A DNA stretch of 64,000 nucleotides from Methylotenera sp. (GTDB lineage: Bacteria > Pseudomonadota > Gammaproteobacteria > Burkholderiales > Methylophilaceae), in NCBI GenBank assembly GCA_030652995.1, contig JAUSAG010000015.1:55111-119110 (forward strand), given 5' to 3'. Below are positions 1 to 64,000 of the stretch, in pieces. Every line of letters begins with the position of its first letter. Position 1 is the stretch's first letter. The notes beneath the pieces are model-generated. The model worked only from the letters and a program-made list of their open reading frames with translations. It did no database searches and was not told the DNA's origin. The position numbers and the translations under genes were made by a program.

Positions 1-1163
1 TTGTGAATCACTTGTGTTGCTTTGATAGCTTCTGCAAAAGCCTCGCGTGAGTCAATGGTATGCACAATAAGGCCACGCCCGGAAAATTCACGTTGAGCTT
101 GAATCAACAGGTCTATTCGATCAACGATGAAATAGAACTTTGGTATTACGTTTTGACGCTGAAAGTAATCAGTTAAAAATCTTACGTTGTAATAGGCAAG
201 CGCTGTTTTTCCACTGCCTTGTGTATGCCAGATAATACCTTTTCTAATGCCTTCATCTAATTTCTTTTCTATGGCCATGGTGGCGAATAGCTGTGGGTAG
301 CGCATTACATGTTTTTCTAACCCATTAACTTCATTTACATAAGCTAAAGCATACTGTAATACAAATGAAAGGCGATCTTTGTTGAATAGTGATGTGCAGA
401 TGCGATTGGTTGGTGTATCAGGTGATTTATTGCTAATAAATTCCGGACTGTGCTTGATGACATTCAGGTTGTTATCTTTTAATACGGCATTTTCAATTTC
501 ATCATCTTCGGCAGACAGTAGTTCGTCCAGGTTGAGTTGTTGCTCTTCGCGGAAGTAGTTGAATACAGGTGTGTCGTATGATGGACTGGCATAAAAAGCA
601 CCCTCGATTGGTTGTGGTGAACCATCGTCATATTCCATGTTGTTTGAAAACACCATCAATTGAGTAATGTTCACAAAGCGACGGAACCTTGGATTTTGGC
701 AGCGCGTAATAATACGGTTACGCTCAGCTAGAACGCCCTCTTGATTATTTGGTTTTTTCACCTCAATAAATATCAAAGGCATACCATTAATCAGCAGAGT
801 AATGTCTGGGCGGAATTCATCATCACCATTTTTATACGTCAGCTCTGTAACAACATTAAAGGTATTGTTGCTAAAGTCAGTGAAATCGATAAGCCTTGCG
901 CCTGAACGAGCAGTGAGCTTTTCATAAAAAGCTTTACCAAGGTCTTCGTTGTCTAGTGATAGTTTGACGTCTTCAAGCAAACGTTCAATATCAGCGCTTT
1001 CAATACCAGGATTAATCTTGGCAATTGATTCTTTGAAAGTGTCTGGAAAGATATTTGTGTCTAGATCCCATGTCGCGTTTTTTAGCGACAGGTACTCATA
1101 ACCTAATCTGACCAAATGAAGGATGCAAGGTATTTTTACTCTCGAGTCTTCTGTAAATTTCAT
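1..1163 (-). CDS. hsdR: Type I restriction endonuclease subunit R (HsdR), truncated by window start
   Basis: Open minus-strand frame from ATG at 1163 running off the window; translation begins MKFTEDSRVKIPCILHLVRLGYEYLSLKNATWDLDTNIF and contains the nuclease-like RPDITLLINGMPLIFIEVKKPNN and Walker A-like WHTQGSGKTALAYYN. Confidence 0.9.
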   Translation of the reverse strand, partial: MKFTEDSRVKIPCILHLVRLGYEYLSLKNATWDLDTNIFPDTFKESIAKINPGIESADIERLLEDVKLSLDNEDLGKAFYEKLTARSGARLIDFTDFSNNTFNVVTELTYKNGDDEFRPDITLLINGMPLIFIEVKKPNNQEGVLAERNRIITRCQNPRFRRFVNITQLMVFSNNMEYDDGSPQPIEGAFYASPSYDTPVFNYFREEQQLNLDELLSAEDDEIENAVLKDNNLNVIKHSPEFISNKSPDTPTNRICTSLFNKDRLSFVLQYALAYVNEVNGLEKHVMRYPQLFATMAIEKKLDEGIRKGIIWHTQGSGKTALAYYNVRFLTDYFQRQNVIPKFYFIVDRIDLLIQAQREFSGRGLIVHTIDSREAFAEAIKATQVIH

Positions 1164-1216
1164 TATCACCTCTTAAATTGTGCGTTATAGCGTAATGCTG
1201 CGCTGCAAATTATTAA

Positions 1217-3076
1217 TTATTCCCAGTCGCCAAAATCAACCTGAAATATAGATTTTTTTGTTTCTTCATTATTTTTAAGTGGATATTCTTCTTCACCTAG
1301 ATTCCAAAAATTAGCGGCTACTTTTGTTTGTTTATTGATTAGAAGGTCAATTTCAACTTGTATTGCAGCTTCTTCATCAAGAGCATTTGCTATGGCAGAT
1401 TGTTCTTCTGGCGAGGGTATAGCAATTGGTAGTCGTAGTAGCTCTCTCAGTTGAATCAGCTGGATTGTTGCGCCTGTAACCATGGTCTTAAGTAGTTCTT
1501 GACCTAGGTCCGATCTTAGATATATCAACAGAGAACGAGGGTCAATTTTTGATTGAGCATCGACACGCAAAATTGTTGCTGATTGACCTGCCACCCATCC
1601 GCCACTGCCTTGTTCTGGCACATTCTTAGGTACTATACCTACTTTGCCCACACTACCTTTAACTATGAGAACAATATCAAGTGGTTTTAGAAATTGATGT
1701 TTATTTTTTTGTGCAATTTCAGAGTCAATTTTTACAGTGCGTCCAGTTGTTTTGATATAACCAAATTTAGGCAAGTCCGCTGCACCAACTTCAAGCGCCT
1801 CAATATATTGTTGAGACTCCTGTATTGTCGGCATTGGACGCACAGTGCTGGCTAAATCACCTAATGATTTAGTTTGTTGAGAGGATAGAATTATCTGGAT
1901 TCTCTTTGAAGAGTCAGCTAGTAAATATCTGCCAACTAGTAGTTGAGCATCATTCTCAATGACAGAGCTCGTTGGAACCATTGCAGCATCACTATCACGT
2001 GATCGACCTTGAGCTATGTTTAGCAGGTTGTCTACGTTGGTTAATCGTGCTCTTGCTTTTGAAATGTGCTCTTTAAATTTCTCATTGTCAGCATTCACGA
2101 ATCTTATTTCTTGATGACCACCGCGCGGATCTAATACTAAAATTGACATCGCAATATTAGAAAAAGAAAATAGGCCAGAAGGTAATGAAATGACTGCTTC
2201 AACAATACCTTTCTGAATTAAGTCTTCTCTCAATGCTTTTTCATATCCAGGGCTTGAGAGTAAGGTATTGGGTGCTGCAATAACAACTCTTGTTTTTGTT
2301 TGTGCAAGTAAGTGGCGAATTGTAAGTACAATTCCAGAGTTAGTACGTTCAATAAAGCGACCAAACCAATCACGATCATATGTTTCAAGATCGTAGCGCA
2401 AACCAAAAGGCGGTAAGGCAACAGAGGTGTCAAATTTACGCAATTTACCGTTATCAATTGCTAGGGGTGCCGTAATTGGATCTGTATAAACTACAGTAAG
2501 GTTTCCACCTAACAATACACCTACCAAGGCAGGTAGCGCGGAATGTATTTGAGTCTCAAGATATACATTAGCTTCTGTTTTTAAAGCGCGGCCTGCTAAC
2601 TGAGCACCAAAATCCCACGGAGTATATACCGTCATATTGGAGTGGCTTGATATTAGGCCCATCATTAAATCAGCAATTTCTTTCGGAATTGATGGGTCGC
2701 CTGAGTGGCGAGATGTTGTTAGACTAACTGCGTCTGTAGGATCCAGCTTTTCTAGCATGCCTGTTTCGCCTAATTTAATACACATATCAATAATCTGGCG
2801 AAGACCGATAAATTCTGAGTTCGGCGAAATTTTTAACCCTGCAAACGCTTGGCCCATAATTCCGTCATTTTTAGAGAGAGTATCAAGAGTAGATTTCAGC
2901 TCCTGAGTATCGATACCCCGCATATTTTGGATTTGAATATCTGATTCGATACTGTTACTAAAAGATAACTTAGTCCACGCTAGTAGCTGCAGTGCGAAAA
3001 CTAAAGAATCAGACTCTGAATATGGTGCGCTAGTCCGTACCGAATCGAATACTTGCCAAATTATTTTATCGTTCAT
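1217..3076 (-). CDS. N-6 DNA methylase-like (HsdM) / HsdS-type specificity domain fusion; SAM and catalytic motifs appear degenerate
   Basis: 619 aa; HsdM-like fold segments (ALPPFGLRYD, APNTLLSSPGYEKALREDLIQKGIVEAVISLPSGLF) followed by one HsdS-type TRD (LKPLDIVLIVKGSVGKVGIV ... QLRELLRLPIAIPSPEEQSAIANAL). Confidence 0.8.
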   Translation of the reverse strand: MNDKIIWQVFDSVRTSAPYSESDSLVFALQLLAWTKLSFSNSIESDIQIQNMRGIDTQELKSTLDTLSKNDGIMGQAFAGLKISPNSEFIGLRQIIDMCIKLGETGMLEKLDPTDAVSLTTSRHSGDPSIPKEIADLMMGLISSHSNMTVYTPWDFGAQLAGRALKTEANVYLETQIHSALPALVGVLLGGNLTVVYTDPITAPLAIDNGKLRKFDTSVALPPFGLRYDLETYDRDWFGRFIERTNSGIVLTIRHLLAQTKTRVVIAAPNTLLSSPGYEKALREDLIQKGIVEAVISLPSGLFSFSNIAMSILVLDPRGGHQEIRFVNADNEKFKEHISKARARLTNVDNLLNIAQGRSRDSDAAMVPTSSVIENDAQLLVGRYLLADSSKRIQIILSSQQTKSLGDLASTVRPMPTIQESQQYIEALEVGAADLPKFGYIKTTGRTVKIDSEIAQKNKHQFLKPLDIVLIVKGSVGKVGIVPKNVPEQGSGGWVAGQSATILRVDAQSKIDPRSLLIYLRSDLGQELLKTMVTGATIQLIQLRELLRLPIAIPSPEEQSAIANALDEEAAIQVEIDLLINKQTKVAANFWNLGEEEYPLKNNEETKKSIFQVDFGDWE

Positions 3077-3093
3077 ATTGATCCTTGGTTTTC

Positions 3094-3366
3094 TTAATGG
3101 CGACGCTTGTCACAATTGTATGTCGTAATGAGTGCGTCATTGTCAGCCACAACTACTACGCCACCTTTGTCTAGTATTTTCATTAGCAAACGTTCTTCAC
3201 GATGAATGCCTTCAAGTCTGGCTAAAGCTTCTTTCCTGCCAAAAATGTATTTACTGTTTTCAGGGGTGCCGTTATCTAAAACATACTCAACCATATCGCG
3301 GCTAACACCTCGTTGAGACATACGTTGCTGAATGTGCTTTGTTTTGTGCATTGATGTATCCTCCAT
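3094..3366 (-). CDS. DUF4258 domain-containing small protein
   Basis: 90 aa, HIQQRMSQRGVSRDMVEYVLDNG...; same strand directly upstream of the M-S fusion. Confidence 0.6.
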   Translation of the reverse strand: MEDTSMHKTKHIQQRMSQRGVSRDMVEYVLDNGTPENSKYIFGRKEALARLEGIHREERLLMKILDKGGVVVVADNDALITTYNCDKRRH

Positions 3367-3493
3367 GAACAGAACTATAATTAATTAAAAACTTACTGTC
3401 AACGGTTAATTAAATCTTTTTTAAATATTTTTGTGTTTTTTATTAAATTCTAATAACCAAGTGACAGGTCAGTTTGTTTATAATTAGGGTTTA

Positions 3494-4159
3494 CTATTGA
3501 TTTGATTCAAAAATATTCAGTTTTAAATCAAGTTCTGAAAGCAAATCCTGATTGTCGGTTGTGCCCGGAACATTGACATCGTCTAGGTAACAACTAAAAC
3601 CTATCATGTTGCCAAGTAACGGGCGGTCGTAAAGGCCCCAACCATCTCTTTCTTCCGAGGCCACCCTTAGGTAATTTAGAGGGTCAGTCATGACCTCTTC
3701 AATAGCTCTAAGCGGGCTAGTAGGTAAATCCCACATCATGTTTTTATAGGCATTTGTATTAATTCTGGTGGGTAGTTCCATTTTTTCCAAGAATGATTCA
3801 CTGGATCTTAGTAATAGTATCAAGCGATTAATAAATGCATCTCTAACTAAGTTTGAGTCGCTAACTATTTTATTAAGGTTGTTAGCGACTTCTTTTTCTA
3901 CAACTATATTCACATTCTGAGTTCCCATTCTTTTAAGCGAGCCAGCGATATACCTTTTAGCTTTGGCTGATAGCACTTTTCCTCTCATATCTATTTCAAG
4001 ATAGGGGAGTTCAGCTTTAATCATGGCATTCAGAAAAGAATCGCGTTTGATATGTAATTTACTTATCTGGCTATTGAAATTTACAAGCATAGGTAAGTAA
4101 ATTTTTGCGGTAATTTTAGTTTCTTCCATTTTTTTCTTCAGTAATAAATGTTGATGCAT
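3494..4159 (-). CDS. Hypothetical protein
   Basis: 221 aa ORF, no family recognised. Confidence 0.5.
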   Translation of the reverse strand: MHQHLLLKKKMEETKITAKIYLPMLVNFNSQISKLHIKRDSFLNAMIKAELPYLEIDMRGKVLSAKAKRYIAGSLKRMGTQNVNIVVEKEVANNLNKIVSDSNLVRDAFINRLILLLRSSESFLEKMELPTRINTNAYKNMMWDLPTSPLRAIEEVMTDPLNYLRVASEERDGWGLYDRPLLGNMIGFSCYLDDVNVPGTTDNQDLLSELDLKLNIFESNQ

Positions 4160-4299
4160 GAATCATATTGCCTACTCCCTATAGAGTAAAGAAATATGAG
4201 TAAAGAATTAATGAAGAATTTTAGTTGTCATTATTTTGCAATTAGTGCGTCATTTGATTAATGTGATGATTAATTAAAATTTTAAGATGGCTAAAGATA

Positions 4300-4947
4300 A
4301 TGAAATCAGAAAAGTCTGATCTAGATACAACACTTTTGCGATGTAATGAGCTGCATTCAATAATTACCAATGAAGTCTATTTGTTAGAGCATGACCATAT
4401 TATTAGAGATTTACTTACTAAGTGTTTAGCAGGCATTTCATTTGAACATTCAAAAAGCATTATGTTGCTGATGGCCGCCCATAACTACACAACAGCTGTT
4501 TCATTGTTGAGGCTTCAATATGAAGCGGTAGCAAGAGGTATGTGGCTACACTTTTCAGCGAAAGATAATTTTTTGAATAAATACGTTGGCCCCATCGATA
4601 TCAAAAAACTTCCTCCTGACTTTCCCACTGTTACGGAAATGATTGATCAAATCACAAAAGGCCCGGTAAAGGGGCCAGGTGAAATGCTTCAACAATTTAA
4701 AGATGTGACTTGGAGTGGCATGAACAGCTATGTCCATAACGGATTTCTTCCAATTGAGCGGTTTCTGAACGGTTATCCAAATGAATTGCTTGTTCAAATT
4801 ATGCAAAGCTCGAATGCTTTGAATATCATGATCGCTATGGTCTTGGCGCGAATGAGTGGAGATATGAGCAGAATTAATTTAGTAAAGCAGCTACAAGTTG
4901 ATTTTAAGGATTGTTTACCTAAGCTTGAAGCTATACCTGCAAGCTAA
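4300..4947 (+). CDS. Hypothetical protein, DUF6988-like
   Basis: 215 aa; HNYTTAVSLLRLQYEAVARGMWLHFSA region typical of the family. Confidence 0.55.
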   Translation: MKSEKSDLDTTLLRCNELHSIITNEVYLLEHDHIIRDLLTKCLAGISFEHSKSIMLLMAAHNYTTAVSLLRLQYEAVARGMWLHFSAKDNFLNKYVGPIDIKKLPPDFPTVTEMIDQITKGPVKGPGEMLQQFKDVTWSGMNSYVHNGFLPIERFLNGYPNELLVQIMQSSNALNIMIAMVLARMSGDMSRINLVKQLQVDFKDCLPKLEAIPAS

Positions 4948-4949
4948 AA

Positions 4950-5195
4950 CTAGATTTCAACTTTATCTATTAATGTCGACGCATTTACACCAAGAGCACT
5001 GGCAATTTTTAGCAGATTCATAATAGCTAAATTGTGCTCACCTCTTTCAATGCCACCCATGTAAGAACGATCAATCCCAGCTATCTCAGCTAGAGCTTCC
5101 TGAGATAAGCCTTGAGCCTGTCTTGCTGCACGAATAGCAACGCCCAATCCAACAAGAGCAGGGTTCCCAGAGAATGATGGTGATTTTTTAGCCAC
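4950..5195 (-). CDS. XRE-family helix-turn-helix regulator
   Basis: 81 aa with HTH: GVAIRAARQAQGLSQEALAEIAGIDRSYMGGIERGEHNLAIMNLLKIASALGV. Confidence 0.85.
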   Translation of the reverse strand: MAKKSPSFSGNPALVGLGVAIRAARQAQGLSQEALAEIAGIDRSYMGGIERGEHNLAIMNLLKIASALGVNASTLIDKVEI

Positions 5196-5272
5196 GTATT
5201 CATGCTATAAGTTTGCCGTATTTAGAACCACGGGATAAGATACCCATTCAAGCTAAACAAAAGGCAATATAC

Positions 5273-5419
5273 ATGTTAATTAAATGCAGAGAATGTGGGC
5301 ACAAAGTAGCAACGTCCAGCAAAGCCTGTCCACATTGTGGATGTAGTGGTCCTGTACCATTTAAGTATCGTATGTTGGCGTTATTGTTTGTAATTCTGAC
5401 ATTTGCATGGGTGCTTTAG
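5273..5419 (+). CDS. Zinc-ribbon protein with C-terminal transmembrane segment
   Basis: Internal ATG of the 5213 ORF; CRECGHKVATSSKACPHCGCSG then hydrophobic tail MLALLFVILTFAWVL. Confidence 0.6.
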   Translation: MLIKCRECGHKVATSSKACPHCGCSGPVPFKYRMLALLFVILTFAWVL

Positions 5420-5443
5420 CATTAATCCTAAGGGAATCTAAAA

Positions 5444-5878
5444 ATGAAAAATAAAATCACTGAAGTCGTTGATGCGTCATTCGAAGTCATTTCATCCAAA
5501 GCCTCTTCAATCAGCTCAGCTGCAGGTGATGCAGGACGATCAGCATATGAGGCCGGGAAAAATGCAAGTCAGTCTGTTGGCAGGGTTGCAAGTACAACTG
5601 CGTTGCTTGTTGGCGATCTAAACGGGGATGGTAAGGTTGATATTGAAGATGCAAAGATTGCACTTGCAAAAGCGAAACAAGTTGGCTCTTCAGCGGTTGA
5701 AGGAGCTACAGCTTTAGGTAAGGTTGCCATGGAATCCGAAATCACTAAAGAGGCAGTAGCAGGTGCAACTGTTGGTGCGGTTATTGGTGGACCTTTGATT
5801 GGCGGTCCTGTAACTGCAGCAGCAGGGGCTACATTGGGTGCTGTATTGGGTGCCTATAAAGGATTTACCAAAAAGTAG
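5444..5878 (+). CDS. Hypothetical protein with EF-hand/dockerin-like loop and C-terminal glycine zipper
   Basis: 144 aa; DLNGDGKVDIEDA loop; AGATVGAVIGGPLIGGPVTAAAGATLGAVLGAYKGF. Confidence 0.6.
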   Translation: MKNKITEVVDASFEVISSKASSISSAAGDAGRSAYEAGKNASQSVGRVASTTALLVGDLNGDGKVDIEDAKIALAKAKQVGSSAVEGATALGKVAMESEITKEAVAGATVGAVIGGPLIGGPVTAAAGATLGAVLGAYKGFTKK

Positions 5879-5908
5879 CTCTACATAACAACAACGAAAG
5901 GAAAGTTC

Positions 5909-6238
5909 ATGAAGGTTTTAGCTTTAGCTTTAATCGCGATAGGTATGGTTGGCTGCGACAACAAACCATTTGGTGCAGGGCAACCTACTGAAGAAGAAAA
6001 ACTACAGGCTATTGTTCGTGCCAATTTGAAAGATCCAGACTCAGCCAAATTCGGCAAAATGACAAAAATTCATGAAAGGAAGGCATGTATTACTGTAAAT
6101 GCAAAAAATGCTTTGGGTGGATATACTGGTGATCAGCAGGCATATTTGATGAAATCTGACAACAAATGGGAGGTATTCCAAATTGAAGGTAACCTTGGGC
6201 ACGAGGGATGCATAGATATTATGTCCAAACTCAATTAA
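5909..6238 (+). CDS. Putative small lipoprotein
   Basis: 109 aa; MKVLALALIAIGMVGCDNK signal/lipobox. Confidence 0.65.
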   Translation: MKVLALALIAIGMVGCDNKPFGAGQPTEEEKLQAIVRANLKDPDSAKFGKMTKIHERKACITVNAKNALGGYTGDQQAYLMKSDNKWEVFQIEGNLGHEGCIDIMSKLN

Positions 6239-6277
6239 AGCTCAGTATCACCAAGCCTAAAGACAGTATTTTATATG

Positions 6278-6316
6278 CAGCCCGTTGCACCTTAATTGGT
6301 CGGCGGGCTTTTTTAC
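6278..6316 (+). terminator. Intrinsic terminator-like hairpin (CAGCCCG...CGGGCTTTTTT)
   Basis: Stem AGCCCG/CGGGCT followed by T run; near-identical arrangement at 15424-15460. Confidence 0.55.
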
Positions 6317-6396
6317 GTCTATATATTGAGGATTTTTAGCCATCTTTTAATGAAGTACTAGTTCAATTCATTTCAACCCTAACTAAGGAGCATTTC

Positions 6397-6885
6397 ATGA
6401 AAAAAGAGATCATCAACGTAACACCACCACAAGTAACACGCATCATCAAAATTGCCACATGCACGACCTGTTCCGGCAAGGCAACGCTGACTTATCATTT
6501 TGGCTGTAATGAAGATAAGCAAGTTTACATTCGCATCGTCGCTAATTCAGGCGGAGGTTTCTTCAGTGATGAGTGGATAAAGTTAGCCGATATACAGGTC
6601 GCATTGGATAGTGCGCCATTCCCGGTTACATCGTTCCCGCTAATCAAGTTATTTATCGGTAAGTCAGTCAATACGCCTGGATTTCTATTGGCGGTACTGA
6701 AACATGAAGGCTTGGTTAAATTACTTGAAGGCAAAATACGCGGTTATGAAAAGCTAGACCCCGCGACGTTTATGCTTGAGCTGGATAAGCTGGTTTCTTC
6801 AGATGTAAACCTAAAAGCCGAGTCAGTCCCGGTCATCAAAAAAATCTCACCAACACTCCCGCCTAAAAAATCCAAACTGGCATAA
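6397..6885 (+). CDS. Hypothetical protein
   Basis: 162 aa ORF preceded by aaggag RBS; no family recognised. Confidence 0.55.
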   Translation: MKKEIINVTPPQVTRIIKIATCTTCSGKATLTYHFGCNEDKQVYIRIVANSGGGFFSDEWIKLADIQVALDSAPFPVTSFPLIKLFIGKSVNTPGFLLAVLKHEGLVKLLEGKIRGYEKLDPATFMLELDKLVSSDVNLKAESVPVIKKISPTLPPKKSKLA

Positions 6886-7085
6886 GCGCCAATCTCAAGT
6901 ATTCCATAAACTCCAAAATTCACTCCGATGTAGTAGAAGTCCGCTGTTCTCAAAAATTACCTAGCCATAGCACCAAGCCAGTCAAGGGCCTTTCAGCTTC
7001 GCAATGAAGCAAACAAGTTATACCGAGCTTATACCGACCCAAATTTCAAATTCTTACCTAATTTTTAACAAATCCGGAGTTACTT

Positions 7086-7295
7086 ATGGAATTCATCACA
7101 TTAACTGTGATTACTTTTCTGTGCCTGCTTTTCGAGACCACCCGAAAGTTTGGCATTGTTTTATTCATCCTGCTGTTTTTAGCATTTCCACTCACTGTTA
7201 TCTCACTCGCAGCAATCACGATTCATTTTATCAACCGTCACAAACATAAAAGGACAAAACATTATGTACCACCAACATTACCTAGAAGCCGTTGA
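7086..7295 (+). CDS. Small membrane protein (hypothetical)
   Basis: 69 aa with hydrophobic segments; overlaps another frame. Confidence 0.35.
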   Translation: MEFITLTVITFLCLLFETTRKFGIVLFILLFLAFPLTVISLAAITIHFINRHKHKRTKHYVPPTLPRSR

Positions 7296-7413
7296 AACTG
7301 TTCTCGCCTGGGATTTGCCAGAAGAGGCGCTAGCAGATGCCATCAATCAACAACTCTCATTAATCACACACCGATCAGGAGACGTCAATGATCAAGATCC
7401 ATCAATTCAATGA
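7264..7413 (+). CDS. Hypothetical 49-aa protein (MYHQHYLEAVETVLAWDLPEEALADAINQQ...)
   Basis: ATG-started ORF not in supplied track; overlaps the start of the next ORF by 26 nt. Confidence 0.35.
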   Translation: MYHQHYLEAVETVLAWDLPEEALADAINQQLSLITHRSGDVNDQDPSIQ

Positions 7414-7888
7414 AGCCTGTCAATATTACATACAGCATAAGATCAGTTTCAGGTTAGTACAGGATCAGGCCGCCGTGATGTTAGGTCTTTGCCAAAACCC
7501 ACATTCATCAGTCAGTAATCCATTAGAAATTACCCAAGCAGATATTGATTGGTTGATGCGGCAAGCAGAAGCCACTCAAGACTATAGTGAACTTTTGGGT
7601 GGTTACATCTATGTCTGTGAAATTGAAGAAGACCTTTTGCAAATTCTTGGATGCAACTTTGAATGGGCCGAAACACATTATGGAAGCTGGCCTAACGTCA
7701 CAGATATACCAATGTCGTGGGATGTCTGCAATTATCTGGCTGAAACTTCAGGTGATCCGCAATGGGTCATTTTTCTGTTGTGTTGGAATAATGCTGGTGG
7801 CCCTGTCTATTACGTACCCAAGGAGTTATGGGTTCAGGCAAGAGTCGCTGAGCATATCGAAGCGACAAGCCCTACCCCGAGTGACTGA
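7388..7888 (+). CDS. Hypothetical protein
   Basis: 166 aa ORF with RBS-like aggag upstream. Confidence 0.5.
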   Translation: MIKIHQFNEACQYYIQHKISFRLVQDQAAVMLGLCQNPHSSVSNPLEITQADIDWLMRQAEATQDYSELLGGYIYVCEIEEDLLQILGCNFEWAETHYGSWPNVTDIPMSWDVCNYLAETSGDPQWVIFLLCWNNAGGPVYYVPKELWVQARVAEHIEATSPTPSD

Positions 7889-8045
7889 GTGCAACGCTCA
7901 GCTGTTTTTCTCTGATCCACCCACCTCCACCCACCAAAAACACAGTAGTCTAAAAAATTTATCCGGCACCATGCGGAGGGTTTTGCACGTCTGTTGCTAG
8001 TGGGGTGGCGGGGGAGCACTTAAATGAAATCTCAAGGAGTTATTC

Positions 8046-8462
8046 ATGACACAATCAATTATTACCCGTCAGCAAGTCAGTGACAAACAACGCATCCAAC
8101 ATACCGCTGATTTATTTGGCATTCGCTTCCCGCTCAACATCGAACCCGCTGTTTATTCAATTGCTGGCAATATTGCAACTGAATACAATGGTGCTTACTG
8201 GGAGTTTTACGCATTAAGCAACGGCGGCTTTTACATGGCACCGTGCTCAGATAAGCCATATCAAGTCAGCTGTGAAAATGGCTATGAAGGTAAGTTATCA
8301 GCAGATGCATTAGGCATTACGGCCTGCTTGTATGCTTACAGTCATTTGTCGTTTAGTAGTAATCAGGCTTTCGCTGAAATATGCGCTAATCATTATCACT
8401 GGTTACGCGAATACATGCTGCAACATTCAGAAGCCTCAAAGATTCTGGGAGCTATTGATTAA
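8046..8462 (+). CDS. klcA: Antirestriction protein, KlcA/ArdB family
   Basis: 138 aa with YNGAYWEFYALSNGGFYMAP and NGYEGKLSADALGITACLYAYSHLSF, typical of KlcA/ArdB. Confidence 0.9.
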   Translation: MTQSIITRQQVSDKQRIQHTADLFGIRFPLNIEPAVYSIAGNIATEYNGAYWEFYALSNGGFYMAPCSDKPYQVSCENGYEGKLSADALGITACLYAYSHLSFSSNQAFAEICANHYHWLREYMLQHSEASKILGAID

Positions 8463-8477
8463 TCAGAAAGGGCAATT

Positions 8478-8765
8478 ATGAACAGTAAGGTGTTACATAA
8501 GATTTTAGTTGTCTGTGGCTACTTTTTATTCGTGGCAAATGTATCTGCTGAAGAAACCAATATCTATCAACAAGATTCGACTGGAAACATTCAATATCAC
8601 AAGCCGTCAGCTGTGATTCAAAAAGACGGTCGTATTATTGAGACTGATTCGGTTGGCAATAAGCAGTACCACAAGCAGCAATATCAAATCAAAGATGGGA
8701 AAATTTATCAGACAGACTCAGTGGGTAATATCCAGTATCACAAACCACATTCTGTTATTAAGTAA
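8478..8765 (+). CDS. Secreted/periplasmic repeat protein with three (I/Y)xxDSxGNxQYHKxxxxI repeats
   Basis: 95 aa; signal-peptide-like N-terminus; repeats QQDSTGNIQYHKPSAVIQKDGRI / ETDSVGNKQYHKQQYQIKDGKI / QTDSVGNIQYHKPHSVIK. Confidence 0.65.
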   Translation: MNSKVLHKILVVCGYFLFVANVSAEETNIYQQDSTGNIQYHKPSAVIQKDGRIIETDSVGNKQYHKQQYQIKDGKIYQTDSVGNIQYHKPHSVIK

Positions 8766-8893
8766 CTTTCCTCGTTGCAGCATGGTGTGAATTAGGTTGG
8801 TGGAGGGGAGGCAGTTTTTATAAACTCTTCACCAAGCTTGATCTGTATAAGTAATTTTCCTATAAACTTTGAACAACAAAACTAAAAACAGTA

Positions 8894-9727
8894 TTGGCAA
8901 TTATTATGATTAATCCAACCGATGCCACAATTATCGACTCCCGTGTTGCATACCCGATTGATGAATGCGTAGCCAAAATGCTTGGTTGGATGCAAGGCCC
9001 TGAGCGCCTTGAAAGGATTAAAGTAGATGAGCGTGGCATCCTTCCTCATATGTTGCCACATATAAGTCGTTTGGTTTATACCCTTGATGAACATCTGGAT
9101 CAACTCAAAGAAAGAGCTCGCCTAGAGCTTTTTGATGCGGCTGATGCTTATGCAGATGCGCCAAATGGAACTCATCAGAAAGATGAACTTAGCGACATCA
9201 TTGATCAAAAATACATTGCCATTGAGGATTGTGCAGAGCTTATTAAGAAAGCCCATTTTTATAAATCAGAAATTAGAAAAGAACTCGAAAAAGATAATCT
9301 CTCGCAGCTCAAAATCGATCATGTTGAAAAAGATGAGGACGGTCTAGATATAATCTACATTAAGCTCGATAGTCTTGATGATTGGGCTAAAAAATATCAG
9401 GTTAATATCATCGATATGCCGGAAACAATCATAGATATCATCTCACAGCCGCAAGCTGCTCCAAGTGTTACGCTAAGAAAATCGCAGCGCGATAATGCAT
9501 TAAGTTTAGTGTTAAACGATATTCTTAGGATAAATCCTCAAGCTACAACTGCTAAAGTTGTTTCGGAACTACGTATTCTTGCTGGTGAAAAACATAGCGT
9601 CATCATTTCAATTATTGATGAAGGCGTTAAATGGATTGGTGATGATGGCGAAACACAAATTACTTCCAGGGATGCGCTAGGCGAACGCATTCGATATTGG
9701 AGAAAACACAGGTTAAACCAAGACTAA
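8894..9727 (+). CDS. Hypothetical protein
   Basis: 277 aa ORF immediately upstream of the vapE-like gene. Confidence 0.5.
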   Translation: MAIIMINPTDATIIDSRVAYPIDECVAKMLGWMQGPERLERIKVDERGILPHMLPHISRLVYTLDEHLDQLKERARLELFDAADAYADAPNGTHQKDELSDIIDQKYIAIEDCAELIKKAHFYKSEIRKELEKDNLSQLKIDHVEKDEDGLDIIYIKLDSLDDWAKKYQVNIIDMPETIIDIISQPQAAPSVTLRKSQRDNALSLVLNDILRINPQATTAKVVSELRILAGEKHSVIISIIDEGVKWIGDDGETQITSRDALGERIRYWRKHRLNQD

Positions 9728-9830
9728 GCCAAGGCTCCCCAGATTAACCCAAGACTAATTCTAAGTACCAAAAAATAGCTGTTCAAATGCTTTCCACGCG
9801 GCCAACACCGCGCAAATATGGAGAGTAAAT

Positions 9831-11342
9831 ATGAACAGATCAGCACCAAAAGCATTAGATAGTGCAGCATTGTGGGAGGCAATTAAACCAGCTTCTATCG
9901 ATGAGTCACTATCACTAATAAGCAGTGACAAGGTTGTTGAAATAAAGCCACCTCAAGTCAATCAACCTGAAACTAAGCCACATTTAACTCAATCGCAAAT
10001 AACTGATAGTGCCTCAGATTCTGCAACGGGATCTAAGAGCGAACACTTAGTAAGAACTGACTCGCAAGAAAGTGGTGTTGCAAATATTGAAAATGCCATG
10101 CCCTTAAGCCCCTTAAGTTTTCCGAATCTTCCACGTAAGATCGATAATCAGAAGCCTTGCACATACGCAAATATCAGATATCTATTGATGGCGTATGGCA
10201 TCATCATTCGATATAACGTCATCAGCAAAAAGGTTTATATCGCAATCCCCGGCGTAAACGGAACGCCAGATAATGCCGATAATGTAGCGATAACTCATAT
10301 CTATAGTTTGGCTAATCTTAACGATATGGCGACTGGTCAAATTATGAACTTGATTGGTGTGATCGCTGATAAGAACCAATTTAATCCGGTAGCAGACTGG
10401 CTTATGCGTAAGCCTTGGGATGGTGTAGATCGGCTTACAACTTTTTATGCCACTTTAGTACAACGTGCTGGCTATCCTGAAGAGCTTAAACAGACGCTGA
10501 TGTATCGCTGGCTGCTAAGTGCAGTTGCTGCCGTACTCAAATCCAGTGGCTTCAAGGCTAGAGGCGTACTCACCCTGCAAGGCCCGCAGTCTATTGGTAA
10601 AACCTCATGGATCAGTGCATTAGTGCCGGACGCCATTTTGCGAGAAGGTGTACTGAAACTTGATCATCATCTTGATGCTGGCAATAAAGATTCAATCATT
10701 ACTGCTGTCTGTCACTGGATTGTAGAAATTGGCGAACTGGACTCTAGCTTTAAAAAAGACATTGCACGCTTAAAAGGCTTTCTGACAGCTGATCGCGACA
10801 AAGTGCGCAGACCTTACGGCAGAACTGATTCAGAATACCCACGCCGCACAGTATTCTGCGCCACCGTCAATGAACATGATTTTCTGGTTGATTCCACGGG
10901 GAACAGCCGCTGGTGGTCGATTCCTGTGACATCAATCAACTATCAACACGGCATTGATATGCAACAGTTGTTTGCGCAGCTAGCAGTAGATTTTGAGCAA
11001 GGCGCGCAATGGTGGCTTACTCGTGAAGAAGAGCAGTTACTTGAGCTACATAATAAAGAGCATCGTAACGTCAGTGCAATTCGTGAGCGCATTCTCGAAG
11101 CTTTAGACCTTGATTACGTCAATGACAGTGGTCTACCTGCCCTTACTCCTACACAGTTATTACAAAAGCTTGATATTAAAAATCCTAGTAATTCGCAAAG
11201 CAAAGAATGTGCATCGGTGCTACGCGAGTTTATTGGCGAATCTAAAAAAATCCAAGGGCAATACAAATGGCGCATTCCTTTCAGGAAAGAGGGCTGGGCA
11301 CCTTTACTTGCACCTAAAGCGACAACGGATGATGACTTTTAA
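9831..11342 (+). CDS. Virulence-associated E (VapE) family protein / primase-helicase-like
   Basis: 503 aa; KPWDGVDRLTTFYATL, GPQSIGKTSWISAL (Walker A), IVEIGELD, ATVNEHDFLVDSTGNSRWWSIPV. Confidence 0.88.
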   Translation: MNRSAPKALDSAALWEAIKPASIDESLSLISSDKVVEIKPPQVNQPETKPHLTQSQITDSASDSATGSKSEHLVRTDSQESGVANIENAMPLSPLSFPNLPRKIDNQKPCTYANIRYLLMAYGIIIRYNVISKKVYIAIPGVNGTPDNADNVAITHIYSLANLNDMATGQIMNLIGVIADKNQFNPVADWLMRKPWDGVDRLTTFYATLVQRAGYPEELKQTLMYRWLLSAVAAVLKSSGFKARGVLTLQGPQSIGKTSWISALVPDAILREGVLKLDHHLDAGNKDSIITAVCHWIVEIGELDSSFKKDIARLKGFLTADRDKVRRPYGRTDSEYPRRTVFCATVNEHDFLVDSTGNSRWWSIPVTSINYQHGIDMQQLFAQLAVDFEQGAQWWLTREEEQLLELHNKEHRNVSAIRERILEALDLDYVNDSGLPALTPTQLLQKLDIKNPSNSQSKECASVLREFIGESKKIQGQYKWRIPFRKEGWAPLLAPKATTDDDF

Positions 11343-11506
11343 GTTTCGACCTAAGTTGCCCCCACTACTTTTGATGGTCAGTTGGATGCGTGAATTGGCT
11401 TCTAAGGTGGGGGTGGGAGGGGTAGCAGATTGGTGAAATTGCTAAAGGTATAAATTGAGATACAGCTGGGTGAAGTTCAGTTAACAGAATGGACAAGTTT
11501 TAAAAG

Positions 11507-11587
11507 TGCTACCACCCCTACCCCGAGTGGAAAGGCTTGCAGTACAGCGGGATGTGCAGTGGCAGCAGGTGGTAGCAAGTTTTTTTA
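11507..11587 (+). terminator. Possible long-loop terminator / hairpin
   Basis: TGCTACCACC (11507-11516) and its perfect complement GGTGGTAGCA (11568-11577), followed by a T run. Confidence 0.35.
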
Positions 11588-11629
11588 GTGTACAGACATC
11601 ACAAACATATAAATTAATTGGAGTTAAAA

Positions 11630-11899
11630 ATGACACAAATTTTAAAAAATGAACCTGACGAATTGTCGCAAGATGACCTTATCGTCCAAACAATACTAGG
11701 CAATATACCGAGATTAGTTCGCGACCAAGACCTTTTTGCTGAAGATTTAATGGGTCGAGATGCTTGGAAGACGTTTAGTAAAGGTATGCGGATAGTTATT
11801 GGTGGTGTGATCTACAGGCTAGTTGAAAGTAAATTGCTGCCACTTACTTATGTAGGTAAGACTAGTAGCAATAAAAATATTTATAGGCTTGCTTATTAA
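11630..11899 (+). CDS. Hypothetical protein
   Basis: ATG at 11630 with ggag RBS; upstream of the integrase. Confidence 0.5.
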   Translation: MTQILKNEPDELSQDDLIVQTILGNIPRLVRDQDLFAEDLMGRDAWKTFSKGMRIVIGGVIYRLVESKLLPLTYVGKTSSNKNIYRLAY

Positions 11900-11978
11900 A
11901 TCTTGCCACATCTTGATTGCGGTGCATTTCAGGCCGCAATCATCAACGACTTCATATCAAATTATTCAGGAGAATATT

Positions 11979-13187
11979 ATGGCAATTGTAAAGTTAACCC
12001 AGCAGTTTATTGATAACCAATTAGTATGTCCTCAAGGTTCTCAACGCACAGAGTTCGTCAGTGACGAGCGTAGTGGCTTGTATGTCGAGGTCCGTAGTTC
12101 TAGTAATGGTCAAGGTACGTACTATCTAAGATACAAAGATCAAAGCGGCAAATCATGTCATCAGAAAATAGGACGTACTGTAGATATTAGCCTAGCTGAT
12201 GCACGTCGTAAGGTTAAGGAACTGAAAGCGGAAATTGAGCTTGGTGCCGATCCACGCGCTGAAGAAAAAGCACGCAAAGCGGTCATTACGTTTGATGAGT
12301 TTTTTAACGATCACTACTTACCTTATGTGAAGCCTCGCAAGCGTAGCTGGGAGCGTGACGAAGAGCTCTACCGTTTACGCATCAAGGCGGTTTTTGGTGC
12401 TAAGCGCTTGAATCAGGTATCGCGTTTGCAGATTCAAACTTTTCATTCAAGTTTGATTGCTGAAGGCTTGGCAGCAGCTACGGCCAATCATCATATAAAA
12501 CTGATCAGGCACATGCTGAATCTCAGTGTCGAGTGGGAAATGCTGGAAAAGAACCCGGCGAGCCGCATTCATATGTTTGCAGAAGATAACAAAGTGGAGC
12601 GTCTTATGACCAATGAGCAGCTTACTAACTTACTTCATGTGCTTAGAACCGATTCCCGTCGTTCAGTATGTTTGATTGCATTATTCTTACTTGCAACTGG
12701 CTGCCGCTTAAGTGAGGCGTTACGTGCTACGTGGTCGCAAGTGGACCAACAGAAGCGGATCTGGCGAATTCCAGCTAGCAATAGTAAAAGTAAACGCATG
12801 AGACCGGTGCCACTCAATGACACTGCATTTGAAGTAATTAATCAACTTAATACGGAAGGAGTGTATGAACATTTATTTATTAACAGTAAGACAAAAGCAC
12901 CATATACCTGTGTGGCTAATGTCTGGCACAAATTAAGAGCTAAAGCAGGGATGCCAGGGCTTCGTTTGCATGATTTGCGTCACAATGCGGCATCTAATCT
13001 CATAAACTCGGGAAGCAGTCTTTATATCGTTCAGCAGATCTTGGGTCACAGTGTTCCTTCAGTTACGCAGCGGTATGCCCATATTTCTGTTAAGTCTTTG
13101 AATGATGCTAGTGACAACGCTTCTGCGATTATCAAAGAGGCTTCGAAGCCAGGTGTGGCGGAAGAGCCGGTAGAAAAGGCTGCCTAA
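11979..13187 (+). CDS. int: Tyrosine-type recombinase/integrase
   Basis: Likely start ATG 11979 after aggagaatatt; catalytic boxes TGCRLSEAL, LRLHDLRHNAAS, LGHSVPSVTQRYAH. Confidence 0.93.
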   Translation: MAIVKLTQQFIDNQLVCPQGSQRTEFVSDERSGLYVEVRSSSNGQGTYYLRYKDQSGKSCHQKIGRTVDISLADARRKVKELKAEIELGADPRAEEKARKAVITFDEFFNDHYLPYVKPRKRSWERDEELYRLRIKAVFGAKRLNQVSRLQIQTFHSSLIAEGLAAATANHHIKLIRHMLNLSVEWEMLEKNPASRIHMFAEDNKVERLMTNEQLTNLLHVLRTDSRRSVCLIALFLLATGCRLSEALRATWSQVDQQKRIWRIPASNSKSKRMRPVPLNDTAFEVINQLNTEGVYEHLFINSKTKAPYTCVANVWHKLRAKAGMPGLRLHDLRHNAASNLINSGSSLYIVQQILGHSVPSVTQRYAHISVKSLNDASDNASAIIKEASKPGVAEEPVEKAA

Positions 13188-13308
13188 GTTTGTAAAATCG
13201 GGCGGGGTCGGGTGCAGTTGAGGCCCCCCTCGCTATTTTTACCAAATTTTTTTTTCTCAATGTGCCATAATTAATTTTGCTAATAACACTAAATTTAAGA
13301 GGTAGCAT

Positions 13309-15189
13309 ATGGCCGGTTCTGCTTTTCAAACAAATCCATACGACTTGTATAAGTTGCTAGAAGATTGTCACAGAGGGGTAATTCAGTTACCTGACTTTCA
13401 GCGCAGTTGGGTATGGGATGAAGAGCGTATTAAGAGCCTTATTGCATCTGTTTCACGTGCTTTTCCTGTAGGCGCTTTGATGACATTGGATACTGGTGGT
13501 GATGTCAATTTCAAACCTCGACCTATCGAAGGTGCGCCGATTGATTCCAAGCAGGTTTCTCCTCATTCTTTGTTGCTTGATGGTCAGCAACGCATGACAT
13601 CGTTGTATCAGGTTACTTTGCGTAGAAAAGTTGTCGAAACAGTGACCCCTAAAAATAAGAAAGTGAAGCGCTGGTTTTATATTGATATCCGCAAAGCACT
13701 AGAGATGAACGCCGATAGAGAAGAGGCGATTATTGGTGTACCCGAAGATCGTATTATCAGGACTGATTTTGGCCGTGAAATTTTTCTTGATTTGTCTAAA
13801 CCTGAAAATGAATATGCAGCCATGATGTATCCGGTAACGCATGTTTTTGACTGGGATCACTGGCAGGACGGTTTTGATAAGCACTGGAAGGGGGATGAAC
13901 ACGAGGAGGTTCGTGAAACATTCCGAAGTTTTAAACGCCAAGTACTAGAAAATTTTAAATACTATCGTGTGCCAGTTATTTCATTAGATCGATCCACATC
14001 TAAGGAAGCTGTTTGTGTGGTTTTCGAAAAGGTGAATACTGGCGGCAAGCCTTTGGATGCTTTTGAGCTTGTGACAGCAATGTATGCTGCGGATGGGCAT
14101 GAACTTCGTAAGGATTGGTATGGGGATGATGTAACTAAAGGCCGACATAGACGATTTGTAGATACTTTACGACCTGCTGATTCTGAGTCAGGAATTATTG
14201 CTGGTGTAGGTAACACCGATTTTCTTCAAGCAATTTCGTTGTTTTATACCCGTGAACGCAGGAGGGAAGCAGAGCGTGCAGGAAAGCAAGGTAAAGAATT
14301 GCCAGCGGTTATTGGTAACAGACAAGCCTTGTTAAGCCTTCCACTTGTTGCATATAAACAGTATGAAAAGCAAATTGAGCACGGCTTTGTTCAGGCTGCA
14401 AAGTTTCTGCATATGCTTCATATTTATCGTATTTATGATTTGCCGTATCAATCTCAGATTGTGCCACTTGCAGCCATCATTGCTGATATTGGCGATGCTT
14501 GGGAACATGAAGCTAATAGAAGTAAATTAGTACGTTGGTACTGGAATGGGGTTTTCGGTGAGTTGTATGGATCCTCAGTTGAATCTCGTATTGCGCGAGA
14601 TTTCATGGAGGTACCTCGTTGGCTAAACGGGGGCCCGGAGCCATCTACTGTGAGCGAAACTATCTTCAGAGCGGATCGCTTGAAGACAATGCGTATGCGA
14701 TTATCTGCTGCGTACAAAGGGATGAATGCGCTTCTGATGAAAGAAGGGGCTCAAGATTTTCGTTCCGGTCAGAAATTTGATCACACAGTTTTCTTTGGTG
14801 AAAACGTGGATATTCATCATATTTTCCCGCAGGATTGGTGTAAAAAACAGGAAATTAAACCTGTCGTGTTTGATTCCATAATTAACAAAACACCGTTATC
14901 TTTCAGAACTAACCGCATCATAGGCGGTGTTGCTCCGTCTGAATATCTTGCAAAGCTGGAGAAAGGTGATGCTCAGACGCCAGCGATTGCACCTCAAAAT
15001 CTTGATAATTACTTGAGATCACACCTAATTGATCCAGTAATTCTTCGTAGTAATGATTTCAATGCTTTCATGATTGACAGGCAAAAAAGATTGTTGGGAC
15101 TGATTGAGCATGCAACAGGTAAGGCCGCATATACTGGAGAGCTGCCTGATGAAGGGGTAGATGTTGAAACAGAGCCGATTGGTTTATAA
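13309..15189 (+). CDS. DUF262 domain protein with C-terminal HNH-like (GmrSD/DUF1524-type) nuclease region
   Basis: 626 aa; QLPDFQRSWVWDEERIKSL, LLLDGQQRMTSLYQ, C-terminal NVDIHHIFPQDW...SIINKTPLSFRTNRIIGG. Confidence 0.85.
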   Translation: MAGSAFQTNPYDLYKLLEDCHRGVIQLPDFQRSWVWDEERIKSLIASVSRAFPVGALMTLDTGGDVNFKPRPIEGAPIDSKQVSPHSLLLDGQQRMTSLYQVTLRRKVVETVTPKNKKVKRWFYIDIRKALEMNADREEAIIGVPEDRIIRTDFGREIFLDLSKPENEYAAMMYPVTHVFDWDHWQDGFDKHWKGDEHEEVRETFRSFKRQVLENFKYYRVPVISLDRSTSKEAVCVVFEKVNTGGKPLDAFELVTAMYAADGHELRKDWYGDDVTKGRHRRFVDTLRPADSESGIIAGVGNTDFLQAISLFYTRERRREAERAGKQGKELPAVIGNRQALLSLPLVAYKQYEKQIEHGFVQAAKFLHMLHIYRIYDLPYQSQIVPLAAIIADIGDAWEHEANRSKLVRWYWNGVFGELYGSSVESRIARDFMEVPRWLNGGPEPSTVSETIFRADRLKTMRMRLSAAYKGMNALLMKEGAQDFRSGQKFDHTVFFGENVDIHHIFPQDWCKKQEIKPVVFDSIINKTPLSFRTNRIIGGVAPSEYLAKLEKGDAQTPAIAPQNLDNYLRSHLIDPVILRSNDFNAFMIDRQKRLLGLIEHATGKAAYTGELPDEGVDVETEPIGL

Positions 15190-15423
15190 GCTGAAATGAC
15201 GTCTGCCGTCTAGGCTGCTTGCTTAGGTCAAGAGTAACACTGATTGAGCGGGGTGAGTGCAAAACTGGCTCCCCTCGCCCCACCCATGTGCGCATACGTG
15301 ACTTTTTCGCAGGGGTGATACTCAGCCCATCCCCGAAGTTTCAATACGTCATTATGTTGCAATGTCGTTGATGTTGATTCAAGGACAGCAGATCTCACAT
15401 TAATTTATAACTTACCATCAGCT

Positions 15424-15460
15424 CAGCCCGTAAAGCCTAACCGCTTGCGGGCTTTTTTAC
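15424..15460 (+). terminator. Intrinsic terminator-like hairpin (CAGCCCG...CGGGCTTTTTT)
   Basis: AGCCCG/CGGGCT stem and T run; shares 20 nt with 6303-6322. Confidence 0.5.
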
Positions 15461-15482
15461 GTCTATTATCAGGAGATTTTCC

Positions 15483-15797
15483 ATGAAGATTACATTTGAA
15501 CTACAAGGCAACACACTCGAATATGAAAATGATGCTGTCACTGATGCGTCAGAAATGGGTCATGCTTTTGGAGACGGTGAAGAAGGACATGAGTATTGTT
15601 ACGCACAAACGTGGCAGGATTTTATTGGTACTGCTTTTCATTTGATTCAACAGACAGGCGGCAATCTGATGCTTAATGGGCAACAAATTCATGCGGCAAG
15701 CTTTGAAGAAACGAATGGGATGCCAGTCACAAAAGAGACGTTAGTAATTTTGGCGAATTCTGAAACAATTCCACTAGGGTACATACTCAAGTTGTGA
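15483..15797 (+). CDS. Hypothetical protein
   Basis: 104 aa ORF with caggag RBS. Confidence 0.5.
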   Translation: MKITFELQGNTLEYENDAVTDASEMGHAFGDGEEGHEYCYAQTWQDFIGTAFHLIQQTGGNLMLNGQQIHAASFEETNGMPVTKETLVILANSETIPLGYILKL

Positions 15798-16029
15798 CAC
15801 AGTGGCATCGACCCCGCAAAGTCAGCTTTTATATAAATCCGGCTCGGTTATTTTCGGCAGAAAATGCAGTGGTAACTGATTGATCTACATGATTTTTAGA
15901 TAGATGAAAAAGCTGATGCTTCCATAATAAGTTCGGTATATTTTCGGTTTTTGAGATTTTAGGGAGATACATCAAAAAAATTACTTAAAATTCTTCTACT
16001 TTTAGAATTCATAGTGAGCGCTCACCTGT

Positions 16030-16074
16030 ACTTTTAATCCGTTTGTCGTGGGTTCGATCCCCGCACACCTACCA
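16030..16074 (+). other. 3' tRNA-Lys(UUU)-like fragment, putative attachment site (island end)
   Basis: ACTTTTAATCCGTTTGTCGTGGGTTCGATCCCCGCACACCTACCA: anticodon loop CTTTTAA, T-arm GTGGG-TTCGATC-CCCGC and CCA end present; no D-arm or 5' acceptor upstream. Confidence 0.65.
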
Positions 16075-16082
16075 AGATATAT

Positions 16083-16118
16083 AAGGCTTAGTCAGAAGTG
16101 GCTAAGCCTTTTTCTTTT
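16083..16118 (+). terminator. Rho-independent terminator
   Basis: GGCTTAG...CTAAGCC stem followed by TTTTTCTTTT just after the tRNA fragment. Confidence 0.75.
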
Positions 16119-16656
16119 GTATTTTGGGGTTGCGCTGGGGGGTTACGTTTAAGTTGTTCGGTTGAAGTTCTTTCATCAAACATACCCACCCATACCCTCA
16201 ATAAATATATTGAAAAAAATTAGGGGGTTAGCCATTGTGGAAAACCTTCATATCACTCTTGAAAGCCTTTCACATTAAGTGCATCCTTTTGAAGTATTTA
16301 TGGTGTTATTCAACTCGTAATGTTTTTCTTAGGGCGCTAATGCCAACTGATGTTAAACGAACACATGCCTTTCCCATCAAAAAACTCAAATTCACTATAT
16401 GGAAGATGATCATGAATCCAATATGAAAGTCGGCGCCTTCTTTACATTTACCCATAAACCAAGGAATACAAATACAAGCTGTTGCTCCCATTAGTCAATT
16501 TTATCTTTATGGTTTTAATTGTTGCATTACAATGTGATAGATATAGTAATTATACAAACAAAGTCGCTATAATTGTCGTGTTTGAAAAGTTGCAGTTTCA
16601 CCCTCCCCATATTTTTAAAAACCACCTTTAATCACAAAAATTTTCGATACAAATTG

Positions 16657-16968
16657 ATGTCTTTTAATTTAAATGCTGTTCAGTTGCGATACGTGTTCAA
16701 AAATCTTCTTTTAATTGCTGGATTAATCGCAATTTTCGTGTCTGTCACTCAGCAACATTTCGCGGCAGATGATGCCGAATCTTTCGGCAATGGCAAAGTG
16801 ACAGTTGTGCAGTTTGATAAAGATAATAACCGCGATAGCGGAGATAAAGCATTTATTGGAACCGTTGTATATCATCAAAATTCCGAAAAAAGTTCTATTT
16901 ACTACTTTTATAGTGCTAGGTATCAAGAGCCAACTTTACTGGTTCATCTAAAGCCCCCAAAAGCATAA
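16657..16968 (+). CDS. Hypothetical secreted/membrane-anchored protein upstream of czcCBA
   Basis: MSFNLNAVQLRYVFKNLLLIAGLIAIFVSV... hydrophobic N-terminus. Confidence 0.5.
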   Translation: MSFNLNAVQLRYVFKNLLLIAGLIAIFVSVTQQHFAADDAESFGNGKVTVVQFDKDNNRDSGDKAFIGTVVYHQNSEKSSIYYFYSARYQEPTLLVHLKPPKA

Positions 16969-17153
16969 TTTTCAAATGGCTTAATTCTTGCAAGCTTAAT
17001 GATTAGGTTTGCTTGAATATACAAGCGCAGTCGTTGCTGATCCATATGATGGCTAGATCTAGACATCATGCGCACAGCGCGAAATCAATCTTAGTAATTT
17101 TTGTTACTAGTTAATTGTTATTAATTAGTTGAGATTATTCACACAGGAAAAAA

Positions 17154-18446
17154 TTGTTTATGCATAGTTTTGGTGCAAGAGAGCTGTTAGCATGCTCTAA
17201 AAAGGGTTATTTCATTTCAATTGTATTTTTTATGGCTGGGTTTACACACAGCCAGGTCGCGTATTCGGCACCAAGTTATAGCTTGCTGCAAATTGTGACC
17301 ATCGCAGCAGAACAAAACCCCTCAATCAATATTTCAAAAGCACGTGAAGACTCTGCCGCAGCATCTGTCATTACAGCGACTACTTTTGCTAATCCGCAAT
17401 TTGAAATTGGAGCAGGCCCTTCAAATTACATAACCCCGGGTGGGCAAGGTAACAATCGTAACTGGGGTATGGCGTTATCACAGCCTTTAGATTTCCCCAG
17501 TGTGCGCAATGCCAGAAGAGAATTTGCTGAAAGCAATGTGCAGGTGGCAACGCTAGGTATTGAACTCACAAAAACGAGTGTACGTGCACGTGTAAAAAGT
17601 GCTTTTTACGATGTATTGCAACGTCAGGCAGTACTTGAAATTGCAGAAACGGATCGTAATTTACTCAAAGATATCCGTGAACGTATCAAATTACGCGTCG
17701 ATGTTGGTGAATCTCCAAAGTACGAACTGATTAAAGCCGATACTGAGTCATTGGCAGCAGAACGAGATTATCAGGTAGCCCGAGTGAGGGTTACCGAAGC
17801 CAAAGCGTATCTGCGCGGCTTGATCGGTGCTGCAGTGCCAGAGGATTACGATCTCGCTGGCGAATTGCCGCTAAGTTCAAGTTTGCCGGGTATTGACGAC
17901 ATTCGTGATCGAATCAATGACGCTACACAGTTGAAGCAAATCCGTGCCGCGATCAAAACTTCTGAGGCAAACTTGCGCCTGCAGGAACAATTAGTGAATC
18001 CAGGTTTGACCGTTCGTGCCGGCATTGAGCAGGATCCTGATTTACGCCAGCTGCGCCTAGGTATTTTAATTCCGATTCCGGTTTGGGATAAGCGTACCGG
18101 CCCGATTGCACAAGCAGCGGCAGAAGTCAGAGAAGCGAATGCAATTTTGAGTGAGCGTGAACTGGCGATTAAGCGTGATATTGAATCTGCCTATCAGCGC
18201 TATTTAATTGCACAACAGCAGGTTGCCGCATTTGAGAATGGATTGCTATCACAGGCTGAGGCCGTGTTCAAAGTGGCTGAAGCTGCTTACCGCTTTGGCG
18301 AGCGCGGTATTCTGGATTACCTTGATGCGCAGCGTACCAAGCGTGTTGTGAGAAAAGACTATTTATCTGCGCGTTACGAATATATCAATACCATGCTGGA
18401 AATTGAACGCTTGCTTGGCTATGAACTTTTGGAGGTTAAATCTTAA
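17154..18446 (+). CDS. czcC: TolC-family outer membrane efflux protein (CzcC-like)
   Basis: 430 aa OMF; coupled to downstream adaptor and RND pump. Confidence 0.85.
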   Translation: MFMHSFGARELLACSKKGYFISIVFFMAGFTHSQVAYSAPSYSLLQIVTIAAEQNPSINISKAREDSAAASVITATTFANPQFEIGAGPSNYITPGGQGNNRNWGMALSQPLDFPSVRNARREFAESNVQVATLGIELTKTSVRARVKSAFYDVLQRQAVLEIAETDRNLLKDIRERIKLRVDVGESPKYELIKADTESLAAERDYQVARVRVTEAKAYLRGLIGAAVPEDYDLAGELPLSSSLPGIDDIRDRINDATQLKQIRAAIKTSEANLRLQEQLVNPGLTVRAGIEQDPDLRQLRLGILIPIPVWDKRTGPIAQAAAEVREANAILSERELAIKRDIESAYQRYLIAQQQVAAFENGLLSQAEAVFKVAEAAYRFGERGILDYLDAQRTKRVVRKDYLSARYEYINTMLEIERLLGYELLEVKS

Positions 18447-19630
18447 TGACTGCTACATCTATGTTTGCAAATACGTTTTCAAATGCTTTACCAAGCAAAA
18501 AAATGTTTCTCGCTTTATTGACAGCCAGCTTTTTAATGGCAGGCTGTAATGCAAAAGAAGAAGCGCCAGTTGAAGCTAAGGTTGTTGATCCGAATATTGT
18601 GGAAATCACAGAGCAACTGGCAAAGCAGATACAACTGCATACGATAGGCAATATCGAAATGCGCGGCACTTTGCGCGTGCCCGGCAGCATCCAGGTGGAT
18701 GAGCAGCGCATGGCGAGAATCGGCGCCTCAGTCACTGGCCGTATTAAAGATATTGAAGCAACGCTTGGTCAGAATGTTAAGAATGGACAAGTACTCGCGA
18801 CACTCAACAGTACTGAGTTAGCACAAAATCAGCTCGTTTATATCAAAGCTTCGCAGCAAATTGGCTTGCAATCGAAAGCGGTAGAGCGTGCACGCTTACT
18901 GCAAGAAGCTGATGTAATCGGTGCGGCTGAATTACAACGCCGCGAAGCTGAGCTAAGCGCAGCACAAGCCGAGTTAAATGCCGCACGCGACCAGTTACTG
19001 GTATTGGGGATGAGTGAATCTGCGATTAATAAACTGACGCAGACAGGACAAATCCGCTCTTACAGCAATGTGGTATCGCGTATTTCAGGCACGGTGATCA
19101 GCCGCAAGGTTAATCTAGGGCAAGTTGTGCAGCCGGCTGAAGAGCTATTTATAATTGCCGATCTTTCTCATGTCTGGGTCGTTGCTGAAATTCCTGAGCA
19201 GCAGATAGATCTGATTCAAGTGGGTGAGGAGGTTGTGGTTGAAATTCCAGCTTTAGGTGGTAAGCAATATAAAGCCAAGCTGATTTACGAAGGTGATGTG
19301 GTCAACCCGGAAACCAGAACTGTGACTGTACGTTCTGATTTGACAAACGATGATCGTGAAATCAAGCCGGATATGCTGGTTTCAATGCTGATTCAATCGC
19401 ACTCGGAATCAAAGCTGGCCTTGCCACTACAGAGCATTGTTAGAGAAAACGATACCACCTATGTTTACGTGCAACTTGCACCAAACAAGTTCCGACTGCG
19501 TGAAGTTGAATTGGGGCAGGAACATGAAGGTATGGTGACCATCGTGAATGGTGTGTCCGAGGGTGAAATCGTGGTCGCTGATGGCGCATTCCATGTGAAT
19601 AACGAACGCAAACGCAAAGAATTGGAGTAA
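18446..19630 (+). CDS. czcB: RND efflux periplasmic adaptor (CzcB-like)
   Basis: 394 aa MFP; lipobox MAGCNAKEE; GASVTGRIKDIEATLGQNVKNGQVLATL. Confidence 0.88.
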   Translation: MTATSMFANTFSNALPSKKMFLALLTASFLMAGCNAKEEAPVEAKVVDPNIVEITEQLAKQIQLHTIGNIEMRGTLRVPGSIQVDEQRMARIGASVTGRIKDIEATLGQNVKNGQVLATLNSTELAQNQLVYIKASQQIGLQSKAVERARLLQEADVIGAAELQRREAELSAAQAELNAARDQLLVLGMSESAINKLTQTGQIRSYSNVVSRISGTVISRKVNLGQVVQPAEELFIIADLSHVWVVAEIPEQQIDLIQVGEEVVVEIPALGGKQYKAKLIYEGDVVNPETRTVTVRSDLTNDDREIKPDMLVSMLIQSHSESKLALPLQSIVRENDTTYVYVQLAPNKFRLREVELGQEHEGMVTIVNGVSEGEIVVADGAFHVNNERKRKELE

Positions 19631-19633
19631 TGC

Positions 19634-22600
19634 ATGATTGAATCTCTAATTCGGATGGCGCTTAAACAGCGCCTGATAGTGATGGTGTTTGCAGTCGCGC
19701 TTATGATTGCAGGCATATTTGCATTACAAAGACTTTCTGTGGATGCGTTTCCGGATGTAACCAATGTACAGGTGCAGATCGCGACGCAGGCAACCGGTAA
19801 GTCACCGGAAGAAGTTGAGCGCTTTATTACCGTGCCGCTGGAAATCAGCATGACCGGCTTGCCGGGCTTGATAGAAATGCGTTCGCTCAACCGTAATGGC
19901 TTATCTTTGATTACGCTGGTATTCACCGAAAAAACGGATGTTTATTTTGCGCGTCAGCTCGTGATGGAACGGCTGATGGAAGTCATGGAAAAAATGCCGC
20001 AGGGCGTCACGCCGATTCTAGGCCCTGTTGCAACTGGCTTAGGTGAGGTTTATCAATATACTTTGGATAAACCCGGTGACGGTGAAAAAGAGCTAACAGT
20101 TGAAGATCTCACTGAACGCCGTGCTATTCAGGACTGGGTGGTCAGGCCATTGCTGCGTGGTATTCCTGGCGTAGCTGAAATCAACTCGCAAGGTGGTTAC
20201 GTTAAGCAATATCAGGCACTGGTTAACCCAGACCGTATGAACCACTATGGCTTAAAATTGCAGGATATCTACATGGCATTGGCTAAAAACAATGCCAACA
20301 GCGGCGGCGGTGTATTGCCGCAATTCGCCGAGCAGTATCTGATTCGTGGTGTGGGTCTGATTGAAAATCTGGATGACATTCGTAATATCGTACTGAAAGA
20401 GCAAAACGGCGTACCGGTGTTTATGCGCGATATTGCTGAGGTAAAACTTGGGCATGAAGTACGAGTTGGTGCCGTGTTGAAAAACGGTTATACCGAGTCA
20501 GTGGGCGGCATTGTAATCATGATGCGTGCCGGTAACGCTAAAGAAGTGGTAAGCCGTGTTAAAGATCGTGTACAAGAAATCAACGAAAAAGGCATGCTAC
20601 CACATGGCTTGCAGATTGTGCCTTACTATGACCGTAGTGAGCTGGTAGATGCAGCGCTGTTGACAGTGACCAAGGTGCTGATCGAAGGCATTATTCTGGT
20701 GGTTTTTATACTATTCCTGTTCTTGGGTGATGTGCGCTCCAGCATTATTGTGGTGGCAACGCTCATACTAACGCCGCTGATCACGTTTATGGCGATGAAT
20801 TACTACGGCATTTCTGCCAACTTGATGTCATTGGGCGGCTTGGCGATTGCGATCGGCCTCATGGTCGATGGTTCGGTGGTGGTGGTTGAGAACGCCTTCC
20901 ACCATTTAGGGCACAGGCAAAACGAGAGCAAGGTGCGCGTGGTGCTGGAGGCCGCGAGTGAAGTCGCTACGCCGGTATTGTTTGGTGTAGGTATTATCAT
21001 TCTGGTGTTCTTGCCGCTCATGACGCTGGAAGGTATGGAAGGCAAGATGTTTGCGCCGCTGGCGATGACGATTGCAATCGCCTTGTTTGTATCACTGGTG
21101 ATTTCACTCACTTTATCACCGGTACTTTGTTCTTACATTCTTAAGGGCGGTTCAGGCGAAGACACCAAGCTGATTCAATCAATTAAAACCCCTTATTTAA
21201 AGCTGCTGAACTGGGCGCTGACGAATGATAAAAAAACCATTGCAACAGCAACAGCAGTGTTCGTTATGTCCTTATTGGTGGTGCCGCTTCTGGGTACCTC
21301 TTTTATTCCTGAAATGAAAGAGGGGTCGATTGTGCCGGGAATTAACCGTGTGCCGAATATCTCGCTTGAAGAGTCTATTAAGATGGAGAACGAGGCCATG
21401 CGGCTGATTATGGAAAAGGTGCCCGGCGTTAAATCTGCAATGTCTGGTATCGGTCGCGGTGAAAGCCCGGCTGACCCGCAGGCGCAGAATGAATCTACGC
21501 CGATTGTGAGCTTGAAACCAAGGGATGAATGGCCAGAAGGCTGGACGCAGGATGATATTGCCGACAAGATGACGGAAGTGTTATCTGAAGGCTTGCCGGG
21601 CGTGCAGATTGTGATGGCGCAGCCGATTTCAGACCGTGTGGACGAACTGTTGACCGGTGTTAGATCGGACGTGGCGGTGAAGGTGTTTGGTGACGACATG
21701 GCCAAGCTAAAAAGCAAGGCTGATGAAATTGCCAAAATTGCCGGCACTGTGCCAGGTGCAGTTGACCTGCGTGTAGAAAAAGTATCAGGTCAGCAATACC
21801 TTAATATCACGATTAACCGTCAGGCGATTGCGCGTCAGGGCATTAATGCCTCAGACATTCACGACATCATTGAAACTGCGATTGGCGGTAAGGTTGCCAC
21901 CGAGATTTATGAAGGTGAGCGCAGGTTCTCCGGTGCGGTGCGTTTCCCTGAAAGTTTCAGGGATAACACCGAAGCGATCGGTAATATACTCGTGACTTCG
22001 CCAAATGGCTCACGTGTTGCATTGAGTGATCTGGCCAAGATTGAAATTAAAGATGGTCCCGCGCAAATCAGTCGCGAGTTAGGTAAACGCCGTATTGTGG
22101 TGGCGATTAACGTAAGAGATCGTGACCTGGGCGGTTTTGTTGCTGAATTACAGCAAACGCTGGATAAGCAGCTCAAACTGCCGGATGGTTATTATCTTGA
22201 GTACGGTGGCCAGTTTCAGAACATGGAGCGCGCTTTAAATCACCTGATGATCATTGTGCCAATTACGATTGCGGCGATTTTCTTCCTGCTGTTCCTGCTG
22301 TTTAATTCAGTACGCTACGCCACGATGATTATCATGATTCTGCCGTTTGCCTCGATAGGCGGTATTTTTGCGCTGCTTGTCACCGGTGAGTACCTCTCAG
22401 TGCCAGCATCAGTTGGTTTCATCGCCTTATGGGGTATTGCGGTGCTGAACGGTGTGGTGCTTGTATCTTATATACGTTCATTACGCGATGAAGGCAAAGG
22501 CCAGATTGAATCGATTGTAGAAGGCTGTAAACAAAGGTTCAGGCCGGTGATGATGACGGCAACAGTAGCCATGCTGGCGTTGGTGCCATTCCTGTTTGCA

Positions 22601-22735
22601 ACAGGCCCAGGTTCTGAAATTCAGCGGCCGCTGGCGATTGTGGTGATTGGCGGCCTGATCAGCTCAACACTACTGACACTGGTCGTGGTGCCAACCCTGT
22701 ACCGCAGGTTTGAAGAATCAAGAATCGAAGCATAA
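19634..22735 (+). CDS. czcA: Heavy-metal efflux RND transporter, CzcA/CusA family
   Basis: 1033 aa; RLSVDAFPDVTNVQVQI, GLAIAIGLMVDGSVVVVEN, full RND length. Confidence 0.92.
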   Translation: MIESLIRMALKQRLIVMVFAVALMIAGIFALQRLSVDAFPDVTNVQVQIATQATGKSPEEVERFITVPLEISMTGLPGLIEMRSLNRNGLSLITLVFTEKTDVYFARQLVMERLMEVMEKMPQGVTPILGPVATGLGEVYQYTLDKPGDGEKELTVEDLTERRAIQDWVVRPLLRGIPGVAEINSQGGYVKQYQALVNPDRMNHYGLKLQDIYMALAKNNANSGGGVLPQFAEQYLIRGVGLIENLDDIRNIVLKEQNGVPVFMRDIAEVKLGHEVRVGAVLKNGYTESVGGIVIMMRAGNAKEVVSRVKDRVQEINEKGMLPHGLQIVPYYDRSELVDAALLTVTKVLIEGIILVVFILFLFLGDVRSSIIVVATLILTPLITFMAMNYYGISANLMSLGGLAIAIGLMVDGSVVVVENAFHHLGHRQNESKVRVVLEAASEVATPVLFGVGIIILVFLPLMTLEGMEGKMFAPLAMTIAIALFVSLVISLTLSPVLCSYILKGGSGEDTKLIQSIKTPYLKLLNWALTNDKKTIATATAVFVMSLLVVPLLGTSFIPEMKEGSIVPGINRVPNISLEESIKMENEAMRLIMEKVPGVKSAMSGIGRGESPADPQAQNESTPIVSLKPRDEWPEGWTQDDIADKMTEVLSEGLPGVQIVMAQPISDRVDELLTGVRSDVAVKVFGDDMAKLKSKADEIAKIAGTVPGAVDLRVEKVSGQQYLNITINRQAIARQGINASDIHDIIETAIGGKVATEIYEGERRFSGAVRFPESFRDNTEAIGNILVTSPNGSRVALSDLAKIEIKDGPAQISRELGKRRIVVAINVRDRDLGGFVAELQQTLDKQLKLPDGYYLEYGGQFQNMERALNHLMIIVPITIAAIFFLLFLLFNSVRYATMIIMILPFASIGGIFALLVTGEYLSVPASVGFIALWGIAVLNGVVLVSYIRSLRDEGKGQIESIVEGCKQRFRPVMMTATVAMLALVPFLFATGPGSEIQRPLAIVVIGGLISSTLLTLVVVPTLYRRFEESRIEA

Positions 22736-22740
22736 TGCAC

Positions 22741-22795
22741 AAAATAATCATACAAAAGATAATCATACAAAAGATAATCATGCAAAAGATAAAGG
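22741..22795. repeat. Tandem about 15-bp repeat (ACAAAAGATAATCAT), about 3.5 copies
   Basis: acaaaataatcat-acaaaagataatcat-acaaaagataatcat-gcaaaagataaagg between czcA stop and the PII-like start. Confidence 0.85.
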
Positions 22796-22805
22796 AGTTT
22801 CTGTA

Positions 22806-23141
22806 ATGAAAGAAATCAAAGCAGTAATACAACCGCACCGCTTGCCAAAAATCCGTTCAGCTCTGCGTAATATCAAGGCATTTCCGGGGATGACCATCAG
22901 TAAAGTGGAAGGCTGCGGCCACTATGTGGTAAAACCAGAGCAAGGAATCAGGGAAGAGTTAACTGATTACAGTCCTAAAATTCATATTGAAATGATCGTC
23001 CCTGATGAAATGCTCGAAGGCGTGCTGCAGATTATTGTAGAAGTAGGGCATACCGGGCAGGTTGGCGATGGTATTGTATGGGTAACATCGGTAGAACGTT
23101 TTATCAGGTTATCTGAGCAGATTAAAGTGATTGATTGTTAA
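22806..23141 (+). CDS. PII-like (P-II family) protein linked to heavy-metal efflux
   Basis: ATG 22806; MKEIKAVIQPHRLPKIRSALRNIKAFPGMTISKVEGCG...GDGIVWVTSVERFIRL. Confidence 0.85.
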   Translation: MKEIKAVIQPHRLPKIRSALRNIKAFPGMTISKVEGCGHYVVKPEQGIREELTDYSPKIHIEMIVPDEMLEGVLQIIVEVGHTGQVGDGIVWVTSVERFIRLSEQIKVIDC

Positions 23142-23310
23142 GTAACTAGATTGTTAGAAAATAAATTGCCTAACTGAACACCGCAGTCAGAAGTAAGATG
23201 GCTGAGATTTAATTATTAATCCCTTGTTTATGTTTTGATAGCCAAATCTATTAAATTGTTAGTTCCCAAGGTTGTCTAGCAATTTTGACACCCTAATTTA
23301 ATAAGATAAA

Positions 23311-23844
23311 CCCCCGGCTCTGCCGAGGGACTCACCAAGGTTTGACCTATACGTCGGTCGCCTTGAAACTTCCATCTCTACCAAAAGAAGGAGTTTCAAG
23401 ATAAAAGAGTACCAAAGTTTAAGTCATAAAAGGTGGGATTGTAAGTATCACGTAGTATTTATACCAAAGTGTCGAAAGAAAGCTATTTATGGCGCGTTGC
23501 GAAAGCATCTCGGTGAAATATTTCGTGAATTGGCACAGCAAAGAGAATGTGATGTAGTAGAAGGGCATCTGATGCAGGATCACGTGCATATGTGCTTAAG
23601 CGTACCGCCCAAGTACTCAGTATCGAACATCGTTGGTTTTATCAAAGGAAAAAGTGCGATATCGATAGCTCGGCAATTTGGAGGGCGTCAGAGAAATTTT
23701 ACTGGGGAAGTTTTTGGGCGCGAGGCTACTTTGTCTCAACAGTCGGATTAGAAGAGGAAATGGTAAGAGCGTATATACGTCACCAAGAGAAAGAAGATGA
23801 CCACTACGATCAAATGAAGTTAGGGGTATAGTCGCCTTCAGGCG
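23311..23844 (+). mobile_element. IS200/IS605-family (IS200-like) element, approximate limits
   Basis: Left subterminal hairpin cccccggctctgccgaggg (23311-23329), tnpA remnant, right hairpin CGCCTTCAGGCG (23833-23844). Confidence 0.65.
23401..23831 (+). pseudogene. tnpA: IS200-type Y1 transposase TnpA, ATA in place of start ATG and -1 frameshift at T5 (23711-23715)
   Basis: IKEYQSLSHKRWDCKYHVVFIPKCRKK...GHLMQDHVHMCLSVPPKYSVSNIVGFIKGKSA, then other frame SFWARGYFVSTVGLEEEMVRAYIRHQEKEDDHYDQMKL. Confidence 0.85.
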
Positions 23845-23914
23845 CATGGGTTGGGGGTGTAAGAAATTCTGTGTAAATGCTGATTGAGTGCATTAATTTA
23901 ATTTTGGCTACTGA

Positions 23915-25393
23915 ATGATTAACATAATAAAACAAAACTGGCTCTCTAATGTTCGTGGCGATGTGCTTGCAGGCCTCGTCGTTGCTCTGGCGCTTATTCC
24001 GGAGGCTATTGCTTTTTCAATTATTGCAGGCGTGGATCCTAAAGTGGGCCTGTATGCCTCTTTCTGTATTGCGGTTGTTATCTCTTTTGTCGGTGGCCGC
24101 CCAGGCATGATTTCTGCCGCAACGGGGGCTATGGCGCTACTTATGGTGACTTTGGTTAAAGATCACGGTCTGCAATACTTGCTAGCGGCGACCTTGCTGA
24201 CTGGCGTGATACAGATTGTATTTGGCTATATAAAGCTAGGTTCTTTAATGCGCTTTGTTTCACGTTCAGTAGTGACGGGCTTTGTGAATGCGCTGGCAAT
24301 ACTCATTTTTATGGCACAACTACCAGAGCTCACTAATGTTACCTGGCACGTTTACGCCATGACTGCGGCTGGTCTTGGCATTATTTACCTATTCCCCTAC
24401 ATTACTAAATCAATTCCATCACCATTGGTGACTATTGTGGTGCTGACTGGCGTTGCGATGTATTTTAATATGGATATTCGTACGGTAGGCGACATGGGCG
24501 AGTTGCCTGATACGCTGCCAATATTTCTTTGGCCAGATGTACCATTGAATTTTGAAACACTTGCCATTGTGTTTCCATATTCTGTGTCTTTGGCCGTGGT
24601 TGGGCTACTGGAATCGTTAATGACTGCAACTATTGTGGATGACTTGACCGATACCTCCAGTGATAAAAACCGTGAATGTAAGGGTCAAGGCCTAGCTAAT
24701 ATCGGTGCTGGCTTATTGGGGGGCATGGCAGGTTGCGCCATGATCGGGCAATCCATTATCAATGTGAAATCTGGTGGGCGCACGCGGTTATCTACTTTTA
24801 CCGCCGGTATTGTATTACTAATGCTGGTGGTTTTTTTAGGGTCGTGGGTGTCGAAAATACCGATGGCGGCCTTGGTTGCGGTGATGATTATGGTGTCAAT
24901 TGGTACGTTTAGCTGGAGTTCATTAAGCAATCTTAGAACGCATCCATTGAGTACTAGTGTTGTGATGGTTGCGACCGTCGTTGTCGTCGTGGCTACACAC
25001 AACTTGGCTTATGGCGTATTGGTCGGTGTGTTGCTGGCAGGCTTGTTTTTTGCAAACAAGGTTGGGCAGTTTCTGTTGGTAAGTTCTGAGGTTGATAACG
25101 ATAACACCTTGCGTACCTATAAGGTCGTGGGGCAAGTCTTTTTTACCTCTGCTGATAAATTTGTATCCTATTTTGATTTTAAAGAAGCCATCGATAAAGT
25201 TGTGATTGATTTAACGCATGCGCACTTTTGGGACATTACCTCAGTGAGCGCGTTAGATAAGGTTGTGATTAAGTTTCGTCGAGAAGGTACCGAAGTTGAG
25301 GTGATCGGCATGAATGAGGCAAGTGCTACCATCGTTGATCGCTTTGCAGTGCATGATAAACCCGATGTTGTAGATAATTTAATGGCACATTAA
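23915..25393 (+). CDS. SulP family inorganic anion (bicarbonate/sulfate) transporter with STAS domain
   Basis: 492 aa; [37 protein letters not shown]-terminal STAS-like [21 protein letters not shown]. Confidence 0.92.
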
Positions 25394-25404
25394 AGGAAAA
25401 AACA

Positions 25405-26265
25405 ATGACAAATGTAGTTGCTTGTATAGATGGTTCAAATATCACGCCCGCAGTTTGTGATTATGCGGCGTGGGCTAGCTTGCGCCTAGGCGCACCACTA
25501 AAATTTCTACATGTGCTGGATAAAGCCGAGTACCCAACTGCGCCAAAAAATTTAAGTGGTAATATTGGTTTGGGTAGTCGCGAATCCTTATTAAGTGAAC
25601 TGACAGCGCTAGATGAAAAACGCGGCAAAATCGCTATGGAACATGGCCATCTCTTACTGGAAGAGGCCAAAGCTCGTGCACTGGCTTTTGGCATTACAGA
25701 CCCAATCTGCCGTCAACGGCATGGTGATCTGGTTGATACGCTGATAGAGATGGAAAATGACATTCGTTTACTGGTCATGGGTAAGCAAGGCTCAGTGGGC
25801 GATACCATAGGTGACCATGTAGGCAATAACCTTGAAAGAGTAGTGCGTACCATGCACCGCCCAATTTTAGTAACGCCGCAAACTTTTAAAGCGCCGAGCA
25901 GTATTATGATTGCTTTTGATGGTAGTGAGACTACCCGTAAAGGCGTTGAAATGGTGGCGGGTAGCCCGTTATTCAAAGGCTTGTTGTGTCACGTGGTGAT
26001 GGTAGGTGACGAGAGTAAAGCGCTGACTGAACACTTGAACTGGGCAAAAAATACGTTAGAATCGGCGACGGGTTTTACGGTCACGACTGCTGTATTGGCT
26101 GGCGAAGTGAAGCATGCTTTATGCAATTATCGCGATCAGCATGATATAGGCATGGTGGTGATGGGCGCTTACGGACACTCAAAAATCCGTCAGTTTCTGG
26201 TCGGTAGCACCACGACAAAAATGATTCAACATATTACGCAAGTGCCATTGCTATTATTGCGATAG
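25405..26265 (+). CDS. Universal stress protein (tandem USP domains)
   Basis: 286 aa; two USP halves ending VMGAYGHSKIRQFLVGSTTTKMIQHITQVPLLLLR. Confidence 0.9.
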   Translation: MTNVVACIDGSNITPAVCDYAAWASLRLGAPLKFLHVLDKAEYPTAPKNLSGNIGLGSRESLLSELTALDEKRGKIAMEHGHLLLEEAKARALAFGITDPICRQRHGDLVDTLIEMENDIRLLVMGKQGSVGDTIGDHVGNNLERVVRTMHRPILVTPQTFKAPSSIMIAFDGSETTRKGVEMVAGSPLFKGLLCHVVMVGDESKALTEHLNWAKNTLESATGFTVTTAVLAGEVKHALCNYRDQHDIGMVVMGAYGHSKIRQFLVGSTTTKMIQHITQVPLLLLR

Positions 26266-26332
26266 TGTTCGTTTAAGTTTAAGGACATTGCTTGCTAGCT
26301 AGAGTTTGAGGTTAACTTGGATTTTAGACGAT

Positions 26333-27520
26333 CTAATTGTTAGCCAATGCCTTGACTATATTACCCAGCGCATTAACAATCACCCGCCGAGGTGCGCCGA
26401 TATTCATGCGCATAAAACCACTGCCAGCCTCGCCAAACAGTATGCCTGGGCTCAAGCCTACACCAGCCTCGTGTACAAAAAAGTGTTTGAGTTCTGCATC
26501 GCTTATGCCCAAAGCGCGACAATCTAGCCATAACAAATAAGTGCCTTGTGGTGCAACTAGGCGAATTTGTGGCAAGTTGGCAGTTAAATAGTCTGCTACA
26601 AAATCACGTGTTTGTTTGAGGTAAACAAGGAGTTCGTCTAGCCATAATTCACCTTCACTGTAAGCCGCTTCAAAAGCAACCAGGCTGAATGGATTGGCGG
26701 CGCTGACGTGCAAAGTGTAAAATGCCTTGTTAATGGCGGCGCGGTGCGTTGCATCTGGAATAATCAATGCGGATAAATTCAGGCCCGGTATATTGAATGT
26801 TTTACTGGGAGCAACAGCGGTGATAATGTGATTTGCATGCCCTGACAAGGTTGCCAATATGTGGTGTTTGCCATCAGGGTAAATCAGGTCAGCGTGAATT
26901 TCATCTGAAAAGATAATCAAGTCGTGCTTTTCAGCAATCTGCAACAACCGTTCCAGCTCCGTTTTGCGCCACACTCTGCCAACAGGGTTGTGTGGTGAGC
27001 ATAAAAGCAACATGCGGGCATTAGCCGCACATTGTTCCAAATGCTCAAAATCAATCGTGTAGTGATCGTTTTCAAATCGCAGTGGATTTTCGACTAACTG
27101 CCTGCCCAAATTCGTCACCGCCGAGAAGAAGGGGAAATACACCGGCGGTTGTACAATCACAGATTCGCTCGGCTTGGCAATGGCCATCACAGCGGCATGC
27201 AGTGATGGCACCACGCCTGGGCACATTACAATCCATTCACGCTCTACTTCCCAGTCATGGCGGCGTTTTAGCCAGCTTATCAGTGCATCGTAAAGGCTAT
27301 CTGGATAAGTGGTGTAACCATAAATCGGGTGTGCGGCACGTTCAGTAAGTGCGCGAGTCACTGCGGGCGGCGTAGCAAAATCCATGTCGGCCACCCACAA
27401 AGGAATCAAGTCCGCACAACCAAACACATCCTGCCTTGCATCATATTTCAGGCTGGCGGTTGCCTCACGCGTGATTACGCGGTCAAAATCAAATGGCGTG
27501 TTCAAGAAACTTTTTCCCAA
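26333..27520 (-). CDS. PatB/MalY family PLP-dependent C-S lyase (candidate OvoB)
   Basis: 395 aa; LIPLWVADMDFATPPAV, IVAPSKTFNIPGLNLSALIIP; overlaps the 3' end of ovoA by 19 bp. Confidence 0.88.
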   Translation of the reverse strand: MGKSFLNTPFDFDRVITREATASLKYDARQDVFGCADLIPLWVADMDFATPPAVTRALTERAAHPIYGYTTYPDSLYDALISWLKRRHDWEVEREWIVMCPGVVPSLHAAVMAIAKPSESVIVQPPVYFPFFSAVTNLGRQLVENPLRFENDHYTIDFEHLEQCAANARMLLLCSPHNPVGRVWRKTELERLLQIAEKHDLIIFSDEIHADLIYPDGKHHILATLSGHANHIITAVAPSKTFNIPGLNLSALIIPDATHRAAINKAFYTLHVSAANPFSLVAFEAAYSEGELWLDELLVYLKQTRDFVADYLTANLPQIRLVAPQGTYLLWLDCRALGISDAELKHFFVHEAGVGLSPGILFGEAGSGFMRMNIGAPRRVIVNALGNIVKALANN

Positions 27521-29613
27521 ATGGTGACTTCGGACAGCGAGTGTTGAAATTTTCGGCTAGTTTCGCGGATGACAAATGGCACTTTAATCGGGCCTTCAAT
27601 TAAACGAAAGTGCTCGCTGAATATTTCCTTTAAGCCATCTAGCGTGCCATAATTCTCGCCATTACGTTTAAAGCCGCCTATCCATTCATCGCGAGGTGTG
27701 TGCTCTTCTAGCCAGGTGTAAGGTGATGCAATTAACAATAACCCACCGAGGTTAAGGCGTTCGTGCACGGTGTTGAGAAGTTTTTTAGGACTATACAGAC
27801 GGTCGATCAGATTGGCTGCCAGGATCAGGTCATAGCCAGTGAAGTGCGGCTTGAGGTTGCAGGCATCACCTTGAGAAAACTCGACTTTATGTTTGAATGC
27901 ATCAAGGCCAAGTTCTTTCAGTGAGCGTTCTTTGTATAAAACCAGTTCGCCTTCATCGACCATGGTGTAGCGTAAAGCGCCTTGTTCTGCTAATTGCGCA
28001 CCCTGACCAATAAAGCGGGCAGAGAAATCAATGCCGGTGACATGCTTAAAATGGCGCGCCAGCTCAAAAGTGGCGCGCCCAGAGGCGCAGCCGAGGTCGA
28101 GCGCGGTGCGCGCCGGCTTTCCCCCCATGGCGCGTATGGCGATGTCACTGAGTGCCTTTGGAAAATTAGGTACGTTGAAATAAGCGTCACCATAATGGAA
28201 TTCAGCGTATTCAGACAGTAGTTTGTTTGTTTCATAGTGCGAGGTATTCTGGTTAACGGGTGTGTCGCTGACTACGTAGCGAAAACCAGCGTGCTGAAAG
28301 AAATGGCGTCTAAACGCATAACGCGCACTTTTTAAAGCTTCGTTACCACAGGATGCCCAAGAGCCGCCTTTAATAAGATTGTGCTTGCCATCAAAAGTCG
28401 GTGCGGTAAAGTCATCGTAATAAGGGTGTACTTCAAAGCCTTCATACGGATAAATCGGCGTTTCTGTCCATTGCCATGCATTGCCGACAACATCATAAAA
28501 ATCACCTTGTGGAAACTCATTTACTGGGCAGCTTGAGGCATAGTGATCAAGATGAGTATTGGCTTCGGCTATCGCGTTACTCGGCACTTCGCTTAAATTA
28601 GCCACATCATATAGGCGATACCATTCATCTTCAGTGGGTAGTCTGTAAGATAGCCCAGTGATTTTTGTTTTCCAGTTACAAAAAGCTTTGGCCTCGTGGT
28701 AATTCACCGTAACAGGCCAATCCCACGGCATCGGTATTTCTTCAGTCATCAGTCTGAGTTGCCAATCATCGCCTTTTTTAAGCCAAAAACAAGGATGTTG
28801 AGCATGCGTGTGGGCACGCCAGCCTCGACCTTCATCCTCCCAATAGCTTTCGGTGTTGTAACCGTTCGCGGTGACAAAATCAAAAAACTCCTGATTACAG
28901 ACTAGGTAACAGCCAGCCTGAAATGCGGGAACGTTGGCGGTATGTTGACCATACTCGTTATCCCAGCCGTAGGTTGAATCAGATGCATGTTTGCCCAAGC
29001 TTACGCTGCCTGATACTACGCTAATCAGTTGGTTTTGCGGAGCCGCCCCAGATTTTTTGCAAGCCTGCCACTTAGGATGCGGGCGCACATACTCAAGCGC
29101 TTGCTGTCTGATCAATACGGATGATGTTTCGAGATGAATGCGTTCGTGTTCGATGCCCATCAAAATAATCCACCAAGGGCTTTGCCAATCGATAGGTAAG
29201 TTAAGCGGGGTTTCGCAAATAATTTGACTCACAAGGTTCCGTATCGTTTGGCGATAGTCGCGTACTTCACCCACCGTTGGCCAGTCGTAATGATTGGTGC
29301 TTAAGTCGTCCCAGCTCATTTCATCAACACCAATAGCAAACATGGATTCAAACCTCGGGTTGATGCGTTTTTCAACCAAGCCGGCTAATGTCAATTTATT
29401 GACGAAAAATGTAGCGGTATGGCCGTAGTAGAAAATTAGCGGATGTCGAAGCGAAATTGGTTTGCGAAAAAAGGCTTCGTCACTTGCCAGCGTTTCAAAT
29501 AAAGACTCATAACAGTCAAAGGTAGCATGAAAGTAATTAAGGATTTCATTTTTTAGCGCTGCGCAATCAGCACCAGCTAGAGATGGGGTTCTTGGTAAGC
29601 GTTTTTGTAACAT
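27502..29613 (-). CDS. ovoA: 5-histidylcysteine sulfoxide synthase / 4-mercaptohistidine N-methyltransferase fusion (OvoA)
   Basis: 703 aa; HERIHLE (HX3HXE), FGE-sulfatase-like domain (NLIKGGSWASCGNEALKSARYAFRRHFFQHAGFRYV), C-terminal SAM methyltransferase ALDLGCASGRATFELARHF. Confidence 0.9.
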   Translation of the reverse strand: MLQKRLPRTPSLAGADCAALKNEILNYFHATFDCYESLFETLASDEAFFRKPISLRHPLIFYYGHTATFFVNKLTLAGLVEKRINPRFESMFAIGVDEMSWDDLSTNHYDWPTVGEVRDYRQTIRNLVSQIICETPLNLPIDWQSPWWIILMGIEHERIHLETSSVLIRQQALEYVRPHPKWQACKKSGAAPQNQLISVVSGSVSLGKHASDSTYGWDNEYGQHTANVPAFQAGCYLVCNQEFFDFVTANGYNTESYWEDEGRGWRAHTHAQHPCFWLKKGDDWQLRLMTEEIPMPWDWPVTVNYHEAKAFCNWKTKITGLSYRLPTEDEWYRLYDVANLSEVPSNAIAEANTHLDHYASSCPVNEFPQGDFYDVVGNAWQWTETPIYPYEGFEVHPYYDDFTAPTFDGKHNLIKGGSWASCGNEALKSARYAFRRHFFQHAGFRYVVSDTPVNQNTSHYETNKLLSEYAEFHYGDAYFNVPNFPKALSDIAIRAMGGKPARTALDLGCASGRATFELARHFKHVTGIDFSARFIGQGAQLAEQGALRYTMVDEGELVLYKERSLKELGLDAFKHKVEFSQGDACNLKPHFTGYDLILAANLIDRLYSPKKLLNTVHERLNLGGLLLIASPYTWLEEHTPRDEWIGGFKRNGENYGTLDGLKEIFSEHFRLIEGPIKVPFVIRETSRKFQHSLSEVTIWEKVS

Positions 29614-30044
29614 CTGGATCTTTCAACTGCGATAAAAGCTCGTTAGATAGCCTTTATACTGGTTAATACCTTTGCAAAAACGCTTGTTGCTACCTAAGCA
29701 GTTTAAGAAATAGGGGGAATGCTAAGTACTTTACGGGCTTGTGGGTGTGGTTCATGCACAATAAGCACTTTTGCAAAGGTCTTTGGTTTTGTTAAGTCAG
29801 TGGCTATTTTTGCCCGGTTGGCAGAATCAAGCTAAACGAGACACTCAACCATGGACAGACTCAGTTTTGATTGGTTCTGTCGGCACTAGGTATTCTATCG
29901 CGAGAAATCTCGTGATCACAAATAGCTGACCAAATTATATATAGTCTTTGTGGCGTTAATTGTAACTTAAATTAAGGCAGTCGGTATTCTGCGCCTCTTA
30001 GGCTTAAATCCATGTTTAGGCTCAACCCTTAAATTAGCCCTAGT

Positions 30045-30812
30045 TTAATTTGCCGCCCGACAAATTTCCACAAACTCATTGGCAATTAATGATGCGCCGC
30101 CAATCAGACCGCCATCTACATCTGGCATGGCGAACAAGTCTTTGGCATTTTTGGCTTTGAGACTGCCGCCGTAAAGAATACGTACTTTGGTCGCGGCCTC
30201 AGCATTGCGCTTGGCTATTCGGTCACGAATAAATTTATGTATGGTTTGTACATGTTCTGATGATGCCATCTTTCCGGTGCCAACGGCCCACAACGGCTCA
30301 TAGGCAAATACCATATTAAGCTGTCTCGCTAGGGCAAACTCCTGTTCATCCAAGGTTGCCATCACCGCATCCATTTGGCTCGCAACAATGACTTCAGTCA
30401 GGCCCGCATTATGTTCGGCCAAGGTTTCACCTACGCATAAAATGGGGGTTAACCCAGCCTTGATGGCTGCTTCGAATCTGGCCGAGGCCGTCAGATTAGT
30501 TTCGTGAAACAAGCTACGTCGCTCAGAATGCCCCAGTAGTACATAAGTACAACCAAGGTCAGTAAGCATATGCGGTGCTACTGCGCCAGTAAAAGCGCCT
30601 TCTTCATGCTGATCTACGTTTTGTCCACCCCAGGCGATGTTGGTGTTGTTGAGCAGCTCTCTTGCCTGAAACAGGTAGGGATTAGGCACGCACACTACAT
30701 AATCGGCATTATTTAACTCACGCACACCATTGATAATGCGTTCAAGTAGCGATTGGTTGCTAGTGAGGTCACCATGCATTTTCCAATTGCCCACCACCAG
30801 TTTTCGACGCAT
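30045..30812 (-). CDS. tpiA: Triosephosphate isomerase
   Basis: 255 aa; KLVVGNWKMHG, VLLGHSERR, FAYEPLWAVGTGK, YGGSLKAKN. Confidence 0.96.
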   Translation of the reverse strand: MRRKLVVGNWKMHGDLTSNQSLLERIINGVRELNNADYVVCVPNPYLFQARELLNNTNIAWGGQNVDQHEEGAFTGAVAPHMLTDLGCTYVLLGHSERRSLFHETNLTASARFEAAIKAGLTPILCVGETLAEHNAGLTEVIVASQMDAVMATLDEQEFALARQLNMVFAYEPLWAVGTGKMASSEHVQTIHKFIRDRIAKRNAEAATKVRILYGGSLKAKNAKDLFAMPDVDGGLIGGASLIANEFVEICRAAN

Positions 30813-30814
30813 TT

Positions 30815-31900
30815 TTATAATCCTCTTACTTGAAATTGTTTGACGATAGCTTGCAACTCACCTGCTTTGTAGCGTTCTGCCATACGCTCACATGGTATGG
30901 GTTTGATGTTGCCAGCCTGACCCGCAGAGCCAAAGGCTTCATAGCGTGCTTTGCAGATGTCGTGCATCGCCACGGTAGCCGCATTAAGAAATTTACGCGG
31001 ATCAAATTCTATTCTATTTTGTGCGAAGAATCTGCGAATTGCCCCAGTCGATGCCATGCGCAGGTCGGTATCTACATTAACCTTGCGCACACCATGTTTG
31101 ATGCCTTGAATAATCTCTTCGACCGGCACACCGTAAGTCTCGCCCATGTCACCGCCAAATTCATTGATGATATTTAGCCACTCTTGCGGCACGGATGATG
31201 AGCCGTGCATCACCAGATGCGTGTTGGGAATGCGCTCATGAATTTCTTTGATGCGGCTGATCGCTAGTGTTTTTCCGGTAGGTGGATGTGAAAATTTATA
31301 AGCACCATGTGAGGTGCCGATGGCAATGGCTAGCGCATCAATCCCTGTTTGGCGCACAAAATCGGCCGCGTCTTCAGGGGATGTAAGCAGTTGTGACTGA
31401 CTTAAATGTCCCGAGGCGCCAGAGCCATCTTCTTTGCCAGCTAGCCCGGTTTCCAGCGAACCCAACACGCCCAGTTCGCCCTCAACCGATACGCCGATGG
31501 CATGTGCGATTTCGACTACTTTTTTGGTAACTTCAACATTGTATTGGTAACTGGAAGGGGTGTTAGCGTCCTCCATTAGCGAGCCGTCCATCATCACGCT
31601 AGAAAAGCCGGAGCGCATGGACTGAATGCATACTGCAGGGGACTGGCCGTGATCTTGATGCATGACAACGGGGATGTGCGGATAAGACTCAATAGCCGCC
31701 AGCACCAAATGCCGCAAAAAAGCCTCGCCCGCATATTTGAGTGCACCTGCCGATGCTTGCAAAATCACTGGGCTGTCTACCTCGTCGGCCGCCTGCATAA
31801 TTGCGTGCACCTGCTCCATATTGTTGACATTGAACGCTGCAATGCCGTAATCGTGTTCAGCGGCATGGTCTAGCAGTTGACGTAATGAAACGAGTGCCAT
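30815..31900 (-). CDS. fba: Class II fructose-bisphosphate aldolase
   Basis: 361 aa; [36 protein letters not shown]. Confidence 0.95.
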
Positions 31901-31989
31901 AATTTTTATTCCTCGTGAATGCAGTAATTGCTCAGTTTGATTTAAGTTTAGTGTACGCTAATTTAACACCATGGCACTATCACTCATCT

Positions 31990-32038
31990 ATGGTTCTATC
32001 AACAATCAATGGTTCTATAACAATCAATGGTTCTATCA
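31990..32038. repeat. Short tandem repeat, unit tggttctat(c)aacaatcaa, about 2.6 copies
   Basis: tggttctatcaacaatcaa-tggttctataacaatcaa-tggttctatcaa between fba and fbp, reaching the fbp stop codon. Confidence 0.8.
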
Positions 32039-33046
32039 ATGCTTTGAGCTATGATAGCTGACAGCTCTGATGACTTCATTCTTTGAACCCATGATTACAC
32101 CAACGCGCTGATGTAGGGTTGTTGGTGTCACATCCATGATATCTTGATACCCCGTTGATGATGCACCACCTGCCTGCCCAACAATAAAGCTCATGGGATT
32201 AGCCTCGTAGAGCAGACGCAGCTTGCCGCCTTGGCTTTTTGCCCTACTGTCAATTGGATACATAAATACGCCACCGCGCACTAAAATGCGGTGAATTTCT
32301 GCCACCATTGACGCCACCCAGCGCATATTGAAATCTTTGCCGTGCGCGCCTGCTTTACCCTCTAAGCATTCATCAATATAACGCTGCATGGGCGCTTGCC
32401 AAAAGCGGTAGTTAGACATATTGATCGCAAATTCATTGGTGTCAGCAGCAATCTGCATGTTGGGATGTGTGAGAAAAAACGTGTTCGTTTCAATATCCAG
32501 CGTAAAGCCGTTAACACCATGCCCCGTGGTAAAAACCAGAATAGTGGAGGTGCCATAAAGTGCGTAACCTGCACAAATTTGCTGTTTGCCTGCTTGCAGA
32601 AAGTCTTTTGGTTGAGGGTGGGGGGCTCCAGTTGGACATCTCAACACAGAAAAAATCGTGCCGACTGAAATGTTGACATTGACGTTAGATGAGCCATCGA
32701 GCGGATCAAACAATAACAGGTATTTTTCACCACTGACAGACTGATGTGGAACGGTATAAAACTGTTCCAGTTCTTCAGACACCATGCCGGCAATGTTTCC
32801 GCGCTTGCTATTTGCAGCGATGAAAATGTCATTACATATTACGTCTAACTGTTTTTGTGTTTCACCCTGCACGTTCTGGGCATCCAGGCTACCCATTGTG
32901 CCTTGTAGTGCACCTTGGTTAATTGCGAGCGCAATCTCTTTACATGCCGTTGCAATGTCTTCAAGTAATGGTGCCATCTCAACTGTAGAAACATTGCCAC
33001 GTTGTTGCTCGCCAATAAAAAACTGGGCTAAGCTGGGTTTGTTCAT
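32036..33046 (-). CDS. fbp: Class I fructose-1,6-bisphosphatase
   Basis: 336 aa; LLLFDPLDGSSNVNVNISVGTIFSV, RWVASMVAEIHRIL. Confidence 0.95.
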   Translation of the reverse strand: MNKPSLAQFFIGEQQRGNVSTVEMAPLLEDIATACKEIALAINQGALQGTMGSLDAQNVQGETQKQLDVICNDIFIAANSKRGNIAGMVSEELEQFYTVPHQSVSGEKYLLLFDPLDGSSNVNVNISVGTIFSVLRCPTGAPHPQPKDFLQAGKQQICAGYALYGTSTILVFTTGHGVNGFTLDIETNTFFLTHPNMQIAADTNEFAINMSNYRFWQAPMQRYIDECLEGKAGAHGKDFNMRWVASMVAEIHRILVRGGVFMYPIDSRAKSQGGKLRLLYEANPMSFIVGQAGGASSTGYQDIMDVTPTTLHQRVGVIMGSKNEVIRAVSYHSSKH

Positions 33047-33244
33047 GATGCTCCCTTTAAATTATCTAACGTAACAGTTTACCTCTTGTGCCATTCACGT
33101 AAGCGGCGGTGAGTTCATGGGCAGGCGATTCCAAAGTTTGTTGGTAGCGACCAAGTCGGTAGCAGTCGCTGAATTGGCCGCAACAATAGCCGTCAGTGAC
33201 GGCAACGCGGTCATTAGTAACTTTTCAGATACTGCATGTTCAAT

Positions 33245-35377
33245 TTAACCTCTTTTCCAGGTGTGATATTTTTCCACCCACGCCAGAATGCGATGCGGTA
33301 CGTGTGCACGCTTCCATTCGCCAGCCGCGTATTTGTTGGCCTCAGACCAAGTAGGGTAAGTATGAATAGTACCGAGGATTTTGTTTAAACCTAGACCATG
33401 CTTCATCGCCAGTACGAACTCTGCTAATAAGTCGCCAGCATGCTCGCCGACAATAGTTGCACCTAGAATTTTATCTTTGCCTGGCACGGTGAGCACTTTT
33501 ACAAAGCCGTGTGCGGCTTCGTCGACAATGGCCCGGTCTAAGTCATCAAGATAATATTTCACTACCTCGTAAGCAATACCACGTTCTTTGGCCTCTGCTT
33601 CAGATAACCCAACTCGCGCTACTTCCGGACTGGTAAAGGTGGCCCACGGAATAACGGAGTAATCCACTTTAAAGCGCTTTAAGCTACCGAACAATGTATT
33701 CACCGACGCAAACCATGCTTGATGCGCGGCGGTGTGCGTGAACTGGTAAGGTCCTGCCACGTCGCCTGCGGCGTAAATGTTGGGGTACAGCGTTTGCAAC
33801 CAAGCATCTACCTCGATTGTGCGGTTTTTAGAAAGTGGTACGCCTAACGCTTCCAGCCCGAAACCTTCGGTGCGGGCAGTTCTGCCTACTGCGCACAATA
33901 AGGCATCAAACGGAATCGCTTCTTCAGCGCCATCTTTGTGGCGAACAACTAGACGTTGTCCTCTATCATCACGTTCGCAGCGCACTGTGTCAGTTTGTGT
34001 GAGTACGCGCACGCCGTCGGCAAGCAATGCTTCTTCTATCAACGCAACTGCATCAGCGTCTTCTTTCCCCATCAATCCGCTACGCGCCACCAAGCTTACT
34101 TGGCAATCAAGCCGCGCAAAGGCTTGCGTCAATTCACAACCAATCGGGCCGCCGCCCAGCACTACTAGGCGATTGGGGCGCTCAGTCAGTGACCAGATGG
34201 TATCTGAGGTGAAGTACGTGACTTGGTCTAAACCTGGAATGTTCGGGATGGTAGGTCGCCCACCGGTCGCGATGATAATGGAACGTGTGGTGAGTGTTCG
34301 CCCATTCACTTCTACCGTCCAGGGCGATGTGATTTTTGCATAACCTTGAATAACATCTACACCTAATTTAGTGTAACGTTCTACAGAATCATGCGGCTCT
34401 ACCGTACTCACCACTCGCTGCACGCGTTGCATCACCTCTGCAAAATCATATTTAACATCTACCTTGGCAATACCTAGCTTATTTACATGTTTTGTCTGAT
34501 TGACAAAATTAGCCGAGCGAATAATGGCTTTAGATGGCACGCAGCCATAATTCAGGCAATCGCCACCCATTTTATGCCCTTCTATCAGGGTGACTTTAGC
34601 GCGTGTGGCAGCGGCAATATAGGATGAAACCAAGCCTGCTGCACCGCCGCCAATGACCACCAGGTTACGGTCAAACCTTTTAGGTTTAGGCCATTTTGTA
34701 TAAAGTTGACGTGTTTTATAGAAATTTACCGCCCATTTTGCTAGCCAAGGGAAAATACCGAGTAAGGCGAATGAGCCAATCAGGGTAGGGGATAGAATGC
34801 CAGACAGACTAGTCAGTGAGGCGAGTTGCGTGCCTGCGTTGACATAAACCGCTGTGCCAGCCGCCATGCCGACAAGGCTCACCCAAAAATAGGTGCTGGT
34901 TTTAAGCGGAGTTAACCCCATTAGCAAATTGATGAGAAAGAACGGAAGCACTGGGACTAAACGTAATGTGAATAAATAAAATGCGCCGTCTTTTTCAATT
35001 CCTGCGTTAAATGCAGAGAGCTTGTCGCCAAAACGTTTTTGGATGGAATCACGCAACACAAATCGCGCAACTAAAAAAGCTAAAGTCGCGCCAATGGTGG
35101 CGGAAATAAGCACGATAGGCAGACCCACCCAAAATCCAAAAATAGCCCCGCCTGCTAAAGTTAAAATGGTCGCGCCAGGGAATGACAAGGCGGTTGCAAT
35201 AATATACACCAATGAAAAAACGGTGATGGTGAAGAGGGGGTTGATTTCATAGGCCTGCAACAGACCATCACGATTAGCCTTGAGGGCGTCAAAGCTTAAA
35301 AAACGCCCAAGGTCAAAGGCAAAAAACAGCCCAATTATCACAATAACAAGCGCAATAATCCATGCACGATTTTTCAT
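33245..35377 (-). CDS. Fusion of VTT/TVP38-TMEM64 membrane domain with FAD-dependent pyridine nucleotide-disulfide oxidoreductase
   Basis: 710 aa; N-terminal VTT domain (SFPGATILTLAGGAIFGFWVG), then VVIGGGAAGLVSSYIAAATRAKVTLIEGHKMGGDCLNYGCVPSKA. Confidence 0.93.
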   Translation of the reverse strand: MKNRAWIIALVIVIIGLFFAFDLGRFLSFDALKANRDGLLQAYEINPLFTITVFSLVYIIATALSFPGATILTLAGGAIFGFWVGLPIVLISATIGATLAFLVARFVLRDSIQKRFGDKLSAFNAGIEKDGAFYLFTLRLVPVLPFFLINLLMGLTPLKTSTYFWVSLVGMAAGTAVYVNAGTQLASLTSLSGILSPTLIGSFALLGIFPWLAKWAVNFYKTRQLYTKWPKPKRFDRNLVVIGGGAAGLVSSYIAAATRAKVTLIEGHKMGGDCLNYGCVPSKAIIRSANFVNQTKHVNKLGIAKVDVKYDFAEVMQRVQRVVSTVEPHDSVERYTKLGVDVIQGYAKITSPWTVEVNGRTLTTRSIIIATGGRPTIPNIPGLDQVTYFTSDTIWSLTERPNRLVVLGGGPIGCELTQAFARLDCQVSLVARSGLMGKEDADAVALIEEALLADGVRVLTQTDTVRCERDDRGQRLVVRHKDGAEEAIPFDALLCAVGRTARTEGFGLEALGVPLSKNRTIEVDAWLQTLYPNIYAAGDVAGPYQFTHTAAHQAWFASVNTLFGSLKRFKVDYSVIPWATFTSPEVARVGLSEAEAKERGIAYEVVKYYLDDLDRAIVDEAAHGFVKVLTVPGKDKILGATIVGEHAGDLLAEFVLAMKHGLGLNKILGTIHTYPTWSEANKYAAGEWKRAHVPHRILAWVEKYHTWKRG

Positions 35378-35413
35378 AGGTTTTCTCTAATTTAATTTAA
35401 CGCTTGGATTTGA

Positions 35414-36373
35414 CTACATTTCACTGCAAGAAGCCCCATATTTGAAGCAGCTATAGCAGCGGTGGTGCTTCATGCTCACGGCCTGCTGCATACTTTCAGT
35501 GAGCGTGTCAGCCAAGCCATAATCAGCATCGTCATCCACCAGCGTGCAAGCATATACGCGCATTTTGCCTTGTTCTTTAATCACCATTTTGCTAAAAGCA
35601 CACATATAAGCACGGCGCGAGTCTTCAGTTTGGTGAGTCACCATGCAGTTGGCGCTGATTTGTGGCGTTGCTACATTCAAGCCAGGTGGATGAAAATCGG
35701 GGAACTCCACACGGTGTAAATCTTCTGGTAAGCCAGCCATTTTAAAAACCGCTTTAAATTGCTGTGCAGTTTCTTCTGGCGTGCTGTCTATCAGCATTTG
35801 ATTGGCAACAGAAATCGAAAACCCCATCTCTCGCAATGCCCGCAAACCTTGCAACGCTAAATCAAACATGCCAGCACCACGTCCTATGTCATGCTTAGAC
35901 GCTTCAAAGTGGTCTAAACTGACACGAAAGTGCAGTTTATTTTGATGCTGTAGCAAAGGCTTAATCTGTTTTAATCGTTTGATAAGTGGTTCAGTAGCGT
36001 TGGTGAGCACGTGGCATGGACGAAACTGCAGGGCGTAATCGAGAATTTTTACCATATCTTTTGCAATAAACGGCTCACCACCTGTAAATGAAAACTGCTT
36101 CACGCCTAAGGTGAGCGCTTCATCTATAAATGGTTTAGCATCGGCTAAACGTAGCAATTGCAAGCGTGTGTCGCCAGGTTTCGAGCCTTCCAGGCAAAAC
36201 GGGCAAGCAAGGTTGCAGGCTGTGCCAGTATGAAACCAAAGCTCATCTAACGCGTGAGGCTGTATAAAGCCGCGCGGCTCACCAGCTGGAGTTTGATACC
36301 AAGCTGGCGACTTTGCTAGCGGTGCTACTTGAATAGGAATAACTTTCATGTCCACTTTTATATGCTGCCGCAA
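35414..36373 (-). CDS. Radical SAM protein in arsenosugar-type cluster
   Basis: 319 aa; CNLACPFC cluster motif, FSFTGGEPF; C-terminal Cys-rich RCYSCFKYGASCSEM. Confidence 0.85.
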   Translation of the reverse strand: MRQHIKVDMKVIPIQVAPLAKSPAWYQTPAGEPRGFIQPHALDELWFHTGTACNLACPFCLEGSKPGDTRLQLLRLADAKPFIDEALTLGVKQFSFTGGEPFIAKDMVKILDYALQFRPCHVLTNATEPLIKRLKQIKPLLQHQNKLHFRVSLDHFEASKHDIGRGAGMFDLALQGLRALREMGFSISVANQMLIDSTPEETAQQFKAVFKMAGLPEDLHRVEFPDFHPPGLNVATPQISANCMVTHQTEDSRRAYMCAFSKMVIKEQGKMRVYACTLVDDDADYGLADTLTESMQQAVSMKHHRCYSCFKYGASCSEM

Positions 36374-37489
36374 TTAGCAACACCCACCTGTTTGATCGCT
36401 GGCATTGCCATCATAAGGAAGAGCTGCGCCGCAACCTTCAAAAATACCAAAGTGCTTATCAAAATTGCCATAAAAATCAAAATGTTTGGCAAAGCGTGTG
36501 TCGTGCAACATGCGCCAAGTATTGCCGCATACAGGGAAGTGTTTGCCGGTTTCAATAAAGTGATGTTTATCTAAAATAAAAGCATGCGGATGGTGCGGGA
36601 TAGTGCCGCGATATACCACCGATTGCCCGTAGTCCTCGCAAGCTGGCTCTAAGCCTGCCAACTTGAATAAACGATAAGTCGCTGAGAAAAACTTGATATT
36701 GCCGGTACGCACCGCTAACTCACTATTGCCAATGGTAATCGGGCGGTCAGCCACCAAGCGTGGATCATCAAAGCCATGCGCTTTTGCCAGGTTATGAAAG
36801 TCATTCCAGTACAGTGCACCACTTAGGCATTCACCATATAAAACAGGGTCAAGTGTGAGCGCTTTCGGGATGCGTCTATCTGCATATACGTCTGAAAAAT
36901 ACAGCTCGCCACCAGGTTTGAGTACGCGGAACGCCTCACTTAGCACTGCGGCTTTATCCACGGCCAAGTTAATGACACAATTGGACACGATAATATCTAC
37001 ACTGTTGTCGTCCAAATCTAATTCGTGCAAACGCTCAATATAACCATGTAAAAAAAGAACATTACTCTCGGCATGGCCAAATACCTGACGGTGGTGGTCT
37101 TGATGCTGACGTGCCACGGCCAACTGTTCTTCAGTCATATCTACACCAATGACGCGACCTTGTTCGCCGACTAATTTAGATAGCACATAAACGTCACGCC
37201 CGGCACCGCAGCCAAGATCAAGTATGGTTAGGCCATCCAGCAGTTCTGGCAGTACCAAGCCGCAACCGTAGTAACGCATCAGCACCTCATCATGCACTTG
37301 CGAGAGAATTGGCTTCACATAATTAGGCAGTCCCGCATCCGTGCAACAGGCGTTAGTTTGTAAATCCACCGAGCCTGTCAGTGTTTCGCCATAATACTGG
37401 CGCACATTATCCTGTATATTATTTTGCACATGGGCTTGACCCTTTTTTGTTGTGGTTTCTTGCATGTTATGCCTCGTTTTTTTCGTCAT
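36374..37489 (-). CDS. arsM: Arsenite S-adenosylmethyltransferase (ArsM-like)
   Basis: 371 aa; ILDLGCGAGRDVYVLSKLVGEQGRVIGVDMT, SNCVINLAVDKAAVL, GECLSGAL, C-terminal GGCC. Confidence 0.9.
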   Translation of the reverse strand: MTKKTRHNMQETTTKKGQAHVQNNIQDNVRQYYGETLTGSVDLQTNACCTDAGLPNYVKPILSQVHDEVLMRYYGCGLVLPELLDGLTILDLGCGAGRDVYVLSKLVGEQGRVIGVDMTEEQLAVARQHQDHHRQVFGHAESNVLFLHGYIERLHELDLDDNSVDIIVSNCVINLAVDKAAVLSEAFRVLKPGGELYFSDVYADRRIPKALTLDPVLYGECLSGALYWNDFHNLAKAHGFDDPRLVADRPITIGNSELAVRTGNIKFFSATYRLFKLAGLEPACEDYGQSVVYRGTIPHHPHAFILDKHHFIETGKHFPVCGNTWRMLHDTRFAKHFDFYGNFDKHFGIFEGCGAALPYDGNASDQTGGCC

Positions 37490-38180
37490 TAAAATTAGTA
37501 AGATGGCTGCGATAGCGTACTGCTAATTTCTGCGGGGCATTTCCGCGTACAAAAGCCAGTGCCAGCTTGCGGTTTTCCCAGGTGCGATGCCACCAGCCAT
37601 CATGTTGCCAGCGCCTTGGGTCAACCAATAAAGGCGCATCCAAAGCAACAAAATGGCCTAATTTTCGTAAGTTTTTAACCAACGGTACTTCTTCAAACAA
37701 AGGCCAGGGAGCATGTCCGCCAGCTTCAACATAAGCTTGCTTGGTCATGAATAAGCCTTGGTCCCCGTAAGGGATACCATAGCGGCAACGTAGTGCAATA
37801 GCAGGCTCTAAAATAAATGCAGGCCAAGCGCGCGGGGCATCAAACTTGAATTTAAAGTAGCCGCCTAGCGCGCCTTTTTCGAGTGCGATCCGCATCACTG
37901 TTATCGGGTCTGTTGGCACGTGTGCATCGGCATGTAAAAACCACAGTACATCACCTTGTGCCGTTGCCGCACCTGCAAGTAGCTGTTTGCCGCGACAAGG
38001 CTCGCTTGGCTTCCAGTGCGCTTGATATTGCTTGCATATTTTTTCACACGCCAAGCTAGCCGCACCATCAACCACAATCACCTCGTATGGCGTGTGCGGC
38101 AAATGCTGTAATTGCGCTAAGAGTTGCGCCAGCTTTTGTTCATCGTTATAGCAAGGAATAATAATGCTTACTTTAGGCAT
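37467..38180 (-). CDS. TIGR04283-type arsenosugar biosynthesis glycosyltransferase
   Basis: 237 aa GT2: VSIIIPCYNDEQKL, VIVVDGAAS, GDVLWFLHADAHVP. Confidence 0.88.
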   Translation of the reverse strand: MPKVSIIIPCYNDEQKLAQLLAQLQHLPHTPYEVIVVDGAASLACEKICKQYQAHWKPSEPCRGKQLLAGAATAQGDVLWFLHADAHVPTDPITVMRIALEKGALGGYFKFKFDAPRAWPAFILEPAIALRCRYGIPYGDQGLFMTKQAYVEAGGHAPWPLFEEVPLVKNLRKLGHFVALDAPLLVDPRRWQHDGWWHRTWENRKLALAFVRGNAPQKLAVRYRSHLTNFNDEKNEA

Positions 38181-38892
38181 AACGACCTTCGTTCGGCATC
38201 ATCACCTTTTGTTTAGAGGTTTTTTGCTGAATAATTTGGCGTGCCAACGCTAGAAGCACGCGTCTGGCAGGGCGTTGATCTTGTGCGAGCTTCACAACTA
38301 GGTGAGATAAATCCTCAAATTCATCCACGTCAAATCCCACAGGCAGCTTGCCAATAACATGTCCATTTTGTTGGCACAGTAAAGATAAGCCGTCACCCAA
38401 TTGCGAAGTGCTCCATGGTAAATGGGTAAGATCCGGCCACGGTTTGCAGCTAGCCATGATAGAAACACCACCGTCGATAGTAGGTTTGAACATAGTATCA
38501 ACATTTAAAAAAGCATCGCTTACTGCAGTATAGTCTGTGATACAAATATCTGGTGCATCGCTCCCGATGTATATCAGCTGATTAAAGCCGCTACTACGTA
38601 GTGCATGATCAAGTGCATTCAGGCGTTGGCCTAGATTGCCGCTGACTTGGGGCAGCACCGCTGCATCGGCGCGCGTTTTTTTGCAAAGATCTACCGCCCA
38701 TTCGCGATCTTTAACGTCTGCTGGTGCGATGACGACAGCGCCATACCAAGCGAGAACGTCTTCCATGGTGCAAGCAAGTAGCGCTTCTGCAATTTTTAGT
38801 GCAAGCGCTTGTCCAACCTTTGTGGCAAGACGTTGTTTGCCCACACCTAGTGAGGGTCGCTTGCATACCAAAACTAACGTCGGCTGGGTCAT
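38173..38892 (-). CDS. TIGR04282/DUF2064-type glycosyltransferase
   Basis: 239 aa: LVLVCKRPSLGVGKQRLATKVG, IYIGSDAPDI, TIDGGVSIMA. Confidence 0.88.
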   Translation of the reverse strand: MTQPTLVLVCKRPSLGVGKQRLATKVGQALALKIAEALLACTMEDVLAWYGAVVIAPADVKDREWAVDLCKKTRADAAVLPQVSGNLGQRLNALDHALRSSGFNQLIYIGSDAPDICITDYTAVSDAFLNVDTMFKPTIDGGVSIMASCKPWPDLTHLPWSTSQLGDGLSLLCQQNGHVIGKLPVGFDVDEFEDLSHLVVKLAQDQRPARRVLLALARQIIQQKTSKQKVMMPNEGRYA

Positions 38893-39109
38893 ATTATTAT
38901 TTGCAGTTTTATTAATGAAAAGTAAATTAAAAAATCATACAGTGATTAGACGTGCTTAAATTAAATTCCTTACAAATTATTATGTTTAAGTAATCACTTT
39001 GGCTTGTGTGGTGAACTATTTTGCAAAGAATGCTTTAAAGATTATAGTAAACAGAGGTGGCCCGAAGCGTTTTTTAGGCATTTGGTTGGTTAGATAGGAG
39101 TTAGCAATA

Positions 39110-39967
39110 GTGGAAGTATATTTACGATTTAGTATTTTCTTGGGTATTTACCTGCTGGCGCTGTGGCTGGAAACCTTATTCCCCAAACGTCAGCCAACGC
39201 AGCCTAGGGCAAGGCGCTGGATGATCAATTTTAGCCTGGTTGGTATTGATGTTCTGGTGCAACGATTTACTTTAGGCGCTGCTGCATATTTAACGGCAGT
39301 TTATGCACAGGACCACGGCTGGGGATTGATGAGCATTCTCGATCTGCCTTTTTGGGCAGAGGCGTTAATTGCGTTTTTGATTCTGGATTTTGCCATATAT
39401 TTGCAGCATGTGATGTCGCATGCCTTGCCCATTTTCTGGCGGTTACATAGTGTGCACCATGCTGATTTGGATATTGATGCCAGTAGCGGGCTACGTTTTC
39501 ACCCACTTGAAATCATTGTTTCACTTATTTATAAAGCGGCAATAGTTGCAGCACTTGGTATAGATCCTTGGGTAGTCATCGCGTTCGAGGCAACGCTCAA
39601 TGGGGCTGCAGTGTTAACCCATGCCAACATTCGCTACTCAGATCGGCTGGATTCGCTATTACGATGGCTGTTTGTCACACCCAATATGCACCGCGTCCAT
39701 CACTCTACAAGCCGCGATGAAATGGATACCAATTTTGGTTTTTTTCTATCGATATGGGATCGACTCTGTGGCACCTATCATCATGCACCTCCGAGTGCAG
39801 GCCATGAAAAGGTGGCGCTGGGGTTACCTTATATTCGAGAACAATCTCGTCTTGGTTTGTGGCAATTGCTGATCATGCCATTTCGAGTAACAAGGCAAAC
39901 GGCCAGCTTGGGCTTGTCGCCTGATGTGGTGGATGGTGAGGTCAAAAACTACGCGAATAATGAGTAG
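39110..39967 (+). CDS. Sterol desaturase / fatty acid hydroxylase family protein
   Basis: 285 aa; His boxes QHVMSH, HSVHH, HRVHHS. Confidence 0.9.
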   Translation: MEVYLRFSIFLGIYLLALWLETLFPKRQPTQPRARRWMINFSLVGIDVLVQRFTLGAAAYLTAVYAQDHGWGLMSILDLPFWAEALIAFLILDFAIYLQHVMSHALPIFWRLHSVHHADLDIDASSGLRFHPLEIIVSLIYKAAIVAALGIDPWVVIAFEATLNGAAVLTHANIRYSDRLDSLLRWLFVTPNMHRVHHSTSRDEMDTNFGFFLSIWDRLCGTYHHAPPSAGHEKVALGLPYIREQSRLGLWQLLIMPFRVTRQTASLGLSPDVVDGEVKNYANNE

Positions 39968-40060
39968 CTTAATAAGGGAATGAGTAACTTCCAAATTTAT
40001 AGAGACAAAGAGCATAAAACGGCTTATGCCCTCAAAAACAATCAACTCGTACATATTTCA

Positions 40061-40115
40061 GCAAGCAAGCGTAGACTCGATGAAGCGTAGCGGAATCGAG
40101 GCTACGCTCGCTTGC
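40061..40115. repeat. Imperfect inverted repeat (21-bp arms, 19/21 paired, 13-nt loop)
   Basis: GCAAGCAAGCGTAGACTCGAT / ATCGAGGCTACGCTCGCTTGC. Confidence 0.85.
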
Positions 40116-40143
40116 AAAAGATATGAAGCGATAAGTTGACGCA

Positions 40144-40232
40144 GCGCGGTAGGTTGGGCAGAGTGGTAGAGAAGCCCAATATTCTAAGGCATTGTTTATT
40201 GTTGGGCTTCATTGCGTTTAGCCCAACTGCGC
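40144..40232. repeat. Nested inverted repeat (GTTGGGC...GCCCAAC outer; GAAGCCCAA/TTGGGCTTC inner)
   Basis: Outer arms 40144-40159 and 40221-40232; inner perfect 9-bp arms 40171-40179 and 40202-40210. Confidence 0.7.
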
Positions 40233-40360
40233 TATTATTCCAATAACATCAGTATTGCAAAAATATGAATTTGTGAAAATAGCCCGCGTATGGCGGATGA
40301 GCATCGCGTTATCCGCTCTACATCTCTTGATTCTATCTCACATGGGGTGTGGCTATTAAA

Positions 40361-40416
40361 GCGTTATTTTGCATCAAACCAAATATCACCATGCCACGCA
40401 GATGCTTTGGCGCCAG
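40361..40416. repeat. Direct repeat copy 1 (56 bp) flanking toxin-antitoxin module
   Basis: 54/56 identical to 41244-41299; corresponds to the 3' end of the DUF3047 gene including its stop codon. Confidence 0.95.
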
Positions 40417-40586
40417 CAGAATAATAGGGGACCACAGTTTCCCGACCATCTTAACTTCTCATCCCCCATATTTCCACCTTTTTTGCGCTATAAGGGCAAT
40501 AAATTTACCACCATTCGGCTGATAATCACTTTGCCACAAATCCACCCCCTGAAATTACTCAATAATTTTATTGCATGCGGAATTAA

Positions 40587-40604
40587 ATCCTACTAGAATA
40601 GGAT
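40587..40604. promoter_or_regulatory. Putative antitoxin operator palindrome ATCCTA-N6-TAGGAT
   Basis: Inverted repeat 22 nt upstream of the antitoxin start. Confidence 0.4.
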
Positions 40605-40626
40605 ATTATTTGTAAGGAGCTTAGAA

Positions 40627-40878
40627 ATGTTGCAATCATTAAGACGAGCAGGCGGCTCATTGGTAATGACTGTGCCAAAGGCATTCATTGAGCAAAACAA
40701 GCTTCACGAAGGTTCAAAAGTAAACCTGATGCTAGATGGCGAGCAGATGACAATCACCGCACCAAAACCCAACAGAAAGCATTACAGGATTAAAGATTTA
40801 ATGGCAGAAATGCCCAATGGATTACCACGTGTTGAAGGCTGGGATGAAATGCAATCTGTCGGACTGGAAGCTGCTTAA
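40627..40878 (+). CDS. AbrB/MazE/SpoVT-family antitoxin
   Basis: 83 aa; LRRAGGSLVMTVPKAFIEQNKLHEGSKVNLMLDGEQMTI swapped-hairpin motif. Confidence 0.88.
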   Translation: MLQSLRRAGGSLVMTVPKAFIEQNKLHEGSKVNLMLDGEQMTITAPKPNRKHYRIKDLMAEMPNGLPRVEGWDEMQSVGLEAA

Positions 40879-41225
40879 TGGCGTACATGCCAAAGCGCGG
40901 GGATATTGTCCACCTAACCTTTGATCCAGCTTCAGGTAAAGAAATGCTGGGTAAACATTATGGCTTGGTCATCAGTGATAAAATTTTCAACAGTAGCGGG
41001 TTGGCGATGATATGTCCTATTTCACAAGGCGTAGCTACTAACGCGCGTTCTGTTGGCACCGTAGTAACACTCATGGGTTCGGGTACTGAAACTCAAGGTG
41101 GCGTGCATTGCCATCAATTAAAGTCACTGGATTGGCGTGTTAGAAAAGCCGAGTTCAAAGAAGTGACCCCTGATTTCATTATGGAAGAAGTTGCCGGGAA
41201 ACTTGAAGCTATCTTGTTTGATTGA
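40878..41225 (+). CDS. PemK/MazF-family mRNA interferase toxin
   Basis: 115 aa; KRGDIVHLTFDPASGKEMLGKHYGLVISDKIFN; start overlaps antitoxin stop. Confidence 0.9.
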   Translation: MAYMPKRGDIVHLTFDPASGKEMLGKHYGLVISDKIFNSSGLAMICPISQGVATNARSVGTVVTLMGSGTETQGGVHCHQLKSLDWRVRKAEFKEVTPDFIMEEVAGKLEAILFD

Positions 41226-41243
41226 AATTAAAGCCCGTGTAGG

Positions 41244-41299
41244 GCGTTATTTTGCATCAAACCAAATATCACCATACCACGCAGATGCTGTGGCGCCAG
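41244..41299. repeat. Direct repeat copy 2 (56 bp), 3' end of DUF3047 gene
   Basis: 54/56 identical to 40361-40416. Confidence 0.95.
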
Positions 41300-41888
41300 T
41301 ATTATCGGTGTCAGTCATGATGGCTATTGCATCAACATTACTTGGATCTTTTCCAAATAGTTTGCGGTAATCAGCGAGCACATCACGGCGCTCCTCTAGC
41401 CATTGCCCAGCGCGCTCCGAGCCTGATTGCACCGCGATCATGCGTGCATTGCCAGTAAATGCATTACGCCAGTGACTATCGACAGGCTGATTGCTTGACC
41501 AGGCATAATTAATCGCGCGCGTACGCCAAAAGGCCACGCCGCCTGAAAACACAACATAGACACGGGCAGTGTAATCGTCACCGGCACGGGTATGCTCATC
41601 ACGACCCGTCGGCACGTTATCAACTTTCCATGACCAATGGAGGATGGGCGTTTTTTTAAGGTCTATATTCACTTTGCGAAACAAGCCTGAAGCGGCAGCG
41701 GTGCTGTTAGCATGCAGGGCAGTACGCCCGCCAGTGATTGCAATGGCGTAACGAGTCTCGCCTGAGAAAACTTTGGTTTGCCAACCGCTCATATCGCCTT
41801 GCGAAAAGCGAGCAATGTCAACAATCTCGGCATCAGCGTTTGCCATGATGGGTACAAACAACAATAAACAGCTTAGTAATTTTATCAA
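41247..41888 (-). CDS. DUF3047 family protein
   Basis: 213 aa secreted; LHWSWKVDNVPTGRDEHTRAGDDYTARVYVVFSGG. Confidence 0.8.
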   Translation of the reverse strand: MIKLLSCLLLFVPIMANADAEIVDIARFSQGDMSGWQTKVFSGETRYAIAITGGRTALHANSTAAASGLFRKVNIDLKKTPILHWSWKVDNVPTGRDEHTRAGDDYTARVYVVFSGGVAFWRTRAINYAWSSNQPVDSHWRNAFTGNARMIAVQSGSERAGQWLEERRDVLADYRKLFGKDPSNVDAIAIMTDTDNTGATASAWYGDIWFDAK

Positions 41889-41933
41889 TGGACTTTTCTC
41901 AGGTGTTAAGCATGTATTTTATACACACTTGCT

Positions 41934-42572
41934 TTAAGGTGATGATCCCCACACCTCATTGATGCGGGCATCGCGACCACAGCTACGTCTGTAGTATTTA
42001 TAGCGAATGGGGTTCTTTTTGTAATAGTCCTGATGGTACTCCTCAGCAAGATAAAATTGAGTAGCAGCGGTTATTTCAGTATGAATTTTGGCAAATTTTC
42101 CATTACGCTCAAGTGCCGCTTTACTGGCTTCGGCAGCCTTTTTTTGAACTTCATCCTGATAAAAAATAGCACTGCGGTACTGACTACCTACATCGCAGAA
42201 CTGCTGATCTTTAACCGTTGGATCAATGTGATGCCAAAAATAATCCAGTAACTTTTCATAATTGACCAGTTTGGGGTTGTAAGTCACTCGCACGGCTTCG
42301 GTATGCCCAGTAAAGCCTTGGCTGACTTGCTCGTAAGTCGGATTTTTAAGTTGACCGCCTATATAACCGGATTCCGCCGTGACTACACCAGCTAGTTTCT
42401 CAAAGTCAGCCTCAGAGCACCAAAAGCAGCCACCAGCAAATATGGCTGTTGCCAACTGTGCCTGTGGTGGTTTGATTAGAGGCGGCACATCTCCTGCTAA
42501 GCAGTAGCTAGTAAGTAAGAGGGCGGCAACTCCGCTATAAAATATGCAAGTAAACCTAATAATTTTTTGCAT
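41934..42572 (-). CDS. msrA: Peptide-methionine (S)-S-oxide reductase
   Basis: 212 aa; AIFAGGCFWCSEADFEKLAGV, GHTEAVRVTYNP. Confidence 0.95.
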   Translation of the reverse strand: MQKIIRFTCIFYSGVAALLLTSYCLAGDVPPLIKPPQAQLATAIFAGGCFWCSEADFEKLAGVVTAESGYIGGQLKNPTYEQVSQGFTGHTEAVRVTYNPKLVNYEKLLDYFWHHIDPTVKDQQFCDVGSQYRSAIFYQDEVQKKAAEASKAALERNGKFAKIHTEITAATQFYLAEEYHQDYYKKNPIRYKYYRRSCGRDARINEVWGSSP

Positions 42573-42578
42573 GATTTT

Positions 42579-43079
42579 TTATAATCTGAGCGCAGGCAAA
42601 GCATCGGTTTCTGGCACAAATTCCAATGCGAGCCCATTATTGCAATAACGTAAGCCAGTAGGTGCTGGGCCATCGTTAAACACATGCCCTTGATGACCAC
42701 CACAACGCGCGCAATGATATTCAATTCTAGGCCAAACCAGCTTGTAGTCTTTTTTGGTGATAACGGCTTCTGGTAAGGTATCCCAGAAGCTGGGCCAACC
42801 CGTGCCGCTATCAAATTTATGTCCGGACTTAAACAGAGGTAAGAAGCAGGCTGCACAAATAAACGTACCTTTGCGTTTTTCATGGTTGAGCGGGCTAGTA
42901 CCCGAGCGCTCAGTATCCTCTTCAAACAACACGTTATAACGGTCTGAGGTTAGCAGTTGTTTCCATGCTGATTTGGATTTTGTGAGCTGGTTCACTGTGG
43001 TGGCTTCCTTGGCAAAAGTGGGTAATGAGCTAGCAAGCCATAGCCCAGATAAATTTCTAATAAACTGACGACGATTCAT
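42579..43079 (-). CDS. msrB: Peptide-methionine (R)-S-oxide reductase
   Basis: 166 aa; FICAACFLPLFKSGHKFDSGTGWPSFW, CARCGGHQGHVFNDGP. Confidence 0.95.
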   Translation of the reverse strand: MNRRQFIRNLSGLWLASSLPTFAKEATTVNQLTKSKSAWKQLLTSDRYNVLFEEDTERSGTSPLNHEKRKGTFICAACFLPLFKSGHKFDSGTGWPSFWDTLPEAVITKKDYKLVWPRIEYHCARCGGHQGHVFNDGPAPTGLRYCNNGLALEFVPETDALPALRL

Positions 43080-43241
43080 GATGGCTCCAATTTAGCTTTC
43101 TTAAGCTGAGATACTGTCATGCATCAGTCGGTTCAATTTTAAATTCCTTACAACGCACAGTTATAAAAATTAAGTGTCAACTACAAACTTTCCATATCTC
43201 ATTATATTTATGCCATAAAGCTGAGGGCGGTGTTTAAAAAA

Positions 43242-43679
43242 CTAGCGCTGTCTGGTGTTGAGTGGCAACCGACCAATTAGCACCAGTAATGTGAGAAAAA
43301 GACAAAACAAACATGCGAAGATAGTATCGAAGGACTTCGTTTTTTTGATAGCGTTATCAGTGGTGCGCTCACTTGTGAACCGAATGTTTTGTGCTGATAG
43401 TCGATGTTTTTCATCTATCGCAAGCGCATAGGTGATTAAATCACCTTCATTGGGCCGACGAGAGCGGTTGGAAAAGGCTTTTATATGCAAAAATGCTTTT
43501 TCGCAACAGCCATTTGGTATAACAAAGCCAAACCCTTGATCGTCTTTCCAGTGGGCAATTTTCCCCTGATAACGCATAAAAGCGCTTGAAATAACTAACG
43601 TGACACAGGCTTCATTGTTTAATGATGCCCAACCACTTCGCCCGCCTTTAATTTGTACTTGGTACCACAATAAGGGCAA
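43242..43679 (-). CDS. Cold-shock-domain protein with C-terminal membrane segment (true start probably internal, MRYQGKIAHWKDDQG)
   Basis: GKIAHWKDDQGFGFVIPNG; hydrophobic tail TIFACLFCLFLTLLVLIG. Confidence 0.7.
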   Translation of the reverse strand: MPLLWYQVQIKGGRSGWASLNNEACVTLVISSAFMRYQGKIAHWKDDQGFGFVIPNGCCEKAFLHIKAFSNRSRRPNEGDLITYALAIDEKHRLSAQNIRFTSERTTDNAIKKTKSFDTIFACLFCLFLTLLVLIGRLPLNTRQR

Positions 43680-43807
43680 GCAACATGTCCGGTTTTAGCA
43701 ACATCCAGAAACACACGCGGATGAGATGACCATAATGCTACTTCGTCAGTCGGGCAGTGTAGCGGCAGGTTTTTAGCGCTGACTTCGATTTCTTTTATGG
43801 TAGACAT
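43619..43807 (-). CDS. Zinc-finger (zf-CHCC) domain protein
   Basis: 62 aa; LPLHCPTDEVALWSSHPRVFLDVAKTGHVACPYCGTKYKL. Confidence 0.88.
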   Translation of the reverse strand: MSTIKEIEVSAKNLPLHCPTDEVALWSSHPRVFLDVAKTGHVACPYCGTKYKLKAGEVVGHH

Positions 43808-43890
43808 ATTAGTTTTTCTCGTAGTATTGTTGTACTAATGGTAACGCTAGTTATGATCTCAAGTAATTGAAATTCGCGCCTACCCATGGG

Positions 43891-44835
43891 TTATACCAAA
43901 GTTAACCAACCTGCATGTTCGGCAGATTTACCTGTCACGACATCAAAATACAGTTTTTGTAATTGTTTTGTCATTGGGCCAGCTGTACCTGCGCCAATAC
44001 TGCGGCGGTCAAGCTCGCGGATAGGCGTGACTTCAGCCGCAGTGCCAGTAAAGAATGCTTCATCAGCGCCATACACTTCATCACGCGTGATGCGTTTTTC
44101 AATCACGGGAATACCTAACTCGCCAGCCAATTGAACGATGGTGTCACGGGTGATGCCTTCCAGAGCGCTAGTGAGATCAGGGGTGTAGAGTTTGCCATTA
44201 CGTACGATAAATACGTTTTCGCCTGAGCCTTCTGCTACAAAACCATCAACATCAAGTAATAAGGCTTCTTCGTAGCCATCAGCGGCTGCTTCTTGGTGCG
44301 CTAAAATGCTGTTCATGTAGTTACCGTTGGCTTTGGCTTTACACATAGTGATATTTACATGGTGGCGCGAGAACGACGAAGTTTTTACACGAATACCATT
44401 GTCTAGCGCCTCTTGTCCCATATACGCGCCCCATTTCCATGCGGCGACAATCACGTGGGTTGAGAGTGTTTTTGCAGAGATGCCCATTGCTTCAGCACCG
44501 TAAAATGCCATTGGGCGTAGGTAAGCAGACTCTAACTTATTGTCACGCACGGCGGCTAGTTGCGCTGCCATGAGCTCTTCTTTAGTATAGGGTAGCTTCA
44601 TGCCGAGAATGTGCGCAGAGCGAAATAATCTATCGGTATGTTCTTTTAAACGGAAAATGGCAGTGCCTTTATCCGTTTTATATGCGCGAACGCCTTCAAA
44701 TACACCCATGCCGTAGTGCAAGGTGTGGGTTAAAACATGGGTGGTGGCATCGCGCCAGTTTACCATTTTGCCATCGTACCAAATTACGCCATCGCGGTCT
44801 GCCATACCGCCAGAAGTTGCTACAGGGTTCGCCAT
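43891..44835 (-). CDS. ilvE: Branched-chain amino acid aminotransferase
   Basis: 314 aa; DGVIWYDGKMVNWRDATTHVLTHTLHYGMGVFEGVRAY. Confidence 0.96.
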   Translation of the reverse strand: MANPVATSGGMADRDGVIWYDGKMVNWRDATTHVLTHTLHYGMGVFEGVRAYKTDKGTAIFRLKEHTDRLFRSAHILGMKLPYTKEELMAAQLAAVRDNKLESAYLRPMAFYGAEAMGISAKTLSTHVIVAAWKWGAYMGQEALDNGIRVKTSSFSRHHVNITMCKAKANGNYMNSILAHQEAAADGYEEALLLDVDGFVAEGSGENVFIVRNGKLYTPDLTSALEGITRDTIVQLAGELGIPVIEKRITRDEVYGADEAFFTGTAAEVTPIRELDRRSIGAGTAGPMTKQLQKLYFDVVTGKSAEHAGWLTLV

Positions 44836-44965
44836 GCTTTATCCTTAAAAGTGCTTGAGTTTTGCAAAAAACATTATTGTAAACGAGTGCGCACTTGCTT
44901 TGCAGTATATTCTCAATTTTGCGCGTAAAATTACATGCTTAAATGCTTTTATTCAAGGAGTAGTG

Positions 44966-45541
44966 ATGCGAAATTTATTGTTAGCAGTACTTATGGCGCT
45001 ATTAAGTGCATGTCAGCCCACGGCTCAAAACAGCCAATTCATCGCTACCGATATTACAGGTGCAGATTTTGCGCAAACCTTAAATTTAACTGACCACACA
45101 GGTAAGCCAAGTTCGTTAACGGATTTTAACGGTAAGGTAGTCGCCCTGTTTTTTGGCTACACGCACTGTCCTGATGTTTGCCCCACTACCATGGCTGACT
45201 TTAAACAAACCATGAAGTTGTTAGGCACGCAGGCAGATGAGCTACAAGTACTTTTTGTTACACTTGACCCTGAGCGCGATACACAACAGGTGCTTGCGCA
45301 ATATGTGCCGGCATTTGATACACGTTTTATTGGGTTGCGCGGAAGTACAAAAGAAATTGATGAGGCCGCAAAGAACTTTAAAATTTTTGCTGCCAAGGTC
45401 GAAAGCAAAGGTAAAAGTGGCTATACCATAGACCATAGTGCGGGGGTTTATATGTTTGATAAAACAGGAAAAATCAGGCTTTATGTTGATTACGGAACAA
45501 AGCCTGCCGATATTGCTGCTGATATTAAGAAGTTGCTTTAA
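44966..45541 (+). CDS. SCO1/SenC family copper-binding protein
   Basis: Internal ATG with lipobox LLSACQP; FFGYTHCPDVCPTTM; C-terminal IDHSAGVYMFD. Confidence 0.92.
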   Translation: MRNLLLAVLMALLSACQPTAQNSQFIATDITGADFAQTLNLTDHTGKPSSLTDFNGKVVALFFGYTHCPDVCPTTMADFKQTMKLLGTQADELQVLFVTLDPERDTQQVLAQYVPAFDTRFIGLRGSTKEIDEAAKNFKIFAAKVESKGKSGYTIDHSAGVYMFDKTGKIRLYVDYGTKPADIAADIKKLL

Positions 45542-45593
45542 ATTAGGGGTTGTTTTTTTATAGGCGAGTATGTATTTTATATTTGATGTAGCT

Positions 45594-46301
45594 TTATATT
45601 TGATGTAGCTTGGGCGACCAAGCTTTCAACTCTTTTTCTGCCATTTTGTAGTCAGGGTAAATACTCGCTACGACCGCCCAAAATCTGACTGAATGATTCA
45701 TTTCTTTTAAGTGCGCCAGCTCATGGCAAACCACATAATTGATAATATGTGGGGGTGCTTGTAGCAAGCGCCAATTAAGTCGCACTTCTTTTTTTGAGTT
45801 GCAACTGCCCCAACGTGAGCGTGCGTTGGATAAAAATAAAGTGGGCACAGGCACACCTAGTTTGGTCGAAAATAATGTCAAGCGCCTGGAAAAATCTGTC
45901 AGCGCCTGCTTTTTGTACCATTGCAGCACCTTGCGAGCCACTGCGCTGGGCTCGTTGTGATTTGGCATCGCCAATTGCAAAACTCCAGGGGCATAATCAA
46001 CGGCTCTGGAACGTACGTCATGCTGAAGCGCTAATGCGATTGTGTTACCCAGTAGCCATAGTTGCTCGCCATGTTGCCATTGCATCGTGGGGATTTTATT
46101 GGTGCTTAACGCGTCTAGTTTTTTGCGTATCCAGTCTGCTTTTAGCACAATGAGGCTTTCAAGCTGCGATTGCGAAATTCGTTTGGGCGCGTGGATCACC
46201 AAACCGGTGGCGGTGATTTTCAGCCCGACGGTTCGGCGTTGGCGGTGCTCTAACTGGTAATGTAATTGTTGCCCACCGGGCAATGTCAGGGTGTGGCTCA
46301 T
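45594..46301 (-). CDS. M48 (YgjP-like) metallopeptidase domain protein
   Basis: 235 aa; SRWGSCNSKKEVRLNWRLLQAP, YVVCHELAHLKEMNHS. Confidence 0.92.
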   Translation of the reverse strand: MSHTLTLPGGQQLHYQLEHRQRRTVGLKITATGLVIHAPKRISQSQLESLIVLKADWIRKKLDALSTNKIPTMQWQHGEQLWLLGNTIALALQHDVRSRAVDYAPGVLQLAMPNHNEPSAVARKVLQWYKKQALTDFSRRLTLFSTKLGVPVPTLFLSNARSRWGSCNSKKEVRLNWRLLQAPPHIINYVVCHELAHLKEMNHSVRFWAVVASIYPDYKMAEKELKAWSPKLHQI

Positions 46302-46308
46302 GCGCTAA

Positions 46309-47016
46309 TTAAACATTTAATGTTGCCATTTCAGTTTCAATCCAATGCTCAACTTGTTTGTTCAGCGCATCGGCTTTTAAGCCAGTGGTTTGAATGGCTT
46401 TGCCGATATGGATTTGGATGATGCCTGGTTTTTTGATAAATGAATTTTTTGCCCAATATTCCCCTGCATTGTGTGCGACAGGCACTACTTGCGATTGGGT
46501 ATGTGTTGCTAACCATGCGCCGCCGATGTGATATTTGCCGTGCTCACCTGGTGCTTTGCGCGTCCCTTCAGGAAATATCACTACCCAAAAGCCTTTGTCT
46601 AACCTTGCCTTGCCGTTAGCAGCTAATTTTTTTAATGCGTCGCGGCCGGCACTGCGATCAATGGCTATTGGCGATGACATGGCTAAGCCCCAGCCAAATA
46701 TCGGAATGAGTAATAATTCACGTTTGAGCACATAAACCTGGGTCGGAAAAATAGACTGAAACGCCAGTGTTTCCCACGCAGACTGATGTTTTGCAAGAAT
46801 AATGCTGGGGGAAGTCGGTATATTTTCCAGCCCGGTAATTTGATGGCGAATATTGCACGTGACGCGCAACCACCACAGCATGCTGCGCGCCCAGCCGGAA
46901 ATCAATACGTTGCGGGTGAGTGGGTTAAGTGGTAGTGACAGTAATGCAATGAGTGTAAATATGGGCGCAGTAACAATTTGCCCCAATAAGAATAGTGATG
47001 AGCGTAAAAATAGCAT
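46309..47016 (-). CDS. plsC: 1-acyl-sn-glycerol-3-phosphate acyltransferase
   Basis: 235 aa; AKHQSAWETLAF (HX4D-like box variant), FPEGTRKAPGE. Confidence 0.9.
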   Translation of the reverse strand: MLFLRSSLFLLGQIVTAPIFTLIALLSLPLNPLTRNVLISGWARSMLWWLRVTCNIRHQITGLENIPTSPSIILAKHQSAWETLAFQSIFPTQVYVLKRELLLIPIFGWGLAMSSPIAIDRSAGRDALKKLAANGKARLDKGFWVVIFPEGTRKAPGEHGKYHIGGAWLATHTQSQVVPVAHNAGEYWAKNSFIKKPGIIQIHIGKAIQTTGLKADALNKQVEHWIETEMATLNV

Positions 47017-47018
47017 GC

Positions 47019-47561
47019 TTAGGTATTTTCTGAAATGATATGTTGCACAGCCTCATTCAAATCGGCAAAAATTAGTGTATTTTTTGGCAAACTACCAGTT
47101 TTAATGGTTTCTTCACCCTTGCCTGTGCGCACTAAAATTGGTCGGCAACCCGCGTCGGCAAAGGCTTGTAAGTCTCTAAAAGCATCACCAACTGCAAAAA
47201 CTTGATTCAACTCCACTGAAAAGCGTTTGCCAATTTCTTTAATCATGCCAATTTTTGGTTTGCGGCAATCGCAATGATCATCCGCTGAGTGTGGGCAGTA
47301 AAATACAGCATCAATGCGCCCGCCAACCAGTGCTAACTCACGGTGCATTTTGTCGTGGATGCTATTGAGTGTTGCCATATCAAATAAACCGCGGCTGATA
47401 CCAGATTGGTTAGTGGCAATAGCGACTCTAAAACCTGACTGGTTGAGCAGAGCAATCGCCTCAAGGCTTCCTGGGATTGCAATCCATTCGTTTGGATTCT
47501 TAATGAAATTAGTGGAGTCTTTATTGATCACGCCGTCGCGGTCGAGGATGACAAGTTTCAT
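47019..47561 (-). CDS. gmhB: D-glycero-beta-D-manno-heptose-1,7-bisphosphate 7-phosphatase
   Basis: 180 aa HAD: LVILDRDGVINKDS, CPHSADDHCDCRKPKIGM. Confidence 0.94.
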   Translation of the reverse strand: MKLVILDRDGVINKDSTNFIKNPNEWIAIPGSLEAIALLNQSGFRVAIATNQSGISRGLFDMATLNSIHDKMHRELALVGGRIDAVFYCPHSADDHCDCRKPKIGMIKEIGKRFSVELNQVFAVGDAFRDLQAFADAGCRPILVRTGKGEETIKTGSLPKNTLIFADLNEAVQHIISENT

Positions 47562-47575
47562 AGGGTTGTTCCACC

Positions 47576-47684
47576 GTTACCATGACGGTTCCCTGAGCTT
47601 GACGAAGGGTGGTGAAAATCTACCTTCTTATTCAATTCACTAATACCCTTCGACAAACTCAGGGTGCAGTCGTCATGGTGAAAT
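47576..47684. repeat. Long imperfect inverted repeat containing CCCTTCGACAAACTCAGGG-type palindromic unit
   Basis: ACCATGACGGTTCCCTGAGCTTGACGAAGGG ... CCCTTCGACAAACTCAGGGTGCAGTCGTCATGGT. Confidence 0.8.
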
Positions 47685-47693
47685 CTAAGCATG

Positions 47694-49823
47694 TTAACCT
47701 GCCAACTTAGATAAATCGGCCACGCGGTTCATCGCTTGGTGCAACGTTGCTAATAAACCAAGGCGATTTGCCTTGAGCGCTGGGTCATCTGCATTCACCA
47801 TCACGTTGTCGAAGAAGTCATCTACGGGTGCTTTTAATGCGGCAAGTGCTGAAAGTGAGGCCGTGTAATCACCGCTTTCAAACAGTTTATCCGCTTCTGG
47901 TTTTACTAGACTCAAAGCGGTGTTGAGCGCAATTTCGGCAGGCTCTTGCAGTAAGTTAGCATTTACTTCAGCCTTCACTTCGCCTTCTGCTTTTTTCAGA
48001 ATGTTACTGATGCGCTTGTTGGCAGCAGCGAGAGCAGGTGCCTCGGCTAACTCAGAGAATGTACTTACAGCAGCAAGACGTTGAGGCACTTCACTTAACA
48101 TTGCGGGGTCAAGTGATAGCACTGCATCTACGTCTTGTGGCGTTGCACCTTGATCGCGTAAGTTGACGCTTAGGCGGTCAAAACAAAACTCTTTAATGGC
48201 TTGTATTGTTGATGTGTTGTTGCCAGATTCATTAGAAAATTCTGAGAGTACATTTTGAATAAGCGTTTCAAATGGTAAGGGCAATTTGCTTTCAATCAGC
48301 ATACGGATAATACCTAATGCCTGGCGACGAAGGGCAAACGGGTCTTTATCGCCAGTGGGTTTCTCGCCGATGCTAAATAGTCCGACCAAGGTTTCCAGTT
48401 TGTCTGCCAATGCTACGGCGATCCCTACCTGATTGCGGGGTAAATCATCACCAGCAAAACGTGGTTTGTAGTGGTCTTCAATCGCAAAGGCGACGTCATC
48501 TTCCCAACCTTCATGTTGTGCGTAGTAGCGCCCCATGATGCCTTGCAGTTCAGGGAACTCGCCCACCATGTCGGTGAGTAAATCGGTTTTTGCCAACTTT
48601 GCAGCAAAGTCAGCCTTATCGGCTAATGCTTTACCGCCAAGTTGCTCGCCGATAGCTTTGGCTATAGCGCAGACTCTTTGTGTACGCTCTCCTTGTGAGC
48701 CAAGCTTGTTGTGGTAAACCACTTTATTTAAACTGCCAATACGTGATTCCAATGTTTTCTTGCGGTCTTGATCAAAGAAGAATTTAGCATCTGCTAGGCG
48801 TGGGCGTACCACGCGCTCATTACCGCCAATCACGGCACTTGGGTCAGCAGGGTTGATGTTCGAAACAATTAGAAACTTGTTCGTTAGCTTGCCGTCGTTG
48901 TCGAGTAGCGGGAAGTACTTTTGATTCGCCTTCATGGTAAGAATCAAACACTCCTGCGGTACTTCCAAGTAGATTTGTTCAAACTGGCCGAGTAGCACAT
49001 TTGGGCGTTCTACCAGGGCGGTGACTTCATCTAACAGTGCATCATCCTCAATCGGCGTAAGACCTTGCTTAGTAGCTGCAGCATTGAGTTGGCGTTCAAT
49101 CTCGGCACGGCGCTCAGCAAAGCTGGCAATCACTGCGCCTTCGGTTTTAAGTTGCGCGGCATAGGTGTCAGCATTTTTCAAGATAACGGGTGATACTGCG
49201 GCTTCAAACCGGTGACCTTGTGTTTGGTTGCCAGCAGTTAAGCCAAGTACGCTAATGGCGACAATATTTTCACCATGCAATGCAACCAAGCTATGCGCTG
49301 GGCGTACAAAATTAACGCTGCTCCAGCCATCTGCTAATTGATAGGTCATGACTTTCGGAATTGGCAGTTTTTGAATCGCTTCCTCGATGGCTTTTTGCAA
49401 CCCATCGCTAAGTACAGCACCTTGTTGTGTAACTTCTAAGAATAGCGCCTCGCTTTTACCATCCATCTGCTTGGTTAGTCTAGATACGGCAGTTTCATCC
49501 AAGCCCATTCCGTTTAGGCGTTTGATCAGTGCTGGCGTAGCGTTGCCATTAGCATCTAAACCTACACTTACAGGCATGAGTTTTTGTGTGGAGGTTTTAT
49601 CTAGCGCCACCTCAAGAATTTGAGTGGCATGCACAGCCAAACGGCGCGGCGAAGCATAAGCCGTTACAACGGAATTTTCTGCGCTTAAACCTTGCGCTTT
49701 AAGTGACTCAAATAATACGCTGGAAAAAGCTTCGCCTAGCTTATTTAAAGCTTTAGGCGGTAGTTCTTCTACAAATAGTTCTACGAGTAAATTTTTTTCT
49801 GACATTTTTATATTCCGGTTCAT
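47694..49823 (-). CDS. glyS: Glycine-tRNA ligase beta subunit
   Basis: 709 aa; LLVELFVEELPPKALNKL, KFFFDQDRKKTLESR. Confidence 0.96.
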   Translation of the reverse strand: MNRNIKMSEKNLLVELFVEELPPKALNKLGEAFSSVLFESLKAQGLSAENSVVTAYASPRRLAVHATQILEVALDKTSTQKLMPVSVGLDANGNATPALIKRLNGMGLDETAVSRLTKQMDGKSEALFLEVTQQGAVLSDGLQKAIEEAIQKLPIPKVMTYQLADGWSSVNFVRPAHSLVALHGENIVAISVLGLTAGNQTQGHRFEAAVSPVILKNADTYAAQLKTEGAVIASFAERRAEIERQLNAAATKQGLTPIEDDALLDEVTALVERPNVLLGQFEQIYLEVPQECLILTMKANQKYFPLLDNDGKLTNKFLIVSNINPADPSAVIGGNERVVRPRLADAKFFFDQDRKKTLESRIGSLNKVVYHNKLGSQGERTQRVCAIAKAIGEQLGGKALADKADFAAKLAKTDLLTDMVGEFPELQGIMGRYYAQHEGWEDDVAFAIEDHYKPRFAGDDLPRNQVGIAVALADKLETLVGLFSIGEKPTGDKDPFALRRQALGIIRMLIESKLPLPFETLIQNVLSEFSNESGNNTSTIQAIKEFCFDRLSVNLRDQGATPQDVDAVLSLDPAMLSEVPQRLAAVSTFSELAEAPALAAANKRISNILKKAEGEVKAEVNANLLQEPAEIALNTALSLVKPEADKLFESGDYTASLSALAALKAPVDDFFDNVMVNADDPALKANRLGLLATLHQAMNRVADLSKLAG

Positions 49824-49850
49824 GTACCACAGGCACTTCGATTTTTTAAG
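49824..49850. repeat. 27-nt repeat flanking glyQ, copy 1
   Basis: GTACCACAGGCACTTCGATTTTTTAAG; 25/27 match to 50980-51006. Confidence 0.8.
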
Positions 49851-49918
49851 GATTAAATTACTTAAAAAAATCGTCTGTATTCGTGCAAAAGATTGCGCGA
49901 ATTCTTAACCCCTACAGG

Positions 49919-50857
49919 TTACGCTGCTTCTTTTTTCTTTAAATCCGCTAACACTTCATCCGCCCAATCTTTTGGTGCCATCGGGAAGCCCAATCTAGCA
50001 CGGCTATCCAAGTAACTTGCGGCAACAGAGCGGGCCAAGTTACGAATGCGTCCGATATAACCGGCGCGCTCAGTCACAGAAATCGCACCGCGTGCATCCA
50101 GCAAATTAAACGTATGTGCTGCTTTAAGCACTTGTTCATAAGCTGGAAGGGCGAGTTTATTTTCAACTAAGTGTTGTGCCTGTTTTTCATACGCATTAAA
50201 TGCGGTAAACAAAAACTCGGCATCCGAATGTTCAAAGTTGTAGGCACTTTGTTCTTGTTCATTTTGCAGATACACGTCACCGTAGCTTAAACGCTCTCCA
50301 TTTAAACCCGTTGTCCAGGTTAAATCATAAACGTTATCCACTCCTTGCAGATACATAGCTAAGCGCTCTAAGCCGTAAGTAATTTCACCCGTAATCGGCT
50401 TGCAGTTAATGCCACCCACTTGCTGAAAATAGGTGAATTGTGTGACCTCCATACCGTTCAACCAAACTTCCCAACCTAAGCCCCATGCACCTAGCGTTGG
50501 ATTTTCCCAGTCGTCTTCTACAAACCGGATATCATTCTTTTTTAAGTCAAAGCCAAGTGCCTCAAGAGAGCCTAAATAAAGCGCTAAAATATCGGCAGGT
50601 GCGGGTTTGAGAACTACTTGAAATTGGTAGTAGTGCTGCAAGCGATTTGGATTTTCACCATAACGGCCATCTTTAGGGCGGCGACTGGGCTGTACGTAGG
50701 CGGCTCTCCATGGCTCTGGGCCGAGTGAGCGTAGAAAGGTCGCGGTGTGCGATGTCCCCGCGCCGACTTCCATGTCGTAAGATTGCAACAAGGCGCAACC
50801 GCGTTCAGACCAGTAGTTTTGTAGCGTGAGAATAATTTGTTGAAATGTTAAAGCCAT
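49919..50857 (-). CDS. glyQ: Glycine-tRNA ligase alpha subunit
   Basis: 312 aa; [35 protein letters not shown]. Confidence 0.97.
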
Positions 50858-50979
50858 GATGGTTTGATTAAACTTAAATGGTTGCTAAATGGGCGAAAAG
50901 GTGGATTTTACTTTGTTTTTCAGTCAAACCAAAGGTTTTAACTTGATGATTTAAGGGCGCCTCTATTAATTCAATTTCC

Positions 50980-51006
50980 GTACCACAGGCACTCCGATTT
51001 TCTAAG
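50980..51006. repeat. 27-nt repeat flanking glyQ, copy 2
   Basis: GTACCACAGGCACTCCGATTTTCTAAG. Confidence 0.8.
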
Positions 51007-51119
51007 CACTAAAGTGCTTGAAAAGTCGCATGTCACGATACTGCGTTGCTCATAAAAAATTATTCCTTACATATCAACCATATGCTGCGTCACAATTTTT
51101 CACTCGCGCCTTGTCTCGC

Positions 51120-52658
51120 TTAACAACTTGAATTATTAGAGTTGCCCTTAATACGTTTCATCGCGTTGCGTCGCCAAACAAATGCAATCACGCTAAAACA
51201 AAAAATAATCAGCGGCCAGTTACCCCAGCGTACATAGGGTGTGGTGCCTTCGTAGCCTTGCGCTATGCCATTGAGTGTGGTTTGTGTGAAATGTGGCGCA
51301 TGTGCAAGCACGTAGCCTTTGTGATTGATGATGGCGGTGGCGCCCGTATTGGTGGCGCGTAACATCATGCGCCCAGTTTCGAGCGCGCGTGCTTGCGAAA
51401 ACTGCATGTGCTGATCAGCCGCATATGAAGTGCCGTACCACGCATCGTTGCTCACATTTACTAGCAGGGTGGCGGCCGGTAATTGGCGGATAATTTCTTC
51501 GCCAAAGACATCTTCATAGCAAATATTGACCGCAACTTTCTCACCTGCAATCGACATGGGTTGTTGGTACTTGTCACCGCGCGATAAATCGCTTAACGGC
51601 ATGTTGAGTAAGTCGCGGTATATCCAGCCAAAGGCCATTTTAAATGGTATAAACTCACCAAACGGTACGAGGTGTGATTTACGATACACTGCAGATTTTG
51701 AGCTACCTAGGCTGAATGTGCTGTTAAAGTATTCACCATTTTCACGTTCTACTAGCCCAAGCAAAATATCGCCGTTATTTTTGATGGCATGTTGCTGTAA
51801 TCGGATGCCAATATCAGCTGGAAGCTCGCTTGATAATACTGGGAGGGCGGTTTCTGGCATGATGATCAATTTAGCCGGGCTTGACTCTGCCATGGTGAGG
51901 TATCGGTTGAGCGTTTGATTGGCGATTTCAGGATCCCATTTCATATCTTGCGCGATATTGCCTTGCAATAAACTCACGCTGAGCGCGTTGCCATGCGGGG
52001 CAGTCCATTCAACCAGTTTCAATAATTGACCTGAAACAATAATGAGTATTAGCGCGAAAATGCCGTTTCGGCGCAAATTCATGGGTGCTGGTTTTTTGGC
52101 AAGCCAGAAGGCAACCAAGCTGGCAATAAATACGGCAATCAGGGTCACACCGTACACGCCGGTTATGGGCATGTAGCCGGCTAATGGACTATACGGCACT
52201 TGGCTGTAACCGATAGTTAGCCATGGAAATCCAGTAAAAATCCAGCTTCTTGCCCAGTCGGATAATGCCCAGAATATAGGGATGGCAATGATCATTATGC
52301 CAGGATTATTGTTAGAAAGACGTTTACTGAGTGCGCCGACTGCGGCAGGAAATAATGCCATAAATGCGGCCAAGACAAAGGTTGAAAATACCGCCATAAG
52401 GCTTGGCATGCCACCAAATGTGTGCAAACTAATGTAGATCCAGTAGATACCTGTGCCAAATAAGCCCAAACCATACACAAAGCCGTCAAGTGCGGCCTGC
52501 TTGGGGCTGTCAGTCAGATACCAGAAATAACATAAGCCTATCAGTGAAACGATACTGGCGGGGTAAAAGTAAAATGGTGAAAAACCTAATACGCAAAATG
52601 CGCCGAGCATAAGTAAGGATAATAATTTAAGCAATTTGTGCATAGTAAATAATGACAT
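51120..52658 (-). CDS. lnt: Apolipoprotein N-acyltransferase
   Basis: 512 aa; nitrilase-like catalytic regions MPETALPVL, VNICYEDVFGEEI, NVSNDAWYG. Confidence 0.95.
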   Translation of the reverse strand: MSLFTMHKLLKLLSLLMLGAFCVLGFSPFYFYPASIVSLIGLCYFWYLTDSPKQAALDGFVYGLGLFGTGIYWIYISLHTFGGMPSLMAVFSTFVLAAFMALFPAAVGALSKRLSNNNPGIMIIAIPIFWALSDWARSWIFTGFPWLTIGYSQVPYSPLAGYMPITGVYGVTLIAVFIASLVAFWLAKKPAPMNLRRNGIFALILIIVSGQLLKLVEWTAPHGNALSVSLLQGNIAQDMKWDPEIANQTLNRYLTMAESSPAKLIIMPETALPVLSSELPADIGIRLQQHAIKNNGDILLGLVERENGEYFNSTFSLGSSKSAVYRKSHLVPFGEFIPFKMAFGWIYRDLLNMPLSDLSRGDKYQQPMSIAGEKVAVNICYEDVFGEEIIRQLPAATLLVNVSNDAWYGTSYAADQHMQFSQARALETGRMMLRATNTGATAIINHKGYVLAHAPHFTQTTLNGIAQGYEGTTPYVRWGNWPLIIFCFSVIAFVWRRNAMKRIKGNSNNSSC

Positions 52659-52829
52659 GGGCCCAATTGTAGCTTGTTACGGCTTTAGATAACAAAAATT
52701 AACATTAAATCAGCGCGCCAAGATTGACATTCTAGATGCTTAAGCCCTATATTAAGTCTGCAAAAGCATTACATTACTTGCTGGAAAGCGTTAAATTAAA
52801 TATGAATGATTTTATTAAGGGAGATAGGG

Positions 52830-53252
52830 ATGAGTATAGCGTCAGAATTTAAACAATTTGCTTTAAAAGGCAATGTCATGGATTTAGCCGTGGGTGTCAT
52901 TATTGGCGCCGCGTTCGGGAAAATTGTCGATTCATTAGTGGGCGATATTATTATGCCGCTGATTGGAAAAATTATTGGCAGTGTGGATTTTACTAATATG
53001 TTTGTTGCATTAGCTGCAATTCCAGAAGGTAACGTGGGTACTTATGCCGCATTAAAAGCAGCAGGTGTCCCAATGTTGGCTTACGGTAACTTTTTAACGA
53101 TCGTCATTAACTTTGCTATTCTTGCATTTGTGATATTTATGTTAGTTAAACAAATGAATCGACTCAAAAAAGCCGAGGCCGCCGCAGCTCCTGCACCAAC
53201 ACCTGAAGATGTTGTGTTGTTGCGTGAGATTCGTGACGCATTGAAAAAGTAA
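52830..53252 (+). CDS. mscL: Large-conductance mechanosensitive channel
   Basis: [46 protein letters not shown]. Confidence 0.97.
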
Positions 53253-53292
53253 TGCATCAATATTGAGAGTAGATCTCAAGCGTAAAGAATTA

Positions 53293-53315
53293 AAAAAGGG
53301 CTTAACAGCCCTTTT
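53293..53315. terminator. Intrinsic (bidirectional-looking) terminator
   Basis: AAAAGGGCTTAACAGCCCTTTT between convergent mscL and 53336-53719. Confidence 0.8.
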
Positions 53316-53335
53316 GATTCAATGAAGCGCGTGGT

Positions 53336-53719
53336 TTATTGAGGAAACTCATATTGCTTGCCACTTTCCGGCCCTTCTGCACCATCGTTATTCAAAAATG
53401 CGACCATCACAACTTTGTCGTCAATAAAATCCAGCTCGGTTGTTTCGTAATAAGCACCGTCGGCTGCCGTGTTAATAAAGTGATACAACCAAATAGAAGC
53501 CACCACCTTACCTGACCCTTTGATTTTCACATCATCGGCTTTTGCGGGCTCACCAAGCTGCTCAATTATTTCAGCTTTAGTGAAGCTGTTGATTGCCTTG
53601 ACGAATGCTTGTTCCTCTGTAGGAATCTCAGCTTTGAGGGAGGTATTTTCTTCTGCAACGGCAATCTGGGTGAATGAAATTTGCGCAATAGCCAGCCAAG
53701 CAAGTACTAAATATTTCAT
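53336..53719 (-). CDS. Hypothetical secreted protein
   Basis: 127 aa with signal peptide. Confidence 0.6.
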   Translation of the reverse strand: MKYLVLAWLAIAQISFTQIAVAEENTSLKAEIPTEEQAFVKAINSFTKAEIIEQLGEPAKADDVKIKGSGKVVASIWLYHFINTAADGAYYETTELDFIDDKVVMVAFLNNDGAEGPESGKQYEFPQ

Positions 53720-53839
53720 GATAAACTCCAGTGTAATGTGAGTGGTGTTAACTAAACGGTTAGTGACATCTAAGAGCTAAGGGACTCTGGTTTAGTTCCG
53801 CTGACTTTGCAAGTAGTTCAAGTTTGACTAATAAGTTGG

Positions 53840-54697
53840 CTAAGCCTCATTTACTTCAGTTGCTTTTGATATTATCTCAACCAGAACGCTGTGCAGGCGG
53901 CGGCTATCTGCACGCAACACCTTGATGTGCAGTCCGCTAAATGTAATCTCTTCATTACGTTTAGGTAAATGACCAAATTGATTAACGATTAAGCCGCCAA
54001 TGGTAGAGAATTCTTCATCACTGAAATTTGTGCCGACAATTTCGTTAAAATCGACAATTTCGGTCAGAGCTTTAACGCGATATTGACCGTCAGCATTTTG
54101 GATTACGTTATCTTCGTCTTCGTCGTAATCGTATTCATCTTCAATGTCGCCGACAATTTGCTCTAATACATCTTCAATCGTCACCATGCCAGCCACGCCC
54201 CCGTATTCGTCCACTACAATCGCAATGTGGTTGCGGTTACTGCGAAACTCTTTGAGTAGTATATTTAAACGTTTAGATTCTGGAATAAATACTGTAGGGC
54301 GCAACATGTCGCGGACTTCAAAGTTTTCACCTGCATAATAGCGTAGCAAATCTTTAGCGAGCAAAATGCCAATGACGTCATTTTTGTTGTCTTCAATGAC
54401 AGGGAAGCGTGAGTGAGCTGTTTCAATCACGTGGGGAATAAATACTTCAGGGGCATCGGTGATGTCGATGACATCCATTTGAGAGCGCGGAATCATTATG
54501 TCGCGCACTTGCATTTCACTGACTTGCAACACACCCTCAATCATGGCGAGTGAATCTGCATCCATCAAACTGTTTTCGTAGGCGCCATGTAGCAACTCTA
54601 CTAATTGCTCGCGATCTTCAGGCTCGCGTAATAAAAAATGACTTAAACGTTCTAATAAACTAGGTTTTTCCGACTCGGTAGCCATGCTAAAAGGCAC
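53840..54697 (-). CDS. corC: CorC/HlyC family CBS-domain transporter-associated protein
   Basis: 285 aa; VRDIMIPRSQMDVID, VVDEYGGVAGMVTIEDVLEQIVGDIEDEYD. Confidence 0.93.
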   Translation of the reverse strand: MPFSMATESEKPSLLERLSHFLLREPEDREQLVELLHGAYENSLMDADSLAMIEGVLQVSEMQVRDIMIPRSQMDVIDITDAPEVFIPHVIETAHSRFPVIEDNKNDVIGILLAKDLLRYYAGENFEVRDMLRPTVFIPESKRLNILLKEFRSNRNHIAIVVDEYGGVAGMVTIEDVLEQIVGDIEDEYDYDEDEDNVIQNADGQYRVKALTEIVDFNEIVGTNFSDEEFSTIGGLIVNQFGHLPKRNEEITFSGLHIKVLRADSRRLHSVLVEIISKATEVNEA

Positions 54698-54699
54698 CC

Positions 54700-55137
54700 T
54701 TATGTAATGAGATAAGGAGAAGGATACCCTAATTTTGTGACAATTGCAGTCTCTATCCCTTCCATCAGTTCCGCTTGCGCTTCATTTTCATGGTCATAGC
54801 CATGCAAATGCAAAATGCCGTGTACGGTTAAATGGGCATAATGGGCATGTAATGCCTTATTTTGCGCATTTGCCTCTGCCTCAACCACGGGCGCACAAAT
54901 GATAATGTCACCCATTAAGTGCGGCTCTTCGGTCAGTGAAAACGTGAGTACATTGGTGGCATAGTCTTTGCCGCGATAAGTATTGTTGAGCAAGCGCCCT
55001 TCAGCTTCATCTACGATACGGATGGTGACCTCGGTATCTACACGCAACGTGGCTTTCGCCCACTGACGAAATTGCCGTGCAGTAGGCAGATTGGTCTGAT
55101 TTGATGCGTATTGAATGGATGCGTGTAGTTTAGGCAT
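54700..55137 (-). CDS. ybeY: rRNA maturation RNase YbeY
   Basis: 145 aa; HLTVHGILHLHGYDHENEAQAELME. Confidence 0.95.
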   Translation of the reverse strand: MPKLHASIQYASNQTNLPTARQFRQWAKATLRVDTEVTIRIVDEAEGRLLNNTYRGKDYATNVLTFSLTEEPHLMGDIIICAPVVEAEANAQNKALHAHYAHLTVHGILHLHGYDHENEAQAELMEGIETAIVTKLGYPSPYLIT

Positions 55138-55149
55138 TAAGTTTAATGG

Positions 55150-55563
55150 TTACTTTGATTGCAAGTCTGTGCCATCAGTGTAGGGGAAACGCACATGACC
55201 AAAACGCACGATGAGAATCGCCAACGCAATTAACAGAATCGAGCCTGATAATGCAAACATCGTTTCTGCACTCAGTTCGTGAATGTCTAGCACAAGGAAA
55301 CGCGCCAAAGCGATAATACCGATATAAAGCGGATATCTCACAGGCAGGTTACCGGAACTCAGATAGTGATTGAGCATGGACATCACTTCAAGATACAAAA
55401 ACAGTAGCAATATATCACCAACGGTAATCGCTTGCGCCTCCCAAATGTGGGTAATGGCTTGAACTACTGCAAAAATGGTGGCAATGCCAATCACAATGAG
55501 TACCACTTGTTCCACCACGCTGAGCGCGCGTTGCATTACTTTGCTAAATCGATTGGGTGTCAT
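55150..55563 (-). CDS. psiE: PsiE family phosphate-starvation-inducible protein
   Basis: 137 aa; LLFLYLEVMSMLNHYLSSGNLPVRYPLYIGIIALARFLVLD. Confidence 0.88.
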   Translation of the reverse strand: MTPNRFSKVMQRALSVVEQVVLIVIGIATIFAVVQAITHIWEAQAITVGDILLLFLYLEVMSMLNHYLSSGNLPVRYPLYIGIIALARFLVLDIHELSAETMFALSGSILLIALAILIVRFGHVRFPYTDGTDLQSK

Positions 55564-55675
55564 TTTAATTTTCCCTGCATGAAGAATTGGCAGGTGAGCT
55601 TGCCGGTTATTTTGAACATATCTTGATGTGATTTATACATAAAAGCAAGCAGTATTAAGCAGTTACCTGCTGATA

Positions 55676-56623
55676 TTAACTTTTGTTTTTGAGCTCATAT
55701 TCCTCATAAGCATTTACGATTTTTTGCACCAGTGGATGCCGCACTACATCGCCGGATAAAAAATGCGTCATGGCGATACCTTTGATATCTTTTAAAACCT
55801 TTTGCGCTTCTACCAAACCGCTTTTTTGATGTTTTTGTAAGTCAATTTGCGTTACATCACCGGTAATGACAGCTTTTGTACCAAAACCAATGCGCGTTAA
55901 GAACATTTTCATTTGTTCAGGGGTGGTATTTTGGGCTTCATCCAAAATAATAAAGCTCTGGTTGAGGGTGCGGCCGCGCATGTAGGCAAGCGGGGCAACT
56001 TCAATCGCGCCACGCTCAAACATTTTATTTACGGTATCGTAACCGGCTAAATCGTATAGAGCGTCATACAAAGGGCGTAAATACGGATCAACTTTCTGGT
56101 TTAAATCGCCCGGTAAAAAGCCTAACTTCTCGCCTGCTTCTACCGCGGGGCGCACCAGCACAATGCGTTTAACGCGGTCACGGCTCATCGCGTCTACTGC
56201 ACAGGCAACAGCTAAATAAGTTTTACCAGTACCGGCCGGGCCAATGCCAAATGTAATATCGTGGTCTTGAATTTGTTGCAAATATGCGACTTGGCGCGGT
56301 GTGCGTCCATGTAAGTCACCGCGGCGCGTCATTAGCACGGGCATGGCAGAGGTGGCTACATCTTCAGGTTTTAATTTATCAATTTCGACCAAGCCCAATT
56401 GTATGTCTTCTAACTCAATCGGTTTTTTAGCGCGAATGTAAAAATTCTCAATCAACTGAATAGCAAGGCGTGTGTTTTCTAATTTTCCACTTACGTTAAA
56501 CGTACCGCCACGGCGATTGATATTGACCTCAAGTGCGGTTTCAATTTGCTTGATGTTTTCATCCAGCGCGCCACAGAGGTTAGCTAGGCGGGCGTTATCT
56601 TCGGGTTGTAAGGTGATTTCCAT
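55676..56623 (-). CDS. phoH: PhoH family protein
   Basis: 315 aa; TFGIGPAGTGKTYLAVACAVDA, FIILDEAQNTTPEQMKMFLTRIGFGTKAVITGD. Confidence 0.95.
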   Translation of the reverse strand: MEITLQPEDNARLANLCGALDENIKQIETALEVNINRRGGTFNVSGKLENTRLAIQLIENFYIRAKKPIELEDIQLGLVEIDKLKPEDVATSAMPVLMTRRGDLHGRTPRQVAYLQQIQDHDITFGIGPAGTGKTYLAVACAVDAMSRDRVKRIVLVRPAVEAGEKLGFLPGDLNQKVDPYLRPLYDALYDLAGYDTVNKMFERGAIEVAPLAYMRGRTLNQSFIILDEAQNTTPEQMKMFLTRIGFGTKAVITGDVTQIDLQKHQKSGLVEAQKVLKDIKGIAMTHFLSGDVVRHPLVQKIVNAYEEYELKNKS

Positions 56624-56636
56624 AATTAAATAAGAC

Positions 56637-57995
56637 CTAAATGATTTCGCCTAATAAGCGGCGCGGGTTTGAGGCATCGGTAATTTTTACATGTACAAAT
56701 TGATGAATCAGGCCGGCGTCACCCGCAATGTCCACCACGCGATTATTATCTGTTTTGCCTGCCAGTAAGCCACTGTCTTTCCATGATGTGCCTTCAATAA
56801 GCACGCGTTGTGTGGTGTCTAACATAGACTCTGAGATGGCTTTGGCTTGCGCCTCGTTAATGGTTTGCAGTTTAGTTAAGCGTGCTAATTTAACCTCTTG
56901 CGGGGTGTCATCTTTCAAAAATGCAGCGGGCGTGCCAGGGCGCGGACTATATAAAAAGCTGAAACTGGCATCAAAACCAACGTCTTGCATCAATTTGATC
57001 GTCGCTTCAAAATCGCTTTCTGTTTCCCCTGGGAAGCCAATAATAAAGTCAGAGGTAAACGTTAAATGAGGGCTGGCAACGCGCAACTTACGAATGATTG
57101 ATTTGAATTGCAATACGGTGTAATTGCGCTTCATCGCCATTAAAATACGGTCGGAACCCGCTTGTACAGGTAAATGCAACTGTAGTGCCAATTTTGGAAT
57201 GTTAGCAAAACAATCAATCAGCCTTTGATTCATCTCATTGGGGTGGCTTGTAGTGAAACGGATGCGTTCTATTTGCGGGATTTCAGCAATGGTCTCAATC
57301 AGCATCGCCAAATCGGCTTCAACGCCATCATACTCAGTACGGTAAGCATTCACATTTTGACCGAGCAGGGTGATTTCTTTTACACCTTGTTCTGCCAGTT
57401 GTATCGCTTCTGTCAAAATATCTGCAAATGGGCGTGAAACTTCTTCTCCGCGCGTATAGGGCACTACGCAAAAACTGCAGTACTTGCTACAGCCTTCCAT
57501 AATGCTTAAAAATGCGCTAACGCCTTCTACACGTGGTGGTGGCAGGTGGTCAAATTTTTCAATCTCAGGAAAGCTGATATCCACTTGCGATACATGGCTG
57601 GCTTGGCTTTTTTTAATCATCTCAGGCAAGCGGTGTAATGTTTGCGGGCCAAATACCACATCTACATACGGCGCACGCTTGATGATGTTGTCGCCTTCTT
57701 GGCTAGCTACGCAGCCACCTACGCCAATAATTAAATTAGGATTTTTTGCTTTAAGCGGAATAAATCGACCCAAATGACTGAATACTTTATCTTCTGCTTT
57801 TTCACGTACCGAGCAAGTGTTAAGCAAAATTACATCAGCATCTTCAGGTGTCAGTGTTTCTACCATGCCATCAGATGACGCAAGCATATCTGCCATGCGC
57901 GATGAATCGTACTCGTTCATTTGGCAACCGAAGGTTTTAATGAAGACTTTTTTAGCTGCAGCTTTTTTGGGAGTGTTCAATGGTTTGATGCTCAA
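56637..57995 (-). CDS. miaB: tRNA (N6-isopentenyladenosine-C2)-methylthiotransferase
   Basis: 452 aa; [35 protein letters not shown]. Confidence 0.97.
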
Positions 57996-58091
57996 TTTTA
58001 AAGTGCAATTTTAGCGTATTTGGTCATTAGCTACACACAAAGTTACTGAGTCACAGGTAAAATAGATGCATCCTAATACCTGTACTTCCAC

Positions 58092-59480
58092 ATGCAAGCA
58101 CTCCCCATTTTTTTTAATATTAAAAATCGCCATTGTGTTGTTATTGGTGGCGGTGATGTGGCTACGCGTAAAATCAACATGCTACTTAAAGCTGATGCTG
58201 ATGTGACGGTTGTTTCGCCAAGCGTGGTTGATGCCATACAAGTGCTTACTGCAGATAAAAATGTTAAATTTATTAAAGCCCATTTTGAAAAATCTCAGCT
58301 ACTAGGCGCATGCTTAGTGATTGCTGCCACCGATAATCGAGCTGTAAACGAAGCTGTTTCCCACGAGGCACAGGCTCTGAATATTCCTGTTAATGTCGTC
58401 GATTCTCCAGATTTATGCACCTTTACCATGGGTTCAATTATTGACCGTAGCCCGGTGGTGATTGCAATATCCAGCGAAGGCAATGCGCCCGTACTCGCTC
58501 GTTATATACGCACTAAAATTGAGACTATGCTACCGGCGGGTTATGGGCGTATCGCTGAAATTGCGGGTGAGTTCAGAGATAAAGTAAAGCTCAAGTTTGC
58601 CACAACCCAACAGCGACGTATTTTTTGGGAGGACGTACTGCAAGGTCCTGTAATTGAGCGCGTATTGTCCGGGCAGGAACAAGCTGCGCGTGAGTTGCTA
58701 CAACACTTGGTTGACGCCCCCGATGCTAAAAGCCATAAAGGTGAAGTATTTTTAGTTGGCGGTGGCCCTGGCGACCCTGATTTACTTACATTCAGGGCGC
58801 TGCGATTAATGCAGCAATGTGATGTTTGTGTATATGACAAACTTGTGAGCCCGGAAGTCATGGCGTTGGTGCGACGTGATGCCGAGCTGATCTATGTAGG
58901 AAAATCTCGCGATCAGCACACGTTACCGCAAGAAGAAATAAACGAACTTTTAGCTAAGTTAGCGTTACAGGGCAAACGTGTGTTGCGCTTAAAAGGCGGC
59001 GACCCCTTCATTTTTGGTCGTGGCGGTGAAGAAATTGAAACCTTAATGGCGCGCGGTGTGCCGTTTCAGGTGGTGCCAGGCATTACGGCTGCCAATGGTG
59101 TTTCTAGTTATGCCGGCATTCCACTGACGCACCGCGATTACGCTCAGGCTTGTTTGTTTATTACCGGGCATCTCAAAGATGGAACGTTAGATTTAGATTG
59201 GGTCGCGATGTCACGCCCAAACCAAACCGTTGTGATTTATATGGGCTTAGTAGGCTTGGCGCAAATATGCGAAAAACTGATTGAGCATGGCGTACCTGCT
59301 GATATGCCTGTTGCCGTGGTACAGCAAGGCACAACACAAAGGCAAAAGGTTGTGGTTGCTACTTTGGCTGACTTGGCTAAAAAAGTAACTGCAGCGGGCT
59401 TAAAACCACCGTGCTTAACCATTATTGGTGAAGTCGTAAAGTTGCGCGAGAAATTGTCTTGGTTTGAACCTAGTTCTTAA
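58092..59480 (+). CDS. cysG: Siroheme synthase (CysG: dehydrogenase/ferrochelatase and uroporphyrinogen methyltransferase)
   Basis: 462 aa; N-terminal CysG domain, then VFLVGGGPGDPDLLTFRALRLMQQCDVCVYDKLVSPEV. Confidence 0.96.
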   Translation: MQALPIFFNIKNRHCVVIGGGDVATRKINMLLKADADVTVVSPSVVDAIQVLTADKNVKFIKAHFEKSQLLGACLVIAATDNRAVNEAVSHEAQALNIPVNVVDSPDLCTFTMGSIIDRSPVVIAISSEGNAPVLARYIRTKIETMLPAGYGRIAEIAGEFRDKVKLKFATTQQRRIFWEDVLQGPVIERVLSGQEQAARELLQHLVDAPDAKSHKGEVFLVGGGPGDPDLLTFRALRLMQQCDVCVYDKLVSPEVMALVRRDAELIYVGKSRDQHTLPQEEINELLAKLALQGKRVLRLKGGDPFIFGRGGEEIETLMARGVPFQVVPGITAANGVSSYAGIPLTHRDYAQACLFITGHLKDGTLDLDWVAMSRPNQTVVIYMGLVGLAQICEKLIEHGVPADMPVAVVQQGTTQRQKVVVATLADLAKKVTAAGLKPPCLTIIGEVVKLREKLSWFEPSS

Positions 59481-60777
59481 TTGGAATGCTTAACCGCGCC
59501 TCTAACCCACCTTCTGGCCGGTTGATTAACTCAAGTTTGCCATGATGAAGCTTTGCAATGCGGTCAGCAATAGCAAGACCTAGCCCACTACCGCCTGCAT
59601 TGCTACGTGCGGTATCAAGCCTTTCAAATGGTTTTAGCAATTTTTCAACATGGCTTTCAGGAATGCCTGGGCCATTGTCAAATACGCTTATCACAATATA
59701 ATCTGCTGTAATTTGACTAGCGACACGCACCTGCCCATGGCCGTAAGCGTAAGCGTTGCCAACTAGGTTGTCTAATAGGCGCTGCATCGCCAGTGGTTTA
59801 ATCGGCACCACATAGGTGGGCGCCAATTGTATAACTAAATCTCGTCCAGCGCGCGCTTGGCGGTCATGCAGTGCTTGCAGTAGCATATTGATGTCCGTCA
59901 TTTGTGTAGGCTCGCCTTCCACCCCTTTTACAAAATCTAAAAACTGATGAATGATATTGTCCATATCGGCAATATCTTGAATCATGCCGATTTTTAAGCT
60001 GGCGCAATTTTCATCGGGTAGCATTTCTACCGAAAGCCTTAATCTTGCTAAAGGTGTGCGAATGTCATGTGAAACGCCAGCTAGTATCAAGGTTCTTTCC
60101 GCATCAAGTTCAGCTAATGAATCCGCCATCTTATTAAAAGTATCATTCACTTCACGTAGCTCAGCAAAGCTGCCCTCAGGCAGTTTTTCTGGGTGTTCGC
60201 CCTTACGAAGCCTGTTGGCAGCATTCATGAGTAAGTGCAGTGGGCGGTTAATGCGTGCCGCAATAACATAGCCGCCCGCGAGTGAAAGCAATAGCACAAG
60301 AGCTACCCAGCCCAGCCACTTCCACGGGAATGGTCGGTCAACATGAATACGTGGAATCACCACCCAAAAATCATCCATGCCAATACCAAAGCTCACCCAA
60401 AGCCCCTCGATGCCGTAGTGATTAACGGTAATTATCGTCTCAACGCCTAGTCGCTCACGAATTTTATCCGCCACCATATTGATAAACGGGTCAGCCGGCA
60501 GTGGTTCAATTTCCTCCATAAAATCTGCTGAATAAACACGCACGCCTTCTTTGCCTGTCAGCTCTGAAAGTAGTGCCAAACGTAAACTTTCTTGTGAGGC
60601 AATGAGCGACGCTCGCGTGTAATTAACCACGGTAACTGCCTGTAGCGCTGTGGCTTCTGCACGCGGGCCGCGTTCAAAGTACTCAAAGATTTGCAGCGAG
60701 GCAACTTGCCCAATCGCCAATAAAGTGGCGATGAGCAACATCACTCTAGCTAGGAGGGTATTGGGTAAAAGGCGCAA
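59470..60777 (-). CDS. envZ: Sensor histidine kinase, EnvZ-like
   Basis: 435 aa; HAMP, AGVSHDIRTPLARLRLS, GSGLGLAIADRIAKLHHG. Confidence 0.88.
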   Translation of the reverse strand: MRLLPNTLLARVMLLIATLLAIGQVASLQIFEYFERGPRAEATALQAVTVVNYTRASLIASQESLRLALLSELTGKEGVRVYSADFMEEIEPLPADPFINMVADKIRERLGVETIITVNHYGIEGLWVSFGIGMDDFWVVIPRIHVDRPFPWKWLGWVALVLLLSLAGGYVIAARINRPLHLLMNAANRLRKGEHPEKLPEGSFAELREVNDTFNKMADSLAELDAERTLILAGVSHDIRTPLARLRLSVEMLPDENCASLKIGMIQDIADMDNIIHQFLDFVKGVEGEPTQMTDINMLLQALHDRQARAGRDLVIQLAPTYVVPIKPLAMQRLLDNLVGNAYAYGHGQVRVASQITADYIVISVFDNGPGIPESHVEKLLKPFERLDTARSNAGGSGLGLAIADRIAKLHHGKLELINRPEGGLEARLSIPIKN

Positions 60778-60904
60778 TTTTTATGGCAACTTAAATGTTA
60801 ATAGCTCGCAAGGGTGCAAGGCAGAGCTTCATTGGCACGGAGGCGGATGAAAACGTTAGTTAAATTGAATACCTTTAACGTTACTAAAAGCAATTCAAAC
60901 AAAC

Positions 60905-61639
60905 TTAATGATCAGTTTCACCATCGGGGATAAACACATAACCAAATCCCCACATGGTTTGCAAGTAGCGCGGATGTGCTGGGTCTGGTTCAATCAGCTT
61001 GCGTAAACGCGACACTTGCACATCAATGCTCCGGTCAAACACATCTAACTCTCGCCCACGTGCCAGTTGCATGAGCCTGTCGCGAGATAACGGTTGGCGT
61101 GGGTGGTCAACAAACACCTTGAGCAAGGCAAACTCGCCACTGGTGATGGCAACAGAAGTGCCATTGTGGCTGAGTGAACGCGTCGAAGGGTTGAATATAA
61201 AATCACCAATAGTGACATTTTCATTGGTGTTAGCCGGTGCGCTAGGAACTAAGCGTTCATGTCGCCGTAGCACGGCGTTGATGCGAGCTAATAATTCACG
61301 AGGGTTAAACGGTTTAGGCAGGTAATCATCGGCACCCATTTCAAGCCCGATAATGCGGTCAACTTCATCGCCACGCGCTGTTAGCATCACAATAGGTATC
61401 ATGGCGCCAGAGCCACGCATTCTGCGGCAAATAGATAAGCCATCCTCACCTGGTAGCATTAAATCCAGTACGAGCAAATCAATCGTGTCGCTGGCTAGTG
61501 TTGCATCCATTTCTTTGGCGTCGGCTGCAGCCTTAACGTTAAAACCTTGCTCAGTAAGATAGCGCTGTAATAATTCGCGCAATCGTACATCGTCATCCAC
61601 AACTAGAATCTTTTTCTTTTGGCCCATCATTATCATCAT
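60905..61639 (-). CDS. ompR: Response regulator, OmpR-like
   Basis: 244 aa receiver plus winged helix; ILVVDDDVRLRELLQRYL, VQVSRLRKLIEPDPAHPRYLQTMWGFGYVF. Confidence 0.9.
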   Translation of the reverse strand: MMIMMGQKKKILVVDDDVRLRELLQRYLTEQGFNVKAAADAKEMDATLASDTIDLLVLDLMLPGEDGLSICRRMRGSGAMIPIVMLTARGDEVDRIIGLEMGADDYLPKPFNPRELLARINAVLRRHERLVPSAPANTNENVTIGDFIFNPSTRSLSHNGTSVAITSGEFALLKVFVDHPRQPLSRDRLMQLARGRELDVFDRSIDVQVSRLRKLIEPDPAHPRYLQTMWGFGYVFIPDGETDH

Positions 61640-61902
61640 TCCCCAAGCAGAATTGTATTCAGCGATTTTTTTATTTAATTTACACTGCTAAAGCTAGCTA
61701 TTAAAATTAATTTTCACTAATGCCAAAGTGTAAGCTAAATTAAGTAAAGATCAAATGCTCAAGTAGTAAACTAACAAAGTTTTTTGTAGTCGTACAAGTA
61801 ATGGCGTTAATTTACAAATTTTTACAATTAGGCGATGTGTTGAAACATTCAGTTTACAATCACAGTTCATGATTATGCGACTTAAATCTCGCTAACTAAC
61901 GT

Positions 61903-62544
61903 TTGAAAGTTGAGTCGTTGAATTTAATTTTGAATAACAATTTATTTTTTGCCAAACACGTGTGCCTAAGCTTATGTATTGGGCTAGGTGTTTCTTTTAG
62001 CGTGATTGCGGGAGGGCGAAGCAATCCACCTAACCTAGTAGAAGGTAAAGATTCTCGTGTGTTGGAGCTTGATTCAGCGGCAGCAAGTGAAGAGGTTAAA
62101 GTTGACGGTTTGCAACAAACGCTTAAATTCAACTTTAGCCCAGAAAATCGAGATAGATTACGCAAGGCGCTTGAAGATTACGCGCGATCTGTTGACCCTA
62201 GTCATGATCAAATTGAAGAGCGTCGGCGCGCAATGAAAAAAAGTATCGAGACTCGGTTTTTAGATGCAGATAATGACAATGATGGCACCTTGGATCGACA
62301 AGAGGCCACGGAAAAATTACCGCAAATTGCAAGGCATTTCAGTAGTGTCGATACCAATCAAGATGGCTTGATTTCACTGGATGAGTTACTCGATGCCCAA
62401 GCCCGCATACTGGAGCGCAGAAGGATTTCAGAAGCTCTATTAGAGGCTGAAAAACAACCGAAGCTATTTGATACTGAAACATTACCTGTTGATAAGCGTA
62501 AAAATAAACAGACAACTGACAACACAAAAAAACGCTCGATATAA
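61903..62544 (+). CDS. EF-hand domain secreted protein (start uncertain, TTG)
   Basis: DADNDNDGTLDRQEATEKL and VDTNQDGLISLDELLDAQ. Confidence 0.75.
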   Translation: MKVESLNLILNNNLFFAKHVCLSLCIGLGVSFSVIAGGRSNPPNLVEGKDSRVLELDSAAASEEVKVDGLQQTLKFNFSPENRDRLRKALEDYARSVDPSHDQIEERRRAMKKSIETRFLDADNDNDGTLDRQEATEKLPQIARHFSSVDTNQDGLISLDELLDAQARILERRRISEALLEAEKQPKLFDTETLPVDKRKNKQTTDNTKKRSI

Positions 62545-62895
62545 ACTGCCAATGAGGCTCATATCTAAATTACTCAATTAATGCTTGGTCGCACGAACCA
62601 ACACCTTCCAATTAAAACGATTTTAGTCAATTAGGCTTCTTGCGTTAGCTTAAGTGCATTAAATCCTGCAAGCTGTCGTTCATTAATGGCGAAATGATTC
62701 ATTACAGGCATCTGGTTAGTAACTTTAATTAGAGTTGTCAACTCGCAATTAAATAGAAACTGCAGAATATGAAGAAAAAGTTGGAAAAAAAAATGCTTAC
62801 TCTACTCAACCACCCTTATCAGTTAGCGGATTACGAATACACAATCACTTCAAGCATAGGCGCTACCTTATTTAGTCGACCCTGAACAACTCAGT

Positions 62896-63624
62896 TCAAG
62901 CAGATTGTAACTGATTGAACTGAGCACCATTTAAATGTTGATGGATTGCAACGATGATCAGTTGCAGTTGGCTTGCAAAACACTGGCCGTAAAAAAGCCG
63001 GATGGCTCTTAGAATCATCCGTAAGTTATGACCTGCGCCACACAGCATGGCATGCAGTGCATCACCAAGCTCACCTTTCAGCCAATTCCTGCCTAATCTC
63101 CCATCATTCTTTATATGCCCAATCGCAGGCTCTATGGCACTACGCCGGTGAATGGCTTTCTTGATACTCGGCGTCACGTCCCGCTTCTGCCCACTACGCC
63201 AGATGGTGACGTTAGGGACTTCAACACCACGGTAGCCTCTATCCACAAACACCGCTTTCGGTGCGCGTTGCGTGAGGGCATGGATCTGTGCAACCGCCGA
63301 GGGTAAGGTATGTCCATCATAGGGGTTGCCCGGCATGCTCTTGATGCCAACGACCAAGCCTTCTTTGTGCGTCGTGGCAATACTGACCTTCACACCAAAT
63401 TCATAGGGTTGGCGCACCTTGCCCTTGGCGATGCATTCCACTTCAGGCGCATGTAAGCTGTAGAGTTTGTTTTTGTCCGTGCGTTGTTGATGAAGCAGAC
63501 GTTGCACTTTGCGCAATGTTGCCTTGACCACTTTCAGCTGGCTTTGGTCTGCACCAAGCTTGCGTTGAATATCCCGCCATACACGACCCAGAAGCGTGCG
63601 CTGGGTTTTGAGCGTAGCACGCAT
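62896..63624 (-). pseudogene. IS5-family transposase, N-terminally truncated
   Basis: 242 aa; KAVFVDRGYRGVEVPNVTIWRSGQKRDVTPSIKKAIHRRSAIEPAIGHIKNDGRLGRNWLKG; the frame extends upstream (HVRQYRR) only to the 63645-63875 element. Confidence 0.8.
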
Positions 63625-63644
63625 CCTGCGGTATTGTCTAACAT

Positions 63645-63875
63645 GGCTGGTTTGTCCCCCGTTGCCGACTATTAGCCAGAATCAGCGACCGTCGCCTATG
63701 ACCGAATGTATAGGATCATCAGTGGCGGCTTTAGAGAAGTATGATTCCAGTAGAATTGAGTTGTTTTAGGCAGAATTAGACTTCCGTATAACGGACGGTC
63801 ATGAACCTAGCATTTCAGCACTGAGCGTATATTTGTCAATTAAGCTGTTCGTCAGCAACGGGGGACAAACCAGCC
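63645..63875. mobile_element. MITE-like element with perfect 21-bp terminal inverted repeats, 231 bp, non-coding
   Basis: GGCTGGTTTGTCCCCCGTTGC (63645-63665) / GCAACGGGGGACAAACCAGCC (63855-63875). Confidence 0.7.
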
Positions 63876-64000
63876 ACACAGATTCGCAACGTCAATGAGT
63901 GCTATCAGCACATTTGAGTTATTTAACAATGATGGTTAAACTACCGAAAAGTGGGATAAGCCAGCCGGTCAAAGTAATTTATAAGTAAATTTCAAGATAA

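Follow-up and report, generated by a model that had tools for sequence, protein, structure and literature searches.

The 64,000-nt window analysed here (C24:55111-119110 of a 2.66-Mb genome) carries, beside hsdR, an HsdM-half-HsdS fusion (M1/2S) whose methylase motifs are lost, and it raises the question of what such a protein does in a type I restriction-modification (R-M) operon. The first-pass annotation had placed a fusion of this kind at 1217-3076, with apparently dead methylase motifs, a single TRD that might depend on dimerisation, and HsdR next to it. Our analysis agreed on each of these points, with the ORF at exactly these coordinates on the minus strand and the dimer as a probable state (Table 1). 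Judged from its sequence and its surroundings, M1/2S is most likely a switch that controls restriction operons rather than an enzyme.

Table 1. Coordinates of the operon and its promoter region (plain positions count from the first letter of the window; C24 positions refer to the contig).
Feature	Position	Strand	Description
hsdR, N-terminal part inside window	3..1169	(-)	389 aa; HSDR_N nuclease, SWI2/SNF2 ATPase
hsdR, full gene	G000:C24:53187-56279	(-)	1030 aa; read past window edge
M1/2S, HsdM-half-HsdS fusion, predicted catalytically dead	1217..3076	(-)	619 aa, ATG start; Pfam, motif scan, alignment, AlphaFold2
DUF4258 small protein	3094..3366	(-)	90 aa; Pfam DUF4258 (PF14076) 8.2e-8, 32.9 bits vs cut-off 25
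Predicted sigma-70 promoter of operon	3374..3402	(-)	TTGACA (3402-3397), 17 nt, TATAGT (3379-3374)
Conserved candidate operator stretch	3397..3416	(-)	Imperfect: AGAT-TTAAT-TAAC; A-tract present
Perfect inverted repeat TTATTA-N5-TAATAA	3440..3456	(-)	Same N5 geometry, ~46 nt before -35, not at the conserved place; AT-rich region
hsdM	C24:51559-53193	(-)	544 aa, DPSAGSG + NPPF; outside window
hsdS	C24:50364-51566	(-)	400 aa, two TRD stretches; outside window
SLFN_AlbA_2 protein gene	C24:49049-50371	(-)	440 aa; outside window
288-aa protein gene	C24:48176-49042	(-)	Sub-threshold match only; outside window

The Pfam search showed that the N6_Mtase match (PF02384) in M1/2S was limited to residues 211-387 (5.5e-18), covering profile positions 122-305 and leaving the motif I part of the profile unmatched, and that the Methylase_S match (PF01420) at residues 439-568 (9.9e-7) corresponded to one TRD, not two. 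The protein comprises an N-terminal helical region (about residues 1-125), a pseudo-methylase (about 126-388), the TRD (about 400-560) and a C-terminal helix (about 556-597). A motif scan of the whole protein found neither a DPxCGSG nor an NPPF/Y string, and in an alignment with real HsdMs VYTPWDFG fell on motif I and LPPFG on NPPF, with the Asn replaced. NPPF or NPPY was present in each neighbouring HsdM translated in full. The first-pass annotation had named an intact motif in an alternative alignment as grounds for refutation, and we found none. We examined 12 full-length homologues from Gram-negative bacteria and Cyanobacteria, and every one had lost both motifs, which rules out a sequencing or annotation error. 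We infer that M1/2S no longer methylates, and its single TRD points to a probable dimer. The AlphaFold2 model, of moderate quality (pLDDT 72, pTM 0.61; former motif IV loop below 50), gave type I HsdM or MTase structures as its best PDB matches (7eew, PacII, 2okc, 3lkd and 7vru), with 7eew, an MTase solved with Ocr, at the top. Neither M1/2S nor the DUF4258 protein had an HTH match in Pfam. Identity of M1/2S with MADS (MAD5) was rejected at 44.8 bits against an NCBIfam cut-off of 400.

Reading the window together with the sequence to its left (L004), we obtained the minus-strand gene order DUF4258 - M1/2S - HsdR - HsdM - HsdS - SLFN/AlbA_2 - 288-aa protein. The hsdR gene was intact once read beyond the window edge, hsdM and hsdS followed it directly at 3-6 kb from the M1/2S gene, and the HsdR, HsdM, HsdS and SLFN genes overlapped. 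The resident type I system is complete, with HsdR, HsdM and HsdS all intact, and the motif-less M1/2S is therefore an addition to it. The first-pass annotation had proposed looking for a canonical hsdM left of the window, and one is there; its idea of a type I-like complex lacking methylation did not hold, because an intact hsdM and a two-TRD hsdS lie in the operon of hsdR and the resident system is therefore not methylation-free. An AlbA-like protein was also found in the R-M operon of L048, and the 288-aa product of the last gene showed a weak match to the HYD1-type ADP-ribosyltransferase family (L004 3066-5261, equal to C24:48176-50371, holds the last two genes). A HipA-like/HTH gene pair and an IS30-like transposase lie just past the operon (L004 2-1602 and 1789-2856), which gives the region the look of a mobile defence island. 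On the other side, window 4300-4947 (+) encodes a DUF6988 protein matching the PADLOC candidate defence family PDC-S52 at 4.7e-57, adjoined by an HTH gene at 4950-5195 (-).

Relatives of M1/2S were found in Proteobacteria, Cyanobacteria and Campylobacterota. Plasmid tblastn returned full-length or nearly full-length copies from Oscillatoria, Aromatoleum, Geminocystis, Cyanobacterium, Annamia, Aliivibrio and Sulfuricurvum and a diverged one from a Synechococcus plasmid, and in Roseovarius and Roseomonas the protein is divided over two genes. A genome scan gave four loci, namely L047 (alphaproteobacterial MAG, 46%), L048 (Pseudomonas psychrophila, 45%), L049 (Oxalobacteraceae, 40%) and L050 (Paraburkholderia), the last with an M1/2S fragment at a contig end. 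A DUF4258-subfamily gene lay directly upstream of M1/2S in the window and in L028, L029, L034, L035, L047, L048, L064, L065 and L068. Among these, L068 (DUF4258-M1/2S-HsdM-HsdS-HsdR) is the strongest case of linkage, since it was found by a scan with DUF4258 alone. No DUF4258 gene was found at the M1/2S loci L030-L033, L049 and L070-L072; L049 has a transposase-like ORF upstream of M1/2S. M1/2S usually lies beside a complete type I system, with L030, L032, L033 and L035 away from any annotated R-M operon. The module is rare, with a full-length match in 1 of 369 genomes of the class (the window's own), and E. coli gave no DNA match to it. A phage origin was rejected, as 50,697 phage records held no DUF4258 relative and the only module locus in IMG/VR was on a contig carrying a whole R-M operon. 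DUF4258 plus M1/2S is best explained as a separate, mobile leader module that became attached to numerous type I operons unrelated to one another.

The DUF4258 gene ends 17 bp upstream of M1/2S, and its conserved part begins at the ATG at 3351. DUF4258 is listed among the RelE/ParE (BECR-fold) toxin families, with target unknown (PMC11980606); the structure model of the protein was poor (pLDDT 67, no PDB match), and open-access papers yielded no report of DUF4258 together with R-M. The subfamily also heads other small operons, including ones on plasmids of Aeromonas, Acinetobacter, Moraxella and Azospirillum (L058-L063, L066, L067), where it precedes an LRAT-family-like protein and viperin (L063, L066), LRAT, AAA and PIN proteins (L062), DUF3944 (L061), or a GIY-YIG nuclease near a DUF4007/cysteine desulfurase locus (L067). 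Defence operons in general may use DUF4258 as a leader gene.

The listing of DUF4258 among toxin families would allow a guard module, an explanation that we consider unlikely, in which a BECR-fold toxin would be held inactive by M1/2S acting as a decoy for phage anti-restriction proteins (Ocr, ArdA), and a phage protein on the decoy would free the toxin, as happens with PrrC upon EcoprrI inhibition. This would fit the position of DUF4258 directly before M1/2S at most loci, the Ocr-associated top structural match and the existence of the R-M guards PrrC and PARIS (PMC12707154). However, M1/2S occurs without DUF4258 (L030-L033, L070-L072), DUF4258 leads operons without M1/2S (LRAT/viperin, GIY-YIG), and promoter palindromes, described below, are left unexplained. 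The coupling of a possible toxin to a type I complex recalls PrrC/EcoprrI, but PrrC watches an active R-M enzyme, whereas the pair here would be a separate dead M1/2S and a small DUF4258 protein. A guard or toxin role of DUF4258 is nevertheless compatible with control of the promoter by M1/2S, and both could hold, as in toxin-antitoxin pairs.

Comparison of the five closest loci (the window, L047, L048, L049 and L068) showed that their M1/2S proteins were 35-52% identical over their length, whereas the HsdM pairs reached 23-30% over parts only, the HsdS pairs 22-28% or no match, and the HsdR pairs 22-31% over parts or no match. On these identities, the HsdM, HsdS and HsdR beside the closest M1/2S genes come from different type I subfamilies. 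M1/2S might still be a working subunit of the resident enzyme, for instance an additional specificity unit that partners the active HsdM or directs HsdR to a different site, given that its gene shares the hsdR/M/S operon, that its M and TRD folds are retained in the model, and that HsdM is able to form complexes with fused M-S proteins (PMC3510504, PMC6158711). We consider this improbable, because partners of differing subfamilies make specific subunit contacts unlikely and some copies have no R-M partner nearby.

The predicted operon promoter of the window is strong, matching the consensus at 11 of 12 positions of the -35 and -10 boxes, and aligns with the promoters of homologous loci. In the homologues, an A-tract is followed by RGTA-N5-TACY centred 9 nt before -35. 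This pattern, which was noticed first and tested afterwards, was present upstream of five of the ten DUF4258-M1/2S operons (L047, L048, L068, L028, and L029 twice), against a background of 1.05% of 475 upstream regions from the same loci. Its centre lay exactly 9 nt before -35 in L047, L048, L068 and L029, with the second L029 site between -35 and -10; in L028 it lay beyond -10. L034, which has a more diverged TRD, carried GTTA-N5-TAAC at the identical offset (-9 from -35), and L065 had a different sequence 3 nt further off. No palindrome was found at the conserved place in L035, L064 or the window (score 0/6 in the window). For the ten DUF4258-M1/2S promoters the best-pattern statistic was 5, whereas 200 shuffled sets never gave more than 4; when all 17 M1/2S promoters were taken, diverged ones included, it did not exceed the shuffles. 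The -9 offset was shared by four promoters (L047, L048, L068 and L034) in which 5 or more of the 6 pairs were complementary, and none of 5000 shuffled sets had more than 3; a positional test on the mean score was weaker (176 of 5000 shuffles). The geometry of 3-bp half sites and a 5-bp spacer matches that of ACC-N5-GGT, the site recognised by an engineered HsdM-half-HsdS fusion that dimerises (PMC6158711).

A further possibility is that DUF4258 itself binds the promoter as a small leader repressor and M1/2S does something else. The DUF4258 gene comes first in the operon, a position that RptR takes in type I operons of its own (PMC12255303), and it leads other defence operons, some with other palindromes near the promoter. 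However, none of the eight DUF4258 operons that have another second gene in place of M1/2S contained RGTA-N5-TACY, and M1/2S leaders lacking DUF4258, both in Firmicutes, had comparable AGTA palindromes: AGTAA-N5-TTACT twice in L072, on either side of the promoter, and AACTTAGTAT-N5-ATACTAAGTT in L070. These results suggest, in a small sample, that the palindrome goes with M1/2S and not with DUF4258, and leave direct control by DUF4258 with little probability.

Identity of the four closest loci to the M1/2S of the window was 48-58% in the TRD, 43-51% in the pseudo-methylase and 26-30% at the N-terminus; a TRD conserved to this degree while the HsdS of the same loci share at most 28% points to one fixed target rather than changing specificity. 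At the former motif sites, homologues from Proteobacteria to Cyanobacteria have new residues in common, VYxP[WYF]D and xPP[FML], and V150, Y151, P153, W154, D155, P222 and P223 are invariant in the five loci. That M1/2S is a relic of a fused hsdM-hsdS, drifting after loss of activity, would agree with the missing motifs and with its rarity in the class, but this pseudogene reading was rejected as highly improbable on conservation, given intact frames of 550-630 aa at no fewer than 12 loci of several phyla, the new residues common to the homologues, and a TRD among the best conserved parts.

Our preferred reading, to which we give moderate confidence, is that a dead M1/2S dimer within the DUF4258-M1/2S leader module autoregulates the promoter of the type I operon in the manner of a C protein. 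M1/2S without methylation activity would dimerise and use its TRD to read a palindromic bipartite site, which is GTA-N5-TAC in most of the relatives where such a site is clear. The bound site would lie next to the -35 box of the promoter that the genes share, and binding would determine how the operon as a whole is expressed, much as C proteins act in type II systems. Binding might repress the promoter, or M1/2S might instead activate it or work as an on/off switch like a C protein; DUF4258 might serve as toxin, co-regulator or both. Among the options listed by the first-pass annotation, repurposing as a sensor or regulator is the one that we judge right, with the regulator role itself predicted. 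More doubtful is the wider proposal that an entire lineage of type I M-S fusions forms a dedicated class of transcription factors. These would read a bipartite site with a TRD dimer, and their DNA-binding surface and cofactor pocket, now empty, would sense phage anti-restriction proteins or another ligand and switch on restriction, perhaps with a putative DUF4258 toxin, during infection. If autoregulation by M1/2S is true, the DNA-reading part of a restriction enzyme would have turned into a transcription factor, and the module would offer a testable case in which regulator, partner and DNA site are all predicted. Open-access papers yielded no report of a catalytically dead M-S regulator.

Several known systems share features with the proposed regulator. 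C proteins likewise exert autogenous control from a site upstream of -35, with a second between -35 and -10 as in L029, but they are small helix-turn-helix proteins, whereas M1/2S is a 600-aa R-M derivative without an HTH. MTase-repressors of type II systems, such as SsoII and Ecl18kI, are R-M modification proteins that double as transcription regulators; they retain enzyme activity and carry an additional HTH domain, whereas M1/2S is probably dead and its TRD is the likely DNA reader. RptR is the first gene of type I R-M operons and represses its own promoter through palindromes, but it is a 79-aa all-helical dimer on TAGCTA and differs from M1/2S in size, domains and site (PMC12255303). RptR was also rejected as the identity of the leader gene, which matches DUF4258 and is associated with RGTA-N5-TACY rather than TAGCTA; RptR was set apart by its description. 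M1/2Sfus of S. aureus CC398-1 joins HsdM to one TRD, forms a dimer, as M1/2S probably does, and reads palindromic 3-bp half sites with N5 like the promoter palindromes here (PMC6158711). It is, however, an engineered, active methyltransferase, whereas M1/2S is natural, lacks motif I and NPPF, and heads a complete type I operon; half-HsdS dimers have been likened to homodimeric regulators (PMC6158711).

In the methylase-domain tree, the Gram-negative and cyanobacterial M1/2S leaders were separated from all canonical HsdMs at a fork with 99/99 support, on long branches that make the deep placement unsure. The Firmicutes leaders and a 1323-aa Acinetobacter protein fell with the canonical HsdMs; a single origin of all dead M1/2S leaders is thus unsupported, and similar losses may have arisen more than once. 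The Acinetobacter protein (L073 6203-10174, on an A. ursingii plasmid) combines an N6 methylase region with DPCFGTG and HPPVG, a TRD, and an ATPase-like region at its C-terminus. Its gene shares an operon with hsdR and a gene for an ATP-binding protein, and the stretch contains neither hsdM nor hsdS as a separate gene. The Firmicutes type I operons (Lactococcus, Lactobacillus and Salimicrobium) begin with an HsdM-half-HsdS fusion (L070 6593-8395, L071 6117-7946 and L072 6665-8563) that has lost the NPPF consensus (VPPFG, FPPIN and NFPFG) and kept more of motif I.
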